A DNA stretch of 62,857 nucleotides, from contig CAIMZS010000503.1 of NCBI GenBank assembly GCA_903846015.1, forward strand, positions 1-62,857, in the 5' to 3' direction. Position 1 is the stretch's first letter, and each line of letters opens with the position of its first letter. This document shows, piece by piece, positions 1 to 62,857 of the stretch. The translations under genes and the position numbers were made by a program. This stretch comes from an uncultured Anaerolineae bacterium (lineage in GTDB: Bacteria; Chloroflexota; Anaerolineae; Anaerolineales; Villigracilaceae). The notes beneath the pieces are model-generated. The model searched no databases. It was not told the DNA's origin and worked only from the letters and a program-made list of their open reading frames with translations.

Positions 1-2
1 GT

Positions 3-239
3 CTTGAAAAAACCAGCGCCTTTTTTAAGATATGGACATGCAAAGAAGCCACGCTCAAAGCAATAGGATCTGGGCTCACAAAAGAGATCAGCCAGACTGA
101 AGTTTCTTTAAATACGGATAATCAACCCCATCTGTTATGCATCGATGGTGACAAACAACTGGCTGCGGCATGGCACCTTGAATTATTTACTCCATTCGAT
201 GGTTATCAGGCTGCCCTTGCGATTGAAAGCCGAAGTTGA
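3..239 (+). CDS. 4'-phosphopantetheinyl transferase, Sfp type (C-terminal part)
   Basis: The window opens inside this gene. The frame from base 3 is open for 78 codons to a TGA at 237-239. It carries the WTCKEATLKAIGSG stretch, which matches the W-x-x-K-E-A-x-x-K-x-x-G signature of Sfp-type transferases. This family moves the phosphopantetheine arm of CoA onto acyl- or peptidyl-carrier proteins. In known enzymes the Glu and Lys of this motif bind Mg and CoA. The N-terminal half lies outside the window. It ends 31 bases before the next gene on the same strand, so the two may be cotranscribed. The family call is firm from the motif; the carrier-protein partner is not visible here. Confidence 0.8.
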   Translation, partial: LEKTSAFFKIWTCKEATLKAIGSGLTKEISQTEVSLNTDNQPHLLCIDGDKQLAAAWHLELFTPFDGYQAALAIESRS

Positions 240-270
240 AAATTGAATCATAAAAAAGGGAGAAATAACT

Positions 271-2274
271 ATGTCTGAACTGGCACGACCCATAGGGATT
301 GGTTTTGCCGCGCGCGGCAAGGTTTCTGAAGTTGTTAGCTGGGCGAATGATGCCCGCCAACAAGGCCTTCATTCTGTTTGGATCCACGACAGTCTGTTTG
401 AGCGTGATGCTGTTACATATGCCACTGCCATTGCTGTGCAGGTTCCACAGATACGCATCTCGTTAGGGGCGCTTAGCGCTTATACCCGTGCTCCGGCGCT
501 TATATCCATGACCGTTTCGGCGCTTGATGAGATTGCGCCAGGCCGCATCATATTGGGAATCGGTACATCCATCCCTTTACGTCTTGCCCAGATGGGGATT
601 CCTTACAGTCCTGAAGCTGGCGTCGAAAACGTCAGCAAGGCCATTGATGTGATGCGTGCCATGTGGGCGGGCCAACGCATCCCTTCGGCTACGCCAAACC
701 TTCCACCCATTCAGCCAATGTTTCCGCCTGTTCATCGTGTCCCCATTTATATCGCGGCTTATCGCACACCTTTTCTGCAATTGGCAGGTCAAAAGGCGGA
801 TGGGTACCTGGCGCGTCCAGCCGAATCTATCCCCAATATGAAGCGATTGATTGAAAAGCTTCGTACCGCATCATTGCAAGCCGGACGTGATGAGAACGCT
901 GTCGATGTCGCTGGATACTTGCTCACCCATGTAGACAAATCACGCCGCGAAGCACTCAACCGCGCCAAGCGCGAGCCGTTCGTAATCTACATGATCAGCG
1001 TACTCTCGAACTTTTCTCTTGAGCAGGCCGGTTTTGAACCTGCCTTGCGTGATCAGATTGCTGCTGCGTGGCGGGCGGAAGATTATCATAAGGCCGCCCA
1101 ACTCATTCCAGACGAAGTCTTGGACACTTTCATGCTTTGCGGCACGCCAGAGGAAGTGGCAGAAGGCGCCGCGCATTATAACGAAGCCGGGATGACCACG
1201 CCAATTTTGCAGCCCATTCTGCAGGAAGATGATCAGATACAGAAAATTTTACATGCAGCCGGGCTTTACGGGTCAGTTGCGCTCAAGGAAGCTGCCAGAT
1301 CTGTCGCTGGAGCGCCGGTGGAAGTAATCACAAACCGTATGAACACGGCAGATCGTTTGAATCCGTTTGAACGCGCCTGGAGAAAATTCGGCGCTGCGGT
1401 TGAAATTGCCCGCCCGTTCAGCTTTACGGCATCTGCCATTCCGGTGTTGGCAGCCGCTGCCCTGGCACTGGTCGAAAATAAGTTCGAGTTTCCCTTGTTT
1501 ATCAGTTCTTTGGCTGCATCAGTTCTGCTGCATGTTGGCACAAATATTACCAATGAAATTTACGATGTCCGCAACGGCGTAGACTCGATCACATCTCCTC
1601 GCGCCAGCCAGTCGTTGTTGAAGGGTCGCCTTACTGAAAGGGATGCTTTCAACCTTACAGCAGGTTCTTTTCTCATTGCAATGTTGTTGGGAATTGCAAT
1701 GATTGCCGCTCGTGGATGGCCTGTGGCACTGCTTGGTCTGCTGGGGTTGGCACTTGGTTTTGGTTACACTGCTCCGCCATTCCAATACAAGTACCGCGCA
1801 ATGGGTCTGCCGCTTGTTTTTATCTTGATGGGTCCATTGATGGTGATTGGCTCATATTATGTTATTACTGGCAGCACGGGTCTTTCCCCGATGATTGTGA
1901 GCATCCCAATTGGGTTCCTTGTAACAGCTATTTTGCACGGCAATGAATGGCGTGATATTTCTGATGATGCCCGTTTTGGAATTGGTACTTTATCTGCGTT
2001 TATAGGCCGCAAATGGGCCCATCTGGTTTATGTCTCGCTTGTGACCGGCGCTTATTTGGCAGTGGTCTTGGGTGTGCTCTTGCATCTCCTGCCTCAAACG
2101 AGTTTGCTGGCGTTGCTATCCATGCCCTTCCTGGTGCGCTCGATCCACACTGCCGGCATGGGTGCCAATGGGCAACAGCGCTCGATTGCCAAAATTGATC
2201 TGGAAACTGCCCAGCTTCACGCGGCTTTTGGTGTTTTGTTTGTTATCGGGTTAGCTTTGGGAAAAGGTATATGA
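271..2274 (+). CDS. Luciferase-like (LLM) oxidoreductase fused to UbiA prenyltransferase
   Basis: One 667-residue frame holds two enzyme domains. Residues about 1-335 look like a luciferase-like F420/flavin-dependent oxidoreductase: a TIM-barrel start (PIGIGFAARG), then APGRIILGIG, then a closing GTPEEVAEG segment. From about residue 390 to the end the protein is very hydrophobic (eight or so membrane segments). It carries both Asp-rich UbiA motifs: NEIYDVRNGVD near residue 427 and DISDDARFG near 561. UbiA enzymes attach prenyl chains to aromatic acceptors such as quinone precursors. The ATG at 271 follows a GGGAG ribosome site. The stop overlaps the next start by 4 bases. Both domains look intact. 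The fusion suggests the oxidoreductase acts on the acceptor or product at the membrane, which is inference. Whether F420 or FMN is used cannot be told. Confidence 0.85.
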   Translation: MSELARPIGIGFAARGKVSEVVSWANDARQQGLHSVWIHDSLFERDAVTYATAIAVQVPQIRISLGALSAYTRAPALISMTVSALDEIAPGRIILGIGTSIPLRLAQMGIPYSPEAGVENVSKAIDVMRAMWAGQRIPSATPNLPPIQPMFPPVHRVPIYIAAYRTPFLQLAGQKADGYLARPAESIPNMKRLIEKLRTASLQAGRDENAVDVAGYLLTHVDKSRREALNRAKREPFVIYMISVLSNFSLEQAGFEPALRDQIAAAWRAEDYHKAAQLIPDEVLDTFMLCGTPEEVAEGAAHYNEAGMTTPILQPILQEDDQIQKILHAAGLYGSVALKEAARSVAGAPVEVITNRMNTADRLNPFERAWRKFGAAVEIARPFSFTASAIPVLAAAALALVENKFEFPLFISSLAASVLLHVGTNITNEIYDVRNGVDSITSPRASQSLLKGRLTERDAFNLTAGSFLIAMLLGIAMIAARGWPVALLGLLGLALGFGYTAPPFQYKYRAMGLPLVFILMGPLMVIGSYYVITGSTGLSPMIVSIPIGFLVTAILHGNEWRDISDDARFGIGTLSAFIGRKWAHLVYVSLVTGAYLAVVLGVLLHLLPQTSLLALLSMPFLVRSIHTAGMGANGQQRSIAKIDLETAQLHAAFGVLFVIGLALGKGI

Positions 2275-2909
2275 AAAAATCGAAGAGTTTGCTTGTTTTT
2301 GGCGCAGCACTCGCATTTGGTTTGTTTGGGCTGACATTCCGCGGCCCAAAGAAAAGGTTTTGGGATCGAATGACCGGAACCGGACTTTCTCTCGGATCTT
2401 TGGCTCTGGTTTCTCAGCCAAAGCTGCGCGAGACCCGTATCGGGATCAAGGATATTCTCCTTGGTCTTGGGTCTGCTGCGGTATTGTATGGGATATTCCA
2501 CATTGGTGATCAGATTTCACGCAAAATCGTTCCAAATGGCGGGCAGCAGATTGATGATATTTACAAACTTAAACGCATTCGCCCACGCAAAGAATTAATG
2601 ACTCGCTTGGCGTTGGTGATTGGTCCGGCAGAAGAATTATTCTGGCGCGGCTTTTTACAGGATGGTTTGATGGATCGCTTCGGCAGGTTTTGGGGTTGGC
2701 TCCTCGGGACTGTATCTTATGGTGGTGCCCATATCGTCAGTGGCAATTTTACTCTGGTTGGCGCGGCGACCGTCGCGGGTGGTTTTTGGGGAGGGCTGTA
2801 TGCGCTTGGCGTACCGCTTGGCGCTTTGATTGTCAGTCACATTGTATGGGATAATCTGATCTTTCTGATCGCCCCAACCTCCAGGCTCGAAGAAGAATTA
2901 ATTTCATGA
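2271..2909 (+). CDS. CPBP-family intramembrane glutamic protease
   Basis: This 212-residue membrane protein belongs to the CPBP (CAAX protease and bacteriocin-processing) family. The signature EELFWRGF begins near residue 120, giving the EE-x-x-x-R motif. A later SHIVWDN near 189-195 supplies the conserved His and the Asn/Asp region. Four to six hydrophobic segments are visible. In eukaryotes the related Rce1 cleaves prenylated proteins, while bacterial members mature peptides or act in stress control. It starts within the stop of the oxidoreductase-UbiA gene (ATGA overlap), so the two are translationally coupled. A prenyl-related role is tempting from that pairing but unproven. Confidence 0.85.
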   Translation: MKKSKSLLVFGAALAFGLFGLTFRGPKKRFWDRMTGTGLSLGSLALVSQPKLRETRIGIKDILLGLGSAAVLYGIFHIGDQISRKIVPNGGQQIDDIYKLKRIRPRKELMTRLALVIGPAEELFWRGFLQDGLMDRFGRFWGWLLGTVSYGGAHIVSGNFTLVGAATVAGGFWGGLYALGVPLGALIVSHIVWDNLIFLIAPTSRLEEELIS

Positions 2910-3126
2910 AGCCAGGTTTGCTTCACATCTTTTCCTGGATGACAGGGTTTCAATTAATCACCCAATTTTTGCTGAATTAGCCAGAATCACCGGATTTAAT
3001 GATCAAATTCTATATTCGTCAGCGGAGTTCAAATTTTGTGGTTGTTTTTGTGGTTTAATATTTTAGCTTGGCTATGATTTGGCTTTTAGCTAACTTGTTT
3101 CGTGGATAATTCCCTTTGGTTTACCC

Positions 3127-3142
3127 TGGCACTTCTGCCAGT
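3127..3142 (+). promoter_or_regulatory. Short hairpin in the leader of the ABC binding-protein gene
   Basis: A 6-bp stem, CTGGCA / TGCCAG with a CTTC loop, is followed by TTAAGATTTTT just before the ribosome site AGGAGG of the gene starting at 3172. It could be a leader attenuator or the weak terminator of upstream transcription. The stem is short, so the call is tentative. The rest of 2910-3171 is AT-rich and holds no gene. Confidence 0.3.
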
Positions 3143-3171
3143 TAAGATTTTTATCCGCTCTAGGAGGAGCA

Positions 3172-4914
3172 ATGAAAATAAACCGTTTGTTTGTGTTTGT
3201 TATGCTTGTGGCAATTCTGATTCCTGCCCTGGCAGGCTGTGCGCCCGCCGCAACCGCTGTGCCAGCCGCCCCAGCCGCAACTGCTGCCCCCGCTGCCACC
3301 TCGGCCCCTGCCGCAGCCACTGAAGTACCCGCCCCGGCCGCCACTGCTGCCCCAGCTTCTGGTGGCACCCTTGTGATTGCCATGAATCTGGACGATGTTG
3401 TCACGCTTGATCCTGCTTACGCGGGTGAGACCACCAACCTGTTCATTCACATTAACACCTATGACACTCTCGTTGACATTCGCCCTGAGGATTTGAACAC
3501 CATTGTTCCTCGATTGGCTGAGAAATGGGATGTCAATGCGGATTTTACAGAATTCGTTTTCCATCTGCGCAAGGATGCTAAATTTGCATCCGGCAACCCG
3601 GTCACCGCTCAGGACGTAGTTTTCTCATGGAACCGTCTGCTCAATGTGGCAGGCGCCCCGGCGTTTAATTTGGATGGCGTTGGTAAAGTTGAAGCAGTGG
3701 ATGATTACACCGTCAAGGTTTCGACCACTGTCACCGATGGCAAGGCTCAACCGCTGCCCCAATTCCTGTCCAGCGCTAGCAATCCCAGCCTGGGCATCCA
3801 GGATTCCAAGCTGGTTAAAGAACATGGTGGTACTGATGCCGCCGATGCCAAAACCACCGACAAGGCCAAGGAATGGTTGGATCAGAATTCGGCTGGCTCG
3901 GGTCCATTCATTCTCACCAAGTGGTCGCCTAAAGCAGATATTGAATTGACTGCCAATAAAAACTATTGGAAAGGCGTTCCCAAGTTTGACAAAGTTGTCA
4001 TTACTCATGTATCTGACCCCACCACCAAGCTGCAGATGTTGGATCGTGGGGATGTGGATATGATTGATTCCCTCAGCAGTGATCTGGTGGAAAATGCCAA
4101 GGCTAATCCAGATATTGTCATATCGGTGGACCAATCACTCGATGAAAACTACCTTGCCATGACTTATGTCTGCCCCGATGTTATCAAGGCCAAGGATCCC
4201 GAGAAATTCAAAGCGCTGCAAAGCCCTGATTCGTTCGCCATCCTGTGCAAAAAGGAAGTTCGCCAGGCAGTAGCGTACGCGATTGATTACGAGGGCATTA
4301 CCAAGGCTGTTTTGAATGGTTATGGTACTCGCGCCCCCAGCATTATTCCGATCGGCATCATCGGAGTCGATCCATCCAAAACCCAGGGCCGCGATCTGGC
4401 CAAGGCCAAGGAGCTTCTGACCGCCGCGGGTTATCCGAATGGCGTCACGTTCGATCTTTATTACGCTTCCAACTCTACCCGTGATACCGTTGCTGCCAAA
4501 ATAAAGAACGATTTGGCTGAAGCCGGCATTACTCTCAACCTTAAGCCACTCGAGCAGAGCGTTTACCTGACGCAGATGCGTGCTCAGCAGCTCCCGATGG
4601 CATTCGGTGGTTGGACGCCAGATTATCTGGATGTGACCATGTGGACCGATTACTTTGGTCTGGGTGATCGTTCGATTGCCTTCCGCATGAATTTCATGAA
4701 TCCAGATGCCAATAAGCTTGCAACCTTGATACGCACAACTTCCGATCCTGCTGTTCGCAAGGATGCTGTGGAGAAGTTACAGGCAGTCTTCATCGAAGAA
4801 ATGCCGTTCACCATGCTCTATCAATCCCAGTACATCCATGCTTTCCGCAAAGATTTGCAAGGTTTTAAATTCCATCCGGTCTGGTTTGTAGACCTGTTTG
4901 GGCTGTCTAAGTAA
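3172..4914 (+). CDS. ABC transporter substrate-binding lipoprotein, peptide/nickel family 5
   Basis: This is the extracytoplasmic receptor of an oligopeptide-type ABC importer. A lipoprotein signal ends in LAGC, making Cys23 the lipidated residue. Residues 24 to about 63 form an Ala/Pro-rich linker of repeated PAA, AAT and TAAPA units, presumably a stalk. The family 5 fold follows, with typical phrases such as FHLRKDAKFASG (about residue 127), AVAYAIDYEGI and AAGYPNGV. The length of 580 is usual for the family. A strong AGGAGG site precedes the ATG. Two permease genes follow. The ligand cannot be read from sequence; di- or oligopeptides are the family default. Confidence 0.92.
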   Translation: MKINRLFVFVMLVAILIPALAGCAPAATAVPAAPAATAAPAATSAPAAATEVPAPAATAAPASGGTLVIAMNLDDVVTLDPAYAGETTNLFIHINTYDTLVDIRPEDLNTIVPRLAEKWDVNADFTEFVFHLRKDAKFASGNPVTAQDVVFSWNRLLNVAGAPAFNLDGVGKVEAVDDYTVKVSTTVTDGKAQPLPQFLSSASNPSLGIQDSKLVKEHGGTDAADAKTTDKAKEWLDQNSAGSGPFILTKWSPKADIELTANKNYWKGVPKFDKVVITHVSDPTTKLQMLDRGDVDMIDSLSSDLVENAKANPDIVISVDQSLDENYLAMTYVCPDVIKAKDPEKFKALQSPDSFAILCKKEVRQAVAYAIDYEGITKAVLNGYGTRAPSIIPIGIIGVDPSKTQGRDLAKAKELLTAAGYPNGVTFDLYYASNSTRDTVAAKIKNDLAEAGITLNLKPLEQSVYLTQMRAQQLPMAFGGWTPDYLDVTMWTDYFGLGDRSIAFRMNFMNPDANKLATLIRTTSDPAVRKDAVEKLQAVFIEEMPFTMLYQSQYIHAFRKDLQGFKFHPVWFVDLFGLSK

Positions 4915-4929
4915 TTCGTTTGATTGTGC

Positions 4930-4955
4930 TTGGGGCGGGTTAATTTCCGCCCCAA
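4930..4955 (+). terminator. Hairpin after the binding-protein gene (intra-operon terminator)
   Basis: A perfect 9-bp stem TTGGGGCGG / CCGCCCCAA with an 8-base loop lies 15 bases after the binding-protein stop and is followed by TTTATTTCT. It looks like a partial Rho-independent terminator. In binding-protein operons such an element lets the receptor be made in excess of the permeases. That role is an inference. Confidence 0.65.
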
Positions 4956-4980
4956 TTTATTTCTCGTTATCCGGTCCAAA

Positions 4981-5018
4981 CCCATCTGGTAATTTGCCTG
5001 GCCAAATCACCAGATGGG
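4981..5018. repeat. Long inverted repeat before the first permease gene
   Basis: CCCATCTGGT at 4981-4990 pairs with ACCAGATGGG at 5009-5018. After one mismatch, ATTTG/CAAAT extends the stem, leaving a 6-base loop (CCTGGC). There is no T-run after it. It lies right behind the terminator-like hairpin, 32 bases before the permease start, so it may protect mRNA ends or bind a regulator. Confidence 0.6.
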
Positions 5019-5050
5019 TCGACTTCGAAAATTGTGGAAGGCGAAAAACG

Positions 5051-6070
5051 ATGAGTCTGATCCAGCACCTTACGAGACGCCTGCTTCTAATGATCCCAAT
5101 GGCGATTGGCATAACCTTGCTGCTTTTCGTGGTGACACACATTGTGCCGGTAAATCCCCTTGCAGTGATCCTGACCGAAAGGTCAATGGATGATCCCGAT
5201 GCAGTTAAAGCTGCAACGGAAAAATGGGCGTTGGATAAACCTTTGCCAGAACAGTATCTCATTTATTTAAAAAACCTGCTTCAAGGTGATATGGGTACTT
5301 CCTTTAAGACAAAGAACCCGGTCGCGTCAGATTTGAAAAACTTCCTACCTGCCACAATAGAACTTTCCATCGGGTCTTTTATTTTTGCAATCCTGATTGG
5401 CTTGCCTTTGGGAATCATCTCCGCTATCAAGGCGGGCAGTTTTATCGATCAATTTACCCGGGTTATTTCCCTTCTGGGTGCTTCCATGCCGCCTTTCTGG
5501 TCGGGGTTATTGATGTTATTCGTTTTTTATTACAAACTGGGATGGGCCCCTGGCCCTGGTCGTATTAATTCACGTTTGGGCGCTCCAGAATCTGTCACTG
5601 GCCTATTTGTTTTTGATTCGCTGCTGAAGGGCAACATGCCAGCCTTTTGGAATTCCTTGAGCCATCTCGTCTTGCCGTCCATCATTTTGGGTTGGTTTAC
5701 GCTGGCATTGATCGCGCGCATCACTCGTTCTTCAATGTTGGAAGTTCTTTCACAGGATTATATTCGCACAGCCCGGGCCAAAGGCCTGGCTGAAAAATGG
5801 GTTATCATCTCCCATGCGCTTCGCAATACCCTTATCCCGCTGGTTACATTGGTTGGTCTGGCGTTTGCCGGTCTGATGAGTGGCGCCATCATGACAGAGA
5901 CGATATTTTCCTGGCCAGGGATTGGTCGATATGCAGTCGAGGCCGCCGCCAACCTGGACTATCCGGCTATCGCTGGTGTCACCCTGCTGATCGCCATTAT
6001 CTATATGCTGGTGAATATTTTTGTGGATGCGCTTTATACCATTATTGATCCTCGTATTCGGGAAGGATAA
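5051..6070 (+). CDS. ABC transporter permease, DppB/OppB type
   Basis: This 339-residue inner-membrane subunit has an N-terminal anchor (RRLLLMIPMAIGITLLLF), a periplasmic region and about five further membrane spans. The EAA-type coupling segment is recognisable as YIRTARAKGL followed by ALRNTLIPLV, which in the family contacts the ATPase. The start chosen is the ATG at 5051, with a GGAAGG site just upstream. An upstream in-frame ATG at 4898 would place the two hairpins inside the coding region and has no family-like sequence. It forms the first half of the transport channel with the gene that follows 3 bases later. Confidence 0.92.
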   Translation: MSLIQHLTRRLLLMIPMAIGITLLLFVVTHIVPVNPLAVILTERSMDDPDAVKAATEKWALDKPLPEQYLIYLKNLLQGDMGTSFKTKNPVASDLKNFLPATIELSIGSFIFAILIGLPLGIISAIKAGSFIDQFTRVISLLGASMPPFWSGLLMLFVFYYKLGWAPGPGRINSRLGAPESVTGLFVFDSLLKGNMPAFWNSLSHLVLPSIILGWFTLALIARITRSSMLEVLSQDYIRTARAKGLAEKWVIISHALRNTLIPLVTLVGLAFAGLMSGAIMTETIFSWPGIGRYAVEAAANLDYPAIAGVTLLIAIIYMLVNIFVDALYTIIDPRIREG

Positions 6071-6073
6071 AAC

Positions 6074-6952
6074 ATGGCTGTCGCAAAGCTTTCTCAAATC
6101 CCGCTTCCAAAAACCGCTGCCAGCCCTAACCAGCGGCGGCTGCGCGCATTGCGCCATAACCCAATGGCCATGATTGGTTTATTTATTATCCTGTTTTGGG
6201 CTGTTGCGGCAGTTATTGCCCCTTTTACATCGATGCGTGATCCTCTTGCTCAGATGATCGGTGACAGGCTGAAGCCACCCTCATCCCAGTATTTATTTGG
6301 TACGGATGAACTGGGCCGCGATGTATTCAGTCGTGTGATATACGGCGCGCGTATTTCTTTACCGATCGGTTTTATAGTCATTATTTTCGCCATGACGATG
6401 GGTTCGCTGGTTGGCGCGTCTGCTGGTTATATTGGCGGCATGTATGACTTGTTGGTCATGCGCCTGGCAGATATTACCCTGGCATTTCCCTCGATTGTGT
6501 TGGCATTGGCTATAGCCGCCGTACTGGGTCCAAGTATCACAAATGCGCTCATCGCGATGGTGTTGGTTTGGTGGCCGGAATATGCTCGACTGATGCGTAG
6601 CCAGGTGTTGAGCGTCAAGAACAATGAATACGTCACGGCAGCGGTTGCGATCGGTATACCGGGCAGCCGAATTCTTACGCATCATATTCTTCCCAATACC
6701 TTTGCGCCCATCCTGGTCAAGGCCTCCCTGGATGCGGGCAGCGCTATTCTTAATATTGCTGCGCTTAGTTTTATTGGCCTGGGCGCTGTTCCTCCCACAC
6801 CTGAATGGGGTGCCATGATCTCAACCGGCCGTTATCAGTTCTATAGCTGGTGGTTGACTACCTTTCCAGGTCTGGCCATTCTTTTGGTGGTTTTAGGGTA
6901 CAACTTCTTCGGGGAAGGTGTGCGCGACTCTTTTGATCCGCGTATGACTTGA
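6074..6952 (+). CDS. ABC transporter permease, DppC/OppC type
   Basis: This 292-residue subunit has a short cytoplasmic start, a first membrane span (NPMAMIGLFIILFWAVAAVI), the family phrase FGTDELGRDVFSRVIYGARISL near residue 78, then four or five more spans. The EAA loop is near residues 187-210 (EYVTAAVAIG and HHILPNT). The ATG at 6074 follows GGAAGG. It pairs with the DppB-type permease. The operon stops here: no DppD/DppF ATPase genes follow before the convergent alanine racemase gene 17 bases on. The ATPases must be encoded elsewhere. Confidence 0.92.
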   Translation: MAVAKLSQIPLPKTAASPNQRRLRALRHNPMAMIGLFIILFWAVAAVIAPFTSMRDPLAQMIGDRLKPPSSQYLFGTDELGRDVFSRVIYGARISLPIGFIVIIFAMTMGSLVGASAGYIGGMYDLLVMRLADITLAFPSIVLALAIAAVLGPSITNALIAMVLVWWPEYARLMRSQVLSVKNNEYVTAAVAIGIPGSRILTHHILPNTFAPILVKASLDAGSAILNIAALSFIGLGAVPPTPEWGAMISTGRYQFYSWWLTTFPGLAILLVVLGYNFFGEGVRDSFDPRMT

Positions 6953-6969
6953 TTGCAGCCAGAATAAAT

Positions 6970-8067
6970 TTAAACGTAAATTCGCGGTACACGTTTATGG
7001 ATCAGTGTGGTGAAATCAACCTGTGAGATCTGATAGAGAGCCGCGAGATCATGTACCCAGATGGCTGAATTGCCTTGTTTCCCAATAATAACAACCTCCT
7101 CGCCCATGGGGTAATGTTTTTGTAGCTGCACCATGCATTGGTCCAGGCACAACCGGCCTGCTACGGCGGCTTTTTGCCCATCAATCAGAACCTGGTTCCC
7201 GGGAATTTGCCGAAGCCCATCTCCAAAACCAACTGGCACCACGCCGATGATTTCCCCGCCTTTTGTTTTATAGGATTGCCCGTACCCCACTCCCCAACCA
7301 GGAGGTAGGTCACGACAAGATGCCAACTGAGCCTTCCAGGTTAGGGCTGGTCGGTAATACTCAGGAAGAGCCTGGCCAATACGGATGCGAAGGCCAAGTA
7401 TCACGTTACCCACACGTACCATATCAAGCCGGGTTTTTGGCAGTGAAAAGGCAGCTCCAGAATTGGCGAGGTGTACCCATCGCGGGCGTAGGCCAGCAGC
7501 CTCCATTGCGTTCACCGCAAGCTGAAAACGCTCATATTGGATGTCATTAAGCTTGTCCTGTTCTTCAGCCATTGCTAGGTGGCTGTACATTCCATCGATG
7601 ACAATCCCGCCTGCGGCCACGGCTTGTCTCGTAAATAGAGAACAATCACCTGCCAGAATCCCCAGTCTGCCCATCCCGGTGTCTATTTTTAAGTGTACCC
7701 GCACAGTCCGGTTGGCTGAACGGGCGCGCTCAGAATATAACCGCATGCTTTCAACGCTGTGGAGCGTCAGAGTCACATTTTTGGCGATGGCTTCATCCAC
7801 TTCATTTGGGCTAGCCATCCCCAATACCAGCACTGGGGTTTCTATCCCGCTTTGGCGCAGTTCACGCGCCTCTCCAAAGCGCGCTACTCCAAGCCAGTCA
7901 ACGCCGCCAGCCACCGCAGCTTTGCTTACCTCTACTGCGCCATGACCATAGGCATCGCCTTTTACAACTGCGAGCAGCGCGGTGCCGGTTTCACGGATGA
8001 TGTGGGCGCAGTTGTTCGTGATTGCTGCCAGGTCGATTTCGATCCAGGTTGGATGTAGTGAATTCAT
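6970..8067 (-). CDS. alr: Alanine racemase (first copy)
   Basis: PLP enzyme that interconverts L- and D-alanine for peptidoglycan. The PLP lysine is Lys36 in AVVKGDAYGHG; most relatives have A rather than G after the lysine. The second catalytic base, a Tyr in VGYGQSYKT, is near residue 262. The C-terminal family end RVPRIYV is present, and the length of 365 is normal. No clear ribosome site is seen before the ATG at 8067. It converges on the ABC permease gene and diverges from the C39-like gene. A second alanine racemase lies at 57526-58683, so this copy may be catabolic or specialised. Confidence 0.93.
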   Translation of the reverse strand: MNSLHPTWIEIDLAAITNNCAHIIRETGTALLAVVKGDAYGHGAVEVSKAAVAGGVDWLGVARFGEARELRQSGIETPVLVLGMASPNEVDEAIAKNVTLTLHSVESMRLYSERARSANRTVRVHLKIDTGMGRLGILAGDCSLFTRQAVAAGGIVIDGMYSHLAMAEEQDKLNDIQYERFQLAVNAMEAAGLRPRWVHLANSGAAFSLPKTRLDMVRVGNVILGLRIRIGQALPEYYRPALTWKAQLASCRDLPPGWGVGYGQSYKTKGGEIIGVVPVGFGDGLRQIPGNQVLIDGQKAAVAGRLCLDQCMVQLQKHYPMGEEVVIIGKQGNSAIWVHDLAALYQISQVDFTTLIHKRVPRIYV

Positions 8068-8193
8068 GATAACGACTCATTTTCTCTTTCAGTCAGATGC
8101 TGTGTCAGCCAATGCAGACCGCGCTCGAACACGAATAAAACCAAATCTGGATATTCTTATAAGGCTGCATCACGGGAAAGGTTACCGTCAAAA

Positions 8194-8859
8194 ATGATTG
8201 AATCTATTCGCTTGCCTTTTTCTGTTCCTTATTACGCCCAGATTGCCAGCCCTGAGCTTGCCCAGGCCATTTTTGTTGATGGGCTTAACCCGATCCTTGA
8301 CCCACGTTGGGCCGAGAGCGGCGCTGAAAACCCGCAGGAATACGCTTATTGGGTTGATCGTGCTTGTGGCGTAGCCTGCCTTAAAATGTGTGTCGAAGCA
8401 TTGGGGGGGCCATCCTTACCTCTGGTGCATTGGGCGCGGCTGGGTTTGGAGCGGGGGGGCTATCTGATCCGTCGAACTGCTGATGGTAATGATGACGAAG
8501 TTGGCTGGATTCACGGCAAGCTGGCGGAAATGGCCCGAGAAGCGGGGTTGGAAGCTGATGCCCGGCCTGCCAGCCTGAATGATATTGCTGCCTATTTACG
8601 TCATGGCTGCCTCGTAATTGCTTCGGTGTCATTTCAGGCTGGCGATGATCGTTTGGCTATTACGAAACAGGGTGGCCATTTGATGGTGGTAATCGGCGTG
8701 GATCTCGTTGACGGCAACCCTTTGGCCTTTATTGTCAACAATCCTTCTGGGAGGCAGGCTGCCCTACAAGCCGGTGCGCGTTTGCCTATTGAGCGCTTCG
8801 CTTCAGCCTATAGCGGACGTGTGATCATTGTTTGCAGAGGCTGTTTGCCGCCAAAATAA
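8194..8859 (+). CDS. C39-like papain-fold peptidase
   Basis: A 221-residue protein with the signs of a C39-type cysteine peptidase: ACGVACLKM with Cys58 as the likely nucleophile, a GGHLMVVIG segment with His162, and NNPSGR near 183 for the third residue. No signal peptide or ABC exporter domain is present, so this is the stand-alone Peptidase_C39_2-like form. Neighbours are alanine racemase (divergent) and LD-carboxypeptidase (convergent), which points to cell-wall peptide processing. Substrate and true activity are not known. Confidence 0.7.
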   Translation: MIESIRLPFSVPYYAQIASPELAQAIFVDGLNPILDPRWAESGAENPQEYAYWVDRACGVACLKMCVEALGGPSLPLVHWARLGLERGGYLIRRTADGNDDEVGWIHGKLAEMAREAGLEADARPASLNDIAAYLRHGCLVIASVSFQAGDDRLAITKQGGHLMVVIGVDLVDGNPLAFIVNNPSGRQAALQAGARLPIERFASAYSGRVIIVCRGCLPPK

Positions 8860-8893
8860 ACCACCTTGTTGAAAATCTGAATATCAACAGGGC

Positions 8894-9880
8894 TTAATTT
8901 ACGGGTTCTTCCAATAAGATCAACTTGCCAGTATCTGCATCCAATTCTGCCAGGCAGCCGAGCGGAATGGTGGTCAGGTCGTCTACGTGACCGATCATCA
9001 GCCCCAGCACCGCAGGAATATTGAGGGCGGCTGCCCGCTCAGTCAGGACTTCTTCAAAAGTTCGATTTTGTTCCCATTCTGATGGCCTTGGGTTCGTAAA
9101 TTTGCCAAATACGATCCCCGCCACTTTCTCCAGGTTCCCTGATAGCCACAATTGTGTCAACATTCGGTCGATTGAATAGACCGCTTCGCCTACGTCTTCA
9201 AGGAAAAGGATCGCATCTGATAAGTCGGGTAAATATGGAGTGCCGATCAGGTGGGTCACCAGGCTTAAGTTCCCGCCTAGCAGATATCCCTGCGCTTTCC
9301 CGGGCACAAGTGTTGTAATTCGATTGCTTCTTTCCACGTGTCCTTCTCTGCGATCGAAAGGCGGTGGGGCTCCTAGCGTTATCGGTGGTTTGTTTTTGAA
9401 CAAAACCTTTTTGAACTCAGTCAATGTATAGGCAGAAAAAGATTGCCCGGCGATGGGTCCATGGAAAGTGACCAGGCCTGTCATTTTGTGGATACCCAGC
9501 AGCAATGTGCTGATATCACTATATCCCATAATGATTTTTGGGTTGGCGCGTATTTTTTCGTAATCTAGCATTGGCAGCAGCCGTCCGGCCCCATAACCAC
9601 CTCGCAGGCAAAAAATGGCGTCGACTCCATCATCGCCAAACAGGTTGTTCAGGTCTTCAGCCCGCGCTTGGTCACTCCCAGCCAGGTATCCGGATCGTTC
9701 AAATAGATGTGTTGCCGGTTTTACTCGAAAGCCGAGTGATTCTACAGTTTCGATAGCAAAGCGTACCTGCTCTGGTTCGTTCGTTGGGCTGGCTGGCGCG
9801 GCAATTCCGATTGTTTGTCCAGCAGCTAATCCATCCGGTTTAATCAGCTTTGACCTGAAATTTGATGATTGAGTGGGCAT
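8894..9880 (-). CDS. LD-carboxypeptidase, peptidase family S66
   Basis: A cytoplasmic serine carboxypeptidase of the LdcA/MccF family, which trims D-Ala from murein tetrapeptides during recycling or cleaves related amide toxins. GGYGAGRLLPMLDYE lies near residues 94-108. The nucleophile is Ser121 in IMGYSDIS. The Glu/His pair of the triad should lie in the C-terminal half, where GLMIGHVDDLTTIP fits the His. The length of 328 is typical. The ATG at 9880 is preceded by AGGAT, which could serve as ribosome site or as a -10 element. The neighbours make murein recycling the likelier role. Confidence 0.88.
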   Translation of the reverse strand: MPTQSSNFRSKLIKPDGLAAGQTIGIAAPASPTNEPEQVRFAIETVESLGFRVKPATHLFERSGYLAGSDQARAEDLNNLFGDDGVDAIFCLRGGYGAGRLLPMLDYEKIRANPKIIMGYSDISTLLLGIHKMTGLVTFHGPIAGQSFSAYTLTEFKKVLFKNKPPITLGAPPPFDRREGHVERSNRITTLVPGKAQGYLLGGNLSLVTHLIGTPYLPDLSDAILFLEDVGEAVYSIDRMLTQLWLSGNLEKVAGIVFGKFTNPRPSEWEQNRTFEEVLTERAAALNIPAVLGLMIGHVDDLTTIPLGCLAELDADTGKLILLEEPVN

Positions 9881-9931
9881 GCCAAAGATCCTATGTAATT
9901 TTCGGATTGGATAAGCTTCATATGCAGAAAT

Positions 9932-12900
9932 CTAACTGAACAGGGCTTTTACGTCATCCGTCGTCAGTGATTTGAAGAAACTGGTCTCGGTGGAGATAAG
10001 CTGTTCCACCAGGTTCTTTTTGCGTTCCTGTAATAACAGGATTTTTTCTTCCACCGAGTCTCGCAAAATATATTTATAAATAAAAACAGGTTTTTCCTGC
10101 CCGATTCTGTGGGCACGATCACTGGCTTGCATTTCTACGGCAGGATTCCACCAGGGATCCAGGTGAATCACATATTCAGCCGCTGTCAGGTTTAATCCCA
10201 CCCCGCCAGCCTTCAGGCTGATCAGAAAAAATGGTATCGCCGGATCATTCTGAAAGTTATCTACTTGTTCCTGCCGGTTGTTGGTTTGGCCGTCCAGGTA
10301 CGCAAATCGGATTTTGCGCGAGTCTAGCTCAGCGCGTAGCAGTTTGAGAGACTCGACAAACTGGGAAAATATGAGTGCCTTATGGCCTTCTGCCAGCAAG
10401 GTCTCGATTTGTTCCAGCATAAGCTCGAATTTGGCAGATTCATTGTGGTATGTTTTGTCCACCAATTTGGGGTGAATGCAGATTTGGCGCAGGCGCAGCA
10501 GCCCTTCCAGTATTTTCATCCGCGCATTATCCATTCCCTCGCCTTCGATTAGGCCAAGCAGAGATTTTCGATAATCTTCGCGCGTACGGTTATAGAGTTT
10601 GCGTTGGGCAGGTTCCATATCACCATAAATGATCCGTTCGGTGCGTGGTGGTAGTTCAGGAGCTACCTGCTCCTTGGTGCGGCGTAAAATAAAAGGGTAC
10701 ACCATTTTACGCAGGAACTGGGCGGTTTCAATATTTGCATCTCTTTCAATCGGGCCGCCGATTTCGGTTTTGAAGTATTCCAGGCTTCCCAAAAGGCCAG
10801 GGTTCAGGAATGCAAATTGGGACCATAATTCAAAAGTTGAATTTTCCACTGGTGTACCGGTCATTACCAGCCGGTGCTCGGATTGCAGCAGGCGGCAGGC
10901 TCTGGCAGATTGCGAAACAGGGTTCTTAATGGCCTGTGACTCATCCAGGATTACATAATGAAACCTGTAACTGCGCAAGAGTTCAATATCTTTGATTACG
11001 ATCCCGTAAGTGGTTAGCAGTAGATCATATTGGTCAAAAGTGGCGATGTCTTTCTCACGCAGCTGGCCGTGATATTCAAGTGTGCGTAATTCAGGTGTGA
11101 ATTTCTCTACTTCTCTTTGCCAGTTGACCAACAGAGAGCGCGGCAGCACAATCAGGCTGGCCTTTGTAGTCTCTTGTTTATCACGCAGTGCCTGCAAAAA
11201 AGCAAGTACCTGGATGGTTTTGCCCAATCCCATATCATCCGCGAGACAGCCTCCGAATTGGTATTCATGCAAAAAATGCAGCCAATCAACACCAGCTTTT
11301 TGATATGGGCGCAATTCGCCGGTCAGGTTTTTTGATAAAGGTATGGGGGTTATCCCGCTAAATTGGAGCAAGTGCTGCCGGCGGCGCTGAAATTCTTCAT
11401 CAGTGCTGACGAGTTCTGATTCCCCCGTCAATTGGTCGAGCAGGGTTACCTGTTGGCTCGAGAAGCGTAACCCTTCATCAGTTTCTTCGCCCATGCCAAA
11501 CAGATGCTTGTAACGATCCAGCCATTCTTGCGGTACTTCGCCAATCGTGCCATCTGCCAATTTGATATAGCTTTCGCGGCGTTTAAGCGCCCGGCGCATT
11601 TCTTTAAGCGAAACCGGTAGTTCACCGTAATTGATCACTGTTTTCAGGTCGAACCAATCTATCCCCGACGAGATGTTAAAAGAAATCGTCGGTTTGTGGC
11701 GGTTAATTCGCACACTTTTTATACTCTCTTCACCGAATATTTCGAAGCCATCCGCGGCGGCTTTAGGAATGTACCGCATAAGAAAATCAACTATGTCCAC
11801 CTTGGTTCGCAGGTTAAATAGGCCGTTGCTGCCGCTAACACGCTTCAACCCATAATCGCTTACATGCCCAAACATTTCCTTTTCAGCTTGTGCATCGCGA
11901 AATATTCGGGTAAAAACCGACGTTTCCTGATCATAAGCCGATGATGTTTCTGGAGTGCGTGTTTCGTAAGAAACTTCAAAATTGCCATAGCCAAACTTTA
12001 ACCACACATCCAACACGCCCTGGTTATCTTGAAGATATAAACGCGCCTGAGCATTTTCTGTTAAATCCCTGGTTTTTATACCCGTGCCGGTAATGTTAAA
12101 TTGAGCTGCCAGGCGAGGCAGGTAATATTCTAAAAATTGTCCTTTTTCATCTGCCGGAATAAGGACACGAGATGCTTTTGTGAGGTTGTCAATTTGCTCA
12201 GCATCCAATCCATCCTGAGCAGGTATCAGCGTGTTTTCCATCAAAAACCAGAGCGGTTCCTGCGTAATGACAGTTGGTTTTTTGGTTATCTTCCATAACG
12301 CATCGCCCAGATATAAATGGAATTGCAAACGTAAGCCGCCATCCTTTTGGTTTTCAATATCCAGTAAAATATTGGCGGTTTCTTTTGATATTGTCAGCGG
12401 AATGGGTTCGGATAATGTGGTTTCGCTGTTGTGAGATGTCATGCCCTGATAAAGAGGAAAATTATTATTCCTTAGCATTTCCAGCGCACCCGGCAAGGCC
12501 GCCTCAAGCGTTGATTCAGAATAGTAGGAAGATGATTCTCCCAGATCGAGCAGCAGCATGGCCAGATTAACGATTTGTGCAGGTGCATTCAGGCATGCTT
12601 CAGCCTTCAAGTCGTGCGCAATTATGCTGCTGAATAGGCCGCGTACTGCGTAATTTTTTGACAGCAATTCCATCACCGATTCCTGGCTCCATTCAGTTGG
12701 TATAGCCTGGTTTGCGGGTATTTTTTGAACCGTTGTGGTGAGTGGCTTAATTTTCCATCCGGTATAATCGCTGCTTAGGGCAAAAGCCAATAAATAGTCC
12801 GGAGTTTTCTTCGGTTTTGTTTTGCGCTGGCGTGGCGCGTCATGCACAAACAATAAGTGGTTTTCCCAAGATTTCTTAATTTCTTCACTGATAACCTTAT

Positions 12901-13189
12901 GCACTGCCAATCCTGCTGCCACCATGTGATTGCACACGCTGGTCAGTTGGCTGGCTTTGCATTCACAGGTACCGAATAAATGATTGTTTTCCATCCGCAT
13001 CGTTGCGCGAAATTTGGATGCCCCGCTTGTAACCAGGCATTCGAAACTTGTATCGGTATGGCTGATAATCTCTACCTTGTCTTGATCGAAGAGTGTTTTG
13101 CCTGGCTCGGTAATTCTCCAGCTTAAATACTGCGAAAAGTGGTTAAATTGTAAAGATTCTGAGAATCGTTTCTTTTCAAGGAAAGACAT
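9932..13189 (-). CDS. SNF2-family helicase with SWIM zinc finger
   Basis: A 1085-residue Swi2/Snf2 ATPase. The N-terminus has a SWIM-type zinc finger: Cys75, Cys77, Cys86 and His88 in CECKAS...CNHM. A long middle region precedes the two RecA-like lobes. Motif I is DDMGLGKTIQ near residue 650, the DEAH-box equivalent is DESQ near 750, then LVMTGTPVENS. The second lobe has SLKAGGVGLNLT and ASDRAHRIGQ. Bacterial members remodel protein-DNA or RNA polymerase complexes (RapA and HepA are distant relatives); the exact role is unknown. It is divergent from the YgjP/SET pair. Confidence 0.93.
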   Translation of the reverse strand: MSFLEKKRFSESLQFNHFSQYLSWRITEPGKTLFDQDKVEIISHTDTSFECLVTSGASKFRATMRMENNHLFGTCECKASQLTSVCNHMVAAGLAVHKVISEEIKKSWENHLLFVHDAPRQRKTKPKKTPDYLLAFALSSDYTGWKIKPLTTTVQKIPANQAIPTEWSQESVMELLSKNYAVRGLFSSIIAHDLKAEACLNAPAQIVNLAMLLLDLGESSSYYSESTLEAALPGALEMLRNNNFPLYQGMTSHNSETTLSEPIPLTISKETANILLDIENQKDGGLRLQFHLYLGDALWKITKKPTVITQEPLWFLMENTLIPAQDGLDAEQIDNLTKASRVLIPADEKGQFLEYYLPRLAAQFNITGTGIKTRDLTENAQARLYLQDNQGVLDVWLKFGYGNFEVSYETRTPETSSAYDQETSVFTRIFRDAQAEKEMFGHVSDYGLKRVSGSNGLFNLRTKVDIVDFLMRYIPKAAADGFEIFGEESIKSVRINRHKPTISFNISSGIDWFDLKTVINYGELPVSLKEMRRALKRRESYIKLADGTIGEVPQEWLDRYKHLFGMGEETDEGLRFSSQQVTLLDQLTGESELVSTDEEFQRRRQHLLQFSGITPIPLSKNLTGELRPYQKAGVDWLHFLHEYQFGGCLADDMGLGKTIQVLAFLQALRDKQETTKASLIVLPRSLLVNWQREVEKFTPELRTLEYHGQLREKDIATFDQYDLLLTTYGIVIKDIELLRSYRFHYVILDESQAIKNPVSQSARACRLLQSEHRLVMTGTPVENSTFELWSQFAFLNPGLLGSLEYFKTEIGGPIERDANIETAQFLRKMVYPFILRRTKEQVAPELPPRTERIIYGDMEPAQRKLYNRTREDYRKSLLGLIEGEGMDNARMKILEGLLRLRQICIHPKLVDKTYHNESAKFELMLEQIETLLAEGHKALIFSQFVESLKLLRAELDSRKIRFAYLDGQTNNRQEQVDNFQNDPAIPFFLISLKAGGVGLNLTAAEYVIHLDPWWNPAVEMQASDRAHRIGQEKPVFIYKYILRDSVEEKILLLQERKKNLVEQLISTETSFFKSLTTDDVKALFS

Positions 13190-13288
13190 TAATTTATCCT
13201 GATGTTTGTTGTAATAACTTGTTTGTGTTTATAATTTCAACGGTCGTGATTATAACCCTCTCATAATATGGCTGGCGTATGAATTTGA

Positions 13289-13294
13289 TATACT
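13289..13294 (+). promoter_or_regulatory. Candidate -10 element of the YgjP-like gene (leaderless)
   Basis: TATACT at 13289-13294 is followed by exactly 7 bases and then the ATG at 13302. No purine-rich ribosome site precedes the ATG. The expected transcription start falls on or next to the start codon, so the mRNA would be leaderless. No good -35 is seen. A second -10-like TATAAT is at 13230-13235. Confidence 0.45.
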
Positions 13295-13301
13295 TGTCAG
13301 C

Positions 13302-13982
13302 ATGTCCGTCATTATTGACCAGGTTATTCGTTCCAGGCGTAAAACGATTGCTATCATAATTCATCATGATGGTAAGGTGTTTGTGCGTGCTCCGATTAAA
13401 GCACCTCAGCGATTGATCCTTGCATTTGTTGATAGCAAGAGCGACTGGATCAACGAGAAAAAAAAACAGGCACTTCAACACCCAGTTTTACCCGTCCGAC
13501 GATTTGTTGACGGTGAAAGTTTCCTGGTGCTTGGCAAGGAAATCCAATTGCGGGTGGTGGAAAATCAAAAAATTGCACTTACTCTTGGGACTGAGTTCTG
13601 CATCTCCCAAATAGCCTTACCTCAGGCCAGGAAAGTTTTTGAAAACTGGTATCGAGCTTATGCCATGAAGATCATAAATGACAGGGTCGAATATTTTTCT
13701 CGTCAGCATGGTTTTCGCTATGAAAAAATACGCATTACATCGGCGCGTACCCGTTGGGGCTCGTGCAGTTCAAGGGGTACATTGAGCTTCACCTGGCGGT
13801 TGGTCATGGCGCCCTTGGAAATAGTCGATTACGTGGTGATTCACGAACTTGCGCATATCAGGATCAAGAATCATTCCCCAATCTTTTGGGCCGAAGTGGC
13901 GAGGCTGATGCCTGCATACAAGCAGAGCAAAGATTGGCTAAAAAAGAACGGTCGTATATTAACATTGGACAGTGACGGATGA
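13302..13982 (+). CDS. YgjP-like (DUF45) metallohydrolase
   Basis: A 226-residue protein of the YgjP/WLM superfamily. The zinc site HELAHIRIKNHSPIFW (HExxH near residues 182-186, third His after five residues) is intact. The preceding WGSCSSRGTLSFTWRL is the family hallmark. E. coli YgjP has been linked to nucleotide phosphohydrolase activity while the fold resembles metallopeptidases, so the reaction is uncertain. Its last codon overlaps the start of the SET gene (ATGA). It is divergent from the SNF2 helicase. Confidence 0.85.
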   Translation: MSVIIDQVIRSRRKTIAIIIHHDGKVFVRAPIKAPQRLILAFVDSKSDWINEKKKQALQHPVLPVRRFVDGESFLVLGKEIQLRVVENQKIALTLGTEFCISQIALPQARKVFENWYRAYAMKIINDRVEYFSRQHGFRYEKIRITSARTRWGSCSSRGTLSFTWRLVMAPLEIVDYVVIHELAHIRIKNHSPIFWAEVARLMPAYKQSKDWLKKNGRILTLDSDG

Positions 13983-14494
13983 CAACAGGATATCTTTCTA
14001 CCAAACTGGAAGTACGCAACGCGCCCGAAAAGGGCGGTTATGCCGTATATGCTCTTAAAACGATTCAAAAAGATGAAGTGCTGGCCGTTTGGGGCGGACA
14101 GGTGGTGACCCTGGCGCAGGTTTTGGAGTTGACGCGCGAAGAACAGGGCCACACGATTCAGATTTATGATGAACTCTACCTGGCACCCATGGGGATGGAA
14201 GAGCCCGCAGATTATATAAATCATTCATGCAGCCCTAATGCAGGTGTCTGCGGACAAATCTCACTGGTTGCCATGCGTGAAATTGGGATTGGAGAGGAAA
14301 TCACCTTTGATTACGCCATGTCCGACAGTAGTTCCTTCGATGAGTTCGATTGCGCATGTGGCGCGCCGACTTGCCGGGGACTGGTTAGTGGCAGTGATTG
14401 GAAGCGCCCAGATTTATGGAAGCGCTATGATGGTTATTTTTCAACTTATCTTCAGCATCGCATTGATAAACTTCGGAAAAAAGCAATGCCTTGA
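13979..14494 (+). CDS. SET-domain protein-lysine methyltransferase
   Basis: A compact 171-residue SET-domain protein. GGYAVYALKTIQKDEVLAVW is the N-SET start. YINHSCSPNAG (about residues 79-89) is the NHSC motif that binds S-adenosylmethionine. GEEITFDYA supplies the catalytic Tyr. A post-SET-like CACGAPTC with three Cys follows. Such enzymes methylate lysines on proteins; bacterial targets are mostly unknown. It is translationally coupled to the YgjP-like gene. The gene converges with the DUF3592 gene 18 bases later. All key SET motifs look intact. Confidence 0.9.
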   Translation: MTTGYLSTKLEVRNAPEKGGYAVYALKTIQKDEVLAVWGGQVVTLAQVLELTREEQGHTIQIYDELYLAPMGMEEPADYINHSCSPNAGVCGQISLVAMREIGIGEEITFDYAMSDSSSFDEFDCACGAPTCRGLVSGSDWKRPDLWKRYDGYFSTYLQHRIDKLRKKAMP

Positions 14495-14512
14495 AGCTGT
14501 TGGTCGCCGGCA

Positions 14513-15187
14513 TCATTCGGATGTTTGAGCGGATGAGCTTTCTTCTCTACTGATCACAATGCGCACTGCGATTACAGCTACCAAAAAAGAAATGCCCAGA
14601 ATGCCAGTGATAACCGGCAGGATCCACATCACTGCGCCACTTTCAAAGGATTTGATGCGAGCGTCAAGCGGGTGTTCAGGGTCATATAACACAGTTACTT
14701 CATTGCCCTTTTCGTATTCGGGCAAATCGCTTCCCACGTTCATCTGAACCGTACGGCGACGGCCATCTTCTGCGGTAAAGTTAACCACCGGGAAATAAAA
14801 TACTTGGATAATTCGATCTTTTTGATTGATATATTCTCGGCTGATAACCACATCCGTAACAATCCCTGGTGCGCTTTTTTCCTTTTGCAAGGTCCCGATT
14901 GCGCTGGCGGATGAGATACCAGCAATCAGCAGCAGCACAACCGCCACTCCTGTAAAAATCGATAGAATTATGTTTTCAAACCCAAAGAATCCTTCTGAAG
15001 AGACAGGTGGCTTAATGGGTTGATCGTCAGAATTTGCGCTCTTCTCCGCATTCATGATCGCCATTATTTTACGTCGATCTTTGGGGTCAAGGATTTTATC
15101 GAGACTATTGTATACAACGCCGTTTATTTCAAAGGCAACTGCTGCATCGTTTTCCCAACGGATTGAATAATTCTTTTTCTTTGCCAT
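14513..15187 (-). CDS. DUF3592 membrane protein
   Basis: A 224-residue protein with a short acidic N-terminal region mentioning no known motif, a membrane span near residues 72-93, an extracellular DUF3592-type domain (YFPVVNFTAEDG, then EVTVLYDPEHP) and a second span near 190-215. DUF3592 proteins have no assigned function; the fold is a small beta domain between two membrane helices. A good GGAGATTT site precedes the ATG. It stands alone between the SET gene and the CruF-like gene. Confidence 0.8.
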   Translation of the reverse strand: MAKKKNYSIRWENDAAVAFEINGVVYNSLDKILDPKDRRKIMAIMNAEKSANSDDQPIKPPVSSEGFFGFENIILSIFTGVAVVLLLIAGISSASAIGTLQKEKSAPGIVTDVVISREYINQKDRIIQVFYFPVVNFTAEDGRRRTVQMNVGSDLPEYEKGNEVTVLYDPEHPLDARIKSFESGAVMWILPVITGILGISFLVAVIAVRIVISREESSSAQTSE

Positions 15188-15348
15188 AAATCTCCTTCAC
15201 ACCAGTTAAAATTTGCAGCAGTGCATAACTTGCTGTGCTATAAACAGTAGAACGCTTTGCCATTCAAATATCTTATGTCTCTACCGTTTTTCCTTCCTAT
15301 CATGAATCACAACCTGTATTTTGGACAGCTGTTTTGCTTCCCTTTCCG

Positions 15349-16119
15349 TCAATCAGCACCAGGTTCATTCTTACTCTTGATGGTTGCGGCAACAATAAAA
15401 ATTCCCGATCCAATAAATCCAAAAATCGCTGGGCCGGGTTGTGACCAGAAAATACCCTGACCCAGGGTTTGTAATATCCATGTCAGCACATAGACCAGGG
15501 AGAGGGGCCTGGCGGGCAGATCTGTGGGATTGGTGATATAGGTGAGAATGGCTGATATGACGAACCACCCCAGGTAATTACTCAATGGTATGCCAAAATA
15601 TTTGCCAGGTACTTCCCAACGCCAAAAATCCCATCCCACCATTTGTGGGTCGAGGAAAAGATCCCATGCGGTGAAGGCCAGGGCTGAAATGACGATAAAG
15701 CTCCATGTTCGCCCTGATTTTCTCGTGATAAAGTGGGCGATTGCCCAGGCTGGAGGCAGCATCATCATCCAGGCCAGTGGAATAAGTACAGGGACACCGG
15801 CTATTTGTGGTTGCAAGATGGCTGTATAGTGATATTTTCCAAACAGAATGCCTGTGTGGCTGCCAACCAGTTCAGCAAAATAGGATAAAGATACAACTAA
15901 CGTAAAAGTAACTGCGCTGCGCCTCACTCCCCAGTGATTGACAAGAATGAACATCACAGCCATAACCTGCATCAATACCCCAACGGATATTCCGCGTAAC
16001 AGGTAGTCATCTCCCATTATCCAACCTAATAGGGGTATGGATACCATGGTCAACAACCACAGGATGAACGCGGTTTGTGTTGTTCTTGATTGGCGCAGGT
16101 CAATAAAGGCTTTTATCAT
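15349..16119 (-). CDS. CruF-like carotenoid biosynthesis protein (DUF422)
   Basis: A 256-residue polytopic membrane protein with about seven spans. The family phrases are clear: GILFGKYHYT, then VPVLIPLAWMMMLPP, then AFTAWDLFLDPQMV and WEVPGKYFGIPLSNYLGWF. Relatives hydrate the psi end of carotenoids (1',2'-hydratase CruF) or act in C50 carotenoid synthesis. No other carotenoid genes are next to it, although the UbiA fusion at 271 belongs to a prenyl-transfer family. The substrate cannot be deduced from sequence. Confidence 0.85.
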   Translation of the reverse strand: MIKAFIDLRQSRTTQTAFILWLLTMVSIPLLGWIMGDDYLLRGISVGVLMQVMAVMFILVNHWGVRRSAVTFTLVVSLSYFAELVGSHTGILFGKYHYTAILQPQIAGVPVLIPLAWMMMLPPAWAIAHFITRKSGRTWSFIVISALAFTAWDLFLDPQMVGWDFWRWEVPGKYFGIPLSNYLGWFVISAILTYITNPTDLPARPLSLVYVLTWILQTLGQGIFWSQPGPAIFGFIGSGIFIVAATIKSKNEPGAD

Positions 16120-16155
16120 CTCTTTGGTTTGCGGTCGCGTCTGACTGTGCCAGTA

Positions 16156-16181
16156 TTAAGGCCCCCATTTGGGGGCCTTAA
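16156..16181 (-). terminator. Perfect hairpin downstream of the rib operon
   Basis: TTAAGGCCCCC (16156-16166) and GGGGGCCTTAA (16171-16181) form a perfect 11-bp stem with a 4-base ATTT loop. It lies between the end of the RibA gene (16270) and the start of the CruF-like gene (16119), both on the minus strand. No T-run follows on either strand, so it may be a pause or processing hairpin instead of a full terminator. Confidence 0.6.
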
Positions 16182-16269
16182 TGGGTAAAAGAAAGCCTAT
16201 CATATTGATTATGGCAGTTATGCTGCCTTGTCGATTGCGCTGGTAGCGCCAGTCATGCTCATTGCCGAG

Positions 16270-17040
16270 TCATTCATGCAGTGCCAGAACCTGATCTGCG
16301 CTCATACCTTTAATCACTGGGCGATCGATCTGTTCTTGCAAATGCGTTTTTCCCTTGAAATCCTTCAAGTCAATCATGTGGCCGGATTTCTCAGCTTTGG
16401 TGCGCAGATAAAATTCATTATAAGGGTTGGTTGGGAGCACATGAGGAATGCGGCCATTAACCTGGATGCCATACTTGGTCAAATCATTGATCTTTTTGGG
16501 GTTATTGGTCATTAATTGGATCGATTTGACCTTGAGCGACTGCAGCATGTGAGCTGCAACAGCATAATCTCTTTCGTCATCGCGAAAGCCGAGCGCCAGG
16601 TTAGCTTCCACCGTGTCCATACCGTAATCCTGCAACCCATAAGCGCGTATTTTATTGGTCAGACCAATCCCACGGCCTTCCTGGCGCAGGTAAATCACGA
16701 CTCCTCGTTCCATTTTACCAATGCTCGTCAGAGCTGCTTCAAGCTGATCGCGGCAATCGCAGCGCAGTGAACCAAATGCATCTCCAGTCAGGCATTCTGA
16801 GTGAAGACGCACGACTACATCATCGCTATCGGTTACATCACCTTTAACGATTGCGGCGTGCTCCTTTCCATCCTGGTTGTTATAGAACGCTACAATGTGA
16901 AAATCTCCAAAACGTGTTGGCAATTCTGCTATGGATGCAATCTTGACACACACATGATCATCTCCGCACCCATCACACTCATGCGCGCGGTTTTCATCCA
17001 AAAGCTGCTCTATTGGTAGATGCAAATGATTGATTGTCAT
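16270..17040 (-). CDS. ribA: GTP cyclohydrolase II
   Basis: First enzyme of riboflavin synthesis: opens GTP to the diaminopyrimidine phosphate with loss of formate and pyrophosphate. The three zinc cysteines are Cys83, Cys94 and Cys96 in SECLTGDAFGSLRCDC. YLRQEGRGIGL, DTVEANLALGF and LMTNNPKKI are standard. The C-terminal VLPTNPYNEFYLRTKAEKSGHM is also family-like. There is no fused RibB domain. An odd N-terminus of about 35 residues includes CDGCGDDHVC, three cysteines that might form an extra metal site. It is the last gene of the five-gene operon starting at the Rrf2 regulator. Confidence 0.93.
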   Translation of the reverse strand: MTINHLHLPIEQLLDENRAHECDGCGDDHVCVKIASIAELPTRFGDFHIVAFYNNQDGKEHAAIVKGDVTDSDDVVVRLHSECLTGDAFGSLRCDCRDQLEAALTSIGKMERGVVIYLRQEGRGIGLTNKIRAYGLQDYGMDTVEANLALGFRDDERDYAVAAHMLQSLKVKSIQLMTNNPKKINDLTKYGIQVNGRIPHVLPTNPYNEFYLRTKAEKSGHMIDLKDFKGKTHLQEQIDRPVIKGMSADQVLALHE

Positions 17041-17066
17041 TGTTTTTCCTTTTGATTACAAAATTC

Positions 17067-17771
17067 TTATAACTTGTAACGAATTAGTAGGCCGCCGCTA
17101 TCGTCAATACTCTGAACATCCAATAACTTCAATTCAACACTTGCGGCTGCGGCTAACCCGGCCCCTGCTGCAAGTGTCGGGGCAGTCTGCCCACCGAAGA
17201 TTTTAGGGGCTACGTACAGGTAAAGCTCATCAGCGAGACCCTGGCGCAGAAGCTCATAATTGAGAGTTCCACCACCTTCCACCATTAATCTGCGTATGCC
17301 CAGGGTGTACAAAGTATTAAGAGCATAGTGTAAGTTTACTCGTTTTTCGTCAGATATATAAACTTCTGTGCCAAGCTTTGATAATACGCTAATATTCTCT
17401 GCGCTAGTTTGAGATGTGGTGAAGATCACTTTGCGCGCAGGGCCGGCAGTGAGGAAGTTCCCATCCGGTTGTAAATTCGCCACACTGACGATCCCCACTT
17501 TCATTGGATTTTCTGGCAAACCTTTGCTCGTGCGCTCCAGGCGCAAGGCCTCATTTTTTACTGTTAATTTTGGATCTTCATCCAGTAAAGTGTGCCCACC
17601 CACCATCACAGCATCAACCCCGGCGCGCAGACGCTGCACCCGCAATATATCTTCTTTGGAGGAAATAGTTGCGCCTTTGCGTTCGAATGTATCCATTTTG
17701 CCATCAACTGTGACGGCTACATTGATAAAGGTGAAAGGTCTCATGGCATACTTTTCCGTTTTATTGTTCAA
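17067..17771 (-). CDS. Pyrimidine reductase of riboflavin synthesis (RibD C-terminal family)
   Basis: A 234-residue RibD C-terminal-type reductase standing alone, without the deaminase half found in bifunctional RibD. FINVAVTVDGKMD opens the fold; VDAVMVGGHTLLDEDPKLTV binds NADPH; IRRLMVEGGGTLNYELLRQGLADELYL closes it. It reduces the ribosyl side chain of the RibA product or its deaminated form. Stand-alone enzymes of this type occur in archaea and fungi, where reduction precedes deamination; which order applies here is open. It overlaps the DUF1684 gene by 4 bases (ATGA). Confidence 0.88.
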   Translation of the reverse strand: MNNKTEKYAMRPFTFINVAVTVDGKMDTFERKGATISSKEDILRVQRLRAGVDAVMVGGHTLLDEDPKLTVKNEALRLERTSKGLPENPMKVGIVSVANLQPDGNFLTAGPARKVIFTTSQTSAENISVLSKLGTEVYISDEKRVNLHYALNTLYTLGIRRLMVEGGGTLNYELLRQGLADELYLYVAPKIFGGQTAPTLAAGAGLAAAASVELKLLDVQSIDDSGGLLIRYKL

Positions 17772-18298
17772 ACTTGTTCGTGCTCTCTGGGCTCTTTTGT
17801 AAAATTTTTTTCGCCAGCTTCGATCCTCACTTTCATCCGATTAGCACTGGGTGGTAAAGGGCAAGACCATCCATCGTTATAGGCGCAATAAGGATTATAG
17901 GAAAAATTAAAATCCAATAGCAAAACATTTGGCCTTATTTCTTCCGGTTCAAGATATCGCCCTGCGCCATAGGTTTCGCCTGGGGCAGTGCCATCAGAAA
18001 ATGGAACAAAATAGCCGTAATCGGCCTCGTAAACCTGTAATATTGCATCCTGCCCGCCCACGACAAACTGAACTTGTCCGATATGTTGATACTCACGTTC
18101 AGTGCCTGTGGATGTGGTCAGAAACACTTTTTCCTGGTAATCGGTGGGCTCAAGTGTCAATTCCAGCCGTAAGGAAGGATTTTCAGGATAATAATTTAAT
18201 CCAGAGAAATTGCGTTTTTGTGCGAGTGTAAGCGGCGATTGGCTATCAATACGAAAGAAATTATCTTTTTCTTGGCGACTTTGATCAAGTTCGTTCAT
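17768..18298 (-). CDS. DUF1684 protein
   Basis: A 176-residue protein with the DUF1684 hallmark: DFNFSYNPYCAYNDGWSCPLPP near the C-terminus, followed by MKVRIEAGEK. The family is widespread, soluble and without an established function. Here it overlaps both neighbours by 4 bases (ATGA at each end), so it is tightly coupled to the YgiD-like dioxygenase upstream and the riboflavin reductase downstream. That suggests a shared pathway or shared stress response, which is inference. Confidence 0.85.
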   Translation of the reverse strand: MNELDQSRQEKDNFFRIDSQSPLTLAQKRNFSGLNYYPENPSLRLELTLEPTDYQEKVFLTTSTGTEREYQHIGQVQFVVGGQDAILQVYEADYGYFVPFSDGTAPGETYGAGRYLEPEEIRPNVLLLDFNFSYNPYCAYNDGWSCPLPPSANRMKVRIEAGEKNFTKEPREHEQV

Positions 18299-19071
18299 GA
18301 TCCAACCAATACAGAACGCATTGAGATTGCTCCATAACTCATTTTATCGGCAAAGAAGGTAATCGGTTCGCCTTCATCTTTGATTCCCAAAGTATAAAGT
18401 AATGGCAAATAATGTTCGGCGCTGTTGATTGCAAGTTCTGCGTCTCGGCCCTGCTTATGATATTCGATTATCGGTTCATGATCTCCGGTCAGGATCCATT
18501 GCTTTACTTTGCTATCAAAGGATTCGGCCCAATTATATTTCACGTTTTCATCAAAAACCATCATGCGCAAGTTGTGAACGATGTTACCGGAACTGACAAT
18601 AAGAACATCTTCTTCCCTCAGTTCCTTTAATTGTTGCCCGAGTTGATAGTGGTGCGCGGGGTCTTTCGAGCGGTCAAGTGATAATTGCACTACAGGGATA
18701 TTTGCCAATGGGAACATGCGAACCAACACTGACCATGTCCCGTGGTCAAGGCCCCAGTTTAAGTCAGGTTGTACATCTGTCAGTTTGATCATGTTTCTGA
18801 TGGTCTGCGCAAGGTCTGGCGAGCCCGCAGCCGGATACTTTACTTCATAAAGTTCTTTTGGAAACCCATAGAAATCGTAGATGGTCTTGGGCTTTTCCAT
18901 GATAGTGACTTTGGTACCTTGAGTTTCCCAGTGTGCGGAGATGGCTAAAATGGCCTTGGGCTTGGGTAATTTTTTACCAATATCTGTCCATGCCCGACCG
19001 AATTCATTATCTTCAATGGCGTTCATTGGACTGCCGTGTCCAACAAATAATACTGGCATTTTTTTCGTCAT
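18295..19071 (-). CDS. YgiD/LigB-type extradiol ring-cleavage dioxygenase family
   Basis: A 258-residue class III extradiol dioxygenase-like protein similar to YgiD/4,5-DOPA dioxygenases. VGHGSPMNAIED with His12 and AISAHWETQGT supply likely metal-binding His residues. VVQLSLDRSKDP and VSSGNIVHNLR are further family blocks. These enzymes use a metal centre to open catechol rings with O2; in an apparently anaerobic-type lineage the real substrate is uncertain. A strong GGAGGTATTAAAAAGC ribosome site precedes the ATG. It is the second gene of the Rrf2 operon, 18 bases after the regulator. Confidence 0.87.
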   Translation of the reverse strand: MTKKMPVLFVGHGSPMNAIEDNEFGRAWTDIGKKLPKPKAILAISAHWETQGTKVTIMEKPKTIYDFYGFPKELYEVKYPAAGSPDLAQTIRNMIKLTDVQPDLNWGLDHGTWSVLVRMFPLANIPVVQLSLDRSKDPAHHYQLGQQLKELREEDVLIVSSGNIVHNLRMMVFDENVKYNWAESFDSKVKQWILTGDHEPIIEYHKQGRDAELAINSAEHYLPLLYTLGIKDEGEPITFFADKMSYGAISMRSVLVGS

Positions 19072-19089
19072 GCTTTTTAATACCTCCAG

Positions 19090-19536
19090 TTAGACTTCTG
19101 AAGACCGCTGTTGTTGTGCGTCTTCGAGTAGGACCTTCTCTAAAATAGTAGCTACACTAAATTTGTCCAGCGCTGCTTCCATTGCTTTTTGAGCATCATC
19201 AAACACAATGCACAGTACTTCCTGAATGTTGCCTCCAATCATGCAATCCGGGTTGGGATGCTGGTGCATTGAAAGCAGATCCTCATGGCTTACAGCGCGG
19301 TAAACCTCACCCAGGCTTATTTCTGCTGGATGACGCAACAATCGCCAACCTCCGCTCGTTCCGGGGCGGGATGCAACCATGTCGTGCTGGCGCAGATGTG
19401 ACATCACGCGTCGGATGAAAACGGGGTTCGTATCCACGCTTTCAGCGATCGTTTCTGAAGTTATTGCACTGTCTGGGTAAGCAGCCAGAATAGTGAGAAT
19501 ATGGCAGGAAACTGCAAATTGCTGGTTTGAATTCAT
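19090..19536 (-). CDS. Rrf2-family transcriptional regulator
   Basis: A 149-residue winged-helix regulator. Residues about 6-75 carry the Rrf2 HTH (TSETIAESVDTNPVFIRRVMSHLRQ) and wing (SRPGTSGGWRLLR), then the dimerisation helix. The sensor region has only two cysteines (PDCMIGG and EVLCIVF), not the three of IscR/NsrR, so iron-sulfur binding is doubtful; a YwnA-like redox or metabolite sensor is possible. The ATG at 19536 is chosen over an upstream TTG at 19542 because promoter spacing puts the transcript start next to it. It leads the YgiD-DUF1684-RibD(C)-RibA operon and very likely regulates it. Confidence 0.9.
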   Translation of the reverse strand: MNSNQQFAVSCHILTILAAYPDSAITSETIAESVDTNPVFIRRVMSHLRQHDMVASRPGTSGGWRLLRHPAEISLGEVYRAVSHEDLLSMHQHPNPDCMIGGNIQEVLCIVFDDAQKAMEAALDKFSVATILEKVLLEDAQQQRSSEV

Positions 19537-19544
19537 TTGCAACC

Positions 19545-19573
19545 ATTGTAGTTACAAATGAGCGTGTTGTCAA
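19545..19573 (-). promoter_or_regulatory. Promoter and operator of the Rrf2 operon
   Basis: On the minus strand TTGACA (19568-19573) and TACAAT (19545-19550) are separated by exactly 17 bases, a near-consensus housekeeping promoter. The -10 is embedded in a palindrome, TTGTA-AC-TACAA (19546-19557), the right size for an Rrf2 dimer. The predicted start falls about 8 bases on, at or beside the ATG at 19536, so the transcript is probably leaderless. Autorepression is inferred. Confidence 0.75.
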
Positions 19574-19744
19574 ATTAGCGTTTCATAAGAATAATGTTTT
19601 TTTTGGAAAAGTTATCAACTATTTTTGCCCCAATTTCGGATGGTGAAGTAAAACGTTGCGTTTTTGCCCTTTTTTGTACTCATCCAAATCCGCCCTCTAT
19701 AACTGTGAATGACGCGCTGATGCTCAGTTTTGTATAATAATCAA

Positions 19745-21043
19745 TTATGTGTCCCCATGCTGATCACGTCGGAATAAATCAGCAATGTTTTCCCGTTCTT
19801 GAAGCACATGCGCTTTGCCATTATTCACCAATAACACCGCCGGGCGGCGTGCGCCATTGTAATTACTTGACATGCTTATTTGATATGCACCGCTCACAGG
19901 AATTGCGATCAATTCATTTTCTGCTACAGTGCGCATGGGTATCTGTTCGATCAATACATCGCCGCTCTCGCAATATGGTCCGGCAATATTGACAGTTTCG
20001 GTCGGTGGCTCCATGGCCCTTTCCACCGGTAGGCACGAATATCGCGCCCCGTAGAGTGCATGCCGAGGGTTGTCGGCCATGCCGCCATCGATTAATAACC
20101 AGGTTATTGATGCAGTCTGCTTTACAGTGCCCACCCTGTAAACAGCTACCCCGGCTTTTGCCACAAGGCTGCGCCCAGGTTCCAGGTGTAGATGGGGCAA
20201 TGCCAGCCCGCGTTTTTTACATCCGCTCTTGATATTTTCTGTTATGAAATTTACATATTGCTCAGTGGGTGGCTGAGGCAGATCATCTTCGTGATAGGCA
20301 ATCCCCCAACCACCGCCAGGCGAAAGATGCCATTCGGAGGCGAAACCGATCTCTTTGGCGAGCTCGAGAGCCCTGTCAATTCCATCTCCAATTGGTTCTG
20401 GATCACGAAATTGAGACCCTTGATGAAAGTGTAGCCCTTCAATCGGCAGCCCGTTTTTCCGGCAGGTTTTGACTGCCTGCAGGATTTGCTCGTAGTTCAT
20501 GCCGAATTTGCTGTCCGAATGCCCCGTTTGTGTGTAGGAGTGTGTAGCTACTGATGAGCCTGGTTGAAACCGCAGCCAAATCTTAGGCAAATTGGTTGTT
20601 TTGCCCAAATGGATAATTCGTTCCAGTTCTGATTGGTTATCTACCACAATAGTTCCGGCATATTTGATCGCCGCTTGCAGGTCTTCAGCGCTTTTGTTTA
20701 CCCCGTGGACGATGATATTCTCGCTGGACAAACCAGCGTTGGCTGCGATTCCTATTTCACCCGCACCAGTGCAATCGACCATGAAACCCTGTTTCAGCGT
20801 CCATTCTGCGATGGCTGTGCATAGAAACGCTTTCCCAGCATAAGTGATCGACCACCTTTCAGGCCAGTATGCGTTTAACAGGCTGCGATAAACTTGTGCA
20901 GCCGAATCCATATCATCTTGGTCATATAAATACAGTGGCGTTCCGAACCGATCGGCCATACCCGCTACATCACAATCACCAATTGTTATTTTCCCCGCAA
21001 CGATTTTTGTGGTGATAGGAAAGAGCGCCAGTCTTTTTTCCAT
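19745..21043 (-). CDS. lysA: Diaminopimelate decarboxylase
   Basis: PLP enzyme of fold III that decarboxylates meso-diaminopimelate to L-lysine. The PLP lysine is Lys71 in ITYAGKAFLC. GLHFHQGSQ, LSPGGGWGI and HLEPGRSLVAKAG follow in order, and the catalytic Cys-Glu is in GPYCESGDV. The length of 432 is typical. It starts 9 bases after the stop of the FtsB-like gene and is probably cotranscribed with it. The N-terminal 20 residues are a little unusual but in frame. Confidence 0.93.
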   Translation of the reverse strand: MEKRLALFPITTKIVAGKITIGDCDVAGMADRFGTPLYLYDQDDMDSAAQVYRSLLNAYWPERWSITYAGKAFLCTAIAEWTLKQGFMVDCTGAGEIGIAANAGLSSENIIVHGVNKSAEDLQAAIKYAGTIVVDNQSELERIIHLGKTTNLPKIWLRFQPGSSVATHSYTQTGHSDSKFGMNYEQILQAVKTCRKNGLPIEGLHFHQGSQFRDPEPIGDGIDRALELAKEIGFASEWHLSPGGGWGIAYHEDDLPQPPTEQYVNFITENIKSGCKKRGLALPHLHLEPGRSLVAKAGVAVYRVGTVKQTASITWLLIDGGMADNPRHALYGARYSCLPVERAMEPPTETVNIAGPYCESGDVLIEQIPMRTVAENELIAIPVSGAYQISMSSNYNGARRPAVLLVNNGKAHVLQERENIADLFRRDQHGDT

Positions 21044-21052
21044 TGGAAAGGC

Positions 21053-21436
21053 TTATTGTCCGAAGATAAAAGTCATCCAAATTTCCACATTGCTCTTTTG
21101 GACATGGATAGGAGCGGGGGACTTGGTGGGTTCCGGGGTAAAGCCAGGTTCTGCTACGATGCCAAATACCTGATCGCCGGGCTGGGCCATATGTGCCTGG
21201 CCGCGGGCATAATCTGAAGCCGCAGCGGGAGAAGTGGCCTGGGCAACTTCGGTCTTCAACGTTTGTTGGGTCAGCATGACAGCCGTCGACTGGGAGTATA
21301 CGACTCCAGCTACTTTTTGCAATTGATAGAGTTCTTCCAGCCGCGTGCTGAAATTCATCATCACGACCAGTACGATGCAAACGGTAGCAAAAATACCGAT
21401 GTGGCGTAAATTAATTTTTAGTGATCCGATTTTCAT
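21053..21436 (-). CDS. FtsB/DivIC-like septum formation initiator
   Basis: A 127-residue bitopic protein: a short basic N-terminus, one membrane span (IGIFATVCIVLVVMMNF, about residues 13-29), a brief coiled-coil (TRLEELYQLQKVAGVV) and a divergent C-terminal region with Pro and Thr. This layout is that of FtsB/DivIC proteins, which bridge FtsL and FtsQ at the division site. The YARGQAHMAQPGDQVFGIV stretch matches the conserved tail where DivIC proteins have a yAR...lgkpgE phrase. The final 30 residues are not family-like. Cotranscribed with lysA. Confidence 0.75.
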   Translation of the reverse strand: MKIGSLKINLRHIGIFATVCIVLVVMMNFSTRLEELYQLQKVAGVVYSQSTAVMLTQQTLKTEVAQATSPAAASDYARGQAHMAQPGDQVFGIVAEPGFTPEPTKSPAPIHVQKSNVEIWMTFIFGQ

Positions 21437-21521
21437 ATCTTTATTTTACCACTTGCCTTATGGTTGAATCCCACATAATTAAGATTGTTTTAAATTCCAT
21501 TCGTTACGATCCAGATAAAGC

Positions 21522-21549
21522 AAAAAACCCGCATTTCTGCGAGTTTTTT
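21522..21549 (-). terminator. Terminator of the tRNA-Leu gene
   Basis: Read on the minus strand, AAAAAACTCGCA pairs with TGCGGGTTTTTT around a GAAA loop, with one mismatch, and the T-run sits at the end of the stem. It lies 3 bases after the tRNA 3' end and is a standard intrinsic terminator. Confidence 0.8.
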
Positions 21550-21552
21550 GAG

Positions 21553-21636
21553 TGCCGAAGGAGGGACTTGAACCCTCACTCCCTTGCAGGAACTAAGCCC
21601 TGAACCTAGCGCGTCTGCCAATTCCGCCACTTCGGC
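21553..21636 (-). tRNA. tRNA-Leu(CAG)
   Basis: A complete 84-base class II tRNA. The acceptor arm GCCGAAG/CTTCGGC closes it, with A as discriminator. The D arm (GCGGAATTGGCAGAC) carries the Leu-typical pattern, the anticodon loop TTCAGGG gives CAG, a variable arm of leucine type follows, and the T arm contains GGTTCAAGTCC. CCA is not encoded. A near-consensus promoter and a terminator flank it, so it is a single-gene unit. Confidence 0.95.
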
Positions 21637-21649
21637 TTAAGCGAGGATT

Positions 21650-21677
21650 ATTGTATCCACTTTTTGGGTTTTGTCAA
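21650..21677 (-). promoter_or_regulatory. Promoter of tRNA-Leu
   Basis: Minus-strand TTGACA (21672-21677) and TACAAT (21650-21655) are 16 bases apart. The predicted start is about 7 bases before the tRNA 5' end. Together with the Rrf2 promoter this shows that the housekeeping sigma factor uses standard hexamers here. Confidence 0.8.
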
Positions 21678-21757
21678 CCTTTAAGAGAATTCTTGTTAAT
21701 TCCAGGCGGAAAAGCGTCTTATTTGGTTTTTTTGGAAAAAATGAAACCGGTGTGTTG

Positions 21758-22006
21758 TATAATTATTGGGCGATAATTCTCATTTTTGGGGATCAGGAAG
21801 AAGTGCTGGCGGGCTGGTTTGTGAAAGAAAATTGTATTTCCCAAAACCAGTGCCGCCAGCCTATATTTCTGTTTGTAGTGTGGTATTACTTATCTGATCA
21901 TCGAATCGCGGATTTGAGTTGTAGATCGAGGTTTTTGATAAGAAAAAATTCATAACATGGTAGTATGATTTGATGGATGGCAAAGCCCTGACTTCAGGGC
22001 TTTGCC
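21758..22006 (+). ncRNA. Candidate structured small RNA (unassigned)
   Basis: This gene-free stretch has the layout of an RNA gene. A TATAAT at 21758-21763 is followed by nested complementarities: GCGAT (21770-21774) with ATCGC (21905-21909), GATCAG (21791-21796) with CTGATC (21894-21899), AGAA with TTCT, and a long stem GCTGGCGG plus CTGGTTT (21805-21820) with AAACCAG plus CCGCCAGC (21844-21860). A 12-bp perfect hairpin at 21979-22006 could end it. The long rod with an asymmetric internal loop is reminiscent of 6S RNA, but no sequence hallmark was matched. It could instead be a leader of the next gene. The -35 is poor. Confidence 0.4.
21979..22006 (+). terminator. Perfect hairpin before the stalk-protein gene
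   Basis: GGCAAAGCCCTG (21979-21990) and CAGGGCTTTGCC (21995-22006) form a perfect 12-bp stem with an ACTT loop. No clear T-run follows, so it is a weak terminator or an RNA-stabilising 3' end for the candidate RNA upstream. Confidence 0.5.
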
Positions 22007-22048
22007 TGTGATAATACCGATTATTTCTTTGTGGGATGATCTTTGCCG

Positions 22049-22852
22049 ATGCGATTTCTATCCATTTTACAGACAACTCTTATCATTGCAGGGATCGCGA
22101 TTCCGATCTGCCTGTTGATAGGTCTTAACCTCATTCGAACAGGGCGCAAAATCCCATATTTTCGCGCCCGGCAGCAAAAGGTTGGCGCAGGCTGGCAAAT
22201 GATTGGCATTACCTGCATATTGTCCATATTTGCAGCTATGATTCTTCGATATGGAGAACCATTCGCCCAACCCATCCCCACCACAGCCCCAGCCGTAGCA
22301 GTCGTACCTGGTTCACCTCAGGCGGCAGCCACTTCTGCTTTCATTCCAACAGCAACCGGTGCAACCGTGCCAACACCTGTTCTGATGAGCACTCCCTCCC
22401 CCATCCCCTCGGTGATATCGCTTTCCACCAAGCTGGGCGATCAGAGTACCGTAGCTTTCCCAACGTTTGTGATTACCACGACCAGCACTCCCTCGATTAC
22501 ACCACTCGCCACTATAACAGGTACAATCACGCCTATCCCTACCAGTACCTTAAAACCCACCTTGACCCCATCTTTAACCAATACACACGCCCCAACCTGG
22601 ACGCCGAGTATGACTCTTACAGTCTACCCTACCTGGACGACAGTGTTTGCCCCAACTCTTACCAATACATTTGCGCCTACGTTGATTCCCAGCATGACCA
22701 TCACATTTTATCCAACTTGGACGCAAGCTTTTACTCCTACGTTGTTTTCGCCCACACATGCCGCCACGCTTACTCTTACCCCCTCCCGGACGCCCAAAGC
22801 TACGCGTACGCCCAGTGATACTCCCACAATTAAACCCACCAGCACGCCGTGA
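22049..22852 (+). CDS. Membrane protein with Thr/Pro-rich stalk
   Basis: A 267-residue protein with two N-terminal membrane segments (about residues 6-28 and 48-66, counted from the ATG). About 190 residues made almost only of Thr, Pro, Ser and Ala follow. Within the stalk a 28-residue unit occurs twice in tandem (about DNA 22577-22660 and 22661-22744), each with a PSMT...YPTWT core; the DNA copies have diverged. No enzymatic domain is visible. Such stalks are probably O-glycosylated surface spacers. The ATG at 22049 is preferred over a TTG at 22043. Function is unknown. Confidence 0.7.
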   Translation: MRFLSILQTTLIIAGIAIPICLLIGLNLIRTGRKIPYFRARQQKVGAGWQMIGITCILSIFAAMILRYGEPFAQPIPTTAPAVAVVPGSPQAAATSAFIPTATGATVPTPVLMSTPSPIPSVISLSTKLGDQSTVAFPTFVITTTSTPSITPLATITGTITPIPTSTLKPTLTPSLTNTHAPTWTPSMTLTVYPTWTTVFAPTLTNTFAPTLIPSMTITFYPTWTQAFTPTLFSPTHAATLTLTPSRTPKATRTPSDTPTIKPTSTP

Positions 22853-22925
22853 GTCTGCGTGTACCGTTCAAAGTTGAAAGCGCAAATGCTCGTTTTCGCT
22901 AAAAATAGATCCTAGGAGATAGAAA

Positions 22926-23624
22926 ATGTCGAAGAAACAAAGAAAGCAAGTCAAGCAAGTTAAACAAATAAAGAAAAATACGAGTACTATCCAGATCGTG
23001 GCACTGGTTGTCATTGCTGTTGTTGTTGCCGCTATCTCGTGGGTTTTCTGGCCCCGTTCAGCCAGCCCAGCAGCCACTGCCGATCCGAACCAGGCTGCCG
23101 CTCCCGTTCCAAGCAATAAACAGTATACGTCAGCTCCCCCGATGACGATAGACATTACCAAGCAGTATCTTGCCACCTTCAAAATGGCCAAGGGTGGGGA
23201 ATTTGTAGTCCAGCTCTTCCCTGATAAAGCCCCCATAACGGTAAACAGCTTTGTTTTTCTTGCTAACGATGGTTTTTATAATGGCGTTACCTTCCATCGT
23301 GTCCTGGAGGGTTTTATGGCCCAGGCTGGTGATCCGACCGGTACAGGCGGTGGTGGCCCGGGTTACGAATTCGTCAACGAAGTTAATGATCTTGCGTTTG
23401 ATAAGCCTGGTGTCGTGGCTATGGCAAATGCCGGACCAAATACCAATGGAAGCCAATTCTTCATCATGTTTACGCCTGGTCAACTTACCGAAAACGATTA
23501 CACCATCTTTGGTCAGGTAATCAGCGGCATGGAAGTGGTCAACGGCATCACCCGCCGTGACCCCAGCCAAAATCCGACCTTTACTGGTGATGTGATTGCC
23601 ATCGTTACAATTTCCGAAAAATAA
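22926..23624 (+). CDS. Membrane-anchored cyclophilin-type peptidyl-prolyl isomerase
   Basis: A basic N-terminus with many Lys/Gln (residues 1-19), one membrane span (about 21-42), a short Ala/Pro linker and then a complete small cyclophilin domain from about 75 to the end. Domain blocks are APITVNSFVFLA, NGVTFHRVLEGFMAQAGDPTGTG, NTNGSQFFIM and DYTIFGQVISGMEVV. The active-site His-Arg and the Gln of MAQAGD are present. It would catalyse proline isomerisation on exported proteins. AGGAGATAGAAA precedes the ATG. A strong terminator follows. Confidence 0.92.
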   Translation: MSKKQRKQVKQVKQIKKNTSTIQIVALVVIAVVVAAISWVFWPRSASPAATADPNQAAAPVPSNKQYTSAPPMTIDITKQYLATFKMAKGGEFVVQLFPDKAPITVNSFVFLANDGFYNGVTFHRVLEGFMAQAGDPTGTGGGGPGYEFVNEVNDLAFDKPGVVAMANAGPNTNGSQFFIMFTPGQLTENDYTIFGQVISGMEVVNGITRRDPSQNPTFTGDVIAIVTISEK

Positions 23625-23640
23625 TAAGCACAACCTACCA

Positions 23641-23680
23641 GGTACCCCGGCGAAATAAGAAACCGGGGTACCTTTTTTTT
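23641..23680 (+). terminator. Rho-independent terminator after the cyclophilin gene
   Basis: GGTACCCCGG (23641-23650) and CCGGGGTACC (23663-23672) form a perfect 10-bp stem with a 12-base loop, followed at once by a run of eight or more T. This is the clearest intrinsic terminator of the window. Confidence 0.95.
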
Positions 23681-23689
23681 TAATCAGGA

Positions 23690-24023
23690 TGAAGATAGGC
23701 CTTGTTTCATCCAGTTCGTAGACGAAGACGATTCCTTGATGATTATGGTTTTTATCAACCCGATGGGGAAAATAAACCACCGCTTCTGGTTAAAACGACT
23801 ACATTTCTACCTGCTATGCGTGAGCTTTAAGCTGCGCTCTTTTACAATATTTCCCAAAAAACTTCGTCCCATTCGGTCCTTCGGTGATTAGAACACACGG
23901 AATTGCCCACGGGGTTACCACCTCGTGTTCCGCATAAACCACATGTTGTGTATATGAAATCTTTAATTTCCCCGCTAATCTGGGTAGCCCCATTATTATC
24001 AGCGTTGGCCAGGCCCATTTCAA
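23690..24023 (-). pseudogene. Possible gene remnant in an otherwise empty stretch
   Basis: Between the terminator and the next gene (24082) about 400 bases hold no intact gene. On the minus strand a 69-codon frame (23814-24023) contains AEHEVVTPWAIPCVLITEGPNG, and a second frame just after it reads PHRVDKNHNHQGIVFVYELDETRP. Both look more like protein than chance, but no start with a ribosome site, no shared frame and no family could be recognised. A frameshifted remnant is possible; random coding appearance is equally possible. Confidence 0.22.
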
Positions 24024-24081
24024 TGTTATATTTGGATTATTAGACTCTTCTTTTCGCCAAATATATCATCATGGAGAATAC

Positions 24082-25176
24082 ATGAACATTTTCGCCAATC
24101 GCATTCGCCGCCCAGTCGAGCGGGATGGCGCGGCTTTTTATGTTTTCTTGACTTTATTAAGTTTTGGTCTTAGCGTGGTGCTCACTCGCCTATTCCTCCA
24201 GCTAACGGGTTATCCCCAATTGGGCGGTGGAACCCTTCACATTGCGCATTTATTGTGGGGTGGCTTGTTGTTATTTACCGGATCGATGAGTATGCTAATT
24301 TTCGCCAACCGCTGGGTTTATCGCCTGGGTGCCATTTTTAGTGGAGTGGGGGTGGGCCTGTTTATTGACGAGGTTGGTAAATTTATCACCCGTACAAATG
24401 ATTACTTCTTCCCACCTGCCGCCCCAATTATTTACGCATTTTTTCTGCTGGTTGTTCTGCTCTACCTGCGCTTGCGGGGCAATCGGCCGCGAGACGCCCG
24501 ATCTGAGTTATATCGCGTGATTGACACTCTCGAAGAGGTTTTTGAACGCGATCTGGATAAAACAGAGCAGTTTATTTTTGAAACCCGTCTGCAGTTTGTT
24601 ATAGATCATGCAGAATATCCTGATCAGGAACACTTTGCGCGCGAATTGCTCAGATTTATCCATTCTGAGCAAATTTCACTCGTTGCCCATAAACCAGGCT
24701 GGGCTGAAAGATTAATTCAAAAATTAATGGAATGGGATGAACGCTGGGTGAGCAGGCGCAGGCTGAAAGCAGTCCTCGTTGGCGGGATGGGGACGATGGG
24801 GCTGTGGGCGCTCCAGGACCTGGTCAGATCTGTGTTAATATTTTTCTTGCCGCAGCAATTTGAACATTTTCTCGAGAATCTCATCAAGCTTGGTCGTATA
24901 ACAGATTTGACCAGCCTGGGTTGGCTGCAGATGACCATCTCTTTTCAGGCCGCTTGTGGCCTAGTATTGCTTTTTGGAACTGCGCTGCTGATTCTGGGTA
25001 AGGATGTGCGCGGCGTTCGAATAAGCTTTCTGGGTCTGCTCATGTTCCTTACGATGACAAACCTGTTGGAATTTTATTTTGACCAATTTTCCACGATTGG
25101 CCCTGCGCTCACGCAGTTGATCTTGCTGCTCATCTTGCTCAATTATCGCCGTCGTTTTGTTTCGGATAGCTTGTAG
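24082..25176 (+). CDS. Polytopic membrane protein of unknown function
   Basis: A 364-residue protein with about seven membrane spans: four in the N-terminal 130 residues, a soluble acidic/amphipathic middle (about 135-225) with YRVIDTLEEVFERDLDKTEQF, then three more spans. GGGTLHIAHLLWGG and GVGLFIDEVGKFIT are distinctive and probably conserved; the His, Asp and Glu within membrane-proximal positions could bind a metal or ion. A GGAGAA site precedes the ATG. I do not recognise a characterised family. It seems monocistronic, ending before the DUF4404 gene on the other strand. Confidence 0.75.
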   Translation: MNIFANRIRRPVERDGAAFYVFLTLLSFGLSVVLTRLFLQLTGYPQLGGGTLHIAHLLWGGLLLFTGSMSMLIFANRWVYRLGAIFSGVGVGLFIDEVGKFITRTNDYFFPPAAPIIYAFFLLVVLLYLRLRGNRPRDARSELYRVIDTLEEVFERDLDKTEQFIFETRLQFVIDHAEYPDQEHFARELLRFIHSEQISLVAHKPGWAERLIQKLMEWDERWVSRRRLKAVLVGGMGTMGLWALQDLVRSVLIFFLPQQFEHFLENLIKLGRITDLTSLGWLQMTISFQAACGLVLLFGTALLILGKDVRGVRISFLGLLMFLTMTNLLEFYFDQFSTIGPALTQLILLLILLNYRRRFVSDSL

Positions 25177-25198
25177 GTTGCATGTAGCAATCCTGGTT

Positions 25199-25471
25199 TT
25201 ATATCCCGGCGTTGCTCAGACTCTCGAGTAATTGGGATAGTGTGTTCGTCAGGGTTGGATGAGTAACCTCCAGGTAGCTAATCGAGTCCTCCATCCGTTT
25301 TAACATAGATGGTCGGGCATTTATATTTTCCTGGCCTGATCGTGCTAACAGATCGCGAATATCGCTTCCAAGATCCTGGAGCAATTCACGTCCTTTTTCA
25401 TCAACGCTCTGAGTATGTTCGATCTCATTGTGCAATTGTTCAAGTAATTTGCGAAGTTCCTGCTCATCCAT
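25199..25471 (-). CDS. DUF4404 small helical protein
   Basis: A 90-residue, mostly helical protein. MDEQELRKLLEQLHNEIE at the start and the LEVTHPTLTNTLSQLLESLSNAGI end match the DUF4404 pattern (helix pair, HP-x-L ending). No function is established for this family. An excellent GGAGGTAACACT site precedes the ATG. It lies next to another small helical gene on the same strand, about 100 bases away. Confidence 0.8.
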   Translation of the reverse strand: MDEQELRKLLEQLHNEIEHTQSVDEKGRELLQDLGSDIRDLLARSGQENINARPSMLKRMEDSISYLEVTHPTLTNTLSQLLESLSNAGI

Positions 25472-25573
25472 AGTGTTACCTCCAAGAAAATCTTATAAAA
25501 TTAACTTCCATATTCATTTTAGCATTGATTTGTCCATACACTCCAATGTTATATGGGCGTTGCATTAACCTGG

Positions 25574-25831
25574 TCAATGCAGGATTTCTTTGTCCGCCTG
25601 GTCGGCTTCTTGCTTTATCATGGCAGCTTCGGTTTTGATTTCAACACCGGCTCCTGCCGAGTGATGGATGAATATAACCAGTTCCCGTGCCTGGCGCAGC
25701 AGGTCTTTTACCTGGGCGATATACGAAAAATCATATTTACCGCCATCAACAGGGATTGATAATTCACGCGCTTTCTGAATCAAGGCGCGCGCTTTTTGAA
25801 TGCGCTCAGCGGCAGGGATAAGACGGCTCAT
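25574..25831 (-). CDS. Small helical protein of unknown function
   Basis: An 85-residue protein rich in Ala, Lys, Glu and Arg, predicted all-helical: AAERIQKARALIQKARELSIP, then a short loop, then VKDLLRQARELVIF and a final acidic helix. AGGAG sits 7 bases before the ATG at 25831, preferred over an in-frame TTG one codon earlier. No family was recognised. The regular charged heptads suggest a helical bundle that might bind a partner. It lies between DUF4404 and the nrdJ terminator. Confidence 0.6.
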   Translation of the reverse strand: MSRLIPAAERIQKARALIQKARELSIPVDGGKYDFSYIAQVKDLLRQARELVIFIHHSAGAGVEIKTEAAMIKQEADQADKEILH

Positions 25832-25908
25832 CAATTAACTCCTCGTTCCGATCTTTTAATGGTTTGATCTGCGGTATTGCGTGTAGAAAATAACATGGTC
25901 GAGTGGTT

Positions 25909-25944
25909 AAACAAAGACTTCCGAGGTTACAGCCTCGGAAGTCT
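25909..25944 (-). terminator. Terminator of nrdJ
   Basis: A perfect 12-bp stem, AGACTTCCGAGG / CCTCGGAAGTCT (25915-25926 and 25933-25944) with a 6-base loop, lies just after the nrdJ stop. On the minus strand it is followed by TTGTTT. It is a good intrinsic terminator for the nrdR-nrdJ unit. Confidence 0.8.
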
Positions 25945-25960
25945 CCCCAAATCCTATTTC

Positions 25961-28576
25961 TTAACACTCACTATAGCCACAGGCATAACACTTGCGGCAG
26001 CCTTCCTCATTCACTACAGCAGCTTCGCCGCATTCCGGGCAAAGATCACCAATTTTCAACATAGGGTTGTGTGGCGGGGTTTCATGGTGGTTATGACCAT
26101 TCCCGTTGCCATTTCCACCGGTTGAATGGGTCGGAAAGCCACCATTGACCAATTCGTGGCCTTTTGGCTCGCCATCACGTGATCGCAAGTATTCATCCAA
26201 AACCTGGCCAACGCCATCGGGCAGGGATCGAACGCGGTGCGGGCCAAAGCCCAGCGAACGTCCACCTCCGATCCCGGTAAGCTGGGTTACGATTTCACGC
26301 AGCCTATCTACGGGGGCGATCGGCGAAGCTAACCGTAACACGTATGAAATTAATCGGCCGATTGCCTCCGAAACCGCGGCGGTATCTGATCCTGCTTTGG
26401 AAGTGTTGATGAACACCTCAAATGGTTGGTTTCCACCATTGGCATTAACAGTTATAAAAGCCTTGCCAAGCGGTGTGTCAATCGTGAAAGTTGTCCCATG
26501 CAAGGTGCGTGGGCGCGGCTTCTTGGTATCGTGCCAGATCATTTTTTGCTCTGGGGGCAGCGGCAGGCTTTTTTCCACTGCGGGCGTGGCATCTGCCAGT
26601 TTCTTCCCGGCTGTGGCGTGGGTTTCTAATACCACTTTATCGCGCGATCCAGTAACATAAACTGTGATGCCTTTTGCTCCCAATTCCCATGCCAGCATGT
26701 ATGCGTTAGCAACATCATCCATTGTGGCGCCTTCTGGAAAGTTAATGGTCTTGGAAATAGAGTTATCCACAAAGGACTGCAGCGCGCCAGCCATGCGCAC
26801 ATGTTCTTCGGCGCTAACATCACCGGCAGTTACGAATACCCGCCGGATTTCTTCAGGCACAGCTGCCACATCCTGGCAGGTGCCGTGTTTCATGACTTCC
26901 TCGAAGATTTCCTGGCGCGATTGGTTGTCAATCCCTGCTTTTTCGAGTGCCAGTTCAAAAGATGGCGAACCATAGGTTAACTTGAGATCCTGTCCATTGT
27001 CGTTTACGTGACGGATGTATGCCAGTGCGAATACTGGCTCGCAGCCATAGCCCTCACAGCCTGCCACAGTCGCGATTGTGCCTGTTGGTGCCACGGTGGT
27101 TTGCGCCGCATTACGAATGCCGTGTTGTTTAATCCCGCTTACAATCGTTTTCCAATCCAGATTGGGGCGCTTCCAGTTGCTCTTATAAGCGGTCAAGGAT
27201 TTAGGCGCGCTCCATTTGATGTTTTTCGGATCATAGATTGAGTCTGTTATGGCAGGGAACGCGCCGCGTGTGCTGGCTAAATTGATGGATGTTTCCATTG
27301 CATGATAGCGCACAAATTCCATCACCTGGGTTGCAAATTCCTGTCCTTCCGGCGAACCATAGCGTACTCCTACATGGTACATCAGGTCGCCCAGCCCCAT
27401 GATCCCCAGTCCTATACGCCGGGCGCGGAGGGCAGCTTCTTTCAATTGTGGCACTGCCGGGACATACGCATTGGCTTCGATCACATCATCCAGAAAAATT
27501 GTGGATAACACCACGCTTTGGCGCAGGCTTTCCCAATCAACGCTTTCGCCTTCACCCAGGTGTTGAGCCAGGTTGACTGAGCCCAAGCAACAGTTTTCAT
27601 ATGGGCCGAGCCATTGTTCACCGCACGGATTGGTGGATTCTAATGGATAGAGATGAGGTACTGGGTTTTGGCGGTTGGCCGCATCCAAAAATAGCACCCC
27701 CGGCTCGCCGTTGTGGTGCGCTTGTTTAACAATCTGGTCGAAGATAGTACGCGCGCGTACAGTTTTATATACTTTGATTGGCAGACCTCGTTCGCGAGCT
27801 TGGTCCACGGTACCACGGAAACTACGGTATTCGGGTATTGAAATATCTGGAAAGACCAGATCCCAGTTCGAATCATCTTTTACCGCCTGCATAAAGGCAT
27901 CGGTAATGCCAACGGAGATATTAAAGTTGGTGATTGCGTTTTCGCTTATTTTAGATGTGATGAAGTCTTCAACATCTGGATGATCGACTCTTAGTACACC
28001 CATATTGGCGCCACGTCGGGTGCCGCCCTGGGCGATCTCACCGAAAGCGTGATCATATACCCGCAAAAAGCCCACTGGCCCTGTCGCCTGGCCGGATGAT
28101 GATTTAACCAGCCCACCTTTGGGGCGCAAACGCGAGAAAGAAAACCCGTTGCCACCGCCGGTCTGCTGAATCAAAGCCGCATCGCGCAGGGATTGAAAGA
28201 TACCCGCCGGGTCACGCCCCATGTCATCGGTGATTGGTAGTACAAAGCATGCTGCCAGTTGTCCAAGTGGAGTTCCTGCACCAGTAAAGGTTGGAGAATT
28301 CGGAAAAAATTTCTTTCTTGTTAATAAAATATAGAACTCGTGCGCACGTGTAATTGGATCATTGCCCCAATCTTGTTCAACTTTGGCAACGTGATATGCC
28401 ACGCGCCAGAACATTTCTTCCACGCTCTCTGCTGGCACGCCATCGTCTCCACGGCGGACATATCGTTTTATAAGCACCTGGCGGGCGTTTTCAGTAAGAT
28501 TTATTTTTGGTAAATCCACCGGGAGCGGTGGGGTGGGTAATATACCGTGCTTTGAAACAGCTTCGCTTGCAATCAT
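25961..28576 (-). CDS. nrdJ: Adenosylcobalamin-dependent (class II) ribonucleotide reductase
   Basis: An 871-residue enzyme that reduces ribonucleotides to deoxyribonucleotides with coenzyme B12, with no oxygen need. The N-terminal catalytic barrel has [16 protein letters not shown] (first redox Cys near 108), [17 protein letters not shown] (radical Cys near 312), and [25 protein letters not shown]. The C-terminus ends in a zinc ribbon, CPECG...[12 protein letters not shown], thought to regenerate the active site. A His/Gly/Asn-rich linker ([13 protein letters not shown]) precedes it. GGAGAG precedes the ATG. It follows nrdR by 48 bases. Confidence 0.95.
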
Positions 28577-28624
28577 ACATACTCTCCTCTAAGAGTTTAC
28601 AATAATTTGAACAAAGGGGGATGA

Positions 28625-29074
28625 TTACGCGTCAAGTAGTCGATCGATCTCACCGCGCAGCGCGTGAAGATCGTCGAGGCGAAGATATACAATTGCGTAA
28701 CGGATGTATGCGATCTGATCGAGTTCTTTCAGCCCATTTATAACCATATCCCCCACTACACGGGATGAAACCTCGGCCTTGCCCATCTTTTGCAGTTCTG
28801 CCTCTACCTGTCCCAAAAGCCGCTCAATATCTGCAGCTGAGACAGGTCGTTTTGCGCAAGAAATACGTATACCACGCGCCAGTTTTTCCCGGTCAAACTC
28901 TTCTCGTGTGCCATCCTGTTTGATCAACAAGGGTGTTGACAAGATCGGTCGTTCATAGGAACTGAAACGCTGTTTACAATTCAAACATTCACGGCGGCGG
29001 CGGATGCCCCCATGACTGTCGTGAGTTGTATCGATTACCTTCGATTCGTGATTCTGACAATACGGGCAACGCAT
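28625..29074 (-). CDS. nrdR: NrdR repressor of ribonucleotide reductase genes
   Basis: A 149-residue nucleotide-sensing repressor. The zinc ribbon uses Cys3, Cys6, Cys30 and Cys33; RRRRECLNCKQRFSSYE completes it. The ATP-cone domain follows (about 46-136), starting LLIKQDGTREEFDREKLARGI. NrdR binds ATP or dATP and represses nrd genes when dNTPs are plentiful. A GAGG site precedes the ATG. It sits upstream of nrdJ on the same strand, so autoregulation and control of nrdJ are likely. No perfect NrdR box was found by eye. Confidence 0.96.
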   Translation of the reverse strand: MRCPYCQNHESKVIDTTHDSHGGIRRRRECLNCKQRFSSYERPILSTPLLIKQDGTREEFDREKLARGIRISCAKRPVSAADIERLLGQVEAELQKMGKAEVSSRVVGDMVINGLKELDQIAYIRYAIVYLRLDDLHALRGEIDRLLDA

Positions 29075-29375
29075 AAAAACCTCGTCTAAATTAGAACAAA
29101 TATTTCCGCCACATATGGCTATTCACATTGGGGAATCCCCTATCTGTGGGGATGTGCAAGAATTCTAGCATATTTACACTGACGATACAAGAGTACTTGC
29201 GGGTGATTTTTCTTAAATAATCAATTCCATTATTGAAAATCGATTGCGCTGGTGATGGTTGTAAAATTTATTTTATTAAGGGTGAAAATTGTCACATTAA
29301 CTATTGAGCAGCTGGTTAAGTTTGCTGAGCTTGGTTATTTTGGTATGTTTTACTTCCAAGGCGCCTGCCCGGTTT
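29075..29375 (-). promoter_or_regulatory. nrdR promoter and structured leader
   Basis: No gene lies in these 300 bases. On the minus strand TTGTAT (29085-29090 is coding; the hexamer is at 29185-29190) and TAGAAT (29162-29167) are 17 bases apart, with a TG one base before the -10 (extended -10). The predicted start is near 29155. The leader then reads CACAT-CCCC-ACAGATA-GGGG-ATT-CCCC-AATGTG (29124-29156): the middle GGGG can pair with either CCCC, and CACAT can close with ATGTG. Such exclusive hairpins could be regulatory. The rest of the stretch (29200-29375) is AT-rich with nothing recognised. Confidence 0.55.
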
Positions 29376-30134
29376 TTATCCCACGTCCAGGCCTGTCATT
29401 TTTGCCATCAGCTGGTGAATGAACATCAGTGGAAGGATTAATAATATATGCACAATAATGCTTACTACCAGGATCAGTGCTGTGCCCCGCAAGAACTGAT
29501 TGAAGGGCGTTGCCAGATTTTCCAGCATCCACGGTCCCACGCCAGCTAGTATTGCAAGACCAAACAGCACCACAGTTACCAGTCCAAGCGGCAACCATGC
29601 GTGCCGGTCTGATTCTGAAGGCATCATTGTACTGGATATTGCAAAGGTTAAATAGAACCATATCCAGAAATCTGGAATAGTTGGCAAGGTCTGCAAACCC
29701 AACATAAATAAGGCCCACTGCCCGTTCCGTAAGGTGTCCCACAGGATAACCAGGTGCAGACGATAAGTGGCTACCGCAGCGATGAACACAAGACCACTGA
29801 TGAGCGGAGCCATGCCTACCAACGAATCTCGTAAAATATCAGAACGTGCTGCTTCTACATAACCAAGCTGCAGGCTTCCATTCGGCAATACCTGAGGTAG
29901 CAGGGAAAACCTCCCGGTACGCACCCGTAACAATTTGGCCATTATCAGGTGGCTGAGCTCATGTAAAAAAACTCCGGGTAAAAAAATCAAAGAAAATACC
30001 CCAATTGTGAAATTGGGGCTGCGTGTGATGATCAGGAAAATTGCCTGAATCTCCCGATGCAAACTGCGCTGAAGGAACAGCAACAACACCAGGGTGACTG
30101 GTAGCCATAAAAGACCATCGAAGGAATTTAGCAT
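29376..30134 (-). CDS. M50-like membrane metalloprotease homologue
   Basis: A 252-residue membrane protein with six or so spans. The zinc signature FLHELSHLIMAKLL (HExxH near residues 58-62) lies in a membrane segment, as in site-2 proteases. A second block, GMAPLISGLVFIA, resembles the region after the first motif in M50 proteins, but the usual NxxPxxxLDG motif is not clear. It may be an inactive or divergent member. The ATG at 30134 is chosen over a GTG at 30152, which lies inside an inverted repeat. It is the last gene of the run that includes tpiA. Confidence 0.6.
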   Translation of the reverse strand: MLNSFDGLLWLPVTLVLLLFLQRSLHREIQAIFLIITRSPNFTIGVFSLIFLPGVFLHELSHLIMAKLLRVRTGRFSLLPQVLPNGSLQLGYVEAARSDILRDSLVGMAPLISGLVFIAAVATYRLHLVILWDTLRNGQWALFMLGLQTLPTIPDFWIWFYLTFAISSTMMPSESDRHAWLPLGLVTVVLFGLAILAGVGPWMLENLATPFNQFLRGTALILVVSIIVHILLILPLMFIHQLMAKMTGLDVG

Positions 30135-30141
30135 GATACAA

Positions 30142-30182
30142 AAGTTACGCACAACAAAATTAATATGCGTAGTGCGTAACTT
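30142..30182 (-). repeat. Inverted repeat between tpiA and the M50-like gene
   Basis: AAGTTACGCAC (30142-30152) and GTGCGTAACTT (30172-30182) are perfectly complementary over 11 bases around a 19-base loop. On the minus strand the stem is followed by TTGTATC. It lies between the tpiA stop and the start of the next gene. It may be a weak terminator or a binding site; the loop contains a third TACGCA-like copy. Confidence 0.55.
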
Positions 30183-30197
30183 GATAATATCGGTTTG

Positions 30198-30956
30198 TTA
30201 CCCAGCCGCTGCCCGGGTGATGGCGATAAATTCGTCTGATTTCAGGCTTGCGCCACCAACCAGTGCGCCATCGATATCGGGTTGTGCAAAAAACTCACTT
30301 GCATTAGCTGCCGTTACAGAGCCACCGTACAAAATGCGGATCGCTTCGGCCGTCTCGCTGCCAAAAAGATCTTTTAGCGCTGCACGGACCACATCACGGT
30401 GGACGGTTTCGGCATTTTCTGCCGAGGATGCCAACCCTGTTCCAATAGCCCACACCGGTTCGTACGCCACTACGATCATGGGGGCGAAAGCTGTATCTAC
30501 TCCTTTGAGGCCATCCATGGTTTGTCGGCGCACAATTTCTGCTGTGCGCCCTGCCTTATTTTCTAATAATGTTTCGCCTACGCATACAATTGGGATTAAG
30601 GCATGTTTTTGCGCTGCGAGAACTTTTTTATTGACGGTTTCATCTGTTTCGCCAAAATATGTGCGTCGTTCAGAATGTCCAATCAGGACATATTTGCAAA
30701 ATTCCTTCACCATACCCGGCGCAATTTCGCCGGTAAAGGCACCCTTCTCTTCCCAGTGCATATTCTGCGCACCCAGGCCAAGATCCGTGCCACTGACCAG
30801 ATTCGCCACTGCCACCAGTGACATATATGCCGGACACAGCACTTTTTCCACGCCCTTAATATTTTTCAATTCTTTGCCCATTACCGAAACAAGCTCTCGC
30901 GCTTCGGCGACAGTTTTGTTCATTTTCCAGTTTCCTGCTACAAATGGTGTTCTCAT
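30198..30956 (-). CDS. tpiA: Triosephosphate isomerase
   Basis: Glycolytic TIM-barrel enzyme, interconverting dihydroxyacetone phosphate and glyceraldehyde 3-phosphate. The active site is complete: Asn9 and Lys11 in GNWKMNK, His in IGHSERR near 95, Glu in AYEPVWAIGTG near 167, and the phosphate loop GGSVTAAN and GALVGGASL. The length of 252 is standard. AGGAGA precedes the ATG. It follows the frameshifted kinase-tail region by 17 bases on the same strand, so it may be read from the kinase operon. Confidence 0.97.
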   Translation of the reverse strand: MRTPFVAGNWKMNKTVAEARELVSVMGKELKNIKGVEKVLCPAYMSLVAVANLVSGTDLGLGAQNMHWEEKGAFTGEIAPGMVKEFCKYVLIGHSERRTYFGETDETVNKKVLAAQKHALIPIVCVGETLLENKAGRTAEIVRRQTMDGLKGVDTAFAPMIVVAYEPVWAIGTGLASSAENAETVHRDVVRAALKDLFGSETAEAIRILYGGSVTAANASEFFAQPDIDGALVGGASLKSDEFIAITRAAAG

Positions 30957-30973
30957 ATATTCTCCTGGTTTTG

Positions 30974-31385
30974 TTATTTTTGAAGCTCTTTAGCCCACAT
31001 ACGGATCCACTCAGGCAGATTTTGGCGCTTGAGAAGGGCATCGAGCAAATTATTGGCAGTTGTCATATCATTGTTTTTGTAGCTTATTTCAGCTTGCAAC
31101 AAATCCGTATCCGGTAATTTTGGCCCCGCCATCTTGTTCAATTCATCCAGGGATTTTGAGCCATGCCCATATCCTTCTGGTTTACAACGTGAATCGAGTC
31201 TGGGCGATTAATACCCATACCGGGCTGGTTTTCCGGAACGTATCGTAACTTAGAAATTCGGGTGCAAGGCTTTCCTCGAACCCAAAATACACACATGATT
31301 GCAAAACTTCATCCTGCACATGGGTGATTAGTGTTGCCTGGACATAAAAAATGGCAGCGCTGAGCCATTGGAGGCGTAATAACAA
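30974..31385 (-). pseudogene. Frameshifted C-terminal region of the kinase gene or a broken small gene
   Basis: Between the kinase stop (31309) and tpiA the minus strand keeps a coding look but changes frame twice. Frame one (31182-31385) reads ATLITHVQDEVLQSCVYFGF and SYDTFRKTSPVWVLIAQ. At about 31205 the sense moves to another frame that continues to a TAA at 30974-30976, reading EGYGHGSKSLDELNKMAGPK and ending in RMWAKELQK. The joins lie near a run of T (31346-31351) and near 31200. Either the kinase once had a longer tail that is now broken, or two sequencing errors occurred. No family was recognised for the tail. Confidence 0.45.
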
Positions 31386-32241
31386 GGAATCGCCCTGTGG
31401 GAGACCGGGAAGGTTGGTTCTGTGAAGCTAGTTTGAAGGCTTCAACGAAGGCAGGCACATCCGCATAACGATCCGCCCGCGCTTTGGCCAATGCCTTCAG
31501 CAATACACGTTTCAATTCTTGTGAAATATTGGGGTTTAAGCTGCTTGGTAGTGGCAGCGGCGAGTAAATATGATCATGGATCACTGCAAATGGTGTATCA
31601 GCGCTGAAAGGCACACGCCCCGTTGTCATTTCGTCGAGCATTACCCCAAAAGAGTAAATGTCTGTGCCTTCGTCTAATTCCTTCTTTGACATACCTTGTT
31701 CAGGAGATATATACTGCGGTGTTCCAAGCACCATATCGCTGCTTAAAGTGGATTCGCCTGTTTGGGCGATGCATTCCAAACCAAAATCTGCAAGATAAAT
31801 ACCGCCGTCCTTTGCAAGAATCACGTTTGAAGGTTTAATATCCCGGTGCAGGATGTTTTGTTTGTGGGCAAATGCCAATCCATTACCTATGCTTTCAACG
31901 ACATTCAAAATTTCAACTGTGCTTAGGATTCCACGCTGCATTCGTGCTTTGAGTGTTTCCCCTTCGATAAATTTCATCACAAGATAGGGCTGGTTATTAT
32001 ATTCGGCAAAATCGTAAATGGGGACAATATTAGGGTGTTCCAGCCGCGCTACGAGCCGGGCTTCGCGCTGAAATCGGGCCAGAAAGTTGGCATCATTTAA
32101 GAATGCCTTGTGCAGCACTTTAATTGCTAGGTAACGGTCAAGGGATGCATGGTAGGCTTTGTAGACCGTTGCCATGCCTCCCTGCCCAAGTTGTTCCATA
32201 ATGCGATAGGGGCCGATTTCCAAGCCATTGGTGAATGACAT
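31309..32241 (-). CDS. Ser/Thr protein kinase (Hanks type)
   Basis: A 310-residue eukaryotic-like kinase. The Gly-rich loop LGQGGMATVYKAYH is near residues 20-33, the ATP-binding Lys is in YLAIKVLH, the catalytic loop is HRDIKPSNV, then DFGLE and GTPQYISPEQ for the activation and P+1 loops. The kinase domain ends near 275. The last 20 residues (after PSRSPTGR) look wrong, as the frame appears to slip there. No membrane span or sensor domain is in frame. The ATG at 32241 follows GGAAAAAG; the longer TTG start overlaps the MBL gene. It is in an operon with an ABC exporter and an MBL hydrolase. Confidence 0.88.
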   Translation of the reverse strand: MSFTNGLEIGPYRIMEQLGQGGMATVYKAYHASLDRYLAIKVLHKAFLNDANFLARFQREARLVARLEHPNIVPIYDFAEYNNQPYLVMKFIEGETLKARMQRGILSTVEILNVVESIGNGLAFAHKQNILHRDIKPSNVILAKDGGIYLADFGLECIAQTGESTLSSDMVLGTPQYISPEQGMSKKELDEGTDIYSFGVMLDEMTTGRVPFSADTPFAVIHDHIYSPLPLPSSLNPNISQELKRVLLKALAKARADRYADVPAFVEAFKLASQNQPSRSPTGRFLVITPPMAQRCHFLCPGNTNHPCAG

Positions 32242-32272
32242 AAGCTTTTTCCAATTGTTGGTATTTTGGTTT

Positions 32273-33031
32273 TCAATCCATTTCAATTTTCAAAAAATCA
32301 ACCGCCAATACCACTTGGCCTTGAAAGGTTGTTCTGGCTTCTGCGAGCGGATCGCCAGTTGCGTAGCGCCCGGTCGGGTAATGGATAAGATACAAAGCGC
32401 CCACGTCTGCTTCACGGGCTGCATTCCCTGCCTGCGCAGCGGATGAATGTCCCTTAAAAGGTCCCGATGCTTCATGAAGCAAGATATCTACTCCTCGAGA
32501 AATATCGATAACGGCCTGACAGGGTTCAGTATCACATGAATAGGCCAGGCTTTTGTGCTCACTTTTTAGTTCAATTCGCAGACAAATATTGGGCAAAAAG
32601 TGTTTTACCAGCGAAGAATAGATACAGATGTGCTCGTCTTCCAATACCAGCGCCATATCATCCGCCGGGATTCGGCAGAAGTTAACTGTAAAAAAATTGG
32701 GCCATTCCGACCAACCATAAAGCCCCATCATGGTTTCCACACGATCAATGGTGTAATGCAGCCCATAGATATTTAATGGATGGCGACGACCCATCAACCA
32801 CATATTCATCAAAAGCAGTGGAATACCGCTGACATGATCCGGGTGGAAATGTGTCAGAATGATATCTGTAATCTCATTTGGTTCCACCCCGGCCAACTGG
32901 AGCCTTACAGTTGGGTTGGATGCACAGTCTACCAGCACTTTGCGCTCATTTGTGATGAGCGCCATATGCGTGTTTTCGTGATCTATTGATGGGACAGCGT
33001 TTGATGAGCCAAGTATGATCAAGTGGGTCAT
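32273..33031 (-). CDS. MBL-fold metallohydrolase, RNase Z-like
   Basis: A 252-residue metallo-beta-lactamase-fold enzyme. The metal site THFHPDHVSG is near residues 60-69; a further Asp lies in YSCDTEP and a His in YLIHYP near the C-terminus. The start ILGSSNAVPSIDHENTH is of the RNase Z/ElaC style, but the exosite arm of true tRNase Z is not evident. It could be a phosphodiesterase or lactonase. It lies 13 bases after the ABC-2/SpoIIM permease stop and just before the kinase, within one operon. Confidence 0.82.
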   Translation of the reverse strand: MTHLIILGSSNAVPSIDHENTHMALITNERKVLVDCASNPTVRLQLAGVEPNEITDIILTHFHPDHVSGIPLLLMNMWLMGRRHPLNIYGLHYTIDRVETMMGLYGWSEWPNFFTVNFCRIPADDMALVLEDEHICIYSSLVKHFLPNICLRIELKSEHKSLAYSCDTEPCQAVIDISRGVDILLHEASGPFKGHSSAAQAGNAAREADVGALYLIHYPTGRYATGDPLAEARTTFQGQVVLAVDFLKIEMD

Positions 33032-33044
33032 GCGGAAGGCCTTG

Positions 33045-34586
33045 TCAGGGTTTAAGGTTGAGGGTATGGCCGACCACGGCGATCAGGATTCGTGGTGTGA
33101 TGTTCGCTTCGACCATTGCAGCAAGAATAAGCAATGGAATACATACAGCGATAAGAATTTTGATGACTTCGGCGAACATCATGATCATGGTTTCACCGAT
33201 CGAGCGGCCATCTTCTGGTGTTACCATCCGCAACCCCATTTGTAGAACGGCTGAACTAAGCAGGATAATGGATGGAAGCTCGATAATACCATGCGGCAGA
33301 ATCCCGGCGATAAAAATCGTCAAAGGAGAGAGACCGACCAGGCGCACAGTGCCAAGTACTCCACCGATCAGGGCAAAATTGCCAATGAAAGCCAACACGC
33401 TCAATACCCCAAACGAAAACATGCCCAGACCGAGGATGACCAGTTCTGCGCGCAAGTTGTGCCAGAATAATAGCGCTGAAGAAAAATTCCCAGAGCCATC
33501 GTCTACCAGGTAAGCCTGAATGCTCTTAAGCGCTTCATTCAGCTTATCTTGAGAAAGGGTGGTTTGTGGAAGATTGGCATCGACGTAATAATACGCTGCC
33601 GAAACCGCTGCCACTCCGATTAACAACGTGATCACAAAAGCCGGTATCAGTCGTTTTAATGCCAGACGGATATCTTCTCTATACCAACGTAGTAATCCTC
33701 TTGAGTCTAGCAAAACAGCCTCTCGCAGGGTCATTATTTCGGTCTCTTGGCTGCGGAACTGCTTCCATCGCGAGCGTAGGAAACGTGTCATTCCAAATGG
33801 TTGGTCAGAGCCGAATAAAGCTATTCTAAAAGTTTTCCAAACCCAGCTTGGGCTAAGCACATCAATTTCCCTGCCCAGCAAGTTTTCACGTTTGAAATGT
33901 ACCAATCCGAGTCTGATAACTAGTGCGCTCATGATGGCAACTCCCAATACTGCCAACCAGAGAACATCATTGGTACCCCAGAACATTAACGCGCTTTCAC
34001 CCTGAATAAGCAGGGCGATTGGGATGACGATAAAGGATGCCAGCAGGTTGGCCGCCCTTACAGTTGTTGATTGAGTTGATATCACTATCGCAGCACTGAC
34101 CATCAATACGGTTTGCACAGCCGTAAGTGCCAATGTTTGTGTGATGAAACCCCAGTCTGGCCATTTAATACCCTGCCATAAAAGTCCGCCCATGTATAAT
34201 GCAATGCCCAGATAACTGACGGTAAGTGGTACGATCGTACCAGCCATCAATTTGCCCATGTATAAATGTTCATCCGCTAATGGACTCGTGAGCAACGGTT
34301 CTATGGTGCCACGTTCTTTTTCGCCTACAAATGCTTCCAATGCCACGACAAGGGAAACTGTAACCGGAAAATATCCTACCACCAGTATCAGGAATGGTAG
34401 CAGGCGCTCTGCAATCATGTTCGCCCCGTACTGATTAACATAGGATAGCGTAGTTTTAGCAGCTACGTTCATCAGGTAAGGGAAAAATAATGTCAAAATG
34501 ATCATCGGTATCAAAATACGCCAATCGCGCATCTGATCGGTGAGTTCCCGCTTTGCTATCAGCCAGGCCTGCCTAAAGTTTTTCAT
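33045..34586 (-). CDS. ABC-2 type permease fused to a SpoIIM-like domain
   Basis: A 513-residue membrane protein with two parts. Residues 1 to about 245 are an ABC-2 exporter permease (start AWLIAKRELTDQMRDWRILI, then EAFVGEKERGTIEPLLTSPL), six spans. From about 305 to 505 the protein matches stage II sporulation protein M/DUF95: LFWHNLRAELVILGLGMFSFG, GILPHGIIELPSIILSSA-like, then LLILAAMVEANITP. SpoIIM works in septal membrane migration in spore formers, but related domains are common in non-sporulating bacteria. The next gene encodes its ATPase (4-base overlap). The fusion joins two membrane systems in one chain. Confidence 0.85.
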   Translation of the reverse strand: MKNFRQAWLIAKRELTDQMRDWRILIPMIILTLFFPYLMNVAAKTTLSYVNQYGANMIAERLLPFLILVVGYFPVTVSLVVALEAFVGEKERGTIEPLLTSPLADEHLYMGKLMAGTIVPLTVSYLGIALYMGGLLWQGIKWPDWGFITQTLALTAVQTVLMVSAAIVISTQSTTVRAANLLASFIVIPIALLIQGESALMFWGTNDVLWLAVLGVAIMSALVIRLGLVHFKRENLLGREIDVLSPSWVWKTFRIALFGSDQPFGMTRFLRSRWKQFRSQETEIMTLREAVLLDSRGLLRWYREDIRLALKRLIPAFVITLLIGVAAVSAAYYYVDANLPQTTLSQDKLNEALKSIQAYLVDDGSGNFSSALLFWHNLRAELVILGLGMFSFGVLSVLAFIGNFALIGGVLGTVRLVGLSPLTIFIAGILPHGIIELPSIILLSSAVLQMGLRMVTPEDGRSIGETMIMMFAEVIKILIAVCIPLLILAAMVEANITPRILIAVVGHTLNLKP

Positions 34587-35515
34587 AAAATACCCTCTGC
34601 GGCCTGTGTCATTGCTTTGAGATACAACATTTCGAGTGTTCGGGGTACTTCCTGAACGGACACCACTGGGATTTGTGATTTAAATAACTGCTGAAGAATT
34701 AAAGGGTTTGCCAGGAATGGATTCTCCACACGGAACAGGAATCCATCTTCCCGGGTTTTCAGTATGGTTACTCCGTCAGGCAGCTGCAGCATATTGAGGG
34801 TATATTGGCCTGCCAGCCTTATATCATATTCTGCTGGCCCAAGTAATTTAATTCGTAATTCTTCCAGCGTGCCCATCAGTAAAATGCGCCCATGGTAAAT
34901 AATAGCAATCTTATCAGCCAGCATTTCGGCTTCAACCAGGTTATGTGTGCAGATGATGATCGCCCGCTGTGATGATCGCAGCCGCGCGATCTCAAGACGT
35001 ACCAATTGGGCGCTTTCTGGGTCCATTGCTGATGTGGGTTCGTCCAGCAGTAACACAGGCGGTTCATGGATGAGTGCGCGCGCCAGTGCCAGTTTTTGGC
35101 GCATCCCTTTTGAATATTCGCCTGATCTTCGGTACCCGGCCTGGGCCAGCCCGAAGTATTCAAGGAGTTCCTTGGCTCGTCTTTCACGGCGCTCTTTATC
35201 GAGGCTGTAAACTTGCCCAAAGAAGTCGAGATATTCATACCCGGTCATTCGACCGTACAATCCGTGCATTTCGGTCAGCACGCCCACGGATGAACGTACT
35301 TCTGCAGGATTTTTTACAGTATCAAATCCAGCGACTTTGGCCCATCCGCGCGTCGGGGCCAGTACCGAAGTAAGCATGCGTACCGTAGTGGTTTTACCAG
35401 CCCCGTTTTGTCCAAGCAGAGCCAAAATCTCTCCCGGCTGAATGTTAAAGGTTATGCCTTCCACGGCTTTGAATGAATCAAAATGTTTGGTCAGGTCTTC
35501 ACACTGGATCATCAA
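34583..35515 (-). CDS. ABC transporter ATP-binding protein, exporter type
   Basis: A 310-residue ATPase. Walker A LLGQNGAGKTTTVRM is near residues 33-47, the Q-loop ESSVGVLTEMHGLYGRMT follows, the signature is SGEYSKGMRQKLALARAL (an SKG variant instead of SGG), and Walker B is VLLLDEPTSAMD. The C-terminal ~80 residues form an extra domain seen in NatA/CcmA-type exporters. It powers the ABC-2/SpoIIM permease, with which it overlaps by 4 bases. Substrate unknown. It is the first gene of the 30.2-35.5 kb run. Confidence 0.93.
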   Translation of the reverse strand: MMIQCEDLTKHFDSFKAVEGITFNIQPGEILALLGQNGAGKTTTVRMLTSVLAPTRGWAKVAGFDTVKNPAEVRSSVGVLTEMHGLYGRMTGYEYLDFFGQVYSLDKERRERRAKELLEYFGLAQAGYRRSGEYSKGMRQKLALARALIHEPPVLLLDEPTSAMDPESAQLVRLEIARLRSSQRAIIICTHNLVEAEMLADKIAIIYHGRILLMGTLEELRIKLLGPAEYDIRLAGQYTLNMLQLPDGVTILKTREDGFLFRVENPFLANPLILQQLFKSQIPVVSVQEVPRTLEMLYLKAMTQAAEGIL

Positions 35516-35570
35516 TCTACCTTTACGAAGTACGCATTCATTGGCGCAATAGCGCTGTATGGCGAATAAT

Positions 35571-36395
35571 TTAAACTACATTGTTGGTTTGGCGGTGTCG
35601 CAAGAATAGTACCAATGCTGCAGCCACGGCTACAATCGCCATAAAAGTTTGGTTGGCGTTGAATCCACCCAACTGCGAAGCGTCCAGACGCAGGAAATCA
35701 AGTAGAAAACGCCCGGTTGGATAAGTGATTAAATAGACCAGGAACACATCCCCGGTTTTTAGTCTGCCAGAAAAATGGCGTGTAATCCATATCAACAAAG
35801 CCATGTTGGCCAGGTTCCACAATGATTCGTACAAGAACAACGGATGGTAATATTCTGAATCAATATAGCCGGGCAGGCGGTGTGTTGGCTCGATAAAAAT
35901 TTTCCACGGTAGGTTGGTTGGCGCGCCGTATAGTTCCTGATTGAAGTAATTTCCCCAGCGTCCAACGGCTTGACCCAATGCCAGGCCTGGCACCGCAATA
36001 TCAGTCCATTCGATAAAATTAAGTTTATGTTGTCGGGTGAAGAAGAACAAAGCCACCATTCCTCCGATCACCGCACCGGGAATGCCCAGCCCGCCTCGGC
36101 GGACATTAATCAAATCCAGCGGGTGGGTCAGGTAAAACATGGTGTCGATTCCTTCGGCGATTAGTGAAGGTGATGGTGTGAAGACGTGCCACAGGCGAGC
36201 TCCAATGATGCCGCCGACGATCAACCAGACCAGCAGGTCCCATACGATCTCGGCATCATGTCCGCGGCGGGCTGCTTCTTTATATGCCAGCCAACCGCCC
36301 AGCATTGCGCCGCTCATCAATATGATCCCGTAATAGTAGATTGTAAATTCCTGCCCCCAATAAATAAAATGGATGCCATCAAAAGCAAATTGCAT
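35571..36395 (-). CDS. lgt: Prolipoprotein diacylglyceryl transferase
   Basis: A 274-residue inner-membrane enzyme with seven spans that transfers diacylglycerol from phosphatidylglycerol to the lipobox Cys of prelipoproteins. RRGGLGIPGAVIGG is the family centre; here RR replaces the more usual HEGG-type start. GQAVGRWGNYFNQE and HPLFLYESLWN are also standard. The length is normal. It serves the lipoproteins seen in this window (3172 and 49879). It follows a CDP-alcohol phosphatidyltransferase by 18 bases, both acting on phospholipid. Confidence 0.94.
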   Translation of the reverse strand: MQFAFDGIHFIYWGQEFTIYYYGIILMSGAMLGGWLAYKEAARRGHDAEIVWDLLVWLIVGGIIGARLWHVFTPSPSLIAEGIDTMFYLTHPLDLINVRRGGLGIPGAVIGGMVALFFFTRQHKLNFIEWTDIAVPGLALGQAVGRWGNYFNQELYGAPTNLPWKIFIEPTHRLPGYIDSEYYHPLFLYESLWNLANMALLIWITRHFSGRLKTGDVFLVYLITYPTGRFLLDFLRLDASQLGGFNANQTFMAIVAVAAALVLFLRHRQTNNVV

Positions 36396-36413
36396 TTTGG
36401 ATTTCTCCGAAAG

Positions 36414-37031
36414 CTAAGCTGGTTTTCTGGCTTGTTGGCGAACTTTCCAGAAGCGTTGCAAGGCTGTGATATTGGCAAGGATTGCCACAATCCAGATAGC
36501 ATAGATTGGAAGGTTTAGCAGCAGCAAAGGCGCGATCACCAGATAGCGCTCCATGCGTGTAAGTATTCCCACATTGGCGTCAAATTTAAGCGAATCAGCA
36601 CGCGCTTTGACGTAGGATACGAGTACTGAACCTGCGGCTGCAGCATAAACTACCACAGTGGAAATGTGATCGTTGTTTGTTGTGAACCAGTACAGTAATC
36701 CCCCCAGAATGAATAATTCTGAGTAGCGATCAGTTACCGAATCAACGAAAGCGCCAAATTCATTGGCTTCGCCCCGTAAACGAGCCATGGTACCATCCAG
36801 CGCATCGAATGGAGTACAGATCAGCATGAATAAACCCCCTAAAGGCATGTTGCCTTTTGCCAGGAACCATGCTCCTACCATGTTGCCCAGCAAACCAAGC
36901 ATGGTCATCATATTGGGGGTTACGCCAATTCTGTTAAAAAATGCGCCGATCGGGTCAAGCACACCTTTAAACCAGATTCGCATATAATCTGTAAAAGTTT
37001 TTGTTTTCAATTTTTCCGCGGTTTTTTCCAT
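36414..37031 (-). CDS. CDP-alcohol phosphatidyltransferase
   Basis: A 205-residue membrane enzyme making a phospholipid from CDP-diacylglycerol and an alcohol. The full signature D-G-x2-A-R-x8-G-x3-D-x3-D is seen in DGTMARLRGEANEFGAFVDSVTD. Four to five further spans are visible. The phosphoacceptor (glycerol phosphate, inositol phosphate or another) cannot be told. The ATG at 37031, with an AAGGA site, is preferred over a TTG at 37085, whose extra residues are not family-like. It precedes lgt, which uses phosphatidylglycerol. Confidence 0.88.
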   Translation of the reverse strand: MEKTAEKLKTKTFTDYMRIWFKGVLDPIGAFFNRIGVTPNMMTMLGLLGNMVGAWFLAKGNMPLGGLFMLICTPFDALDGTMARLRGEANEFGAFVDSVTDRYSELFILGGLLYWFTTNNDHISTVVVYAAAAGSVLVSYVKARADSLKFDANVGILTRMERYLVIAPLLLLNLPIYAIWIVAILANITALQRFWKVRQQARKPA

Positions 37032-37130
37032 TCCGATAAAAATCCTTTCTTGATTTGCGGATGTTCTCGAAAGATTGTCCTTCAAATATGAAAGGATGTC
37101 AATCTTAAATATAGTTGGTGGATTGTACTT

Positions 37131-39332
37131 CTAATCATCAAGTTCGTCAGGTACTCCACCTTCGCTGCCCTCAACCAAAACGTCACGTTCCCGTCCGCCG
37201 CCCTGGGATGGTCCCACTATACCCATCACCTCAAGCTGGTCGAGCAGGCGAGCAGCGCGCGGGTATCCAATTTTCAATTTCCGTTGCAGCAGCGATGCGC
37301 TGGCTCGTTGTGATGACCGCACAACCTCAATCGCTTGATCAACCAGAGAATCGTCACTATCCTCATCTGGTTCGGTCAGCAGTGCTTCCCAGGGTGGCGG
37401 TGTGTTTGCAGATGTGGAAATTTTCTGCCAAAAAGCGATAATGCGTTCAATTTCCTGGTCCGTCACCCAAACACCCTGGGCGCGCATTGGGCTGCCGACT
37501 TCTGGATTAAGGAAGAGCATATCTCCGCGCCCTAACAAGGATTCTGCGCCGGTACTATCCAGAATGACGCGACTGTCAATTCCAGATGCCACCGAAAAAG
37601 CCAGGCGTGCCGGGAAGTTTGCCTTGATCAACCCGGTAACAACATCCGTACTTGGTCGCTGAGTGGCGACAATAAGATGAATACCGGTGGCGCGCGCCAT
37701 CTGTGCCAGCCGGACAAGGTTATGTTCCGTTTGGTCAGGGGCCGACATCATTAAATCGGCAAGTTCATCGATGATTACCACGATACGTGGGATGGTAGTT
37801 TTAGCTTTTCGGTTGTAGCTTGCGATGTCTCGGGCGTGGACTTCTTCGAGCAGGCGGTAGCGGTGTTCCATTTCCACCACCAGCCAACGTAAGACGCCCA
37901 AAATACGTTGGGTATCCGTTTCAACTTTGCCTAATAAATGGGGAAGGCCATTGAAACGTAGAAGCTCCACCATTTTGGCATCAATCATCACCATCCGCAT
38001 ATCTTCTGGGGTGTTATTCATTGCCAGACACGCCGCAATTGCAGCGATACAAACCGATTTGCCCGAGCCGGTTTGACCCGCAACAAGCATATGGGGCATA
38101 CGGCCCAGGTCTGCCACCAGGGGTTGACCAGAGACATCGCGCCCCAAAGCAAGGGCTAGCGGGGCTGTGATCTTGCTGAATGCTTCGGTCTCCAGGATGG
38201 GTCGCAGACGCACCAGAGACGAATGTTGGTTGGGAACCTCAATACCAACGTATGAGCGCCCGGGTACAGGCGCTTCAATGCGCAGGCGTTGCGCAGAAAG
38301 TGCCAGAGCCAGGTCCTTTTGTAGTGCGGCGATCTGTGCCACACGAACTTTCATCTGTTGGGCATCCGGCTCGTTACTGCCGGGTTTCTTGATAAAACCA
38401 GGTTGAACCGCGAATTGTGTTACTGTAGGGCCAATTCGAAAACCCACAACGCGTGCGGGAATGCCAAATTCAGAAAGTGTTTTTTCGATCAATCCGGCTG
38501 TAGAGTTGATATGACGTTCGTCCGGACGGGCGGATTGTTCGCCCATCAGCATACTGAATGGTGGTAGGAGCGCGCTGCGAGGTTGCGGGGTGGCTGGTTT
38601 TTCATCCAAAGCTTCGGGCACTTTGAAATTTTTCCGGAATTCAGGCGGCAGGGGCGGGGCTGCCTTTTTTTGCACACTTGGTGGGTTTTCTACAATCGGT
38701 TCTACAAGCGGGTGGATCGAAGTTTCCGTTTGATTCTGCGGGGTTTCCGCTGCCGAGCCTGGTAAATCTCCAGCGATTCTCAATAGGACTTTTTCAAGTT
38801 TTGGTAAAAAATCAAAACCTATCAAGAGAAAGATCATCAGGCCAATAACAACCAGCACATTTCGCCAGGTGTCATTTGGCAAACTTTTGCTGAGCAATTG
38901 TGCCAGAGACCAACCGATGTAGCCGCCATCGAGACCCGCTTCGGCGCGTTCTATCGATGTTCCGCCTATGATGGCGAACAGCATCAATGCAAAAAAGGTC
39001 GCAATTTCAAGAGCTATCACCCGTCCCCAACGTACGTTTTCATCGCGTTGGGCCCGTTTGCGTAGAAGCATCAGGCCACTCAGCCCTGAACCAACTACGA
39101 CAAATAGGGAACCATAGCCCATCCATCTCCACAAAGTTAATGCCCAGGGGGTCAGCAGAGAACCGCCAGTCAAGCCAAGCAGGGCCAGCAGGGTCATTAA
39201 TGCAAATGCGAAAAGTAGCACTCCTCCGGTGTCGAAGGAGAATCGTCCAAAATGATCTTGGGCCCGTTGCGCCCAGTCGACAAAATCGGGGCGAGATGGC
39301 TGTTCGGCATGGTATTGGCGTTTGTCGGGCAT
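37131..39332 (-). CDS. ftsK: DNA translocase FtsK/SpoIIIE
   Basis: A 733-residue translocase that clears DNA from the closing septum. Four membrane spans occupy about residues 30-185, a Pro-rich linker follows, then the motor: Walker A VAGQTGSGKSVCIAA near 415-430, Walker B IVVIIDELADLMM, and the arginine region ATQRPSTDVVTGLIKANFPAR. The C-terminal gamma winged helix (QAIEVVRSSQRASASLLQRKLKIGYPRAARL) that reads orienting sequences is present. The protein is short compared with E. coli FtsK, close to SpoIIIE. Its start overlaps the S1 gene by one base (TAATG). About 100 bases separate it from the next gene. Confidence 0.95.
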   Translation of the reverse strand: MPDKRQYHAEQPSRPDFVDWAQRAQDHFGRFSFDTGGVLLFAFALMTLLALLGLTGGSLLTPWALTLWRWMGYGSLFVVVGSGLSGLMLLRKRAQRDENVRWGRVIALEIATFFALMLFAIIGGTSIERAEAGLDGGYIGWSLAQLLSKSLPNDTWRNVLVVIGLMIFLLIGFDFLPKLEKVLLRIAGDLPGSAAETPQNQTETSIHPLVEPIVENPPSVQKKAAPPLPPEFRKNFKVPEALDEKPATPQPRSALLPPFSMLMGEQSARPDERHINSTAGLIEKTLSEFGIPARVVGFRIGPTVTQFAVQPGFIKKPGSNEPDAQQMKVRVAQIAALQKDLALALSAQRLRIEAPVPGRSYVGIEVPNQHSSLVRLRPILETEAFSKITAPLALALGRDVSGQPLVADLGRMPHMLVAGQTGSGKSVCIAAIAACLAMNNTPEDMRMVMIDAKMVELLRFNGLPHLLGKVETDTQRILGVLRWLVVEMEHRYRLLEEVHARDIASYNRKAKTTIPRIVVIIDELADLMMSAPDQTEHNLVRLAQMARATGIHLIVATQRPSTDVVTGLIKANFPARLAFSVASGIDSRVILDSTGAESLLGRGDMLFLNPEVGSPMRAQGVWVTDQEIERIIAFWQKISTSANTPPPWEALLTEPDEDSDDSLVDQAIEVVRSSQRASASLLQRKLKIGYPRAARLLDQLEVMGIVGPSQGGGRERDVLVEGSEGGVPDELDD

Positions 39333-40312
39333 TACTTGCCGCCATCCAGCTTCAGGCTTAAGCCCAATCTCTGATGTTGTGGATCCATATGCAAGATACG
39401 AACATTGATTTTTTGCCCTTCTCGATAGGAATCACGCACCGTTTCTCCATCCAGGTTTATCTCAGAAACATGTACGAGCCCCTCAAGACCTTCTTCCAGC
39501 CTAGCGAAAACGCCGAAAGAAACGACGCTTGTGACGGTGGCAGGAACAATATCGTTGGCAGAGTAATGTGTACCAACAAATTCCCACGGGTTTACTTGTA
39601 AACGCTTTAGGCTGAGCGCAATTCGACAACGTTCTGGCAGGATGTCGATCACTTGAACTTCAATCTTCTGACCCAATTGCAGAACATGCGATGGATGCAC
39701 CACCCGGCCCCAGGATAATTCGGAAATGTGGATAAGACCCTCAACACCTCCAAGATCGATGAATGCGCCAAAGTCAGTGATGTTGGTCACCTCACCGCTG
39801 ACAACTTCACCCTGGCGTAGGCTCGAAAATAATTCGGTACGGCGCCCGGCATCTGCGCGGGCGGCTCGTTCTGAAAAGACAACCCGACCTTCTTCTGGTA
39901 CACATTCAATAACCTTTAAACGTAAGTCCTTACCAATATAGGTTGCTAGAAAACTGTCGCGCTCCACATCTGTTTGACAGGTCATGTCCACCAGGTGCGA
40001 GTAGGGCACAAATCCGTGCAGCAGCTCGCCTTCGACAAGTAAACCACCGCGATTGTAACCGGTTACTGACAGGCTAATGATTTGATCCTGTTTGTAGATC
40101 ATTTCTGCGTAATCCCAATCAGGTGGCGCTAATTCGATTTCTTGTTCCTGTTTGAGGAATGACTTGGTTGTGACAGGTGGTGTCGGAACTGGAATACGTG
40201 TACGATGTGTGCTCGAAAAACGTTCTTCATCTGCAAGCACAGATTCCCACCAGCCCTCATCGTGGTTTTCGTTGGGTATTCCGGTAGTACGGGGTTTGTT
40301 GGTGATTACCAT
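39332..40312 (-). CDS. S1-domain RNA-binding protein
   Basis: A 326-residue protein with three to four S1 repeats. The first, from about residue 75 (SLSVTGYNRGGLLVEGELLHGFVPYS), is degenerate. The second (EVVSGEVTNITDFGAFIDLGG) and third (IVPATVTSVVSFGVFARLEEG) are clear. It resembles a short ribosomal protein S1 of Gram-positive type. It would bind mRNA leaders. The N-terminal 70 residues are acidic and unique. It lies between the receptor and ftsK with TAATG overlaps at both ends, so the three proteins are coordinately made. Confidence 0.88.
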   Translation of the reverse strand: MVITNKPRTTGIPNENHDEGWWESVLADEERFSSTHRTRIPVPTPPVTTKSFLKQEQEIELAPPDWDYAEMIYKQDQIISLSVTGYNRGGLLVEGELLHGFVPYSHLVDMTCQTDVERDSFLATYIGKDLRLKVIECVPEEGRVVFSERAARADAGRRTELFSSLRQGEVVSGEVTNITDFGAFIDLGGVEGLIHISELSWGRVVHPSHVLQLGQKIEVQVIDILPERCRIALSLKRLQVNPWEFVGTHYSANDIVPATVTSVVSFGVFARLEEGLEGLVHVSEINLDGETVRDSYREGQKINVRILHMDPQHQRLGLSLKLDGGK

Positions 40313-42252
40313 TAATCAGCCTCCTTCAGGGAGTTTAAGTTGGTTTCCATTTCAAGAATTGCTTTTGATACCGCTTCAACAGCTACTCGTTGTTTGCGAT
40401 ACAGATCAGCTTCAGACATGGCTAGCCTGCTTGCCACTTCACGGACCTTACGGCCTTCGATGAATTTCAGATCAAGAATGTTATATAAGATCCACTCGCT
40501 GGTGAAACGACGTTCTCCCTCCGGGCGTATCTGGTCGACGGCTTTTTTTAATATGGCGCGCAGGGCGTTAGGCATGTTCCCGTCGAAATCGTTTCTGGCG
40601 GTTTCTTGAATAACGCGTAGTTTCATTAAAGGTGATTCTGTTAGTTTTGGCCCGCCCCAATAATGGTTAAGGGCTTCTCGAACCCATTCAGCAATATTGG
40701 AATCGGGTATGATTTCTTCACTTAGAGCGGTATTGCTATCATAACGGCCTAAAGCGCGTATCCGTTGGATCATCTCAACTTGAGGTTCGATCTCTTCCAG
40801 CGAACGGAAAACACGTTGCTGAAGTAGGCGGTCTTCCAATGCCAGCGCAGCGCGGTCAGCCAATAACCACAAAGCCTGGCGTTGGTCGGGCTCCAACGGT
40901 TGGGGCGACTGACGAGCCACACCCAACAACCCTAACAGCGGTGGAACCTGATCCAAATCCATTTTTGCCGTACGCCTGCTCCTTAATGGCAGTATCCAGG
41001 TATCATTCCATAGAAATTCGTTACGACCATCTTCCTTGATTTCTTCGAGTGTTTTGGATAAATGATCTTTTTCTAAAAACGGCCTCCCGGCGTTGATTAA
41101 CATTGTCAATCCACTTTCATCCAGGGCTGCCACAAATGCTGAAGGCGATTGCATATGATCGCGTACGGCAGCCAGGATGGCTTCCAGAAATTGATGCAGA
41201 TCGCCTTGCGTGAGCAAACGTTCGTCAATATTTTGTAGCAACATTAACTCTGTTCGATCAGTCCCGAGGAAGAAAGCGCGTTCCCACAAGGGGGCCAAAA
41301 TTGTTATGGCGTGTTCAGTAATCAACACCGTTGCGGCCATGCTAACAGGTACAAAGGCGTTGTAAGTCAATCCGAAAAATTCGCCGCCGCGCCTTACCAG
41401 GGTCAACACCGCCAGCGCCAGTGAAGCTGTCACGGGTCCGCGCATGATCCATTTGAACAAACGACTCTTGACCACGCGATCTGGCCAGGCAACGCCAAAA
41501 AAGGCTACTGCGTATGCCATTACAATAATAAATATTGCTACGATGATATTGATGACGGTTGCTGTGCTCCAAAAGATTAGCGGGTAGTGCGCAGCAAAGG
41601 TTGAGCCAAAGGATAAATAAGGATAAGAACCGAGTGCAGGGGCGGTAGCGCCAGCCATAAGATAGAGCATACGCCTTCGGCCAGAGCGTGTTAACATGCG
41701 TGAGAAAGCGCGTAAAAAGTTGATGCCTGCCAAAAGCATGGTCAATAAGTAATACAGCGTAAATAAGGTAGTCCAGATGGTGCGCTGGAGGTGCGGTGCA
41801 GGCTCGGCGTTTACCAGCAGCGGTCCAACCAGTTGCCCAAGTGCGAGCAATACAAGGAACATTGTAGATATCGTGTACGTTCCGCCTACAATAAAACGAC
41901 GTCGGCCTCGAGATGGACGCCCAGCTGTCACAAGCAGTGCATCTGAAAGGTGCAAATAGGATGCAGGTAGAAAAACAAGTCCCACCCACTGTAGCCTTTG
42001 AAACAAATCAACCAGTTCTTGGGTCTGTACAGTGCTTTGAATGGCTTCGCAAGTAAAAATAACTACTACTGAAACCAATATGATGGCAAAAGATCGTGCA
42101 ACCCGGTCCCGTAAATTGAAAGTCAGCGCATAAATAAACAAAGAGAAGGCGGTGATTGCGATCCCCGCCGTGAGAATTTGGTTTACAGTTTTTATCCCCG
42201 CTAGAAGGCCATCTACCCAACCGGTAAGCATTGAAAACCTTCCACTATCCAC
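40312..42252 (-). CDS. 7TM-GAF receptor with C-terminal helix-turn-helix
   Basis: A 646-residue protein with seven or eight membrane spans in the first 330 residues (histidine-kinase N-terminal 7TM style), then a GAF-like domain (about 335-480; ELMLLQNIDERLLTQGDLHQFL and LWLLADRAALALEDRLLQQRV). No kinase H-box or ATPase domain follows. Instead the C-terminal ~130 residues are helical and end in a likely HTH (GRKVREVASRLAMSEADLYRKQRVAVEAV). This looks like a membrane-bound one-component regulator, though target DNA and signal are unknown. Its stop overlaps the S1 start (TAATG). Confidence 0.7.
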   Translation of the reverse strand: MDSGRFSMLTGWVDGLLAGIKTVNQILTAGIAITAFSLFIYALTFNLRDRVARSFAIILVSVVVIFTCEAIQSTVQTQELVDLFQRLQWVGLVFLPASYLHLSDALLVTAGRPSRGRRRFIVGGTYTISTMFLVLLALGQLVGPLLVNAEPAPHLQRTIWTTLFTLYYLLTMLLAGINFLRAFSRMLTRSGRRRMLYLMAGATAPALGSYPYLSFGSTFAAHYPLIFWSTATVINIIVAIFIIVMAYAVAFFGVAWPDRVVKSRLFKWIMRGPVTASLALAVLTLVRRGGEFFGLTYNAFVPVSMAATVLITEHAITILAPLWERAFFLGTDRTELMLLQNIDERLLTQGDLHQFLEAILAAVRDHMQSPSAFVAALDESGLTMLINAGRPFLEKDHLSKTLEEIKEDGRNEFLWNDTWILPLRSRRTAKMDLDQVPPLLGLLGVARQSPQPLEPDQRQALWLLADRAALALEDRLLQQRVFRSLEEIEPQVEMIQRIRALGRYDSNTALSEEIIPDSNIAEWVREALNHYWGGPKLTESPLMKLRVIQETARNDFDGNMPNALRAILKKAVDQIRPEGERRFTSEWILYNILDLKFIEGRKVREVASRLAMSEADLYRKQRVAVEAVSKAILEMETNLNSLKEAD

Positions 42253-42286
42253 GGATAAGACGCTAAAGGGCGCCGATTATTTCGCA

Positions 42287-42829
42287 CTAGAGTGAGCGCG
42301 CAAAAAATAGAGCTACATCTCGCGTGGCATAATGTTGGTCATTATACCCGCAGAATTCGAACCCCAGCTTTTGGACCATACGGATGGCTGGCGCGTTTTT
42401 GGACTGTACTTCGATGATTGCCTTGCGCAAGCCTCGTTGGAGTCCCCAGGCTTCCGCTGCGCCAATTAATTTGCGGGCCAGTCCCTTCCCGCGCATTGGC
42501 TTGCCGACGACCACATCGGTGATCCAAACTACATGTGGCACAATTTCATCTGTAAATCGAATATAAGCGACCGCCTCCATGCCCTTCATGGTGCTAAACA
42601 TGGGTCTTAAATGCCATGTATCGGGTAGTTCCTTGGCGGTTCGTGGGTGTTCGAGCCGTACAGTGCGCGGTAATCGCACTTCGCGCAGCATTACCTCTAC
42701 CTGTCCGGATTCACGGTGTAGATCTAGTTGCCAAACGTAATCTGTGTCGATCGTATGATCCAATGCAGAAAGACGAGCCAGATCTGTGGAAACGGTATTA
42801 CGGATTTCGAATTCGCTCATAGTCATCAT
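42287..42829 (-). CDS. GNAT-family N-acetyltransferase
   Basis: An acetyl-CoA-dependent transferase of the GNAT fold. The CoA-binding motif is VVGKPMRGKGLARKLIGAAE (R/Q-x-x-G-x-G/A form), followed by FYGQ-like IRMVQKLGFEFCGYNDQHY. The predicted acceptor is unknown. The ATG at 42829 overlaps the TGA of the upstream gene (ATGA), so this start is favoured over the ATG at 42820, giving 180 residues. It is coupled to the Ig-tailed membrane protein and lies 34 bases before the 7TM receptor. Confidence 0.85.
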   Translation of the reverse strand: MMTMSEFEIRNTVSTDLARLSALDHTIDTDYVWQLDLHRESGQVEVMLREVRLPRTVRLEHPRTAKELPDTWHLRPMFSTMKGMEAVAYIRFTDEIVPHVVWITDVVVGKPMRGKGLARKLIGAAEAWGLQRGLRKAIIEVQSKNAPAIRMVQKLGFEFCGYNDQHYATRDVALFFARSL

Positions 42830-43497
42830 GGGGTTTTTACACGTACTGGTACAATACACGCCGGCATCGACTTACCCAGGTTATCAGTCACAACCAGTCG
42901 TATCTGGTAATCGCCAGATACGAGTTGAGAAGTATCCCACACACCAAGCTCTCCATTGCGGACAATCTTATTTCCTGCTGCAATGGTTGCCCAGGTTTCA
43001 CTTCCCTGTGGGCTATATTCGTATTTAAAAAAGCCAAAATTCGGTACATCCACTGTGCCGGTCAGGATTATTTTACCAGTAACTTCACCGCCAGATTTGG
43101 GCGATGAGATCATAATCTGACCCGGGGTACATCCAACTGTTCCGACTGAAGCAATCGGGCTGCTAATCTGGGCGGTCATATCACTTGCTGAAAATGTTGC
43201 GGCAGGCGTTTCGAGCAAATTGGCGGTGGGTGTGAGTCTGAAGGTTGTCGCTGGTAAAAACGGTACAATAAAAGTTACAAGACAGAACTGGCTTAAACCA
43301 ATCATGATCAATAAGATAAAAAGCGCTCCTGATGCGCGCACTTTTTGAAAAGACAGTTCCTTTTCCAGCCCAAAAACCGCAGTGCGCCACTCCATCCAGG
43401 CTTTCCACAGTGAACGTGCGGCTAACGTCGCACCTGCTGCCAGAATTAGATAAACCAATACTTCAGATTGAACGAGAAATCGGAACAATGCATCCAC
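42826..43497 (-). CDS. Membrane protein with Ig-like C-terminal domain
   Basis: A 223-residue protein with two membrane spans (about 12-30 and 53-77) and an extracytoplasmic C-terminal beta domain of about 100 residues. That domain has the pattern IMISSPKSGGEVTGKIILTG, FFKYEYSPQGSETW, LGVWDTSQLVSGDYQIRLVV, common in surface and cell-wall proteins of this phylum. A similar module caps penicillin-binding proteins there. No catalytic motif. It overlaps the GNAT gene by 4 bases and follows purine nucleoside phosphorylase by about 30. Confidence 0.75.
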   Translation of the reverse strand: MDALFRFLVQSEVLVYLILAAGATLAARSLWKAWMEWRTAVFGLEKELSFQKVRASGALFILLIMIGLSQFCLVTFIVPFLPATTFRLTPTANLLETPAATFSASDMTAQISSPIASVGTVGCTPGQIMISSPKSGGEVTGKIILTGTVDVPNFGFFKYEYSPQGSETWATIAAGNKIVRNGELGVWDTSQLVSGDYQIRLVVTDNLGKSMPACIVPVRVKTP

Positions 43498-43526
43498 TAT
43501 TGATTCTCGAAAAATTGTTAAGGTTA

Positions 43527-44369
43527 CTAGATTTTATGCAAAACGATGCGAAGGATTTTTTCGAGTTTTGGAACCATATGTATTCCAGCTTCGAGTACTT
43601 CTTCGTGTGAGGTGGGTGTATTTCCATCGAGATTGGCTTTATTACTAATGCCGGAGATCCCTAAAACCCGTGTGCCGCCATGTCGTGCCACAATTACCTC
43701 GGGAACAGTTGACATGCCGACTGCATCTGCACCAACCGCTCGAAGGAATCGCAAGTCTGCCGGACCTTCAAATGATGGTCCACTTAAACCTGCGTAAACT
43801 CCTTCTCGTAAATTAATTTCTGCTTCCCTGGCTGCCTGGCGTGTTATTTCGCTTAATTTACGGTCATACGCCTGGCTTACATCTGGAAATCGCGGGCCAA
43901 GTTGATCAAGGTTGGGACCAATCAACGGGTTAAATCCCATCATTCCCACCAGGTTTAAATTATCACTGATCAACATCAGGTCGCCAGGGGAATATTCCGG
44001 ATTTATAGCGCCAGCAGCATTGGTTACAATCAGGATTTCAATCCCGAGCCGCTGCATGACACGAATTGGTAGAGTAACCTCGGACATCGAGTAACCTTCA
44101 TAAAAATGAATGCGCCCCTGCATCACCATTACAGCCTGGTTTTCAAGTTTTCCAATGACTAATCGTCCAATATGTCCTGGAGCTGTCGATTGTGGCCAGT
44201 TCGGCAGCGCATTGAAAGGAATTAGATCGGGTTTCTCGATAGAATCGGCTAATCCGCCAAGTCCTGACCCGAGAATTAGGGCAATTTTGGGTTGATAACT
44301 ACTGCGAGCGCGAACTGCCGCTGCAACGATATCAATTTGTTCTAATGTGAAAAACGGCTGATTATTCAT
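43527..44369 (-). CDS. Purine-nucleoside phosphorylase (class II, trimeric type)
   Basis: A 280-residue enzyme that cleaves inosine and guanosine with phosphate to the base and ribose 1-phosphate. The order of motifs is ALILGSGLGGLAD (phosphate-binding), GHIGRLVIGKLENQAVMVMQGRIHFYEGY, LIVTNAAGAINPEY, GLSGPSFEGPADLRFLRAVGADAVGMSTVPE and LGISGISNKA. Key residues for 6-oxopurine recognition (Glu near 200, Asn near 245) look present. A GGCGGAA site precedes the ATG. First gene of its minus-strand run. Salvage would complement the deoxynucleoside kinase at 53276. Confidence 0.94.
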   Translation of the reverse strand: MNNQPFFTLEQIDIVAAAVRARSSYQPKIALILGSGLGGLADSIEKPDLIPFNALPNWPQSTAPGHIGRLVIGKLENQAVMVMQGRIHFYEGYSMSEVTLPIRVMQRLGIEILIVTNAAGAINPEYSPGDLMLISDNLNLVGMMGFNPLIGPNLDQLGPRFPDVSQAYDRKLSEITRQAAREAEINLREGVYAGLSGPSFEGPADLRFLRAVGADAVGMSTVPEVIVARHGGTRVLGISGISNKANLDGNTPTSHEEVLEAGIHMVPKLEKILRIVLHKI

Positions 44370-44526
44370 TTTCCGCCACGCAATAAATTATGTTCGTCAA
44401 AATAAATTTATACCCGAAAATTATACCCGATTAAGCGTGAAGAATTATACATACACGTTGTCTAATCGGTCTGGGATTTCCTTTTTTAAACTCAACTTTG
44501 TTAAACAGTGAAAAGAAAAATCACCT

Positions 44527-45282
44527 ATGCCACAACCAAACATACAGCAGACAAGAAAACTTATCAGTATTGCTATTAAAGATGCAATTGATGCCGATTC
44601 TTATTTTTTGGGATTGGTGAATGGAAAACAACTCCAACTGAAGTTGTTTTACGATGATGGTGAGTTGTATCTGCCCGCCAATGTCCCCCTTGAAGAATCA
44701 CCATCCGGATGGGTAATCAGCAGCCAACAATCCTTGTTTATTGCTGACCTTTGGAATGACGTTGAATTGGATGGAGTAAAGCTGGTTATCCTTCGCAAGG
44801 AAAAAACCAGCTTATGTTGGATGGGTGTCCCTTTGCATGCCAGCCATGTTAATGGCATCATCTGTGTTGCCAAAATACGCGGGCGAAACCAAATCGAGCC
44901 AAAAGCAGACCACTGGACACGTATAAAACAAGGGTCGCTGCGCCTGAGCCTGGTCGCCTTTATAACCATTACTGGGTCTTTAGGAATTTTCGTGGCAGTG
45001 ACGCTCAAATCGTATGATGGGCACACAAAAAGGGGTCCATACCGATTCAAAGCCCGTAATTATCCGCGTTTTCTACCGCTCGTCCGCGCGTCCAAAAGGT
45101 TTTATCACGGAAATTCCCAGAGAGCCCCATTACTTCAAGATATCTTGAAATGCTGCTATGGTAGCATCAACCCCAGCATCATCAATCCAAAGGTGGGTTA
45201 CCAGTCTGATTCTTCGCGGGCCGCTGGCGCTGATCAAAACTCCGTGCTCTTTCATTTTCGTCTCGATTTGTTCAGTAGTTAA
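44527..45282 (+). pseudogene. Truncated GAF-domain protein gene
   Basis: The first 125 or so codons encode a GAF-like sensor fold (VPLEESPSGWVISSQQSLFI, then WMGVPLHASHVNGIICVAKI), as found in GAF-GGDEF or GAF-kinase proteins. After about 44900 the sequence stops looking like the family, and the frame runs 150 bases into the oppositely oriented threonine aldolase gene before stopping. So the 3' part with any output domain appears to be lost. No ribosome site of quality precedes the ATG. It is best seen as a decayed gene, though a short stand-alone GAF cannot be excluded. Confidence 0.5.
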
Positions 45283-46170
45283 ACTGACCGTATTTGCCAG
45301 GCTGAAGAAGATCATGTTTGTGGCCGGTGAACCCGGGTCCAGTTTGATCGCGGAGATGGTTTTCAGACCGGTTGCAAGGCGGATGGCTCGAGCGTGATCC
45401 TCTGCCAAACGGTCTACCATGCTATCCAGCGCCACGATTCCTGCTGCCGCCAGGATACCTACCTGGCGCATGCCTCCACCCAGGTGCTTGCGAATTTTGC
45501 GGGCTTTTTTGATAAACTCGTTACTTCCGCACAAAACAGAGCCCACGGGAGCAGCCAGGCCTTTGCTCAAACAGAATGTGACCGAATCCACTGGTTCTGT
45601 AAGTTCTTTGACGTCAATTCCCTGGGCGATAGCCGAATTAAATACCCGTGCTCCATCCATATGAACAATAAGGCCTCTTTCGTGGGCAAAATCCGCCAGG
45701 CGGCGAATATATTCTGGAGGCAGGCAAACGCCCCCACACGCGTTGTGGGTATTCTCGATCTCGATCAGTCGGGTTACCGGTTCGTGATCATCTTGAGGAT
45801 TTCGAATCACAGCCTCGATATCATCCAGTGCCAGCGAACCATCGCTTTGTTCTTTTATCTGGCATGAGTGTATCCCTCCAAATGTGGAAATTCCCCCGCC
45901 TTCATGCAAAAAAGTGTGTGAGTGCTGCCCCATGATGACCTCATCTCCACGGTTGCAGTGTGACAGGATGCCTGCCAGATTCCCCATCGTTCCAGACGGC
46001 ACAAACAACCCGGCCTGTTTGCCCAGCCTGGCTGCTGCCATTTCTTGAAGTTGGTTCACCGTCGGGTCGTCCAGGTATACATCATCACCTACTGCGGCTT
46101 TGGCCATCGCCTCCCGCATTGCTGGTGTTGGTTTGGTTACAGTGTCAGAACGTAAGTCAATTGCTTCCAT
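45130..46170 (-). CDS. ltaE: Low-specificity L-threonine aldolase
   Basis: A 346-residue PLP enzyme splitting threonine and allo-threonine to glycine and acetaldehyde. [34 protein letters not shown] opens it in family style (given here in parts); [32 protein letters not shown] and the PLP lysine in [14 protein letters not shown] (near 205) follow. Length normal. It is the last gene of a long minus-strand run that starts with the LysE exporter, 95 bases after the acyl-CoA synthetase. Its 3' end overlaps the broken GAF gene. Confidence 0.93.
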
Positions 46171-46265
46171 TATTTTCTCCTGGTCGATGAAAGAAAGAAG
46201 TTGCTATGATTATATAGGTGTCCTGCCCGGGGTGCGGGTCCATCTTCTCCCCCTGAACGCGCTCA

Positions 46266-48329
46266 TCATTTGGGAGAGCGCTGGGAAGCGGTTCGTTTGA
46301 TTTCTTCGATAGATTCGGGATTCACTAATGAGCTGATATCTCCCAGTTCCAGATCTAAATATGCGGCCCGGATTATCCTGCGCATTACCTTGGCGTTTCT
46401 CGTTTTTGGCAAATCGCTGACAAATAAAATCGCCTTTGGCGCAAGTGGTTTACCCAGTTCAGCGATGATTATTTGCTTTAGCTCAAAACGGATATGTTCA
46501 ATTTCATTTCCGCTTTCTGCGTCTGGGGATTTCTTCAAGACACAAAATGCCACCAGCGCCATGCCTTTAACCTCATCAGGCACACCAATTGCAGCTGCCT
46601 CAATCACATCGGCGTGATGTACCAGTACCGATTCGACCTCCGCCGGCCCAAGACGTTTTCCGGCAATTTTCAAAGTATCGTCTGACCTTCCTAAAATGTA
46701 CCACGATCCATCCGAATCGATGGCCGCAAAATCACCGTGCACCCAGATATTTTCCCATCGTGACCAATAGGTATCCAGATAGCGTTGCGAGTCTTTCCAG
46801 AATCCGCGCGTCATTCCGATCCAGGGCGCTTTGATCACCAATTCGCCAACGGTATTTCTCACAGGCAGGCCATCTTCATTGAATATATCGGCGGCAATCC
46901 CTGGGCAGGCCGCTGAAAAGGCGCACGGTTTGAGTGGCAAGAGGGGATTGCCCATCACAATACCGCCTGAAATTTCTGTTCCACCGGAATAATTGATGAT
47001 TGGTCTTGTTCCGCCTCCAACTTTTTCAAACAACCATAACCATGGATCAGGGTTCCACGGTTCGCCAGTTGAAGCAAAACATTTCAACGACGACAGGTCA
47101 TGATTGATAAATATTTCATCGCCATGCGGAATCATGGAACGAATCAGGGTTGGAGAGACCCCCAATTGGTTGATCTTATGCCGTTCAACCAGTGCCCATA
47201 ACCGATCTGGAGCAGGGAAATCTGGTGCGCCATCATAAAGCACCATCGTTGCGCCCAACGTTAAGCTGCCAAATACCAACCAGGGTCCCATCATCCAGCC
47301 CATGTCGGTCATCCAGTAAACGACATCCCCGCAGTGTACATCGGTGCCGAACGCCATGTCTTGTGCCGCTTTGACGGGGAATCCGCAGTGGGTGTGGACT
47401 GCGCCCTTGGGTTTTCCGGTTGTGCCGGATGTGTAAATCAGCATCAATACATCTTCGGCTTGAGTCATCTCGGTCTCTGCCCACGTCGATTGCGTATCGA
47501 CAAGCTCATGCCACCAATGGTCGCGCCCCTGGGTCATGCTTACATTCTGCCCGGTGCGGCGCAAAACGATCATCTGTAAAACAGTGGGCGCCAGTGCCGC
47601 GGCTTCGTCGGCGATGGATTTCATTTCGATTGCCTTGCCTCGTCGAAATGCGCCATCCACTGTAAATAATGCCTTTGCTCCAGCGTCATTCAGGCGGCTG
47701 GCAATTGCCCCAGAGCCATATCCGCTGAATAAGGGCAGAATAATCCCGCCGATCTTCGCAATTGCCAGCATGGCAATCACAATTTCAGGTGTCATGGGCA
47801 TGAACAGTCCAATAACATCTCCCTTGCCAAATCCGAGCTGGCGCAGCGCATTTGCTGCCTTGTTTGTCTCAATGTAAAGTTCTTTGTAGGTCAGGGTTCG
47901 GGTAAGCCCCTCCTCGCCTTCCCAAATCAACGCCGGTTTGTTACGCAGGTGTTCTTGCGAGTCGATTTTTGAATTGAGCCTGCTGGGGTTCGATTTTCCC
48001 AACTCCAGGTTGGAGCCAGGCTTATCTTCCCTGGCGTATTTATCCAATAAATTATGGACAATATTCATCTTTCCGCCTACGCACCATTTTGGGAATTGGA
48101 TCCCCTTGGTAAGGTCAACGATCTGTGAATACGGTTCTTCAAATTGGATATCCAGGTATTTCAGCACGGCATCAGTGAACCAGGCCACATCGTTTGTTGA
48201 GCGCTCCATCAACTCTTCAAAATTCTTGAGGTTGTGCGCCTGCATGAAGGCTGTCAGGTGTGCCTGTTCTACGCCTTTTGGGGTTGGATTCCAAACGACT
48301 GCCCCTCCGAATTCAAATGTATTGCTCAT
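46266..48329 (-). CDS. AMP-forming acyl-CoA synthetase (acetyl-CoA synthetase-like)
   Basis: A 687-residue enzyme activating a short carboxylate with ATP and CoA. The nucleotide loop [18 protein letters not shown] is near 298-315. [26 protein letters not shown] and [20 protein letters not shown] are present, and the catalytic Lys is in [10 protein letters not shown] near 655. Overall it is nearest to acetyl-CoA and propionyl-CoA synthetases; the acyl pocket was not resolved. The ATG at 48329, after GGGAGG, replaces a start seven codons earlier. It stands between an MFS transporter and ltaE. Confidence 0.9.
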
Positions 48330-48374
48330 CGTATGCTCCCTCCCGTGCATATACCGGGACCATGAAAAATAATA

Positions 48375-49460
48375 TTATGCTCTGTTAATCGATCGGGTCT
48401 TGTTTAGAAAGACCCAATAAAGTGATCCGGATGCCAGTAAGACCAACGCCAGCAAGGCTGTTCTCACCCAGCCATGTGACATGCCGGGAAGCGGAACAAA
48501 AAAGAAAAAAGGCAGCCCTCCTGTGATAATCGCGGTTCCCAGTGTTAGTGAGGCGGCCAGCGCCGGGGAATGGGGCAAAGCCTTGCCCGCAGCCGCTATG
48601 GATAGAGGCGTCATGGATTGAAGGAAAAAAACGCCCAGCAGCAGCCCGGGCAGCCAGGCCCAGCCCGTTGCTGGGATTATTTCATTGCTTGTAAAAGCAA
48701 GCAAAACGGCTGAGCTTCCCATGGCCGTCAGCATCCAGCGATCCCAACCTATCCGGTCGGAGGCAAAGCCGCCCATTAATTTACCGGTTCCGGCTGCCAA
48801 TGCCACCCACAGTGCAGCGCTGGAATAGCGCCCTACGTTAATTTGAGCGTCTACCCAAACAGTGGAGCGCAAAGCAACGGCCAGCACCAGTAAAATGACC
48901 AATACATTAGAAACCCGCAGGGCGGCATTTCCCAAAACAGGTTCCAGTTTATTCCATCCCGTTGTAGAATTTTGTGGCATCAACCAGATGATAACGGCCA
49001 GGCTTGCCAACAAAATGGCAAGTGCTTGAGCAATCCAGGGAGAATAATGAAGCGCTGCCAGGCCCCCCAGCGCAAGCCCCACCACCCCAAAAGCAGCAAA
49101 AACTCCGGGAGCGGAGGCCTTTCCAGGTGTGCTGGTGATGGCAACTGAGCCTCCACCGGCGTGCAGGCCGGCGGAGCCAAGCCCAATCAGGATGATGGCA
49201 ATATTCAGATTTGCTTGTACGGTTAATAACCCCAGGACGGTCAAAATCAGACCCAGGCTTGCGCCTGGTTTCGGTTGGCGGATTCGATCAAACGCCATAC
49301 CAAAAATTGGCTGCAGCCCAAAGGCCAGCAAATTGTAAAGCAGGATCAAAATATTCACATCAGGCGTTTTTTGTTGAAGGATCAGTCCGACCAGCAAACC
49401 TGCTGATGCATCTGAAGCGCCATGTGCCAACCCCAGGATAAGCGCTAGAAGCCAGGTCAT
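48375..49460 (-). CDS. MFS transporter
   Basis: A 361-residue membrane protein with about eleven to twelve spans and no soluble domain. The loop between spans 2 and 3 has FGMAFDRIRQPKPG, close to the MFS G-x-x-x-D-R-x-G-R motif, and the matching loop in the second half is MGGFASDRIGWDRW. GLGSAGLHAGGGSVAI lies in the fourth or fifth span. It most resembles fosmidomycin-resistance-like or other small-molecule MFS exporters, but the substrate is unknown. It overlaps the 4TM protein gene by 4 bases (ATGA). Confidence 0.85.
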   Translation of the reverse strand: MTWLLALILGLAHGASDASAGLLVGLILQQKTPDVNILILLYNLLAFGLQPIFGMAFDRIRQPKPGASLGLILTVLGLLTVQANLNIAIILIGLGSAGLHAGGGSVAITSTPGKASAPGVFAAFGVVGLALGGLAALHYSPWIAQALAILLASLAVIIWLMPQNSTTGWNKLEPVLGNAALRVSNVLVILLVLAVALRSTVWVDAQINVGRYSSAALWVALAAGTGKLMGGFASDRIGWDRWMLTAMGSSAVLLAFTSNEIIPATGWAWLPGLLLGVFFLQSMTPLSIAAAGKALPHSPALAASLTLGTAIITGGLPFFFFVPLPGMSHGWVRTALLALVLLASGSLYWVFLNKTRSINRA

Positions 49461-49864
49461 CTCAGCAGACCAAAAAACAGGTAAAGTGGCAAAATAACCA
49501 GCAAGTAACTGGCACTGTTTGCTGCCAGCGCCGCGAGCCAGGTTGCGCGTTTGTTGTCACGCTTGAACAGTAACAGTATTCCGCCTTCAATCAAAATTGA
49601 AAGTGCAAAGTCGATCAATAAACCCCAAAAATACAGTTGCATCGTAAATGGTACGATGCCAATTCCAATGACCGAAGTAGCGATGTTCATCACGATTGCG
49701 CCCAAAGCTGCGCGTTTAAACGATCCCCATTTCAATCGCCAGAGCACAATGCTCTCAATCCCGATGATCATAACATTGGATCCGCACAGGATCAGCAGCC
49801 CAATTCCTGCGGTTGCAGCGAGCAGCCCTGGACTGGCAATATCGAAGGGCAGAATGATTAGCAT
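49457..49864 (-). CDS. Small four-span membrane protein
   Basis: A 135-residue, very hydrophobic protein with four membrane spans and one conserved-looking soluble loop (ESIVLWRLKWGSFKRAALGAIVMN in parts). FALSILIEGGILLLFKRDNKRATWLAALAANSASY is also distinctive. No family was recognised. The ATG at 49864 with AGGA upstream is preferred; a TTG start would overlap the lipoprotein gene by 16 bases. It lies between a PBP-like lipoprotein and an MFS transporter and may form a unit with them. Confidence 0.65.
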   Translation of the reverse strand: MLIILPFDIASPGLLAATAGIGLLILCGSNVMIIGIESIVLWRLKWGSFKRAALGAIVMNIATSVIGIGIVPFTMQLYFWGLLIDFALSILIEGGILLLFKRDNKRATWLAALAANSASYLLVILPLYLFFGLLR

Positions 49865-49878
49865 CCTTTTGTTCCTGT

Positions 49879-50514
49879 CTATTTTTGCAGGCAAGCCAAC
49901 AGTTCTTTAATCATGTTATTCGGATCGGTCTTTGTCAGCGCCAGTATTGGAATATGGGATAGGGTGAATACATCTCGCGTTGTTCCTGCCTTCCAGCGGC
50001 GAGGCAGGAAGCCTACAGCCTGCTTATCATTGTTTAACGTATCTGACATCTGCTGAGGACTGACCGCCAAATGCGCAAGCGAAGAAATCTTGGTTCCTTG
50101 CATTACTTCGCGCTCAAAAATTTGTTGTAAATCATCGCCCTGGGCAAACACCCAAATTTGCACGCCTGCCGGCTGTGGGTTGGAAAATAACGCTCGTACT
50201 GCCTCGATGGTAAGATTTTGCACCGGGCTCTCGCGATGAGTCACAACCATCAGATCATCATGGCCAATTTGATATTGAAAAGATGTTGGTGCTTCAGGTT
50301 CTCCAAGCCGGATGGATATGTCTGCCAAATTAGGATCGTTGGCATTTATTACATCGATATGCAATCCCTGTGCGCAGGTGTTTGTTTCTGAAAGCCAGGG
50401 TTGTGCTGCTCCGCTAGCGAATACCGATACCATCTGAGGGGTGGGGCTGCTAGGGGCATCTGCCGGTGCACAGGCTGTTAGGAATAGCAGGATGGACACG
50501 ATGATGCGAAGCAT
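49879..50514 (-). CDS. Periplasmic-binding-protein-like lipoprotein (PstS-like)
   Basis: A 211-residue lipoprotein. LLFLTAC gives the lipobox with Cys15. The rest resembles a shortened phosphate-type binding protein: DISIRLGEP, DDLMVVTHRESPVQNLT (PstS-like hinge strand), VRALFSNPQPAG (typical LF-x-G-x-x site region) and AVGFLPRRW. At 211 residues only part of a two-lobe receptor is present, so it may bind a ligand with one lobe or act as a sensor. No ABC ATPase is nearby. It begins 6 bases after uppP. Confidence 0.72.
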   Translation of the reverse strand: MLRIIVSILLFLTACAPADAPSSPTPQMVSVFASGAAQPWLSETNTCAQGLHIDVINANDPNLADISIRLGEPEAPTSFQYQIGHDDLMVVTHRESPVQNLTIEAVRALFSNPQPAGVQIWVFAQGDDLQQIFEREVMQGTKISSLAHLAVSPQQMSDTLNNDKQAVGFLPRRWKAGTTRDVFTLSHIPILALTKTDPNNMIKELLACLQK

Positions 50515-50520
50515 GCTTTT

Positions 50521-51348
50521 TTATCCCATTATCTGAAAAACCACGCAAAGTACGCCGATGATGGCGCAGTATGCGGCAAAAATATATAATGAATTTTTAT
50601 TTAAGTAGTTCAGCAGCCACTTGATGGCGAACCAGCCCACAACCGCAGCTGTTACGAATCCCACTGCCAGCAAAGGTAAAAAGCTGCCCAAATTCGCCAT
50701 CTTGCGCAAGTCGAGCGCTTCGTATGCGCCTGCCGCAAGCATGACCGGAACCGACATCAAAAACGCGAAACGCGCGGCCGAATTTCGGTCAAAGCCACGA
50801 AACATTCCGCCGCTGATGGTTGTGCCGCTGCGTGATGCGCCTGGAAACACTGCAATCACCTGCATCATGCCAACGAAGAGTGCGTCCATCCATTTCATCG
50901 AGTTTAGTTTTCGTGTTCGTTTCCCAAAATATTCGCCCATTGTTAACAAGATCGCAGCGGCGAATAAGCGAATGGCTGCTTCGGTCAACGGCATGCCAAA
51001 TAATTGTTCAACATATTTCTTGAGCAGCACTCCGGCTAATAAGGCCGGCACTGTTGCCAATATAATATACCAGCCCATCTTTGCGTTTTCGGGTAGCGAA
51101 TTATAATTTCGCAGCCCGCGTAGATTTGTGAGGGTGTCAATGAAAATGCTTACAAGGTCTTTCCAGAAAAAAATGACCAGTGCGAGAAGTGTGCCTAGCT
51201 GAACAAGGACGCTGAAGGCGAAGGCGGCATCATCGGCGGGCAAGCCCAGGAAGTGCTGGGCTATCAGCAGGTGTGCAGTGGATGAGACCGGGATGAACTC
51301 CGTCAGACCCTGTAAAATGCCAAGCAGGAAAGCGTGGAAAATATTCAT
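50521..51348 (-). CDS. uppP: Undecaprenyl-diphosphatase
   Basis: A 275-residue membrane phosphatase that recycles the undecaprenyl carrier for cell-wall synthesis; it can give bacitracin resistance. LLGILQGLTEFIPVSSTAHLLI opens the family sequence with the Glu-rich motif (E17), and FPGASRSGTTISGGMFRGFDR is the second signature with Arg and Ser of the active site. Eight spans are visible. Length normal. It follows tgt by 39 bases on the same strand. Confidence 0.95.
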   Translation of the reverse strand: MNIFHAFLLGILQGLTEFIPVSSTAHLLIAQHFLGLPADDAAFAFSVLVQLGTLLALVIFFWKDLVSIFIDTLTNLRGLRNYNSLPENAKMGWYIILATVPALLAGVLLKKYVEQLFGMPLTEAAIRLFAAAILLTMGEYFGKRTRKLNSMKWMDALFVGMMQVIAVFPGASRSGTTISGGMFRGFDRNSAARFAFLMSVPVMLAAGAYEALDLRKMANLGSFLPLLAVGFVTAAVVGWFAIKWLLNYLNKNSLYIFAAYCAIIGVLCVVFQIMG

Positions 51349-51387
51349 TGTGATAAGGCCCTTTTTTACAGATTTTGGGTGAAAAGA

Positions 51388-52518
51388 TTAACTGTGTGCT
51401 TTCGTGGCTGTTCGCGCAGCATTCCCTTGCCAGGTCTGCAACCACTCGGGCACTTTGCTTTCAAAAGTTCCATCTATAATAGAAATACGGATATCTTTAA
51501 CAAGATTTACTAACGCGTACAGGTTGTGGATTGAGATCAGCGTTCCGGCGAGAAATTCCCTTGCAACGATTAAATGCCGGATGTATGCGCGGGTGAAAGT
51601 GCGGCAGGTATAGCATTGGCAGTTTGCATCGATCGGCTGTGAGTCACGTTTGAAATTAGCATTCATCAGGTTCAAGCGCCCGGTTGACGAAAAGGCTGCA
51701 TTGTGCCGAGCCAAACGTGTTGGCAGTACGCAGTCGAAGATATCCACCCCACGCGCAATACCATTGATCAAATCCTCCGGTGTACCAACGCCCATCAGGT
51801 AGCGTGGTTTATGCTCGGGCAGCAGCGGCGTGACAATATCCAGCGCGTTGTGCATTTCTTCTTTTGTTTCCCCAACCGACAGACCGCCGATTGCTATGCC
51901 AGTGAAGGGCAGCGATGAGATAAAGGCAGCCGATTCTGCCCGTAAATCTGGATTTATGCCGCCTTGCACGATCCCGAACAACGCCTGGTCTGGGCGGGTA
52001 TGCGCGTTCAGGGAACGTTCCGCCCAACGATGGGTGCGCTCCATTGCCAGCTTGCTGTAAGCCTGATCGTTTGGGTCGGAGCATTCATCGAACGCCATGA
52101 TAATATCCGCGCCCAGATTCTCCTGAATGGAGATGGATTTTTCGGGCGTAAAGCGATGTGTGGAGCCATCGATGTGGCTCTTAAAAGTCACCCCGTCAGC
52201 ATCGATCTTGCGTGTTTTTGCAAGCGAAAAAACCTGGAACCCACCCGAATCGGTCAACATGGGGTTGGGCCACTGCATGAATTGGTGCAGACCGCCCATT
52301 TCGGCAACTACTTCGTCTCCAGGTCGCAAGTACAGGTGATAGGTATTCGACAACACTAGCGAAGCCCCAAGTTCTTTAAGATGCTCTGGAGTCAGTGTTT
52401 TGACGGTTGCCTGGGTACCTACAGGTGAAAAGACTGGCGTTTGCAGGTCGCCATGCGGTGTGTGGAATATTCCAGCGCGTGCGCGGCCTTCTTTTGCGAT
52501 AATATCATATTTAAACAT
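51388..52518 (-). CDS. tgt: Queuine tRNA-ribosyltransferase
   Basis: A 376-residue TIM-barrel enzyme that swaps guanine at the wobble position of GUN tRNAs for preQ1. The base-binding Asp is in [13 protein letters not shown], the second is in [14 protein letters not shown]. The zinc site is made by the CQCYTCRTF cysteines and a His further on. [11 protein letters not shown] is the preQ1 pocket. Length normal. The promoter -10 lies 7 bases before the ATG (see separate entry), suggesting a leaderless transcript. uppP follows. Confidence 0.96.
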
Positions 52519-52525
52519 GGCGCGA

Positions 52526-52531
52526 ATTATA
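52526..52531 (-). promoter_or_regulatory. Candidate -10 of tgt (leaderless)
   Basis: On the minus strand TATAAT is followed by TCGCGCC and then the ATG of tgt at 52518. No ribosome site exists before the ATG. The spacing equals that at the ygjP-like gene and nearly that at the Rrf2 gene. No good -35 is seen. Confidence 0.55.
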
Positions 52532-52584
52532 AGGGAGAAAAGGGCAGATGGGATGAAGATGCTGGAAAATGTCTGGGCGGGTTT

Positions 52585-53193
52585 TCATCCCACAAGAGCT
52601 CGCCACAACTGAAACAGGCCGAACGCTGCCAGTGCCAGCACCGAAATTCCCAGTAACCCACGGCTGACTTTGTTCCCAAGATTTCGCGCGGCGCTGAAAA
52701 GTGCGATCGTGGTTAGAAACCCACTGATCATGACGATATAAAACGCACAGATGAATCCCAGTCCATAGCTGGGATTTTCATGCCAGCCGGTCATCAGGAT
52801 GGGCCCGGTTACCAGGCTCCAGTAAATATATGGCATTGGGCTGAGCGCGTTCATCAGCGCAGCCTTGAATATACTTCCCGGAGCCGCCGTTATCGTTCCG
52901 CCATCAAGAGAAGTGAAGCTGCGCCACTGCTGGTAAGCTCCCCACGCCAGCAGCAGGATGAAAACCCCACTGACCAGGTTCAGACCCCGCTGCAGCCAGG
53001 CTGGCATTTGGGACAATACCAATAATGCCAGCGCAATGATTGGCCCATCGCTAATCAGTGGGGCAAAAGCGATCATCCATGTTTTTCGGAATCCGTGGGT
53101 CAATGTTTGCGAAAGCATGTATGCCATGAATGGCCCGGGTTGTACGGCTGCGCTAAACCCCAAAGCAATGCCCTGTAGAAGGAAAATGTTCAT
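52585..53193 (-). CDS. LysE/RhtB-family exporter
   Basis: A 202-residue membrane protein with about six spans. GFSAAVQPGPFMAYMLSQTL at the start carries the family's PGP turn, and DGPIIALALLVLSQMP and SPMPYIYWSLVTGP follow. This family exports amino acids such as lysine, threonine or homoserine lactones; which substrate applies is not visible. The last 30 residues end near the start of tgt, 66 bases away, with tgt possibly on its own promoter. Confidence 0.85.
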   Translation of the reverse strand: MNIFLLQGIALGFSAAVQPGPFMAYMLSQTLTHGFRKTWMIAFAPLISDGPIIALALLVLSQMPAWLQRGLNLVSGVFILLLAWGAYQQWRSFTSLDGGTITAAPGSIFKAALMNALSPMPYIYWSLVTGPILMTGWHENPSYGLGFICAFYIVMISGFLTTIALFSAARNLGNKVSRGLLGISVLALAAFGLFQLWRALVG

Positions 53194-53275
53194 TCGGTGA
53201 TTTTATCAGATGTGTGTGCCTGCCTTTCGGGTAGAATATCACTATACAAATTTATTTTATCGCTGAGAGTTGCAC

Positions 53276-53911
53276 ATGACTAAAAAATTGATCGTTGTTG
53301 CCGGGAACATTGGCGTTGGTAAGACATCCCTCACTGAGCGTATTGGCGCACGGATGGGCTGGTTGACCGGGTTTGAGTCGGTTTCTGATAATCCTTACCT
53401 GCCTGATTTTTACGCCGATATGAAAACCTGGTCTTTCCATCTCCAGGTATATTTCCTCGGTCATCGCGCCAAACAATACCTGGATATTGCCAACCAGCCG
53501 CGTTCCGCCATACTGGATCGCTCCATTTATGAAGATGCCTTTATCTTTGCGCGTGCCCTGCACCATTTGGGCAACCTGTCAGAGCGGGATTACATGGCCT
53601 ATCGTCGTTTGTTCGAACTGGTTGTCAATGGCCTTCCAGCCCCAAACCTGCTTATTTATCTTAAGGCTCCGGTTGATGTGCTTATGAAACGGATCCAGGA
53701 TCGTGCCCGTGGAATTGAAACCGGTATCAGTGCTGAATACTTGACGCTGCTCGATACCTTTTACGATGACTGGCTCAAGTCATTTGATCTATGCCCGATA
53801 CTTACCATCCGCACAGACAACCTGGATTTTGTCAATAAACCAAAAGCGTTGGAAACAGTTACCCAACGCATTACCGAAAAATTGGGCGGAAAGGAAGTAA
53901 TGGAGTTTTAG
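53276..53911 (+). CDS. Deoxynucleoside kinase
   Basis: A 211-residue kinase of the dGK/dAK family. The P-loop is VAGNIGVGKTSL, the substrate base pocket lies around WSFHLQVYFLGHRAKQYL, and LDRSIYEDAFIFA carries the ERS-like D-R-S motif. IQDRARGIETGISAEYL is the lid. It salvages deoxyadenosine, deoxyguanosine or deoxycytidine to monophosphates. The ATG at 53276 is preferred over a TTG two codons before. It is the only salvage kinase in the window and opens the plus-strand block. Confidence 0.9.
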   Translation: MTKKLIVVAGNIGVGKTSLTERIGARMGWLTGFESVSDNPYLPDFYADMKTWSFHLQVYFLGHRAKQYLDIANQPRSAILDRSIYEDAFIFARALHHLGNLSERDYMAYRRLFELVVNGLPAPNLLIYLKAPVDVLMKRIQDRARGIETGISAEYLTLLDTFYDDWLKSFDLCPILTIRTDNLDFVNKPKALETVTQRITEKLGGKEVMEF

Positions 53912-53937
53912 GCAGCTCTTAATTTTAAAGGTGGCGT

Positions 53938-55221
53938 ATGTCGAAATCTCGAATTGATCCAAATACTTCCCCATTAATAAGCGCAGAACAGATCACTCTC
54001 TTGCGTCAGGTTCCACTTTTTATCGATCTACCCCTGGGTGAGCTGAAATATCTGGCCTATACGATGAATCGCCTATCGCTTAAACCCAACGCAGTTATAT
54101 TCCGCGAGGGTGAGATCGGTGAAAGCTTCTATATCGTTATCAACGGGAATGTGAACGTCATCATGGGCATGGATACACCCGACGAGAAACTGCTTGCCAC
54201 CCTGGGGCCGGGAGAATACACTGGTGAAATGAGCCTGGTCATTCCTGGTGGCAAACGCTCTGCCAGCATTCGCACCAGTTCCAGCTCAAACCTGTGGGTG
54301 ATGACCCGTGATGATTTTGATGAGCTTCTTCATCGCCAGCCTCACGTCGCCTACGCCCTGGTCAAGGTGATGAGCAGCCGTCTGCGTAATTCTGACAACA
54401 AGGCTTTTAATGATTTGCGCGAAAAAAATCACCAGCTTCAAACTGCATTTGATGAATTAAAGACTGCCCAGGCACAGATCATCGAAAAAGAAAAGTTGGA
54501 AAAAGAGCTTCAACTTGCAGCAGAAATCCAAATGTCTCTTCTACCCAGAACCCTGCCTGTACAGGCAGGCGTGGATTTTGGAGGCTACATGGAACCTGCC
54601 CGCAGGATTGGCGGTGATTTGTATGATGTATTCAAACTGGATGAGAACCGGACGGGTGTGCTTATTGGTGATGTGGCCGATAAAGGCATCCCTTCCGCCA
54701 TTTTTATGGCCCGTACACATGCCCTTTTAACCGCGGAAAGCCTGCGTGGCGGTACGCCAGGCGATGTGCTGCGCAGTGTCAATGCCTATCTTACCCGTCT
54801 TGAAGAAGTCGATTTATTTGTTACGGTCACTTACGGTATTTTTGATGTGCGCAGCGGTGTTTTTAGCTATGCCCGCGCCGGTCACGAACTGCCTGTATTG
54901 GTTAATTCATCCGGCATTGTGATCGACCTGCCCAAAAAGGACAGCCTGCCAATCGGCATTTTTCCACAAATCCCACTAGATGAACAAGTTATCACCATCC
55001 CGCCAGGGGGCACGCTGTTGCTATTTACGGATGGAATGTGTGATTGTAGAAATCCACTGGGTGAAGAATTTGGCAGGCAGCGCATCCTTACCAATCTCAC
55101 CAGCTTGCATGGGCTTTCTGCTGGCGAGGTCTGTGCCGGCCTGGTAAAATCCCTGCTCGACTTTCGCCAGGACGCCCCTCCGGATGACGATGTCACCCTG
55201 GTCACGCTTCATAGGGCCTGA
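53938..55221 (+). CDS. cNMP-binding/SpoIIE (PP2C-type) phosphatase
   Basis: A 427-residue three-part protein. Residues about 18-140 are a cyclic-nucleotide-binding-like domain (LFIDLPLGELKYLAY, GESFYIVINGNVNVI, GEMSLVI). A coiled coil (about 160-200, REKNHQLQTAFDELKTAQAQ) links it to an RsbU/SpoIIE phosphatase from about 205: GGYMEPARRIGGDLYDVF, LIGDVADKGIPSAIFMA, GGTLLLFTDGMCDCRNP, DDDVTLVTL. The acidic metal ligands are present. Such proteins dephosphorylate an anti-anti-sigma factor; no RsbV/W partner is in the window. AAAGGTGG precedes the ATG. Confidence 0.93.
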   Translation: MSKSRIDPNTSPLISAEQITLLRQVPLFIDLPLGELKYLAYTMNRLSLKPNAVIFREGEIGESFYIVINGNVNVIMGMDTPDEKLLATLGPGEYTGEMSLVIPGGKRSASIRTSSSSNLWVMTRDDFDELLHRQPHVAYALVKVMSSRLRNSDNKAFNDLREKNHQLQTAFDELKTAQAQIIEKEKLEKELQLAAEIQMSLLPRTLPVQAGVDFGGYMEPARRIGGDLYDVFKLDENRTGVLIGDVADKGIPSAIFMARTHALLTAESLRGGTPGDVLRSVNAYLTRLEEVDLFVTVTYGIFDVRSGVFSYARAGHELPVLVNSSGIVIDLPKKDSLPIGIFPQIPLDEQVITIPPGGTLLLFTDGMCDCRNPLGEEFGRQRILTNLTSLHGLSAGEVCAGLVKSLLDFRQDAPPDDDVTLVTLHRA

Positions 55222-55231
55222 CAGCCAATAA

Positions 55232-55274
55232 AAAATGATCTGGGGCTGACTTTTCGCCAGCCCCAGATCATTTT
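55232..55274. terminator. Bidirectional terminator between phosphatase and DegV genes
   Basis: A perfect 17-bp stem, AAAATGATCTGGGGCTG (55232-55248) with CAGCCCCAGATCATTTT (55258-55274), has a 9-base loop. A-rich on one side and T-rich on the other, it can stop transcription from either direction between these convergent genes. Confidence 0.9.
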
Positions 55275-55338
55275 ACGCCATCGCTTGATTCAGCGCATCC
55301 TGTATGGTACCCGGTTCTGCATGGGCATTATTAGTGGT

Positions 55339-56202
55339 TTAAAGCAAATCTTCCATCAATTTCATTGGTAAGACCGCCGCCCCCACGATCCCTGGCCCGG
55401 TATGCACACCCAATACCGGTGAAATGCGGCTCATTTCCATCTTTACCACGTTTAGCCGCTTTTCCGTCAATTCGGAAAGCATGTTGGCACCATGCTGGAA
55501 ACGTCCATGCAGAATATTCACCCAGAGCGGGGTCTTGCTGTATATTTGCAGTAAATAGTCTGTCAGAGCATCGAGTGCCGCGGGGATGGTACGGGCTTTA
55601 GTCACGGTGCTGTATTTGCCATCTGTATGCGACACATTTATGACGGGTTTTAGCTTTAGCAGTGAACCCATTAACGCTTGCACGCGTCCGATGCGACCAC
55701 CACGGGCCAGATATTCCAATGTTTCAAGCGTATAGATGGTTTCAGTGTTTGCGCGGATTTCGGTCAGACGCTCCTGGGTCTTCTCCATGCTCCAACCGGC
55801 CTTATTGGCTAACGCCGCTGCCAACACCTGGAATCGTTCGCCGCCTGAAAGGGTCATCGTATCCCAGCAGCTGACTTCGGCTACATCCTGGGCTTGTTCA
55901 CCGCCCATTCTCGCCGAATTAATCGTTCCGCTCAGCCCGGAAGAGATGTGAATGGAAAAAATGTTTTTACTGGTTTCTGCCAATTTGCGATACAGCTCTT
56001 CAAACATGCCGCTGGAAGGTTGGGCGGTAGTTGGAATTGCCGGTCGCATGGCCTCCAAACGGTTATAGAAATCATCCGCGCTGATATCCAGGGCGCTGAC
56101 CTCTCCCTCCGGAAATTGGATAAAAAGTGGCGCCTGAACAATATCCAGGTCAGCCATTTCTTGCGGTTGCATATCTGCGGCACAATCAGTGACAATCTTC
56201 AT
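55339..56202 (-). CDS. DegV-family fatty-acid-binding protein
   Basis: A 287-residue protein of the DegV/FakB fold. The start KIVTDCAADMQPQEM and PTTAQPSSGMFEELYRK are family blocks; HISSGLSGTINSARMG holds the conserved Ser that binds the fatty-acid head group; YLARGGRIGR and HTGPGIVGAAVLP follow. Such proteins bring fatty acids to a FakA kinase; no FakA is nearby. The frame after its stop codon remains coding-like for 21 more codons (see findings). GAGAGCAACC precedes the ATG. About 190 gene-free bases lie upstream. Confidence 0.9.
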   Translation of the reverse strand: MKIVTDCAADMQPQEMADLDIVQAPLFIQFPEGEVSALDISADDFYNRLEAMRPAIPTTAQPSSGMFEELYRKLAETSKNIFSIHISSGLSGTINSARMGGEQAQDVAEVSCWDTMTLSGGERFQVLAAALANKAGWSMEKTQERLTEIRANTETIYTLETLEYLARGGRIGRVQALMGSLLKLKPVINVSHTDGKYSTVTKARTIPAALDALTDYLLQIYSKTPLWVNILHGRFQHGANMLSELTEKRLNVVKMEMSRISPVLGVHTGPGIVGAAVLPMKLMEDLL

Positions 56203-56392
56203 GGTTGCTCTCTTTTCTATGGCCTTAGTGAATTTGTTATTTGTCCAAGCTTGAATGTTGCGTTACGTTCTTAAAATAATAGCACCTGTTGCACAATCTG
56301 CATAAACCCGTCGGATTGTTGCCGGATATGTAATTTTAAAGCAAGAAAAGCTACTTTAATTATAACGAGAATTATTCAATTCGATATATCGA

Positions 56393-56968
56393 TTATGGAT
56401 TCTCGTCATAAATGAAGCCTGCTTTTGCCTCGATCAAGCGCCGGTATTTCTTGATTTCTTCATAATGGGTGTCCATTTCAAGGAAATTCAGGGTGACTGC
56501 TTCCCACATGAATACCCAACCACCGATCAGGACTGCCTCGCGCAGCAAGCTCCAGATAAACGCCGCTGTAACCCACTGTTCGCTGATGATATAGGCCGCC
56601 AGGCAGGTCAAGGAGACCAAAATATAGCGTAGCGCCAGGCCACGTTTGCGCCTGATCTGGTTTTGTGAGACGAAGGTTTCGTGCTGGTAAAATGTGCGCA
56701 GGCTTTTCAAACACTCCTGCTCGCGTTGAATATCTCGGGTTTCGTTTTGTACCTGCAGCGCTATCTCGATTTGATATTTGTTGAGGATCTCATCCGAGCA
56801 CTGGTTCAAATAACTAACCAGCTCGGGGGCAAGATCACGCGCAGGCGCGGGCGATGGATCCAGCGGGTTAAAAAAATCATCGTACAGGCTCACCCTTGCC
56901 TGGATTGTAAAGGTGCGTTTTTTCGAGTCATAGGGGTAGATTTCGCGCAACCAGTCAAGATCGTTCAT
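56393..56968 (-). CDS. Membrane protein of unknown function
   Basis: A 191-residue protein with a cytoplasmic N-terminal half (helical, with Gln/Glu-rich NKYQIEIALQVQNETRDIQREQ), two close membrane spans (about 113-130 and 138-160) and a short C-terminal tail with FLEMDTHYEEIKKYRRLIEA. No family was recognised. GGAGG lies 10 bases before the ATG. It is divergent from the GNAT gene with only 32 bases between starts, so their promoters overlap. Confidence 0.65.
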   Translation of the reverse strand: MNDLDWLREIYPYDSKKRTFTIQARVSLYDDFFNPLDPSPAPARDLAPELVSYLNQCSDEILNKYQIEIALQVQNETRDIQREQECLKSLRTFYQHETFVSQNQIRRKRGLALRYILVSLTCLAAYIISEQWVTAAFIWSLLREAVLIGGWVFMWEAVTLNFLEMDTHYEEIKKYRRLIEAKAGFIYDENP

Positions 56969-56985
56969 CTCTCAGCAACCTCCGG

Positions 56986-56991
56986 TATAAT
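56986..56991 (+). promoter_or_regulatory. Candidate -10 of the GNAT gene (leaderless)
   Basis: TATAAT at 56986-56991 is followed by 9 bases and the ATG at 57001. No ribosome site for the plus-strand gene is visible; the nearby GGAGG belongs to the divergent gene. The transcript would start at or near the ATG. Confidence 0.5.
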
Positions 56992-57000
56992 CTAATACTG

Positions 57001-57456
57001 ATGAAAACAGTCATTCGTCTTTACCAACCTGCTGATTTTGAGCCAGTAATTATTCTCTGGCGCATCTCACGTGAAATTTCGCTGCCCGATTTTGAACTGC
57101 GCAAAGGGCATTTTTTTTATGAGGATATGACCTACTTCTCGACGCATGTGCTGCCGGAAAACCAGGTTTGGGTCATGCTGGGTCAAGACGGACGCCCAAT
57201 GGCCTTCATGGCCATCAAGGCTGATTTTATTGACTATTTCTACATACATCCAGATCATTGGCGCAAGGGCTTCGGGCAGCAATTTCTTGCTCATGCCAGG
57301 CTAATTTCACCTCATCGTCTGTGGTTATATACCCTGCAGATTAATCAAAATGCGTGCGCATTTTACGAAAAAAATGGCTTCAAGGCCGTGGAATTTGGCA
57401 TCAGTCCTGCCCCTGAAAGCGAGCCGGATGTCAAGTATGAGTGGCTGGCACAATAA
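57001..57456 (+). CDS. GNAT-family N-acetyltransferase
   Basis: A 151-residue acetyltransferase. FIDYFYIHPDHWRKGFGQQFLAHARL contains the CoA-binding motif (W-R-K-G-F-G), and ALWLYTLQINQNACAFYEKNGFKAVEFG is the second half in style, with the Tyr that acts as general acid. The predicted substrate is unknown. It seems to be transcribed alone from a leaderless promoter. It is followed 69 bases on by the second alanine racemase gene on the same strand. Confidence 0.9.
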   Translation: MKTVIRLYQPADFEPVIILWRISREISLPDFELRKGHFFYEDMTYFSTHVLPENQVWVMLGQDGRPMAFMAIKADFIDYFYIHPDHWRKGFGQQFLAHARLISPHRLWLYTLQINQNACAFYEKNGFKAVEFGISPAPESEPDVKYEWLAQ

Positions 57457-57525
57457 TATTCTATTCTGCAGGTCTCAAACAAAAGCTGATCTGCGCTTCA
57501 ATTCATAGCCTTGAGAATCTAGCTT

Positions 57526-58683
57526 ATGTCCTCCGAAATTCCTCTCCGACCAACCCACGCTGTGATCGACCTGGCTCAACTCCGGCGCAATGCCGAGGCC
57601 ATCCGCGCGAAAGTCTTCCCGGCCAAAGTGCTTGTCATGCTGAAAGCCAATGCCTACGGTCATGGCGTTGATGGCGTTGCTCCGTATATTGAGCCCTTTG
57701 TGGACGCCATCGGTGTCGCTGTTTTGGACGAAGGCATCCACCTGCGCCAAATCGGCATCAAAAAACCGGTTCTGGTGGCCGGCGGCACCCTTCCAGGGCA
57801 TGTTCCCTATTATATCGAACACGATCTCACTCTTACGGTTTCTTGCATCGAAGTGCTTGAAGCTGCCGAAGCCGTTTCACAATCCCTGGGAAAACGCCTC
57901 AAGGTTCATCTCAAGATCGATACGGGGATGGAACGGGCTGGCGTGCGTTGGTATGAAGCTGAGTCTTTTTTGGAGCAGTCCCTGCGATGCCAGCATATCG
58001 AAGTCGAGGGAATTTATACTCACTTTGCCAACAGTGAAACGCTTGAAACGGCGTCAATGCAGCGTAAACCTGATTTCTCTTATGCCAGTGTACAACTGCA
58101 GCGCTTCAATGAAGTTCTGAGTTTCTATCAGAAACGGGGCTTGCCATATCCTGCCTTGAGGCATGCCGCCAATTCTGCCGCCATTCTTAACCTGCCTGAA
58201 AGTTATTTTGACATGGTTCGCCCTGGCGTCATGTTTTATGGCGTTTATCCGGATGACGATGTCATGCGTTCGGTTACCATTGCGCCAGCGCTCACCTGGA
58301 AATCGCAAGTGGTCTACAGCAAGCTTACCTTGCCGGGCAATCCGGTCAGTTACGGCTCTATGTGGGTCTCCGATCATCCGGTTCATACGGTCACTATTCC
58401 GGTCGGCTACGCAGATGGTTACTTCCGGCGGATGTCCAACCAGTCACAGGTGCTTGTCAACGGCAAAAAATATCGCCAGGTTGGTCGTATTTGCATGGAT
58501 CAGTGCATGCTCAATCTCGAAGACGACCAGGCCAGGTTGGGAGATGAAGTCATTTTACTCGGCACATCTTCGCTGACGGGCCAGGTTGTGAGTGCTGAGG
58601 ACCTGGCAGCCTGGGCCGGGACAAATCCTTACGAAGTAATGACCAATATCAGCGCTCGTGTCCCGCGTGTTTTTATAGAGTAG
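57526..58683 (+). CDS. alr: Alanine racemase (second copy)
   Basis: A 385-residue PLP racemase. Lys40 in VLVMLKANAYGHG binds PLP; LKIDTGMERAGV follows; the Tyr in NPVSYGSMWVS is near 275; GYADGYFRRMS, GRICMDQCMLNL and the ending ARVPRVFIE complete it. It is well separated in sequence from the copy at 6970, which has a different N-terminus and region near the Tyr, so the two are not a recent duplication. In a cell-wall context with lspA nearby this may be the constitutive copy. No strong ribosome site precedes the ATG. Confidence 0.95.
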   Translation: MSSEIPLRPTHAVIDLAQLRRNAEAIRAKVFPAKVLVMLKANAYGHGVDGVAPYIEPFVDAIGVAVLDEGIHLRQIGIKKPVLVAGGTLPGHVPYYIEHDLTLTVSCIEVLEAAEAVSQSLGKRLKVHLKIDTGMERAGVRWYEAESFLEQSLRCQHIEVEGIYTHFANSETLETASMQRKPDFSYASVQLQRFNEVLSFYQKRGLPYPALRHAANSAAILNLPESYFDMVRPGVMFYGVYPDDDVMRSVTIAPALTWKSQVVYSKLTLPGNPVSYGSMWVSDHPVHTVTIPVGYADGYFRRMSNQSQVLVNGKKYRQVGRICMDQCMLNLEDDQARLGDEVILLGTSSLTGQVVSAEDLAAWAGTNPYEVMTNISARVPRVFIE

Positions 58684-59060
58684 GAAGCATTATTCAAAGA
58701 CACTGCCATTTCCACGGTGATTTATCGCCGTGCTATATGCTGGTACAATTATTCGGCATGGTTCATATCAGGTAAAAAACTGCTTTACAAATAAACGCAC
58801 ATTTTTGATCCGCCCAATCGACCTTCACCTCAGCAAATCACGCCAACACGGAACTTCCTCCCCCAAATTCCCGCTTTTGGGAATTTGGGGGAGGGCAGGG
58901 AGGGGGTCCAGGCCAATCTAAACAAATAAAGCGGTAGCAACCTTGCCCAAATTGTAATGATACCCGGTTCTGCACGGCCACGGCTACGGTGTTTTTGCCG
59001 CTAAATGGGTCTTTGTAAACTGTGCCAATTATTCCTATCGTGAATTTTTTTGGAGGCGTT
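58684..59060. other. Gene-free stretch with hairpin and G-rich element
   Basis: This 377-base stretch between the second alanine racemase and lspA holds no supported gene. Its main content is the hairpin and G-run at 58857-58906. A minus-strand frame across 58838-59134 looks partly protein-like but has no ribosome site and overlaps the lspA start. Nothing else was recognised. Confidence 0.6.
58857..58906 (+). repeat. 16-bp perfect hairpin with overlapping G-quadruplex motif
   Basis: CCTCCCCCAAATTCCC (58857-58872) and GGGAATTTGGGGGAGG (58879-58894) form a perfect 16-bp stem with a GCTTTT loop. The right arm runs into GGGGGAGGGCAGGGAGGGGG (58887-58906): four G-tracts of 3-5 bases with 1-2 base loops, a textbook G-quadruplex motif. 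The hairpin and the quadruplex share bases and cannot both form at once. The CCCCCAAATT/AATTTGGGGG type is like intergenic repeats of some phyla, but only one copy is in the window. Confidence 0.8.
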
Positions 59061-59684
59061 TTGAAGCTAATAAAAACTGAGATCAGTTTATTTTTGGTGG
59101 CTGGGATCGTTATTGGTCTGGACCAGTGGACCAAGTCACTCGTCCGAACCCTGGTGGTGGGCGAGATCTGGATGCCGGATGGGTCGGCCTGGCTGACACC
59201 CTATGCTCGTATCATCCATTGGTATAACACAGGCGCAGCCTTTGGTTCGTTTCAAGGTTTTGGCTGGGTTTTTACGATTCTGGCTTTTGTTGTCGTCGGA
59301 TTGATTATCTATTATTACCCGCAGGTGGACGATCGTGATTGGTGGCTCAGGCTTGCCATGGGATTGCAAATGGGCGGCGCGCTGGGCAATGTGATCGACC
59401 GGCTGACCAACAACGGACAGGTGACAGATTTTATCTCTGTTGGCAAGTTTGCCGTTTTCAACCTGGCGGATGCGAGCATCTCTGTCGGGGTGGTGATTTT
59501 ACTGGCCGGGACATTGTTCAAAGATCTGAGCGACCGTAAGCTGGCTGCCGATAAGCTTGCGTCAGTAGACCTGCTGCCTGCTGAAGTTAATTCTGGTGTC
59601 GAAGAAACCACTCCGACCCCTGAAGAAACCACACTAATCCCTGAAGAAACTACACCCACCCCAGGAGAATCCGTTGGCGAGTGA
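59061..59684 (+). CDS. lspA: Signal peptidase II
   Basis: The aspartic protease that cuts prolipoprotein signal peptides after Lgt acts. GLDQWTKSLV, WYNTGAAFGSFQGF, GGALGNVIDRL (first catalytic Asp) and FNLADASISVGV (second Asp) are standard, with four spans. The start chosen is TTG at 59061, because GGAGGC lies 6 bases before it; a GTG at 59022 has no ribosome site. The C-terminal 45 residues are unusual: three tandem EETT-type repeats (TPTPEETT, LIPEETT, TPTPGE) encoded by near-identical 24-base units at 59599-59670. Its end overlaps rluD by 11 bases. Confidence 0.92.
   Translation: MKLIKTEISLFLVAGIVIGLDQWTKSLVRTLVVGEIWMPDGSAWLTPYARIIHWYNTGAAFGSFQGFGWVFTILAFVVVGLIIYYYPQVDDRDWWLRLAMGLQMGGALGNVIDRLTNNGQVTDFISVGKFAVFNLADASISVGVVILLAGTLFKDLSDRKLAADKLASVDLLPAEVNSGVEETTPTPEETTLIPEETTPTPGESVGE
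59599..59670 (+). repeat. Tandem 24-base repeats in the 3' end of lspA
   Basis: Three successive units of 24 bases, each beginning near GAAGAAAC and ending near CCC, encode the Thr/Pro/Glu tail of LspA. The units differ at a few bases. Copy number variation would change the tail length in steps of 8 residues without frameshift. Confidence 0.8.
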
Positions 59685-60627
59685 CCGTATTGAAGTTTTT
59701 CAGTTTTCTGGCCACAATGAACGCTTGGACAAATTCCTGGTTACCTGCTTACCTGAATTTTCACGCGCTCGTTTGCAGGGTTTAATCACGGATGGCTTTA
59801 TCGATGTTGATGGTTGCGCTGCCAAAAAAGGCGGTCAGATGCTGGGCGGCGCTGAACAGGTGATTGTCCGCATCCCGCCGGTTCACTCGGTCGGTCTGAT
59901 CGCGGAAAATATCCCCCTGGATGTTATTTTTGAGAATGATGAATTGATCGTGGTCAATAAACCGGCCGGGATGGTCGTTCACCCTGCTGCCGGTCATGAA
60001 AGTGGCACCCTTGTCAATGCTGTTTTGGGTTACGAACCCGATATCGAGGGTATTGGCGGCGAAGAACGCCCCGGGGTTGTCCACCGCCTGGATAAGGATA
60101 CATCCGGCTTGATTGTCGTAGCCAAAAATGAACGCGCTCATCGCTGGCTGCAGGATCAGTTCCGCCTCCGCAAGGTTGAGAAGACCTACCTTGCCCTGGT
60201 GGATGGCATGCCGCCTACATCGGTTGGGCGAGTAGAAGCGCCGATTGGACGTGACCCCAACCAGCGCAAGAAAATGGCAATAACCTCGTTTGCAAAGGGG
60301 CGTGAAGCCATCAGCGAGTACAAAACCCTTGAAAGCTTCCCTCCCGCCGGGTCATATGGAAGGTATACGCTGCTCGAGTTTCACCCCCATACCGGACGCA
60401 CTCATCAGATCAGGCTGCACTGCGCATTTTTAGGTTGTCCAATAGTTGCTGATGGGATTTACGGCTACAAGAAGGCCAGCCTGGCTTTAAGCCGACACTT
60501 TTTGCATGCCTTTCGTATGAAGATCATCCTGCCAGGCGAAACCTCGCTGAGGGAATTTGAAGCCCCGCTCCCGCGTGATCTGGCGCTGATCCTTGAAAAA
60601 TTACGGGATCAGCAAGCCCGCGCCTGA
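59674..60627 (+). CDS. Pseudouridine synthase, RluD family
   Basis: A 317-residue enzyme modifying uridines in 23S rRNA, of the RluA/RluD group. An N-terminal S4 domain (ERLDKFLVTCLPEFSRARLQGLI, in parts) is followed by the catalytic block: PAGMVVHPAAGH, RPGVVHRLDKDTSGLIVVAKN with the nucleophile Asp in HRLDKDTSG, then HTGRTHQIRLHCAFLG. The start is TTG at 59674 with AGGAGA 7 bases before it, inside the last codons of lspA. RluD versus RluC or RluA cannot be separated by eye with certainty. Confidence 0.93.
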   Translation: MASDRIEVFQFSGHNERLDKFLVTCLPEFSRARLQGLITDGFIDVDGCAAKKGGQMLGGAEQVIVRIPPVHSVGLIAENIPLDVIFENDELIVVNKPAGMVVHPAAGHESGTLVNAVLGYEPDIEGIGGEERPGVVHRLDKDTSGLIVVAKNERAHRWLQDQFRLRKVEKTYLALVDGMPPTSVGRVEAPIGRDPNQRKKMAITSFAKGREAISEYKTLESFPPAGSYGRYTLLEFHPHTGRTHQIRLHCAFLGCPIVADGIYGYKKASLALSRHFLHAFRMKIILPGETSLREFEAPLPRDLALILEKLRDQQARA

Positions 60628-60653
60628 CCGGCCCTTACAAAACACGGGCGGGA

Positions 60654-62039
60654 TCAGACCTGCAATGTTGGTTTTTGGTTATGCCAGTCCGTAGCCTGCT
60701 CAAAAGCCTGACCAGCCCTGAGTACTTTTACCTCCTGCCATGCGCTGCCGATGATCTGCAGTCCGATCGGCATGCCCGTTGAAGAAAACCCATCAGGAAG
60801 TGACAGGGCCGGCAGACCGGTTATATTAAAGGGCGCGGTGAAGCGCGTCAGGCTGCGCGCTTGTTCGATCGCATCGTTGCCATCGATGAGTGGGGCAGCG
60901 ATCGGTGTGGTGGGGGTCAAGAGTACATCATAATCCTGGAAGAATAAATCCATTCGCCGCCTGGTCTCGGCCTGTGTGCGGCGCGCCAAAGAATATTCTG
61001 TCGAGGTGAACCCGGCGCCAGTTTGCAGGCGCAGGCGCACATCTTCCCCAAACCCGAGCGGATGTTCATTCAGCCGCTCACGGTGGAAGGCTGCGCCATC
61101 TGCCTGTGTCATTAAGCTGTTGGCAAGCGCGGCCTCGCGCAGGAAGTTCATTTCGACTGGCAGGATATGGGCGCCCAGCGACTCAAATATCCTGGTTGCT
61201 GCCCGCAGGGCATCCAATACTTCGGGGTCAGCATTCCAGGCATAATCTCCAATCATCACTGCCATGCGCCACCCTTTGACCCCCGCGGAGATTTCGGAAA
61301 GATAATCAGCCACCGCCACATTTGCCGAACTGGGGTCATGTTCATCGTAGCCAGCCAAAGCCTGCAGCATCAGGGCAGCATCCTGTACAGTCTTCGTCAA
61401 CGGGCCGGCATGATCCAGATTCCACGACAGCGGGAAGATGCCGCGCAATGAGATACGCCCATAAGTTGGTTTAAGCCCCACCACTCCGCACAGGCTGGCT
61501 GGAATTCGGATGCTTCCGCCCGTATCGGTGCCCATCGCCGCCAGGCACATCCCGGCAGCCACGGCAGCCGCGCTCCCGCTGGATGATCCCCCAGTGATCC
61601 GCTCCAGGTTCCAGGGATTATGCACGCTGCCGTAATGGGGGTTGACCCCGGTCACTCCCAGGGCAATCTCGTGGGTGTTGGTTTTTCCGGCTATCACCGC
61701 GCCGGCCAGCTTCAGCTTTTCCACCACAACAGCATCTTTTTGGGGGATAAAATCCTTAAAAAAAGAAGTTCCGGCTGTTGTGAGCATCCCAGCCGTTTGG
61801 TACAGGTCCTTGATGGCAATCGGGATTCCCGCCAGGCTGCCGCGCGCCTCGTTCGCAGGTTCGGTGGGCTTGTCCTGGTTGGCTGGCTCGTTGTTGACGG
61901 TGATAAAAGCGTTAATGCGCGGATTGAGACGCTCAATAGCCTGTTGACAGGTCGTAGTGAGTTCAGCGGCTGAGAGACTGCCGGAGCGCAATTGCTCGAG
62001 CGCGGAATAAATGGTCAGCGATTGGAGTTCCATGGCCAT
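60654..62039 (-). CDS. Amidase (GatA-like amidase signature family)
   Basis: A 461-residue amidase. The Ser-cisSer-Lys triad is in GIPIAIKDLYQTAG (Lys, near 79), then ERITGGSSSGSAAAVAAG (cis-Ser near 155) and DTGGSIRIPASLCG (nucleophile Ser near 178). The core fits GatA and other amidases; GatA's other conserved blocks and GatB/GatC neighbours are missing here, so a stand-alone hydrolase of amides or ureas is likely. No clear ribosome site precedes the ATG. It converges on rluD. Confidence 0.9.
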   Translation of the reverse strand: MAMELQSLTIYSALEQLRSGSLSAAELTTTCQQAIERLNPRINAFITVNNEPANQDKPTEPANEARGSLAGIPIAIKDLYQTAGMLTTAGTSFFKDFIPQKDAVVVEKLKLAGAVIAGKTNTHEIALGVTGVNPHYGSVHNPWNLERITGGSSSGSAAAVAAGMCLAAMGTDTGGSIRIPASLCGVVGLKPTYGRISLRGIFPLSWNLDHAGPLTKTVQDAALMLQALAGYDEHDPSSANVAVADYLSEISAGVKGWRMAVMIGDYAWNADPEVLDALRAATRIFESLGAHILPVEMNFLREAALANSLMTQADGAAFHRERLNEHPLGFGEDVRLRLQTGAGFTSTEYSLARRTQAETRRRMDLFFQDYDVLLTPTTPIAAPLIDGNDAIEQARSLTRFTAPFNITGLPALSLPDGFSSTGMPIGLQIIGSAWQEVKVLRAGQAFEQATDWHNQKPTLQV

Positions 62040-62197
62040 TATTTTACTGCTTATTGGGTAAGTTTTGTATTAAATTGGTTCGATGGGATTTTCCGCGTTA
62101 GTCCCGGTTCTAGCACGAGATGGTATGCCCATTTCACCTGCTGTGCGATGGCCTGCTGTGAAATACACACAGGCCATCGCGAACCAACTCATACAGA

Positions 62198-62857
62198 TTA
62201 GGGCAGCTTAATAATCGTCCTCACCAGGCTCCAGGCGCTCCAATTACTGGCGGCATCTTTGGCGCGCACGCGCCAGTAGTAGATGCCCGCCAGCATGGTG
62301 GGCGGGGTGATGGTCAGCCCGGTTAGATCAGCGGAGGTGTACACCGGGCTGGAGAAATTTGCATCGTTGTCATATTGGAACTGGTACTTCGAGGCGGTGG
62401 CGCTGGCCAGCCAGCCAAAAACAGGCGTGAGTGTGAAGGATGCGCCAGTGGCAGGCTTGCTCAAGACCGGCGCAGCCGGTGGAGTACTGTCGACCGTGAA
62501 GGAGCGGTACGCGCTCCAGGCCCCGGCCACACTGCTGACGTTCAATGCGCGCGCGTGCCAGTAATAGACGCCATCTGCCAGGACGGTGGCAGTGTAGCTC
62601 AGAACCCCGGGCGCTCCGCTGAAGCTCTGCAGCTTGACGGCGAAGTTGGTGGTCTTTGAGATCTCCAACTGGTAAGTATTGCCATAGACCACGCTGTTCC
62701 AGACCAGATCCGGGGTCGTATCATTGGTTAAGAAGGCGTTGAGTGGTGATACAAGTACAGGCGCAAGCGGGACGGGCGGCTGGATGGTGATCACGCGCGC
62801 CAGGCTCCAGGCGCTCCAGTTGCCAACCGCATCTTTGGCGCGCGCATGCCAGGAATA
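62198..62857 (-). CDS. Large repeat protein with FN3-like domains (C-terminal part)
   Basis: The gene runs off the right edge. The frame is open from 62857 to a stop at 62198. It reads as about three fibronectin type III-like beta modules: YSWHARAKDAVGNWSAWS, then DGVYYWHARALNVSSVAGAWSAY, then AGIYYWRVRAKDAASNWSAWS. The first and last modules share a DNA-level repeat of about 60 bases (62221-62280 and 62798-62857). A Pro-rich PPVPLAPVLVSP links them. The protein is probably a secreted or surface adhesin or cell-wall component; the N-terminus that would show the signal or catalytic domain is outside the window. Confidence 0.8.
   Translation of the reverse strand, partial: YSWHARAKDAVGNWSAWSLARVITIQPPVPLAPVLVSPLNAFLTNDTTPDLVWNSVVYGNTYQLEISKTTNFAVKLQSFSGAPGVLSYTATVLADGVYYWHARALNVSSVAGAWSAYRSFTVDSTPPAAPVLSKPATGASFTLTPVFGWLASATASKYQFQYDNDANFSSPVYTSADLTGLTITPPTMLAGIYYWRVRAKDAASNWSAWSLVRTIIKLP
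62221..62857. repeat. Pair of ~60-base direct repeats
   Basis: The segments 62221-62280 and 62798-62857 match at most positions, both containing CCAGGCTCCAGGCGCTCCA and GCATCTTTGGCGCGC. They encode equivalent strands of FN3-like modules, 577 bases apart. They show recent module duplication and a possible recombination site. Confidence 0.75.

Follow-up and report, generated by a model that had tools for sequence, protein, structure and literature searches.

A conserved LLM-UbiA fusion protein of Chloroflexota and Dormibacterota: a possible F420-linked quinone prenyltransferase with a CPBP partner

What could a bacterium make with a single protein that joins a luciferase-like (LLM) oxidoreductase to a UbiA prenyltransferase? 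Such a protein is encoded near the start of the window, by which we mean the whole stretch of 62,857 nucleotides analysed here, a contig of an uncultured Anaerolineae bacterium. The fusion gene occupies positions 271..2274 of the forward strand, on which the other window features described below are also located, and encodes from an ATG start, in one open frame, a protein of 667 amino acids with two Pfam domains. Specifically, these are an LLM domain at residues 17-309 (positions 319..1197; Bac_luciferase PF00296, E 8e-47) and a UbiA prenyltransferase domain at residues 390-622 (positions 1438..2136; UbiA PF01040, E 2e-28), and the claim of the first-pass annotation that both are part of one chain thus stands. 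They are separated by a variable linker, taken as residues 323-377 (positions 1237..1401), which measures 41 to 106 residues in the alignment of 70 fusion rows. An AlphaFold model of the fusion, based on a 39-sequence alignment, reached a mean pLDDT of 84.6 and a pTM of 0.65, with pLDDT values below 50 at residues 347-360 inside the linker. The stop codon of the fusion gene overlaps the start codon of a CPBP gene in an ATGA (positions 2271..2274), confirming the coupling of the two genes that had been proposed.

The fusion is not restricted to this contig. A scan of a collection of 84,980 species genomes returned 75 loci, of which 74 were kept as the fusion; the remaining one (L082) was dropped as unrelated, being 30% identical over part of the LLM half only. 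By title all 74 loci belong to MAGs, mostly of Chloroflexota and Dormibacterota (the titles read Chloroflexi/Chloroflexota, Anaerolineae, Dehalococcoidia or Dormibacterota), with a few titled Actinobacteria, Frankiales or Acidobacteriota and some merely "bacterium". The 38 loci that were aligned are 47-78% identical to the window protein. In 67 of the 74 loci the match extends from residue 15 or earlier to residue 640 or later within one open reading frame. The fusion is cut by a contig end in L071, L072 and L080, the match begins at residue 18 in L027 and ends at residue 631 in L015 and at residue 620 in L051, and L074 shows a frame break within the LLM half, not at the junction. The search for other fused proteins that the annotation had suggested thus recovered 74 loci in other genomes with this architecture: the relatives are fused, not split and unlinked, and no stop or frameshift occurs at the domain junction in any of them. 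An artefact, or an assembly join of two genes, was ruled out because 74 other loci encode the fusion and each half is monophyletic among the rows sampled. The fused domain (13 rows) forms a single clade with a support of 100/99 in a UbiA tree of 67 rows, and likewise a single clade with a support of 99/100 in an LLM tree of 40 rows. Since the same subgroups recur in both trees (the window with L010 and L014; L056 with L065; L026 with L036 and L031; L019 with L022, L047 and L077), these sequence comparisons fit with a fusion that arose once and was then inherited by descent, as far as the sampled rows go; the position of L070 differs between the trees. A derivation of the LLM half from the LLM gene adjacent to CofD was ruled out, as the two form separate clades in the LLM tree. 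At close range the distribution is patchy, because just five of 61 genomes of the window's order carry the fusion, namely the window's own genome (G000), G001, G013, G014 and, in two pieces, G016. G001, G013 and G014 share coordinates with G063, G064 and G065 and are very likely identical assemblies.

The UbiA half belongs to its superfamily, with 99.7 bits against a PF01040 gathering score of 34.2. A complete UbiA domain with both acidic motifs had been claimed, and both are indeed present: the first reads N425..N428-E429..D432..D438 (positions 1543..1584) and the second N558-E-W-R-D562-x-x-x-D566 (positions 1942..1968). The positions of the first motif as well as N558, E559, W560, R561, D562 and D566 of the second do not vary in any of the 70 near-complete rows. 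Many UbiA proteins carry N-D-x-x-D at the first acidic motif; that of the fusion reads N-E-x-x-D. The closest solved chain in a profile search is UBIAD1 (8djk, E 1.9e-33). In the 67-row tree the fused UbiA clade is the sister of a clade that includes E. coli MenA and the stand-alone MenAs of the relatives, with moderate support of 90/76 for the branch joining the two clades, and the fused proteins lie outside the MenA clade itself. The UbiA half also scores under every MenA cut-off among the best 25 of 41 NCBIfam families (NF004749, 166 against 277; TIGR00751, 72.3 against 102.15); the four stand-alone proteins that were scanned (G000, G018, G065 and G083) pass the MenA cut-offs. The UbiA half probably works like a MenA-type enzyme, yet it is no MenA by score and clade tests.

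The LLM half scores 160.5 bits against a PF00296 gathering score of 27.9 and is modelled with the TIM-barrel fold, which assigns it to the LLM family. Among the best 25 of 41 NCBIfam families its best match is PRK02271/Mer with 146 bits against a cut-off of 276, and another Mer family gives 134.5 against 348.7, so that it is no Mer equivalog; its other leading matches are F420 families, none of them over its cut-off. In Foldseek searches the LLM half matched 8qq8 and 1z69 with TMt values of 0.88-0.89; its eight best PDB matches are all Mer (TMt 0.80-0.89), followed by the F420-dependent FGD and Adf. A profile search gave an E value of 2.7e-40 for 1z69 (Mer) compared to 5.5e-16 for the best non-Mer LLM protein. 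Because the best NCBIfam, Foldseek and profile matches are F420 enzymes, chiefly Mer, the LLM half is a likely candidate for an F420-dependent enzyme.

The second gene (positions 2271..2909) encodes a CPBP-family glutamic-type intramembrane protease homologue of 212 amino acids (Pfam Rce1-like PF02517, E 6e-12). It passes the PF02517 gathering score (46.2 bits against 22.4), reaches the cut-off of none of the nine NCBIfam families listed, and contains catalytic-type residues: the EExxxR motif (E121, E122 and R126; positions 2631..2648), Y150xxxH154 and H190xxxD194 are invariant in 72 of 72 rows, the window included. Rce1, a relative of CPBP proteins, acts on prenylated proteins. A CPBP homologue is found downstream of the fusion and on the same strand in the window and in 71 of the 74 relatives' loci, and its start, taken as the nearest in-frame start, lies at most 100 bases from the fusion stop in 66 of these 72; the window's spacing of -3 is also seen in L008 and L011. 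No CPBP homologue was detected within about 5.6 kb downstream of the fusion in L010 or in the 1.26 kb examined in L017, and the contig of L072 stops inside the fusion and thus has no downstream CPBP region. A triple fusion with CPBP was ruled out for L018, L027 and L079, where CPBP is in another frame. L051 can be read through in one frame, but a deletion is likelier there because the last part of UbiA is absent.

Does the surrounding DNA indicate a pathway? A C-terminal PPTase fragment of 78 amino acids (ACPS superfamily, Pfam E 1e-10 for positions 3-236) precedes the fusion at positions 3..239; the window begins at the contig end, and these last 78 residues are what remains of it. It had no tblastn match (E 0.1) in the loci other than the window's, some of which have little upstream sequence, and we judged it to be outside the module. 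The idea of assembly on a carrier protein, raised by this neighbour, was therefore abandoned: a PPTase-linked pathway, as judged from the PPTase gene itself, is not supported, since that gene is not conserved in the relatives' loci. UbiE/MenG, on the other hand, is a direct neighbour of the fusion or of the fusion-CPBP pair in seven of 74 loci, as the third operon gene in L008 and L009 and divergently in L037, L050, L067, L070 and L073. The UbiE of L009 passes TIGR01934 (206.9 against 158.35), and the neighbour in L050 is a Ubie_methyltran protein by Pfam. Counted by genome, UbiE lies within about 3 kb of the fusion in five of 43 fused genomes (G061, G062, G085, G096 and G098), and in the unfused genomes G017, G018, G020, G023, G026, G030 and G036 a stand-alone MenA-clade protein takes the slot beside UbiE. 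On one strand of L009 we found npdG, cofE, a PNPOx-like gene, an fbiB-C-like gene (scoring below cut-off), an unnamed gene, cofD, cofC, an LLM gene, the fusion, CPBP and ubiE; this is the only locus where an F420 operon is linked to the fusion. F420 and quinone genes cluster in some members of the window's order where the fusion is absent too, as indicated by the gene orders of unfused G017, with an F420 cluster and LLM, one other gene and then isochorismate synthase, MenD, MenB and MenE, and of unfused G019, with UbiE after the F420 cluster. BLAST searches (E 1e-15) of the other 67 loci for UbiE, F420 genes, MenB/D/F, stand-alone MenA and an NMT1 binding protein were nearly empty, with just a weak methyltransferase (L053) and a second UbiA (L020). 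A larger conserved operon was not found among the 127 Pfam-scanned of 141 nearest neighbours (100-599 amino acids). UbiE (6) was the sole quinone-synthesis family among the 25 commonest of 67 neighbour families; other common ones were GNAT (15), other methyltransferases, GltX, citrate synthase and sigma factors. Two further single neighbours hint at quinones but score under their cut-offs, a QrcD/NrfD-like protein in L011 (228.7 against 570) and a MenA-like UbiA in L010 (94 against 277).

We also asked which quinone and F420 genes the bearers of the fusion possess. The search for UbiA, CofD, UbiE, PF00146, MenB and MqnC covered 43 fused genomes, namely that of the window and those of 42 of the other 74 loci, and MenD and PF02621 (MqnA/MqnD) were sought in these and in 37 of 60 relatives (80 handles, about 77 genomes). 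The headgroup genes counted are MenD, MenB, MqnC and MqnA/MqnD. PF00146 (NuoH type, a family shared with hydrogenases) was present in 42 of 43 fused genomes, and UbiE and CofD were over their cut-offs in 37 and 35, respectively. The eight without CofD over cut-off are G068, G069, G075, G076, G078, G081, G084 and G099, and the fusion proteins of G078, G081 and G084 branch together. MenD was detected in one of the 43 fused genomes, which are MAGs, and in six of 33 unfused relatives (the 37 minus G001, G013, G014 and G016); MenB was over its cut-off in two of the 43. MqnC was over its cut-off in none of the 43, nine of which have matches of 306-349 bits under the cut-off of 428, and MqnA/MqnD (PF02621) had no match in the 80 handles, the fused genomes included, and the futalosine route was rejected on these grounds. 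The MqnC matches are probably FbiC-type radical SAM proteins, judging by their location in frames of 660-1000 amino acids and, in G072 and G096, near CofD. As controls, MenD was detected in seven of 14 named genomes, E. coli included, and PF02621 in four of 14, Thermus and Deinobacterium included. In G069, G089 and G102 exactly two UbiA matches each were found, the fusion and a heme O synthase (TIGR01473, 323-334 bits against a cut-off of 210), besides UbiE over cut-off and PF00146. If a quinone is present in these possibly incomplete MAGs, no candidate for its prenyltransferase other than the fusion was found. G069, without another non-heme UbiA, is also without CofD over cut-off, which speaks against an F420-quinone reading. 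Seven genomes (the window's, G063, G064, G065, G066, G083 and G091) hold a stand-alone MenA-clade protein alongside the fusion, and the copies of the window's genome, G065 and G083 pass the MenA cut-offs; the window's genome encodes MenA (C373) and UbiE (C560) besides the fusion. Co-occurrence with CofD or UbiE was given up as proof, since both are also frequent without the fusion (45 and 42 of 56 unfused relatives, respectively) and co-occurrence does not single it out.

Taken together we favour, with a probability of roughly one half, the reading of the fusion as an F420-linked quinone prenyltransferase of unspecified headgroup with a dedicated CPBP partner. The pair at 271-2909, a conserved module of two genes, would serve to make an isoprenoid quinone or a prenylated aromatic that closely resembles one. 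Its UbiA half would move a polyprenyl chain onto an aromatic headgroup at the membrane, similar to MenA, and the Mer-like LLM half on its flexible linker might catalyse hydride transfer between F420 and this headgroup. In the version that we prefer, F420H2 would keep a prenylated naphtho- or benzoquinone as the quinol needed by the UbiE/MenG methyltransferase, and the CPBP membrane protease homologue would act with or on the fusion enzyme. F420 binding, substrate, redox direction and the role of the protease are what we infer here. Of the membrane pathway of prenylation and redox chemistry first suggested for this locus, carrier-protein assembly had to be removed, and a quinone-type substrate may be added in view of the MenA-sister UbiA, the UbiE neighbours and the Mer-like LLM half. 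In the seven genomes that also possess a stand-alone MenA the fusion may use another substrate, and the window's genome may make a second product, because MenA is present in the same genomes. We suggest more tentatively, and with considerable doubt, that the fusion represents the hallmark enzyme of an undescribed F420-linked isoprenoid quinone route in those Chloroflexota and Dormibacterota that are without both known menaquinone pathways, perhaps with a new headgroup and with an LLM redox step that is absent from known quinone pathways.

Other explanations have to be weighed against this reading. The near absence of MenD, MenB and MqnA/MqnD from fused genomes, 37 of which keep UbiE, would also result if a headgroup precursor, e.g. 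dihydroxynaphthoate, were imported from neighbours and the fusion, with or without MenA, together with UbiE finished ordinary menaquinone, the F420 half just reducing the compound after its import or prenylation. That bacteria can use quinones from outside is reported for L. plantarum and gut bacteria (PMC10746273, PMC5738691), and the MenD-less G018, G023 and G065 have a putative ABC transporter of three genes beside MenA/UbiE, with an NMT1-like binding protein in G018. Such uptake, however, would demand a dependence common to many soil, groundwater and sediment lineages and leaves the fusion to an LLM domain unexplained; moreover, BLAST (E 1e-15) detected no NMT1-type binding protein next to the fusion, and the recurring ABC ATPase near it (cluster 6, 17 genes) has, in the single member that was scanned, a DrrA-type C terminus resembling that of exporters. 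We consider this scenario unlikely. Prenylation of a non-respiratory compound such as a lipid, a pigment or an antioxidant aromatic, with UbiE as an incidental neighbour, would be consistent with the coexistence of fusion and MenA-clade protein in seven genomes, with the failed MenA cut-offs and with the 67 of 74 loci that have no UbiE beside the fusion. We hold it to be quite improbable, given that the fused UbiA clade is sister to MenA, that UbiE adjoins the fusion in several lineages, and that no other non-heme UbiA was found in G069, G089 and G102 despite the UbiE and PF00146 there.

The cofactor of the LLM half could likewise be a different one. If it were to bind FMN and work without F420, as an O2-dependent monooxygenase or hydroxylase of the headgroup as in ubiquinone synthesis, this would agree with the eight of 43 fused genomes without CofD over cut-off and with G069, G089 and G102, which may be aerobic because they carry heme O synthase. 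LLM enzymes of this kind do appear in the match lists, but lower down (FMN enzymes from rank 28 of the Foldseek PDB list, and 8t0u in the profile search), behind Mer and then other F420 enzymes; with F420 families as the best NCBIfam matches and an F420 cluster at L009, an FMN-dependent enzyme seems very unlikely to us.

The proposed F420-linked prenyltransferase bears on a wider question. A survey published in 2026 and covering 26,264 bacterial genomes places most lineages that have no known quinone pathway in Bacillota and Chloroflexota; several of them may be fermentative and need no quinone, and further quinones may await discovery (PMC13386864). In the open-licence literature a search for an LLM-UbiA fusion protein led to a paper that by its title concerns M. 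abscessus biofilms, and nothing was found that joins a CPBP intramembrane protease with a UbiA prenyltransferase. The fusion is conserved but uncharacterised, and since its bearers seem to be without the tested menaquinone genes it may give access to a quinone pathway that is still missing. With an F420-type domain tied to a MenA-type prenyltransferase, the module offers a testable gene for the quinone question in Chloroflexota.

The module can be compared to several known systems. With MenA (1,4-dihydroxy-2-naphthoate polyprenyltransferase) the UbiA half shares a sister clade, the acidic motifs and, in several genomes, the slot beside UbiE/MenG, but it is fused to an LLM domain and scores below the MenA cut-offs. 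Mer (F420-dependent methylenetetrahydromethanopterin reductase) has the same fold as the LLM half and is its best sequence match at about 25% identity, whereas the LLM half falls below the Mer cut-offs and is membrane-tethered through the fusion. The CPBP protein resembles CPBP/Rce1-like glutamic proteases in EExxxR, H154 and H190xxxD194, invariant in the window family, and differs from known ones in partnering a prenyltransferase fusion. Methyl-plastoquinone (mPQ) is a recently found quinone of a Nitrospirota lineage, as stated in parts of PMC13386864; the UbiE of L009 is below the MpqE cut-off of that pathway (158 against 335). Ddn of actinobacteria (FDOR-A), an F420H2-dependent menaquinone reductase, provides a precedent for F420H2 acting on menaquinone (PMC8498797), but is a split beta-barrel not fused to a prenyltransferase, in contrast to the TIM barrel of the LLM half. 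If F420-dependent, the fusion would represent a membrane-tethered LLM enzyme and a second fold besides that of Ddn linking F420 to quinones.

In the UBA5176 locus L020, a second UbiA protein (5292-7205, plus strand) is encoded 3′ of the LLM-UbiA fusion, with its UbiA domain at residues 344-584 according to Pfam. Residues of about 180-325 look like a PNPOx/FDOR split barrel; Pfam gave UbiA alone for this protein, with no match for the putative barrel. If the split barrel is correct, the protein would represent an additional oxidoreductase-UbiA fusion. The unfused relative G012 encodes a PAS-UbiA fusion protein (L158:6688-8037, minus strand), the gene of which adjoins cofC, cofD and the luciferase-like gene of an F420 cluster. 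In the UbiA tree these two proteins cluster together (98/92), outside both the stand-alone MenA proteins and the LLM-UbiA fusion.

A divergent MenA-like protein is the second UbiA of L010 (1621-2655, minus strand; 94 bits versus a MenA cut-off of 277), a locus from a close relative without the CPBP gene, where it is encoded head to head with the fusion gene. In the UbiA tree it falls in a clade of 14 rows, which also holds tandem pairs on contig C249 of G000, the genome of the window, and on contig C17 of genome G061. The two fusion pieces in the relative G016 (C12:45219-45817) cover residues 1-131 and 560-640, with nothing else of the fusion left, and are a decaying or misassembled copy; a partial match to UbiE lies about 0.2 kb away.

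In some fusion-bearing soil Chloroflexota (loci L180, L181, L182 and L193), an AMP-dependent acyl-CoA ligase gene lies 3′ of UbiE, separated from it by an acyl-CoA dehydrogenase gene in three of the four, and UbiE faces a cluster 7 protein, the L180 copy of which had no Pfam match. Three genes for a putative ABC transporter (L157:7827-10465, minus strand), present likewise in L159 and L132, adjoin those of stand-alone MenA and UbiE in MenD-lacking genomes, and are candidates for the import of a quinone precursor. The putative ABC transporter of genome G018 includes an NMT1/THI5-like binding protein. In the window, the module is followed at 3172-6952 (plus strand) by the gene of an SBP_bac_5 solute-binding protein and by two ORFs resembling ABC permease genes; these three had no match among the ORFs of the relatives.

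Genome G017 contains an F420-menaquinone gene cluster without the LLM-UbiA fusion (L162:3-13999, plus strand), in which F420 biosynthesis genes and a luciferase-like gene are followed by a men operon encoding isochorismate synthase, MenD, MenB and MenE.
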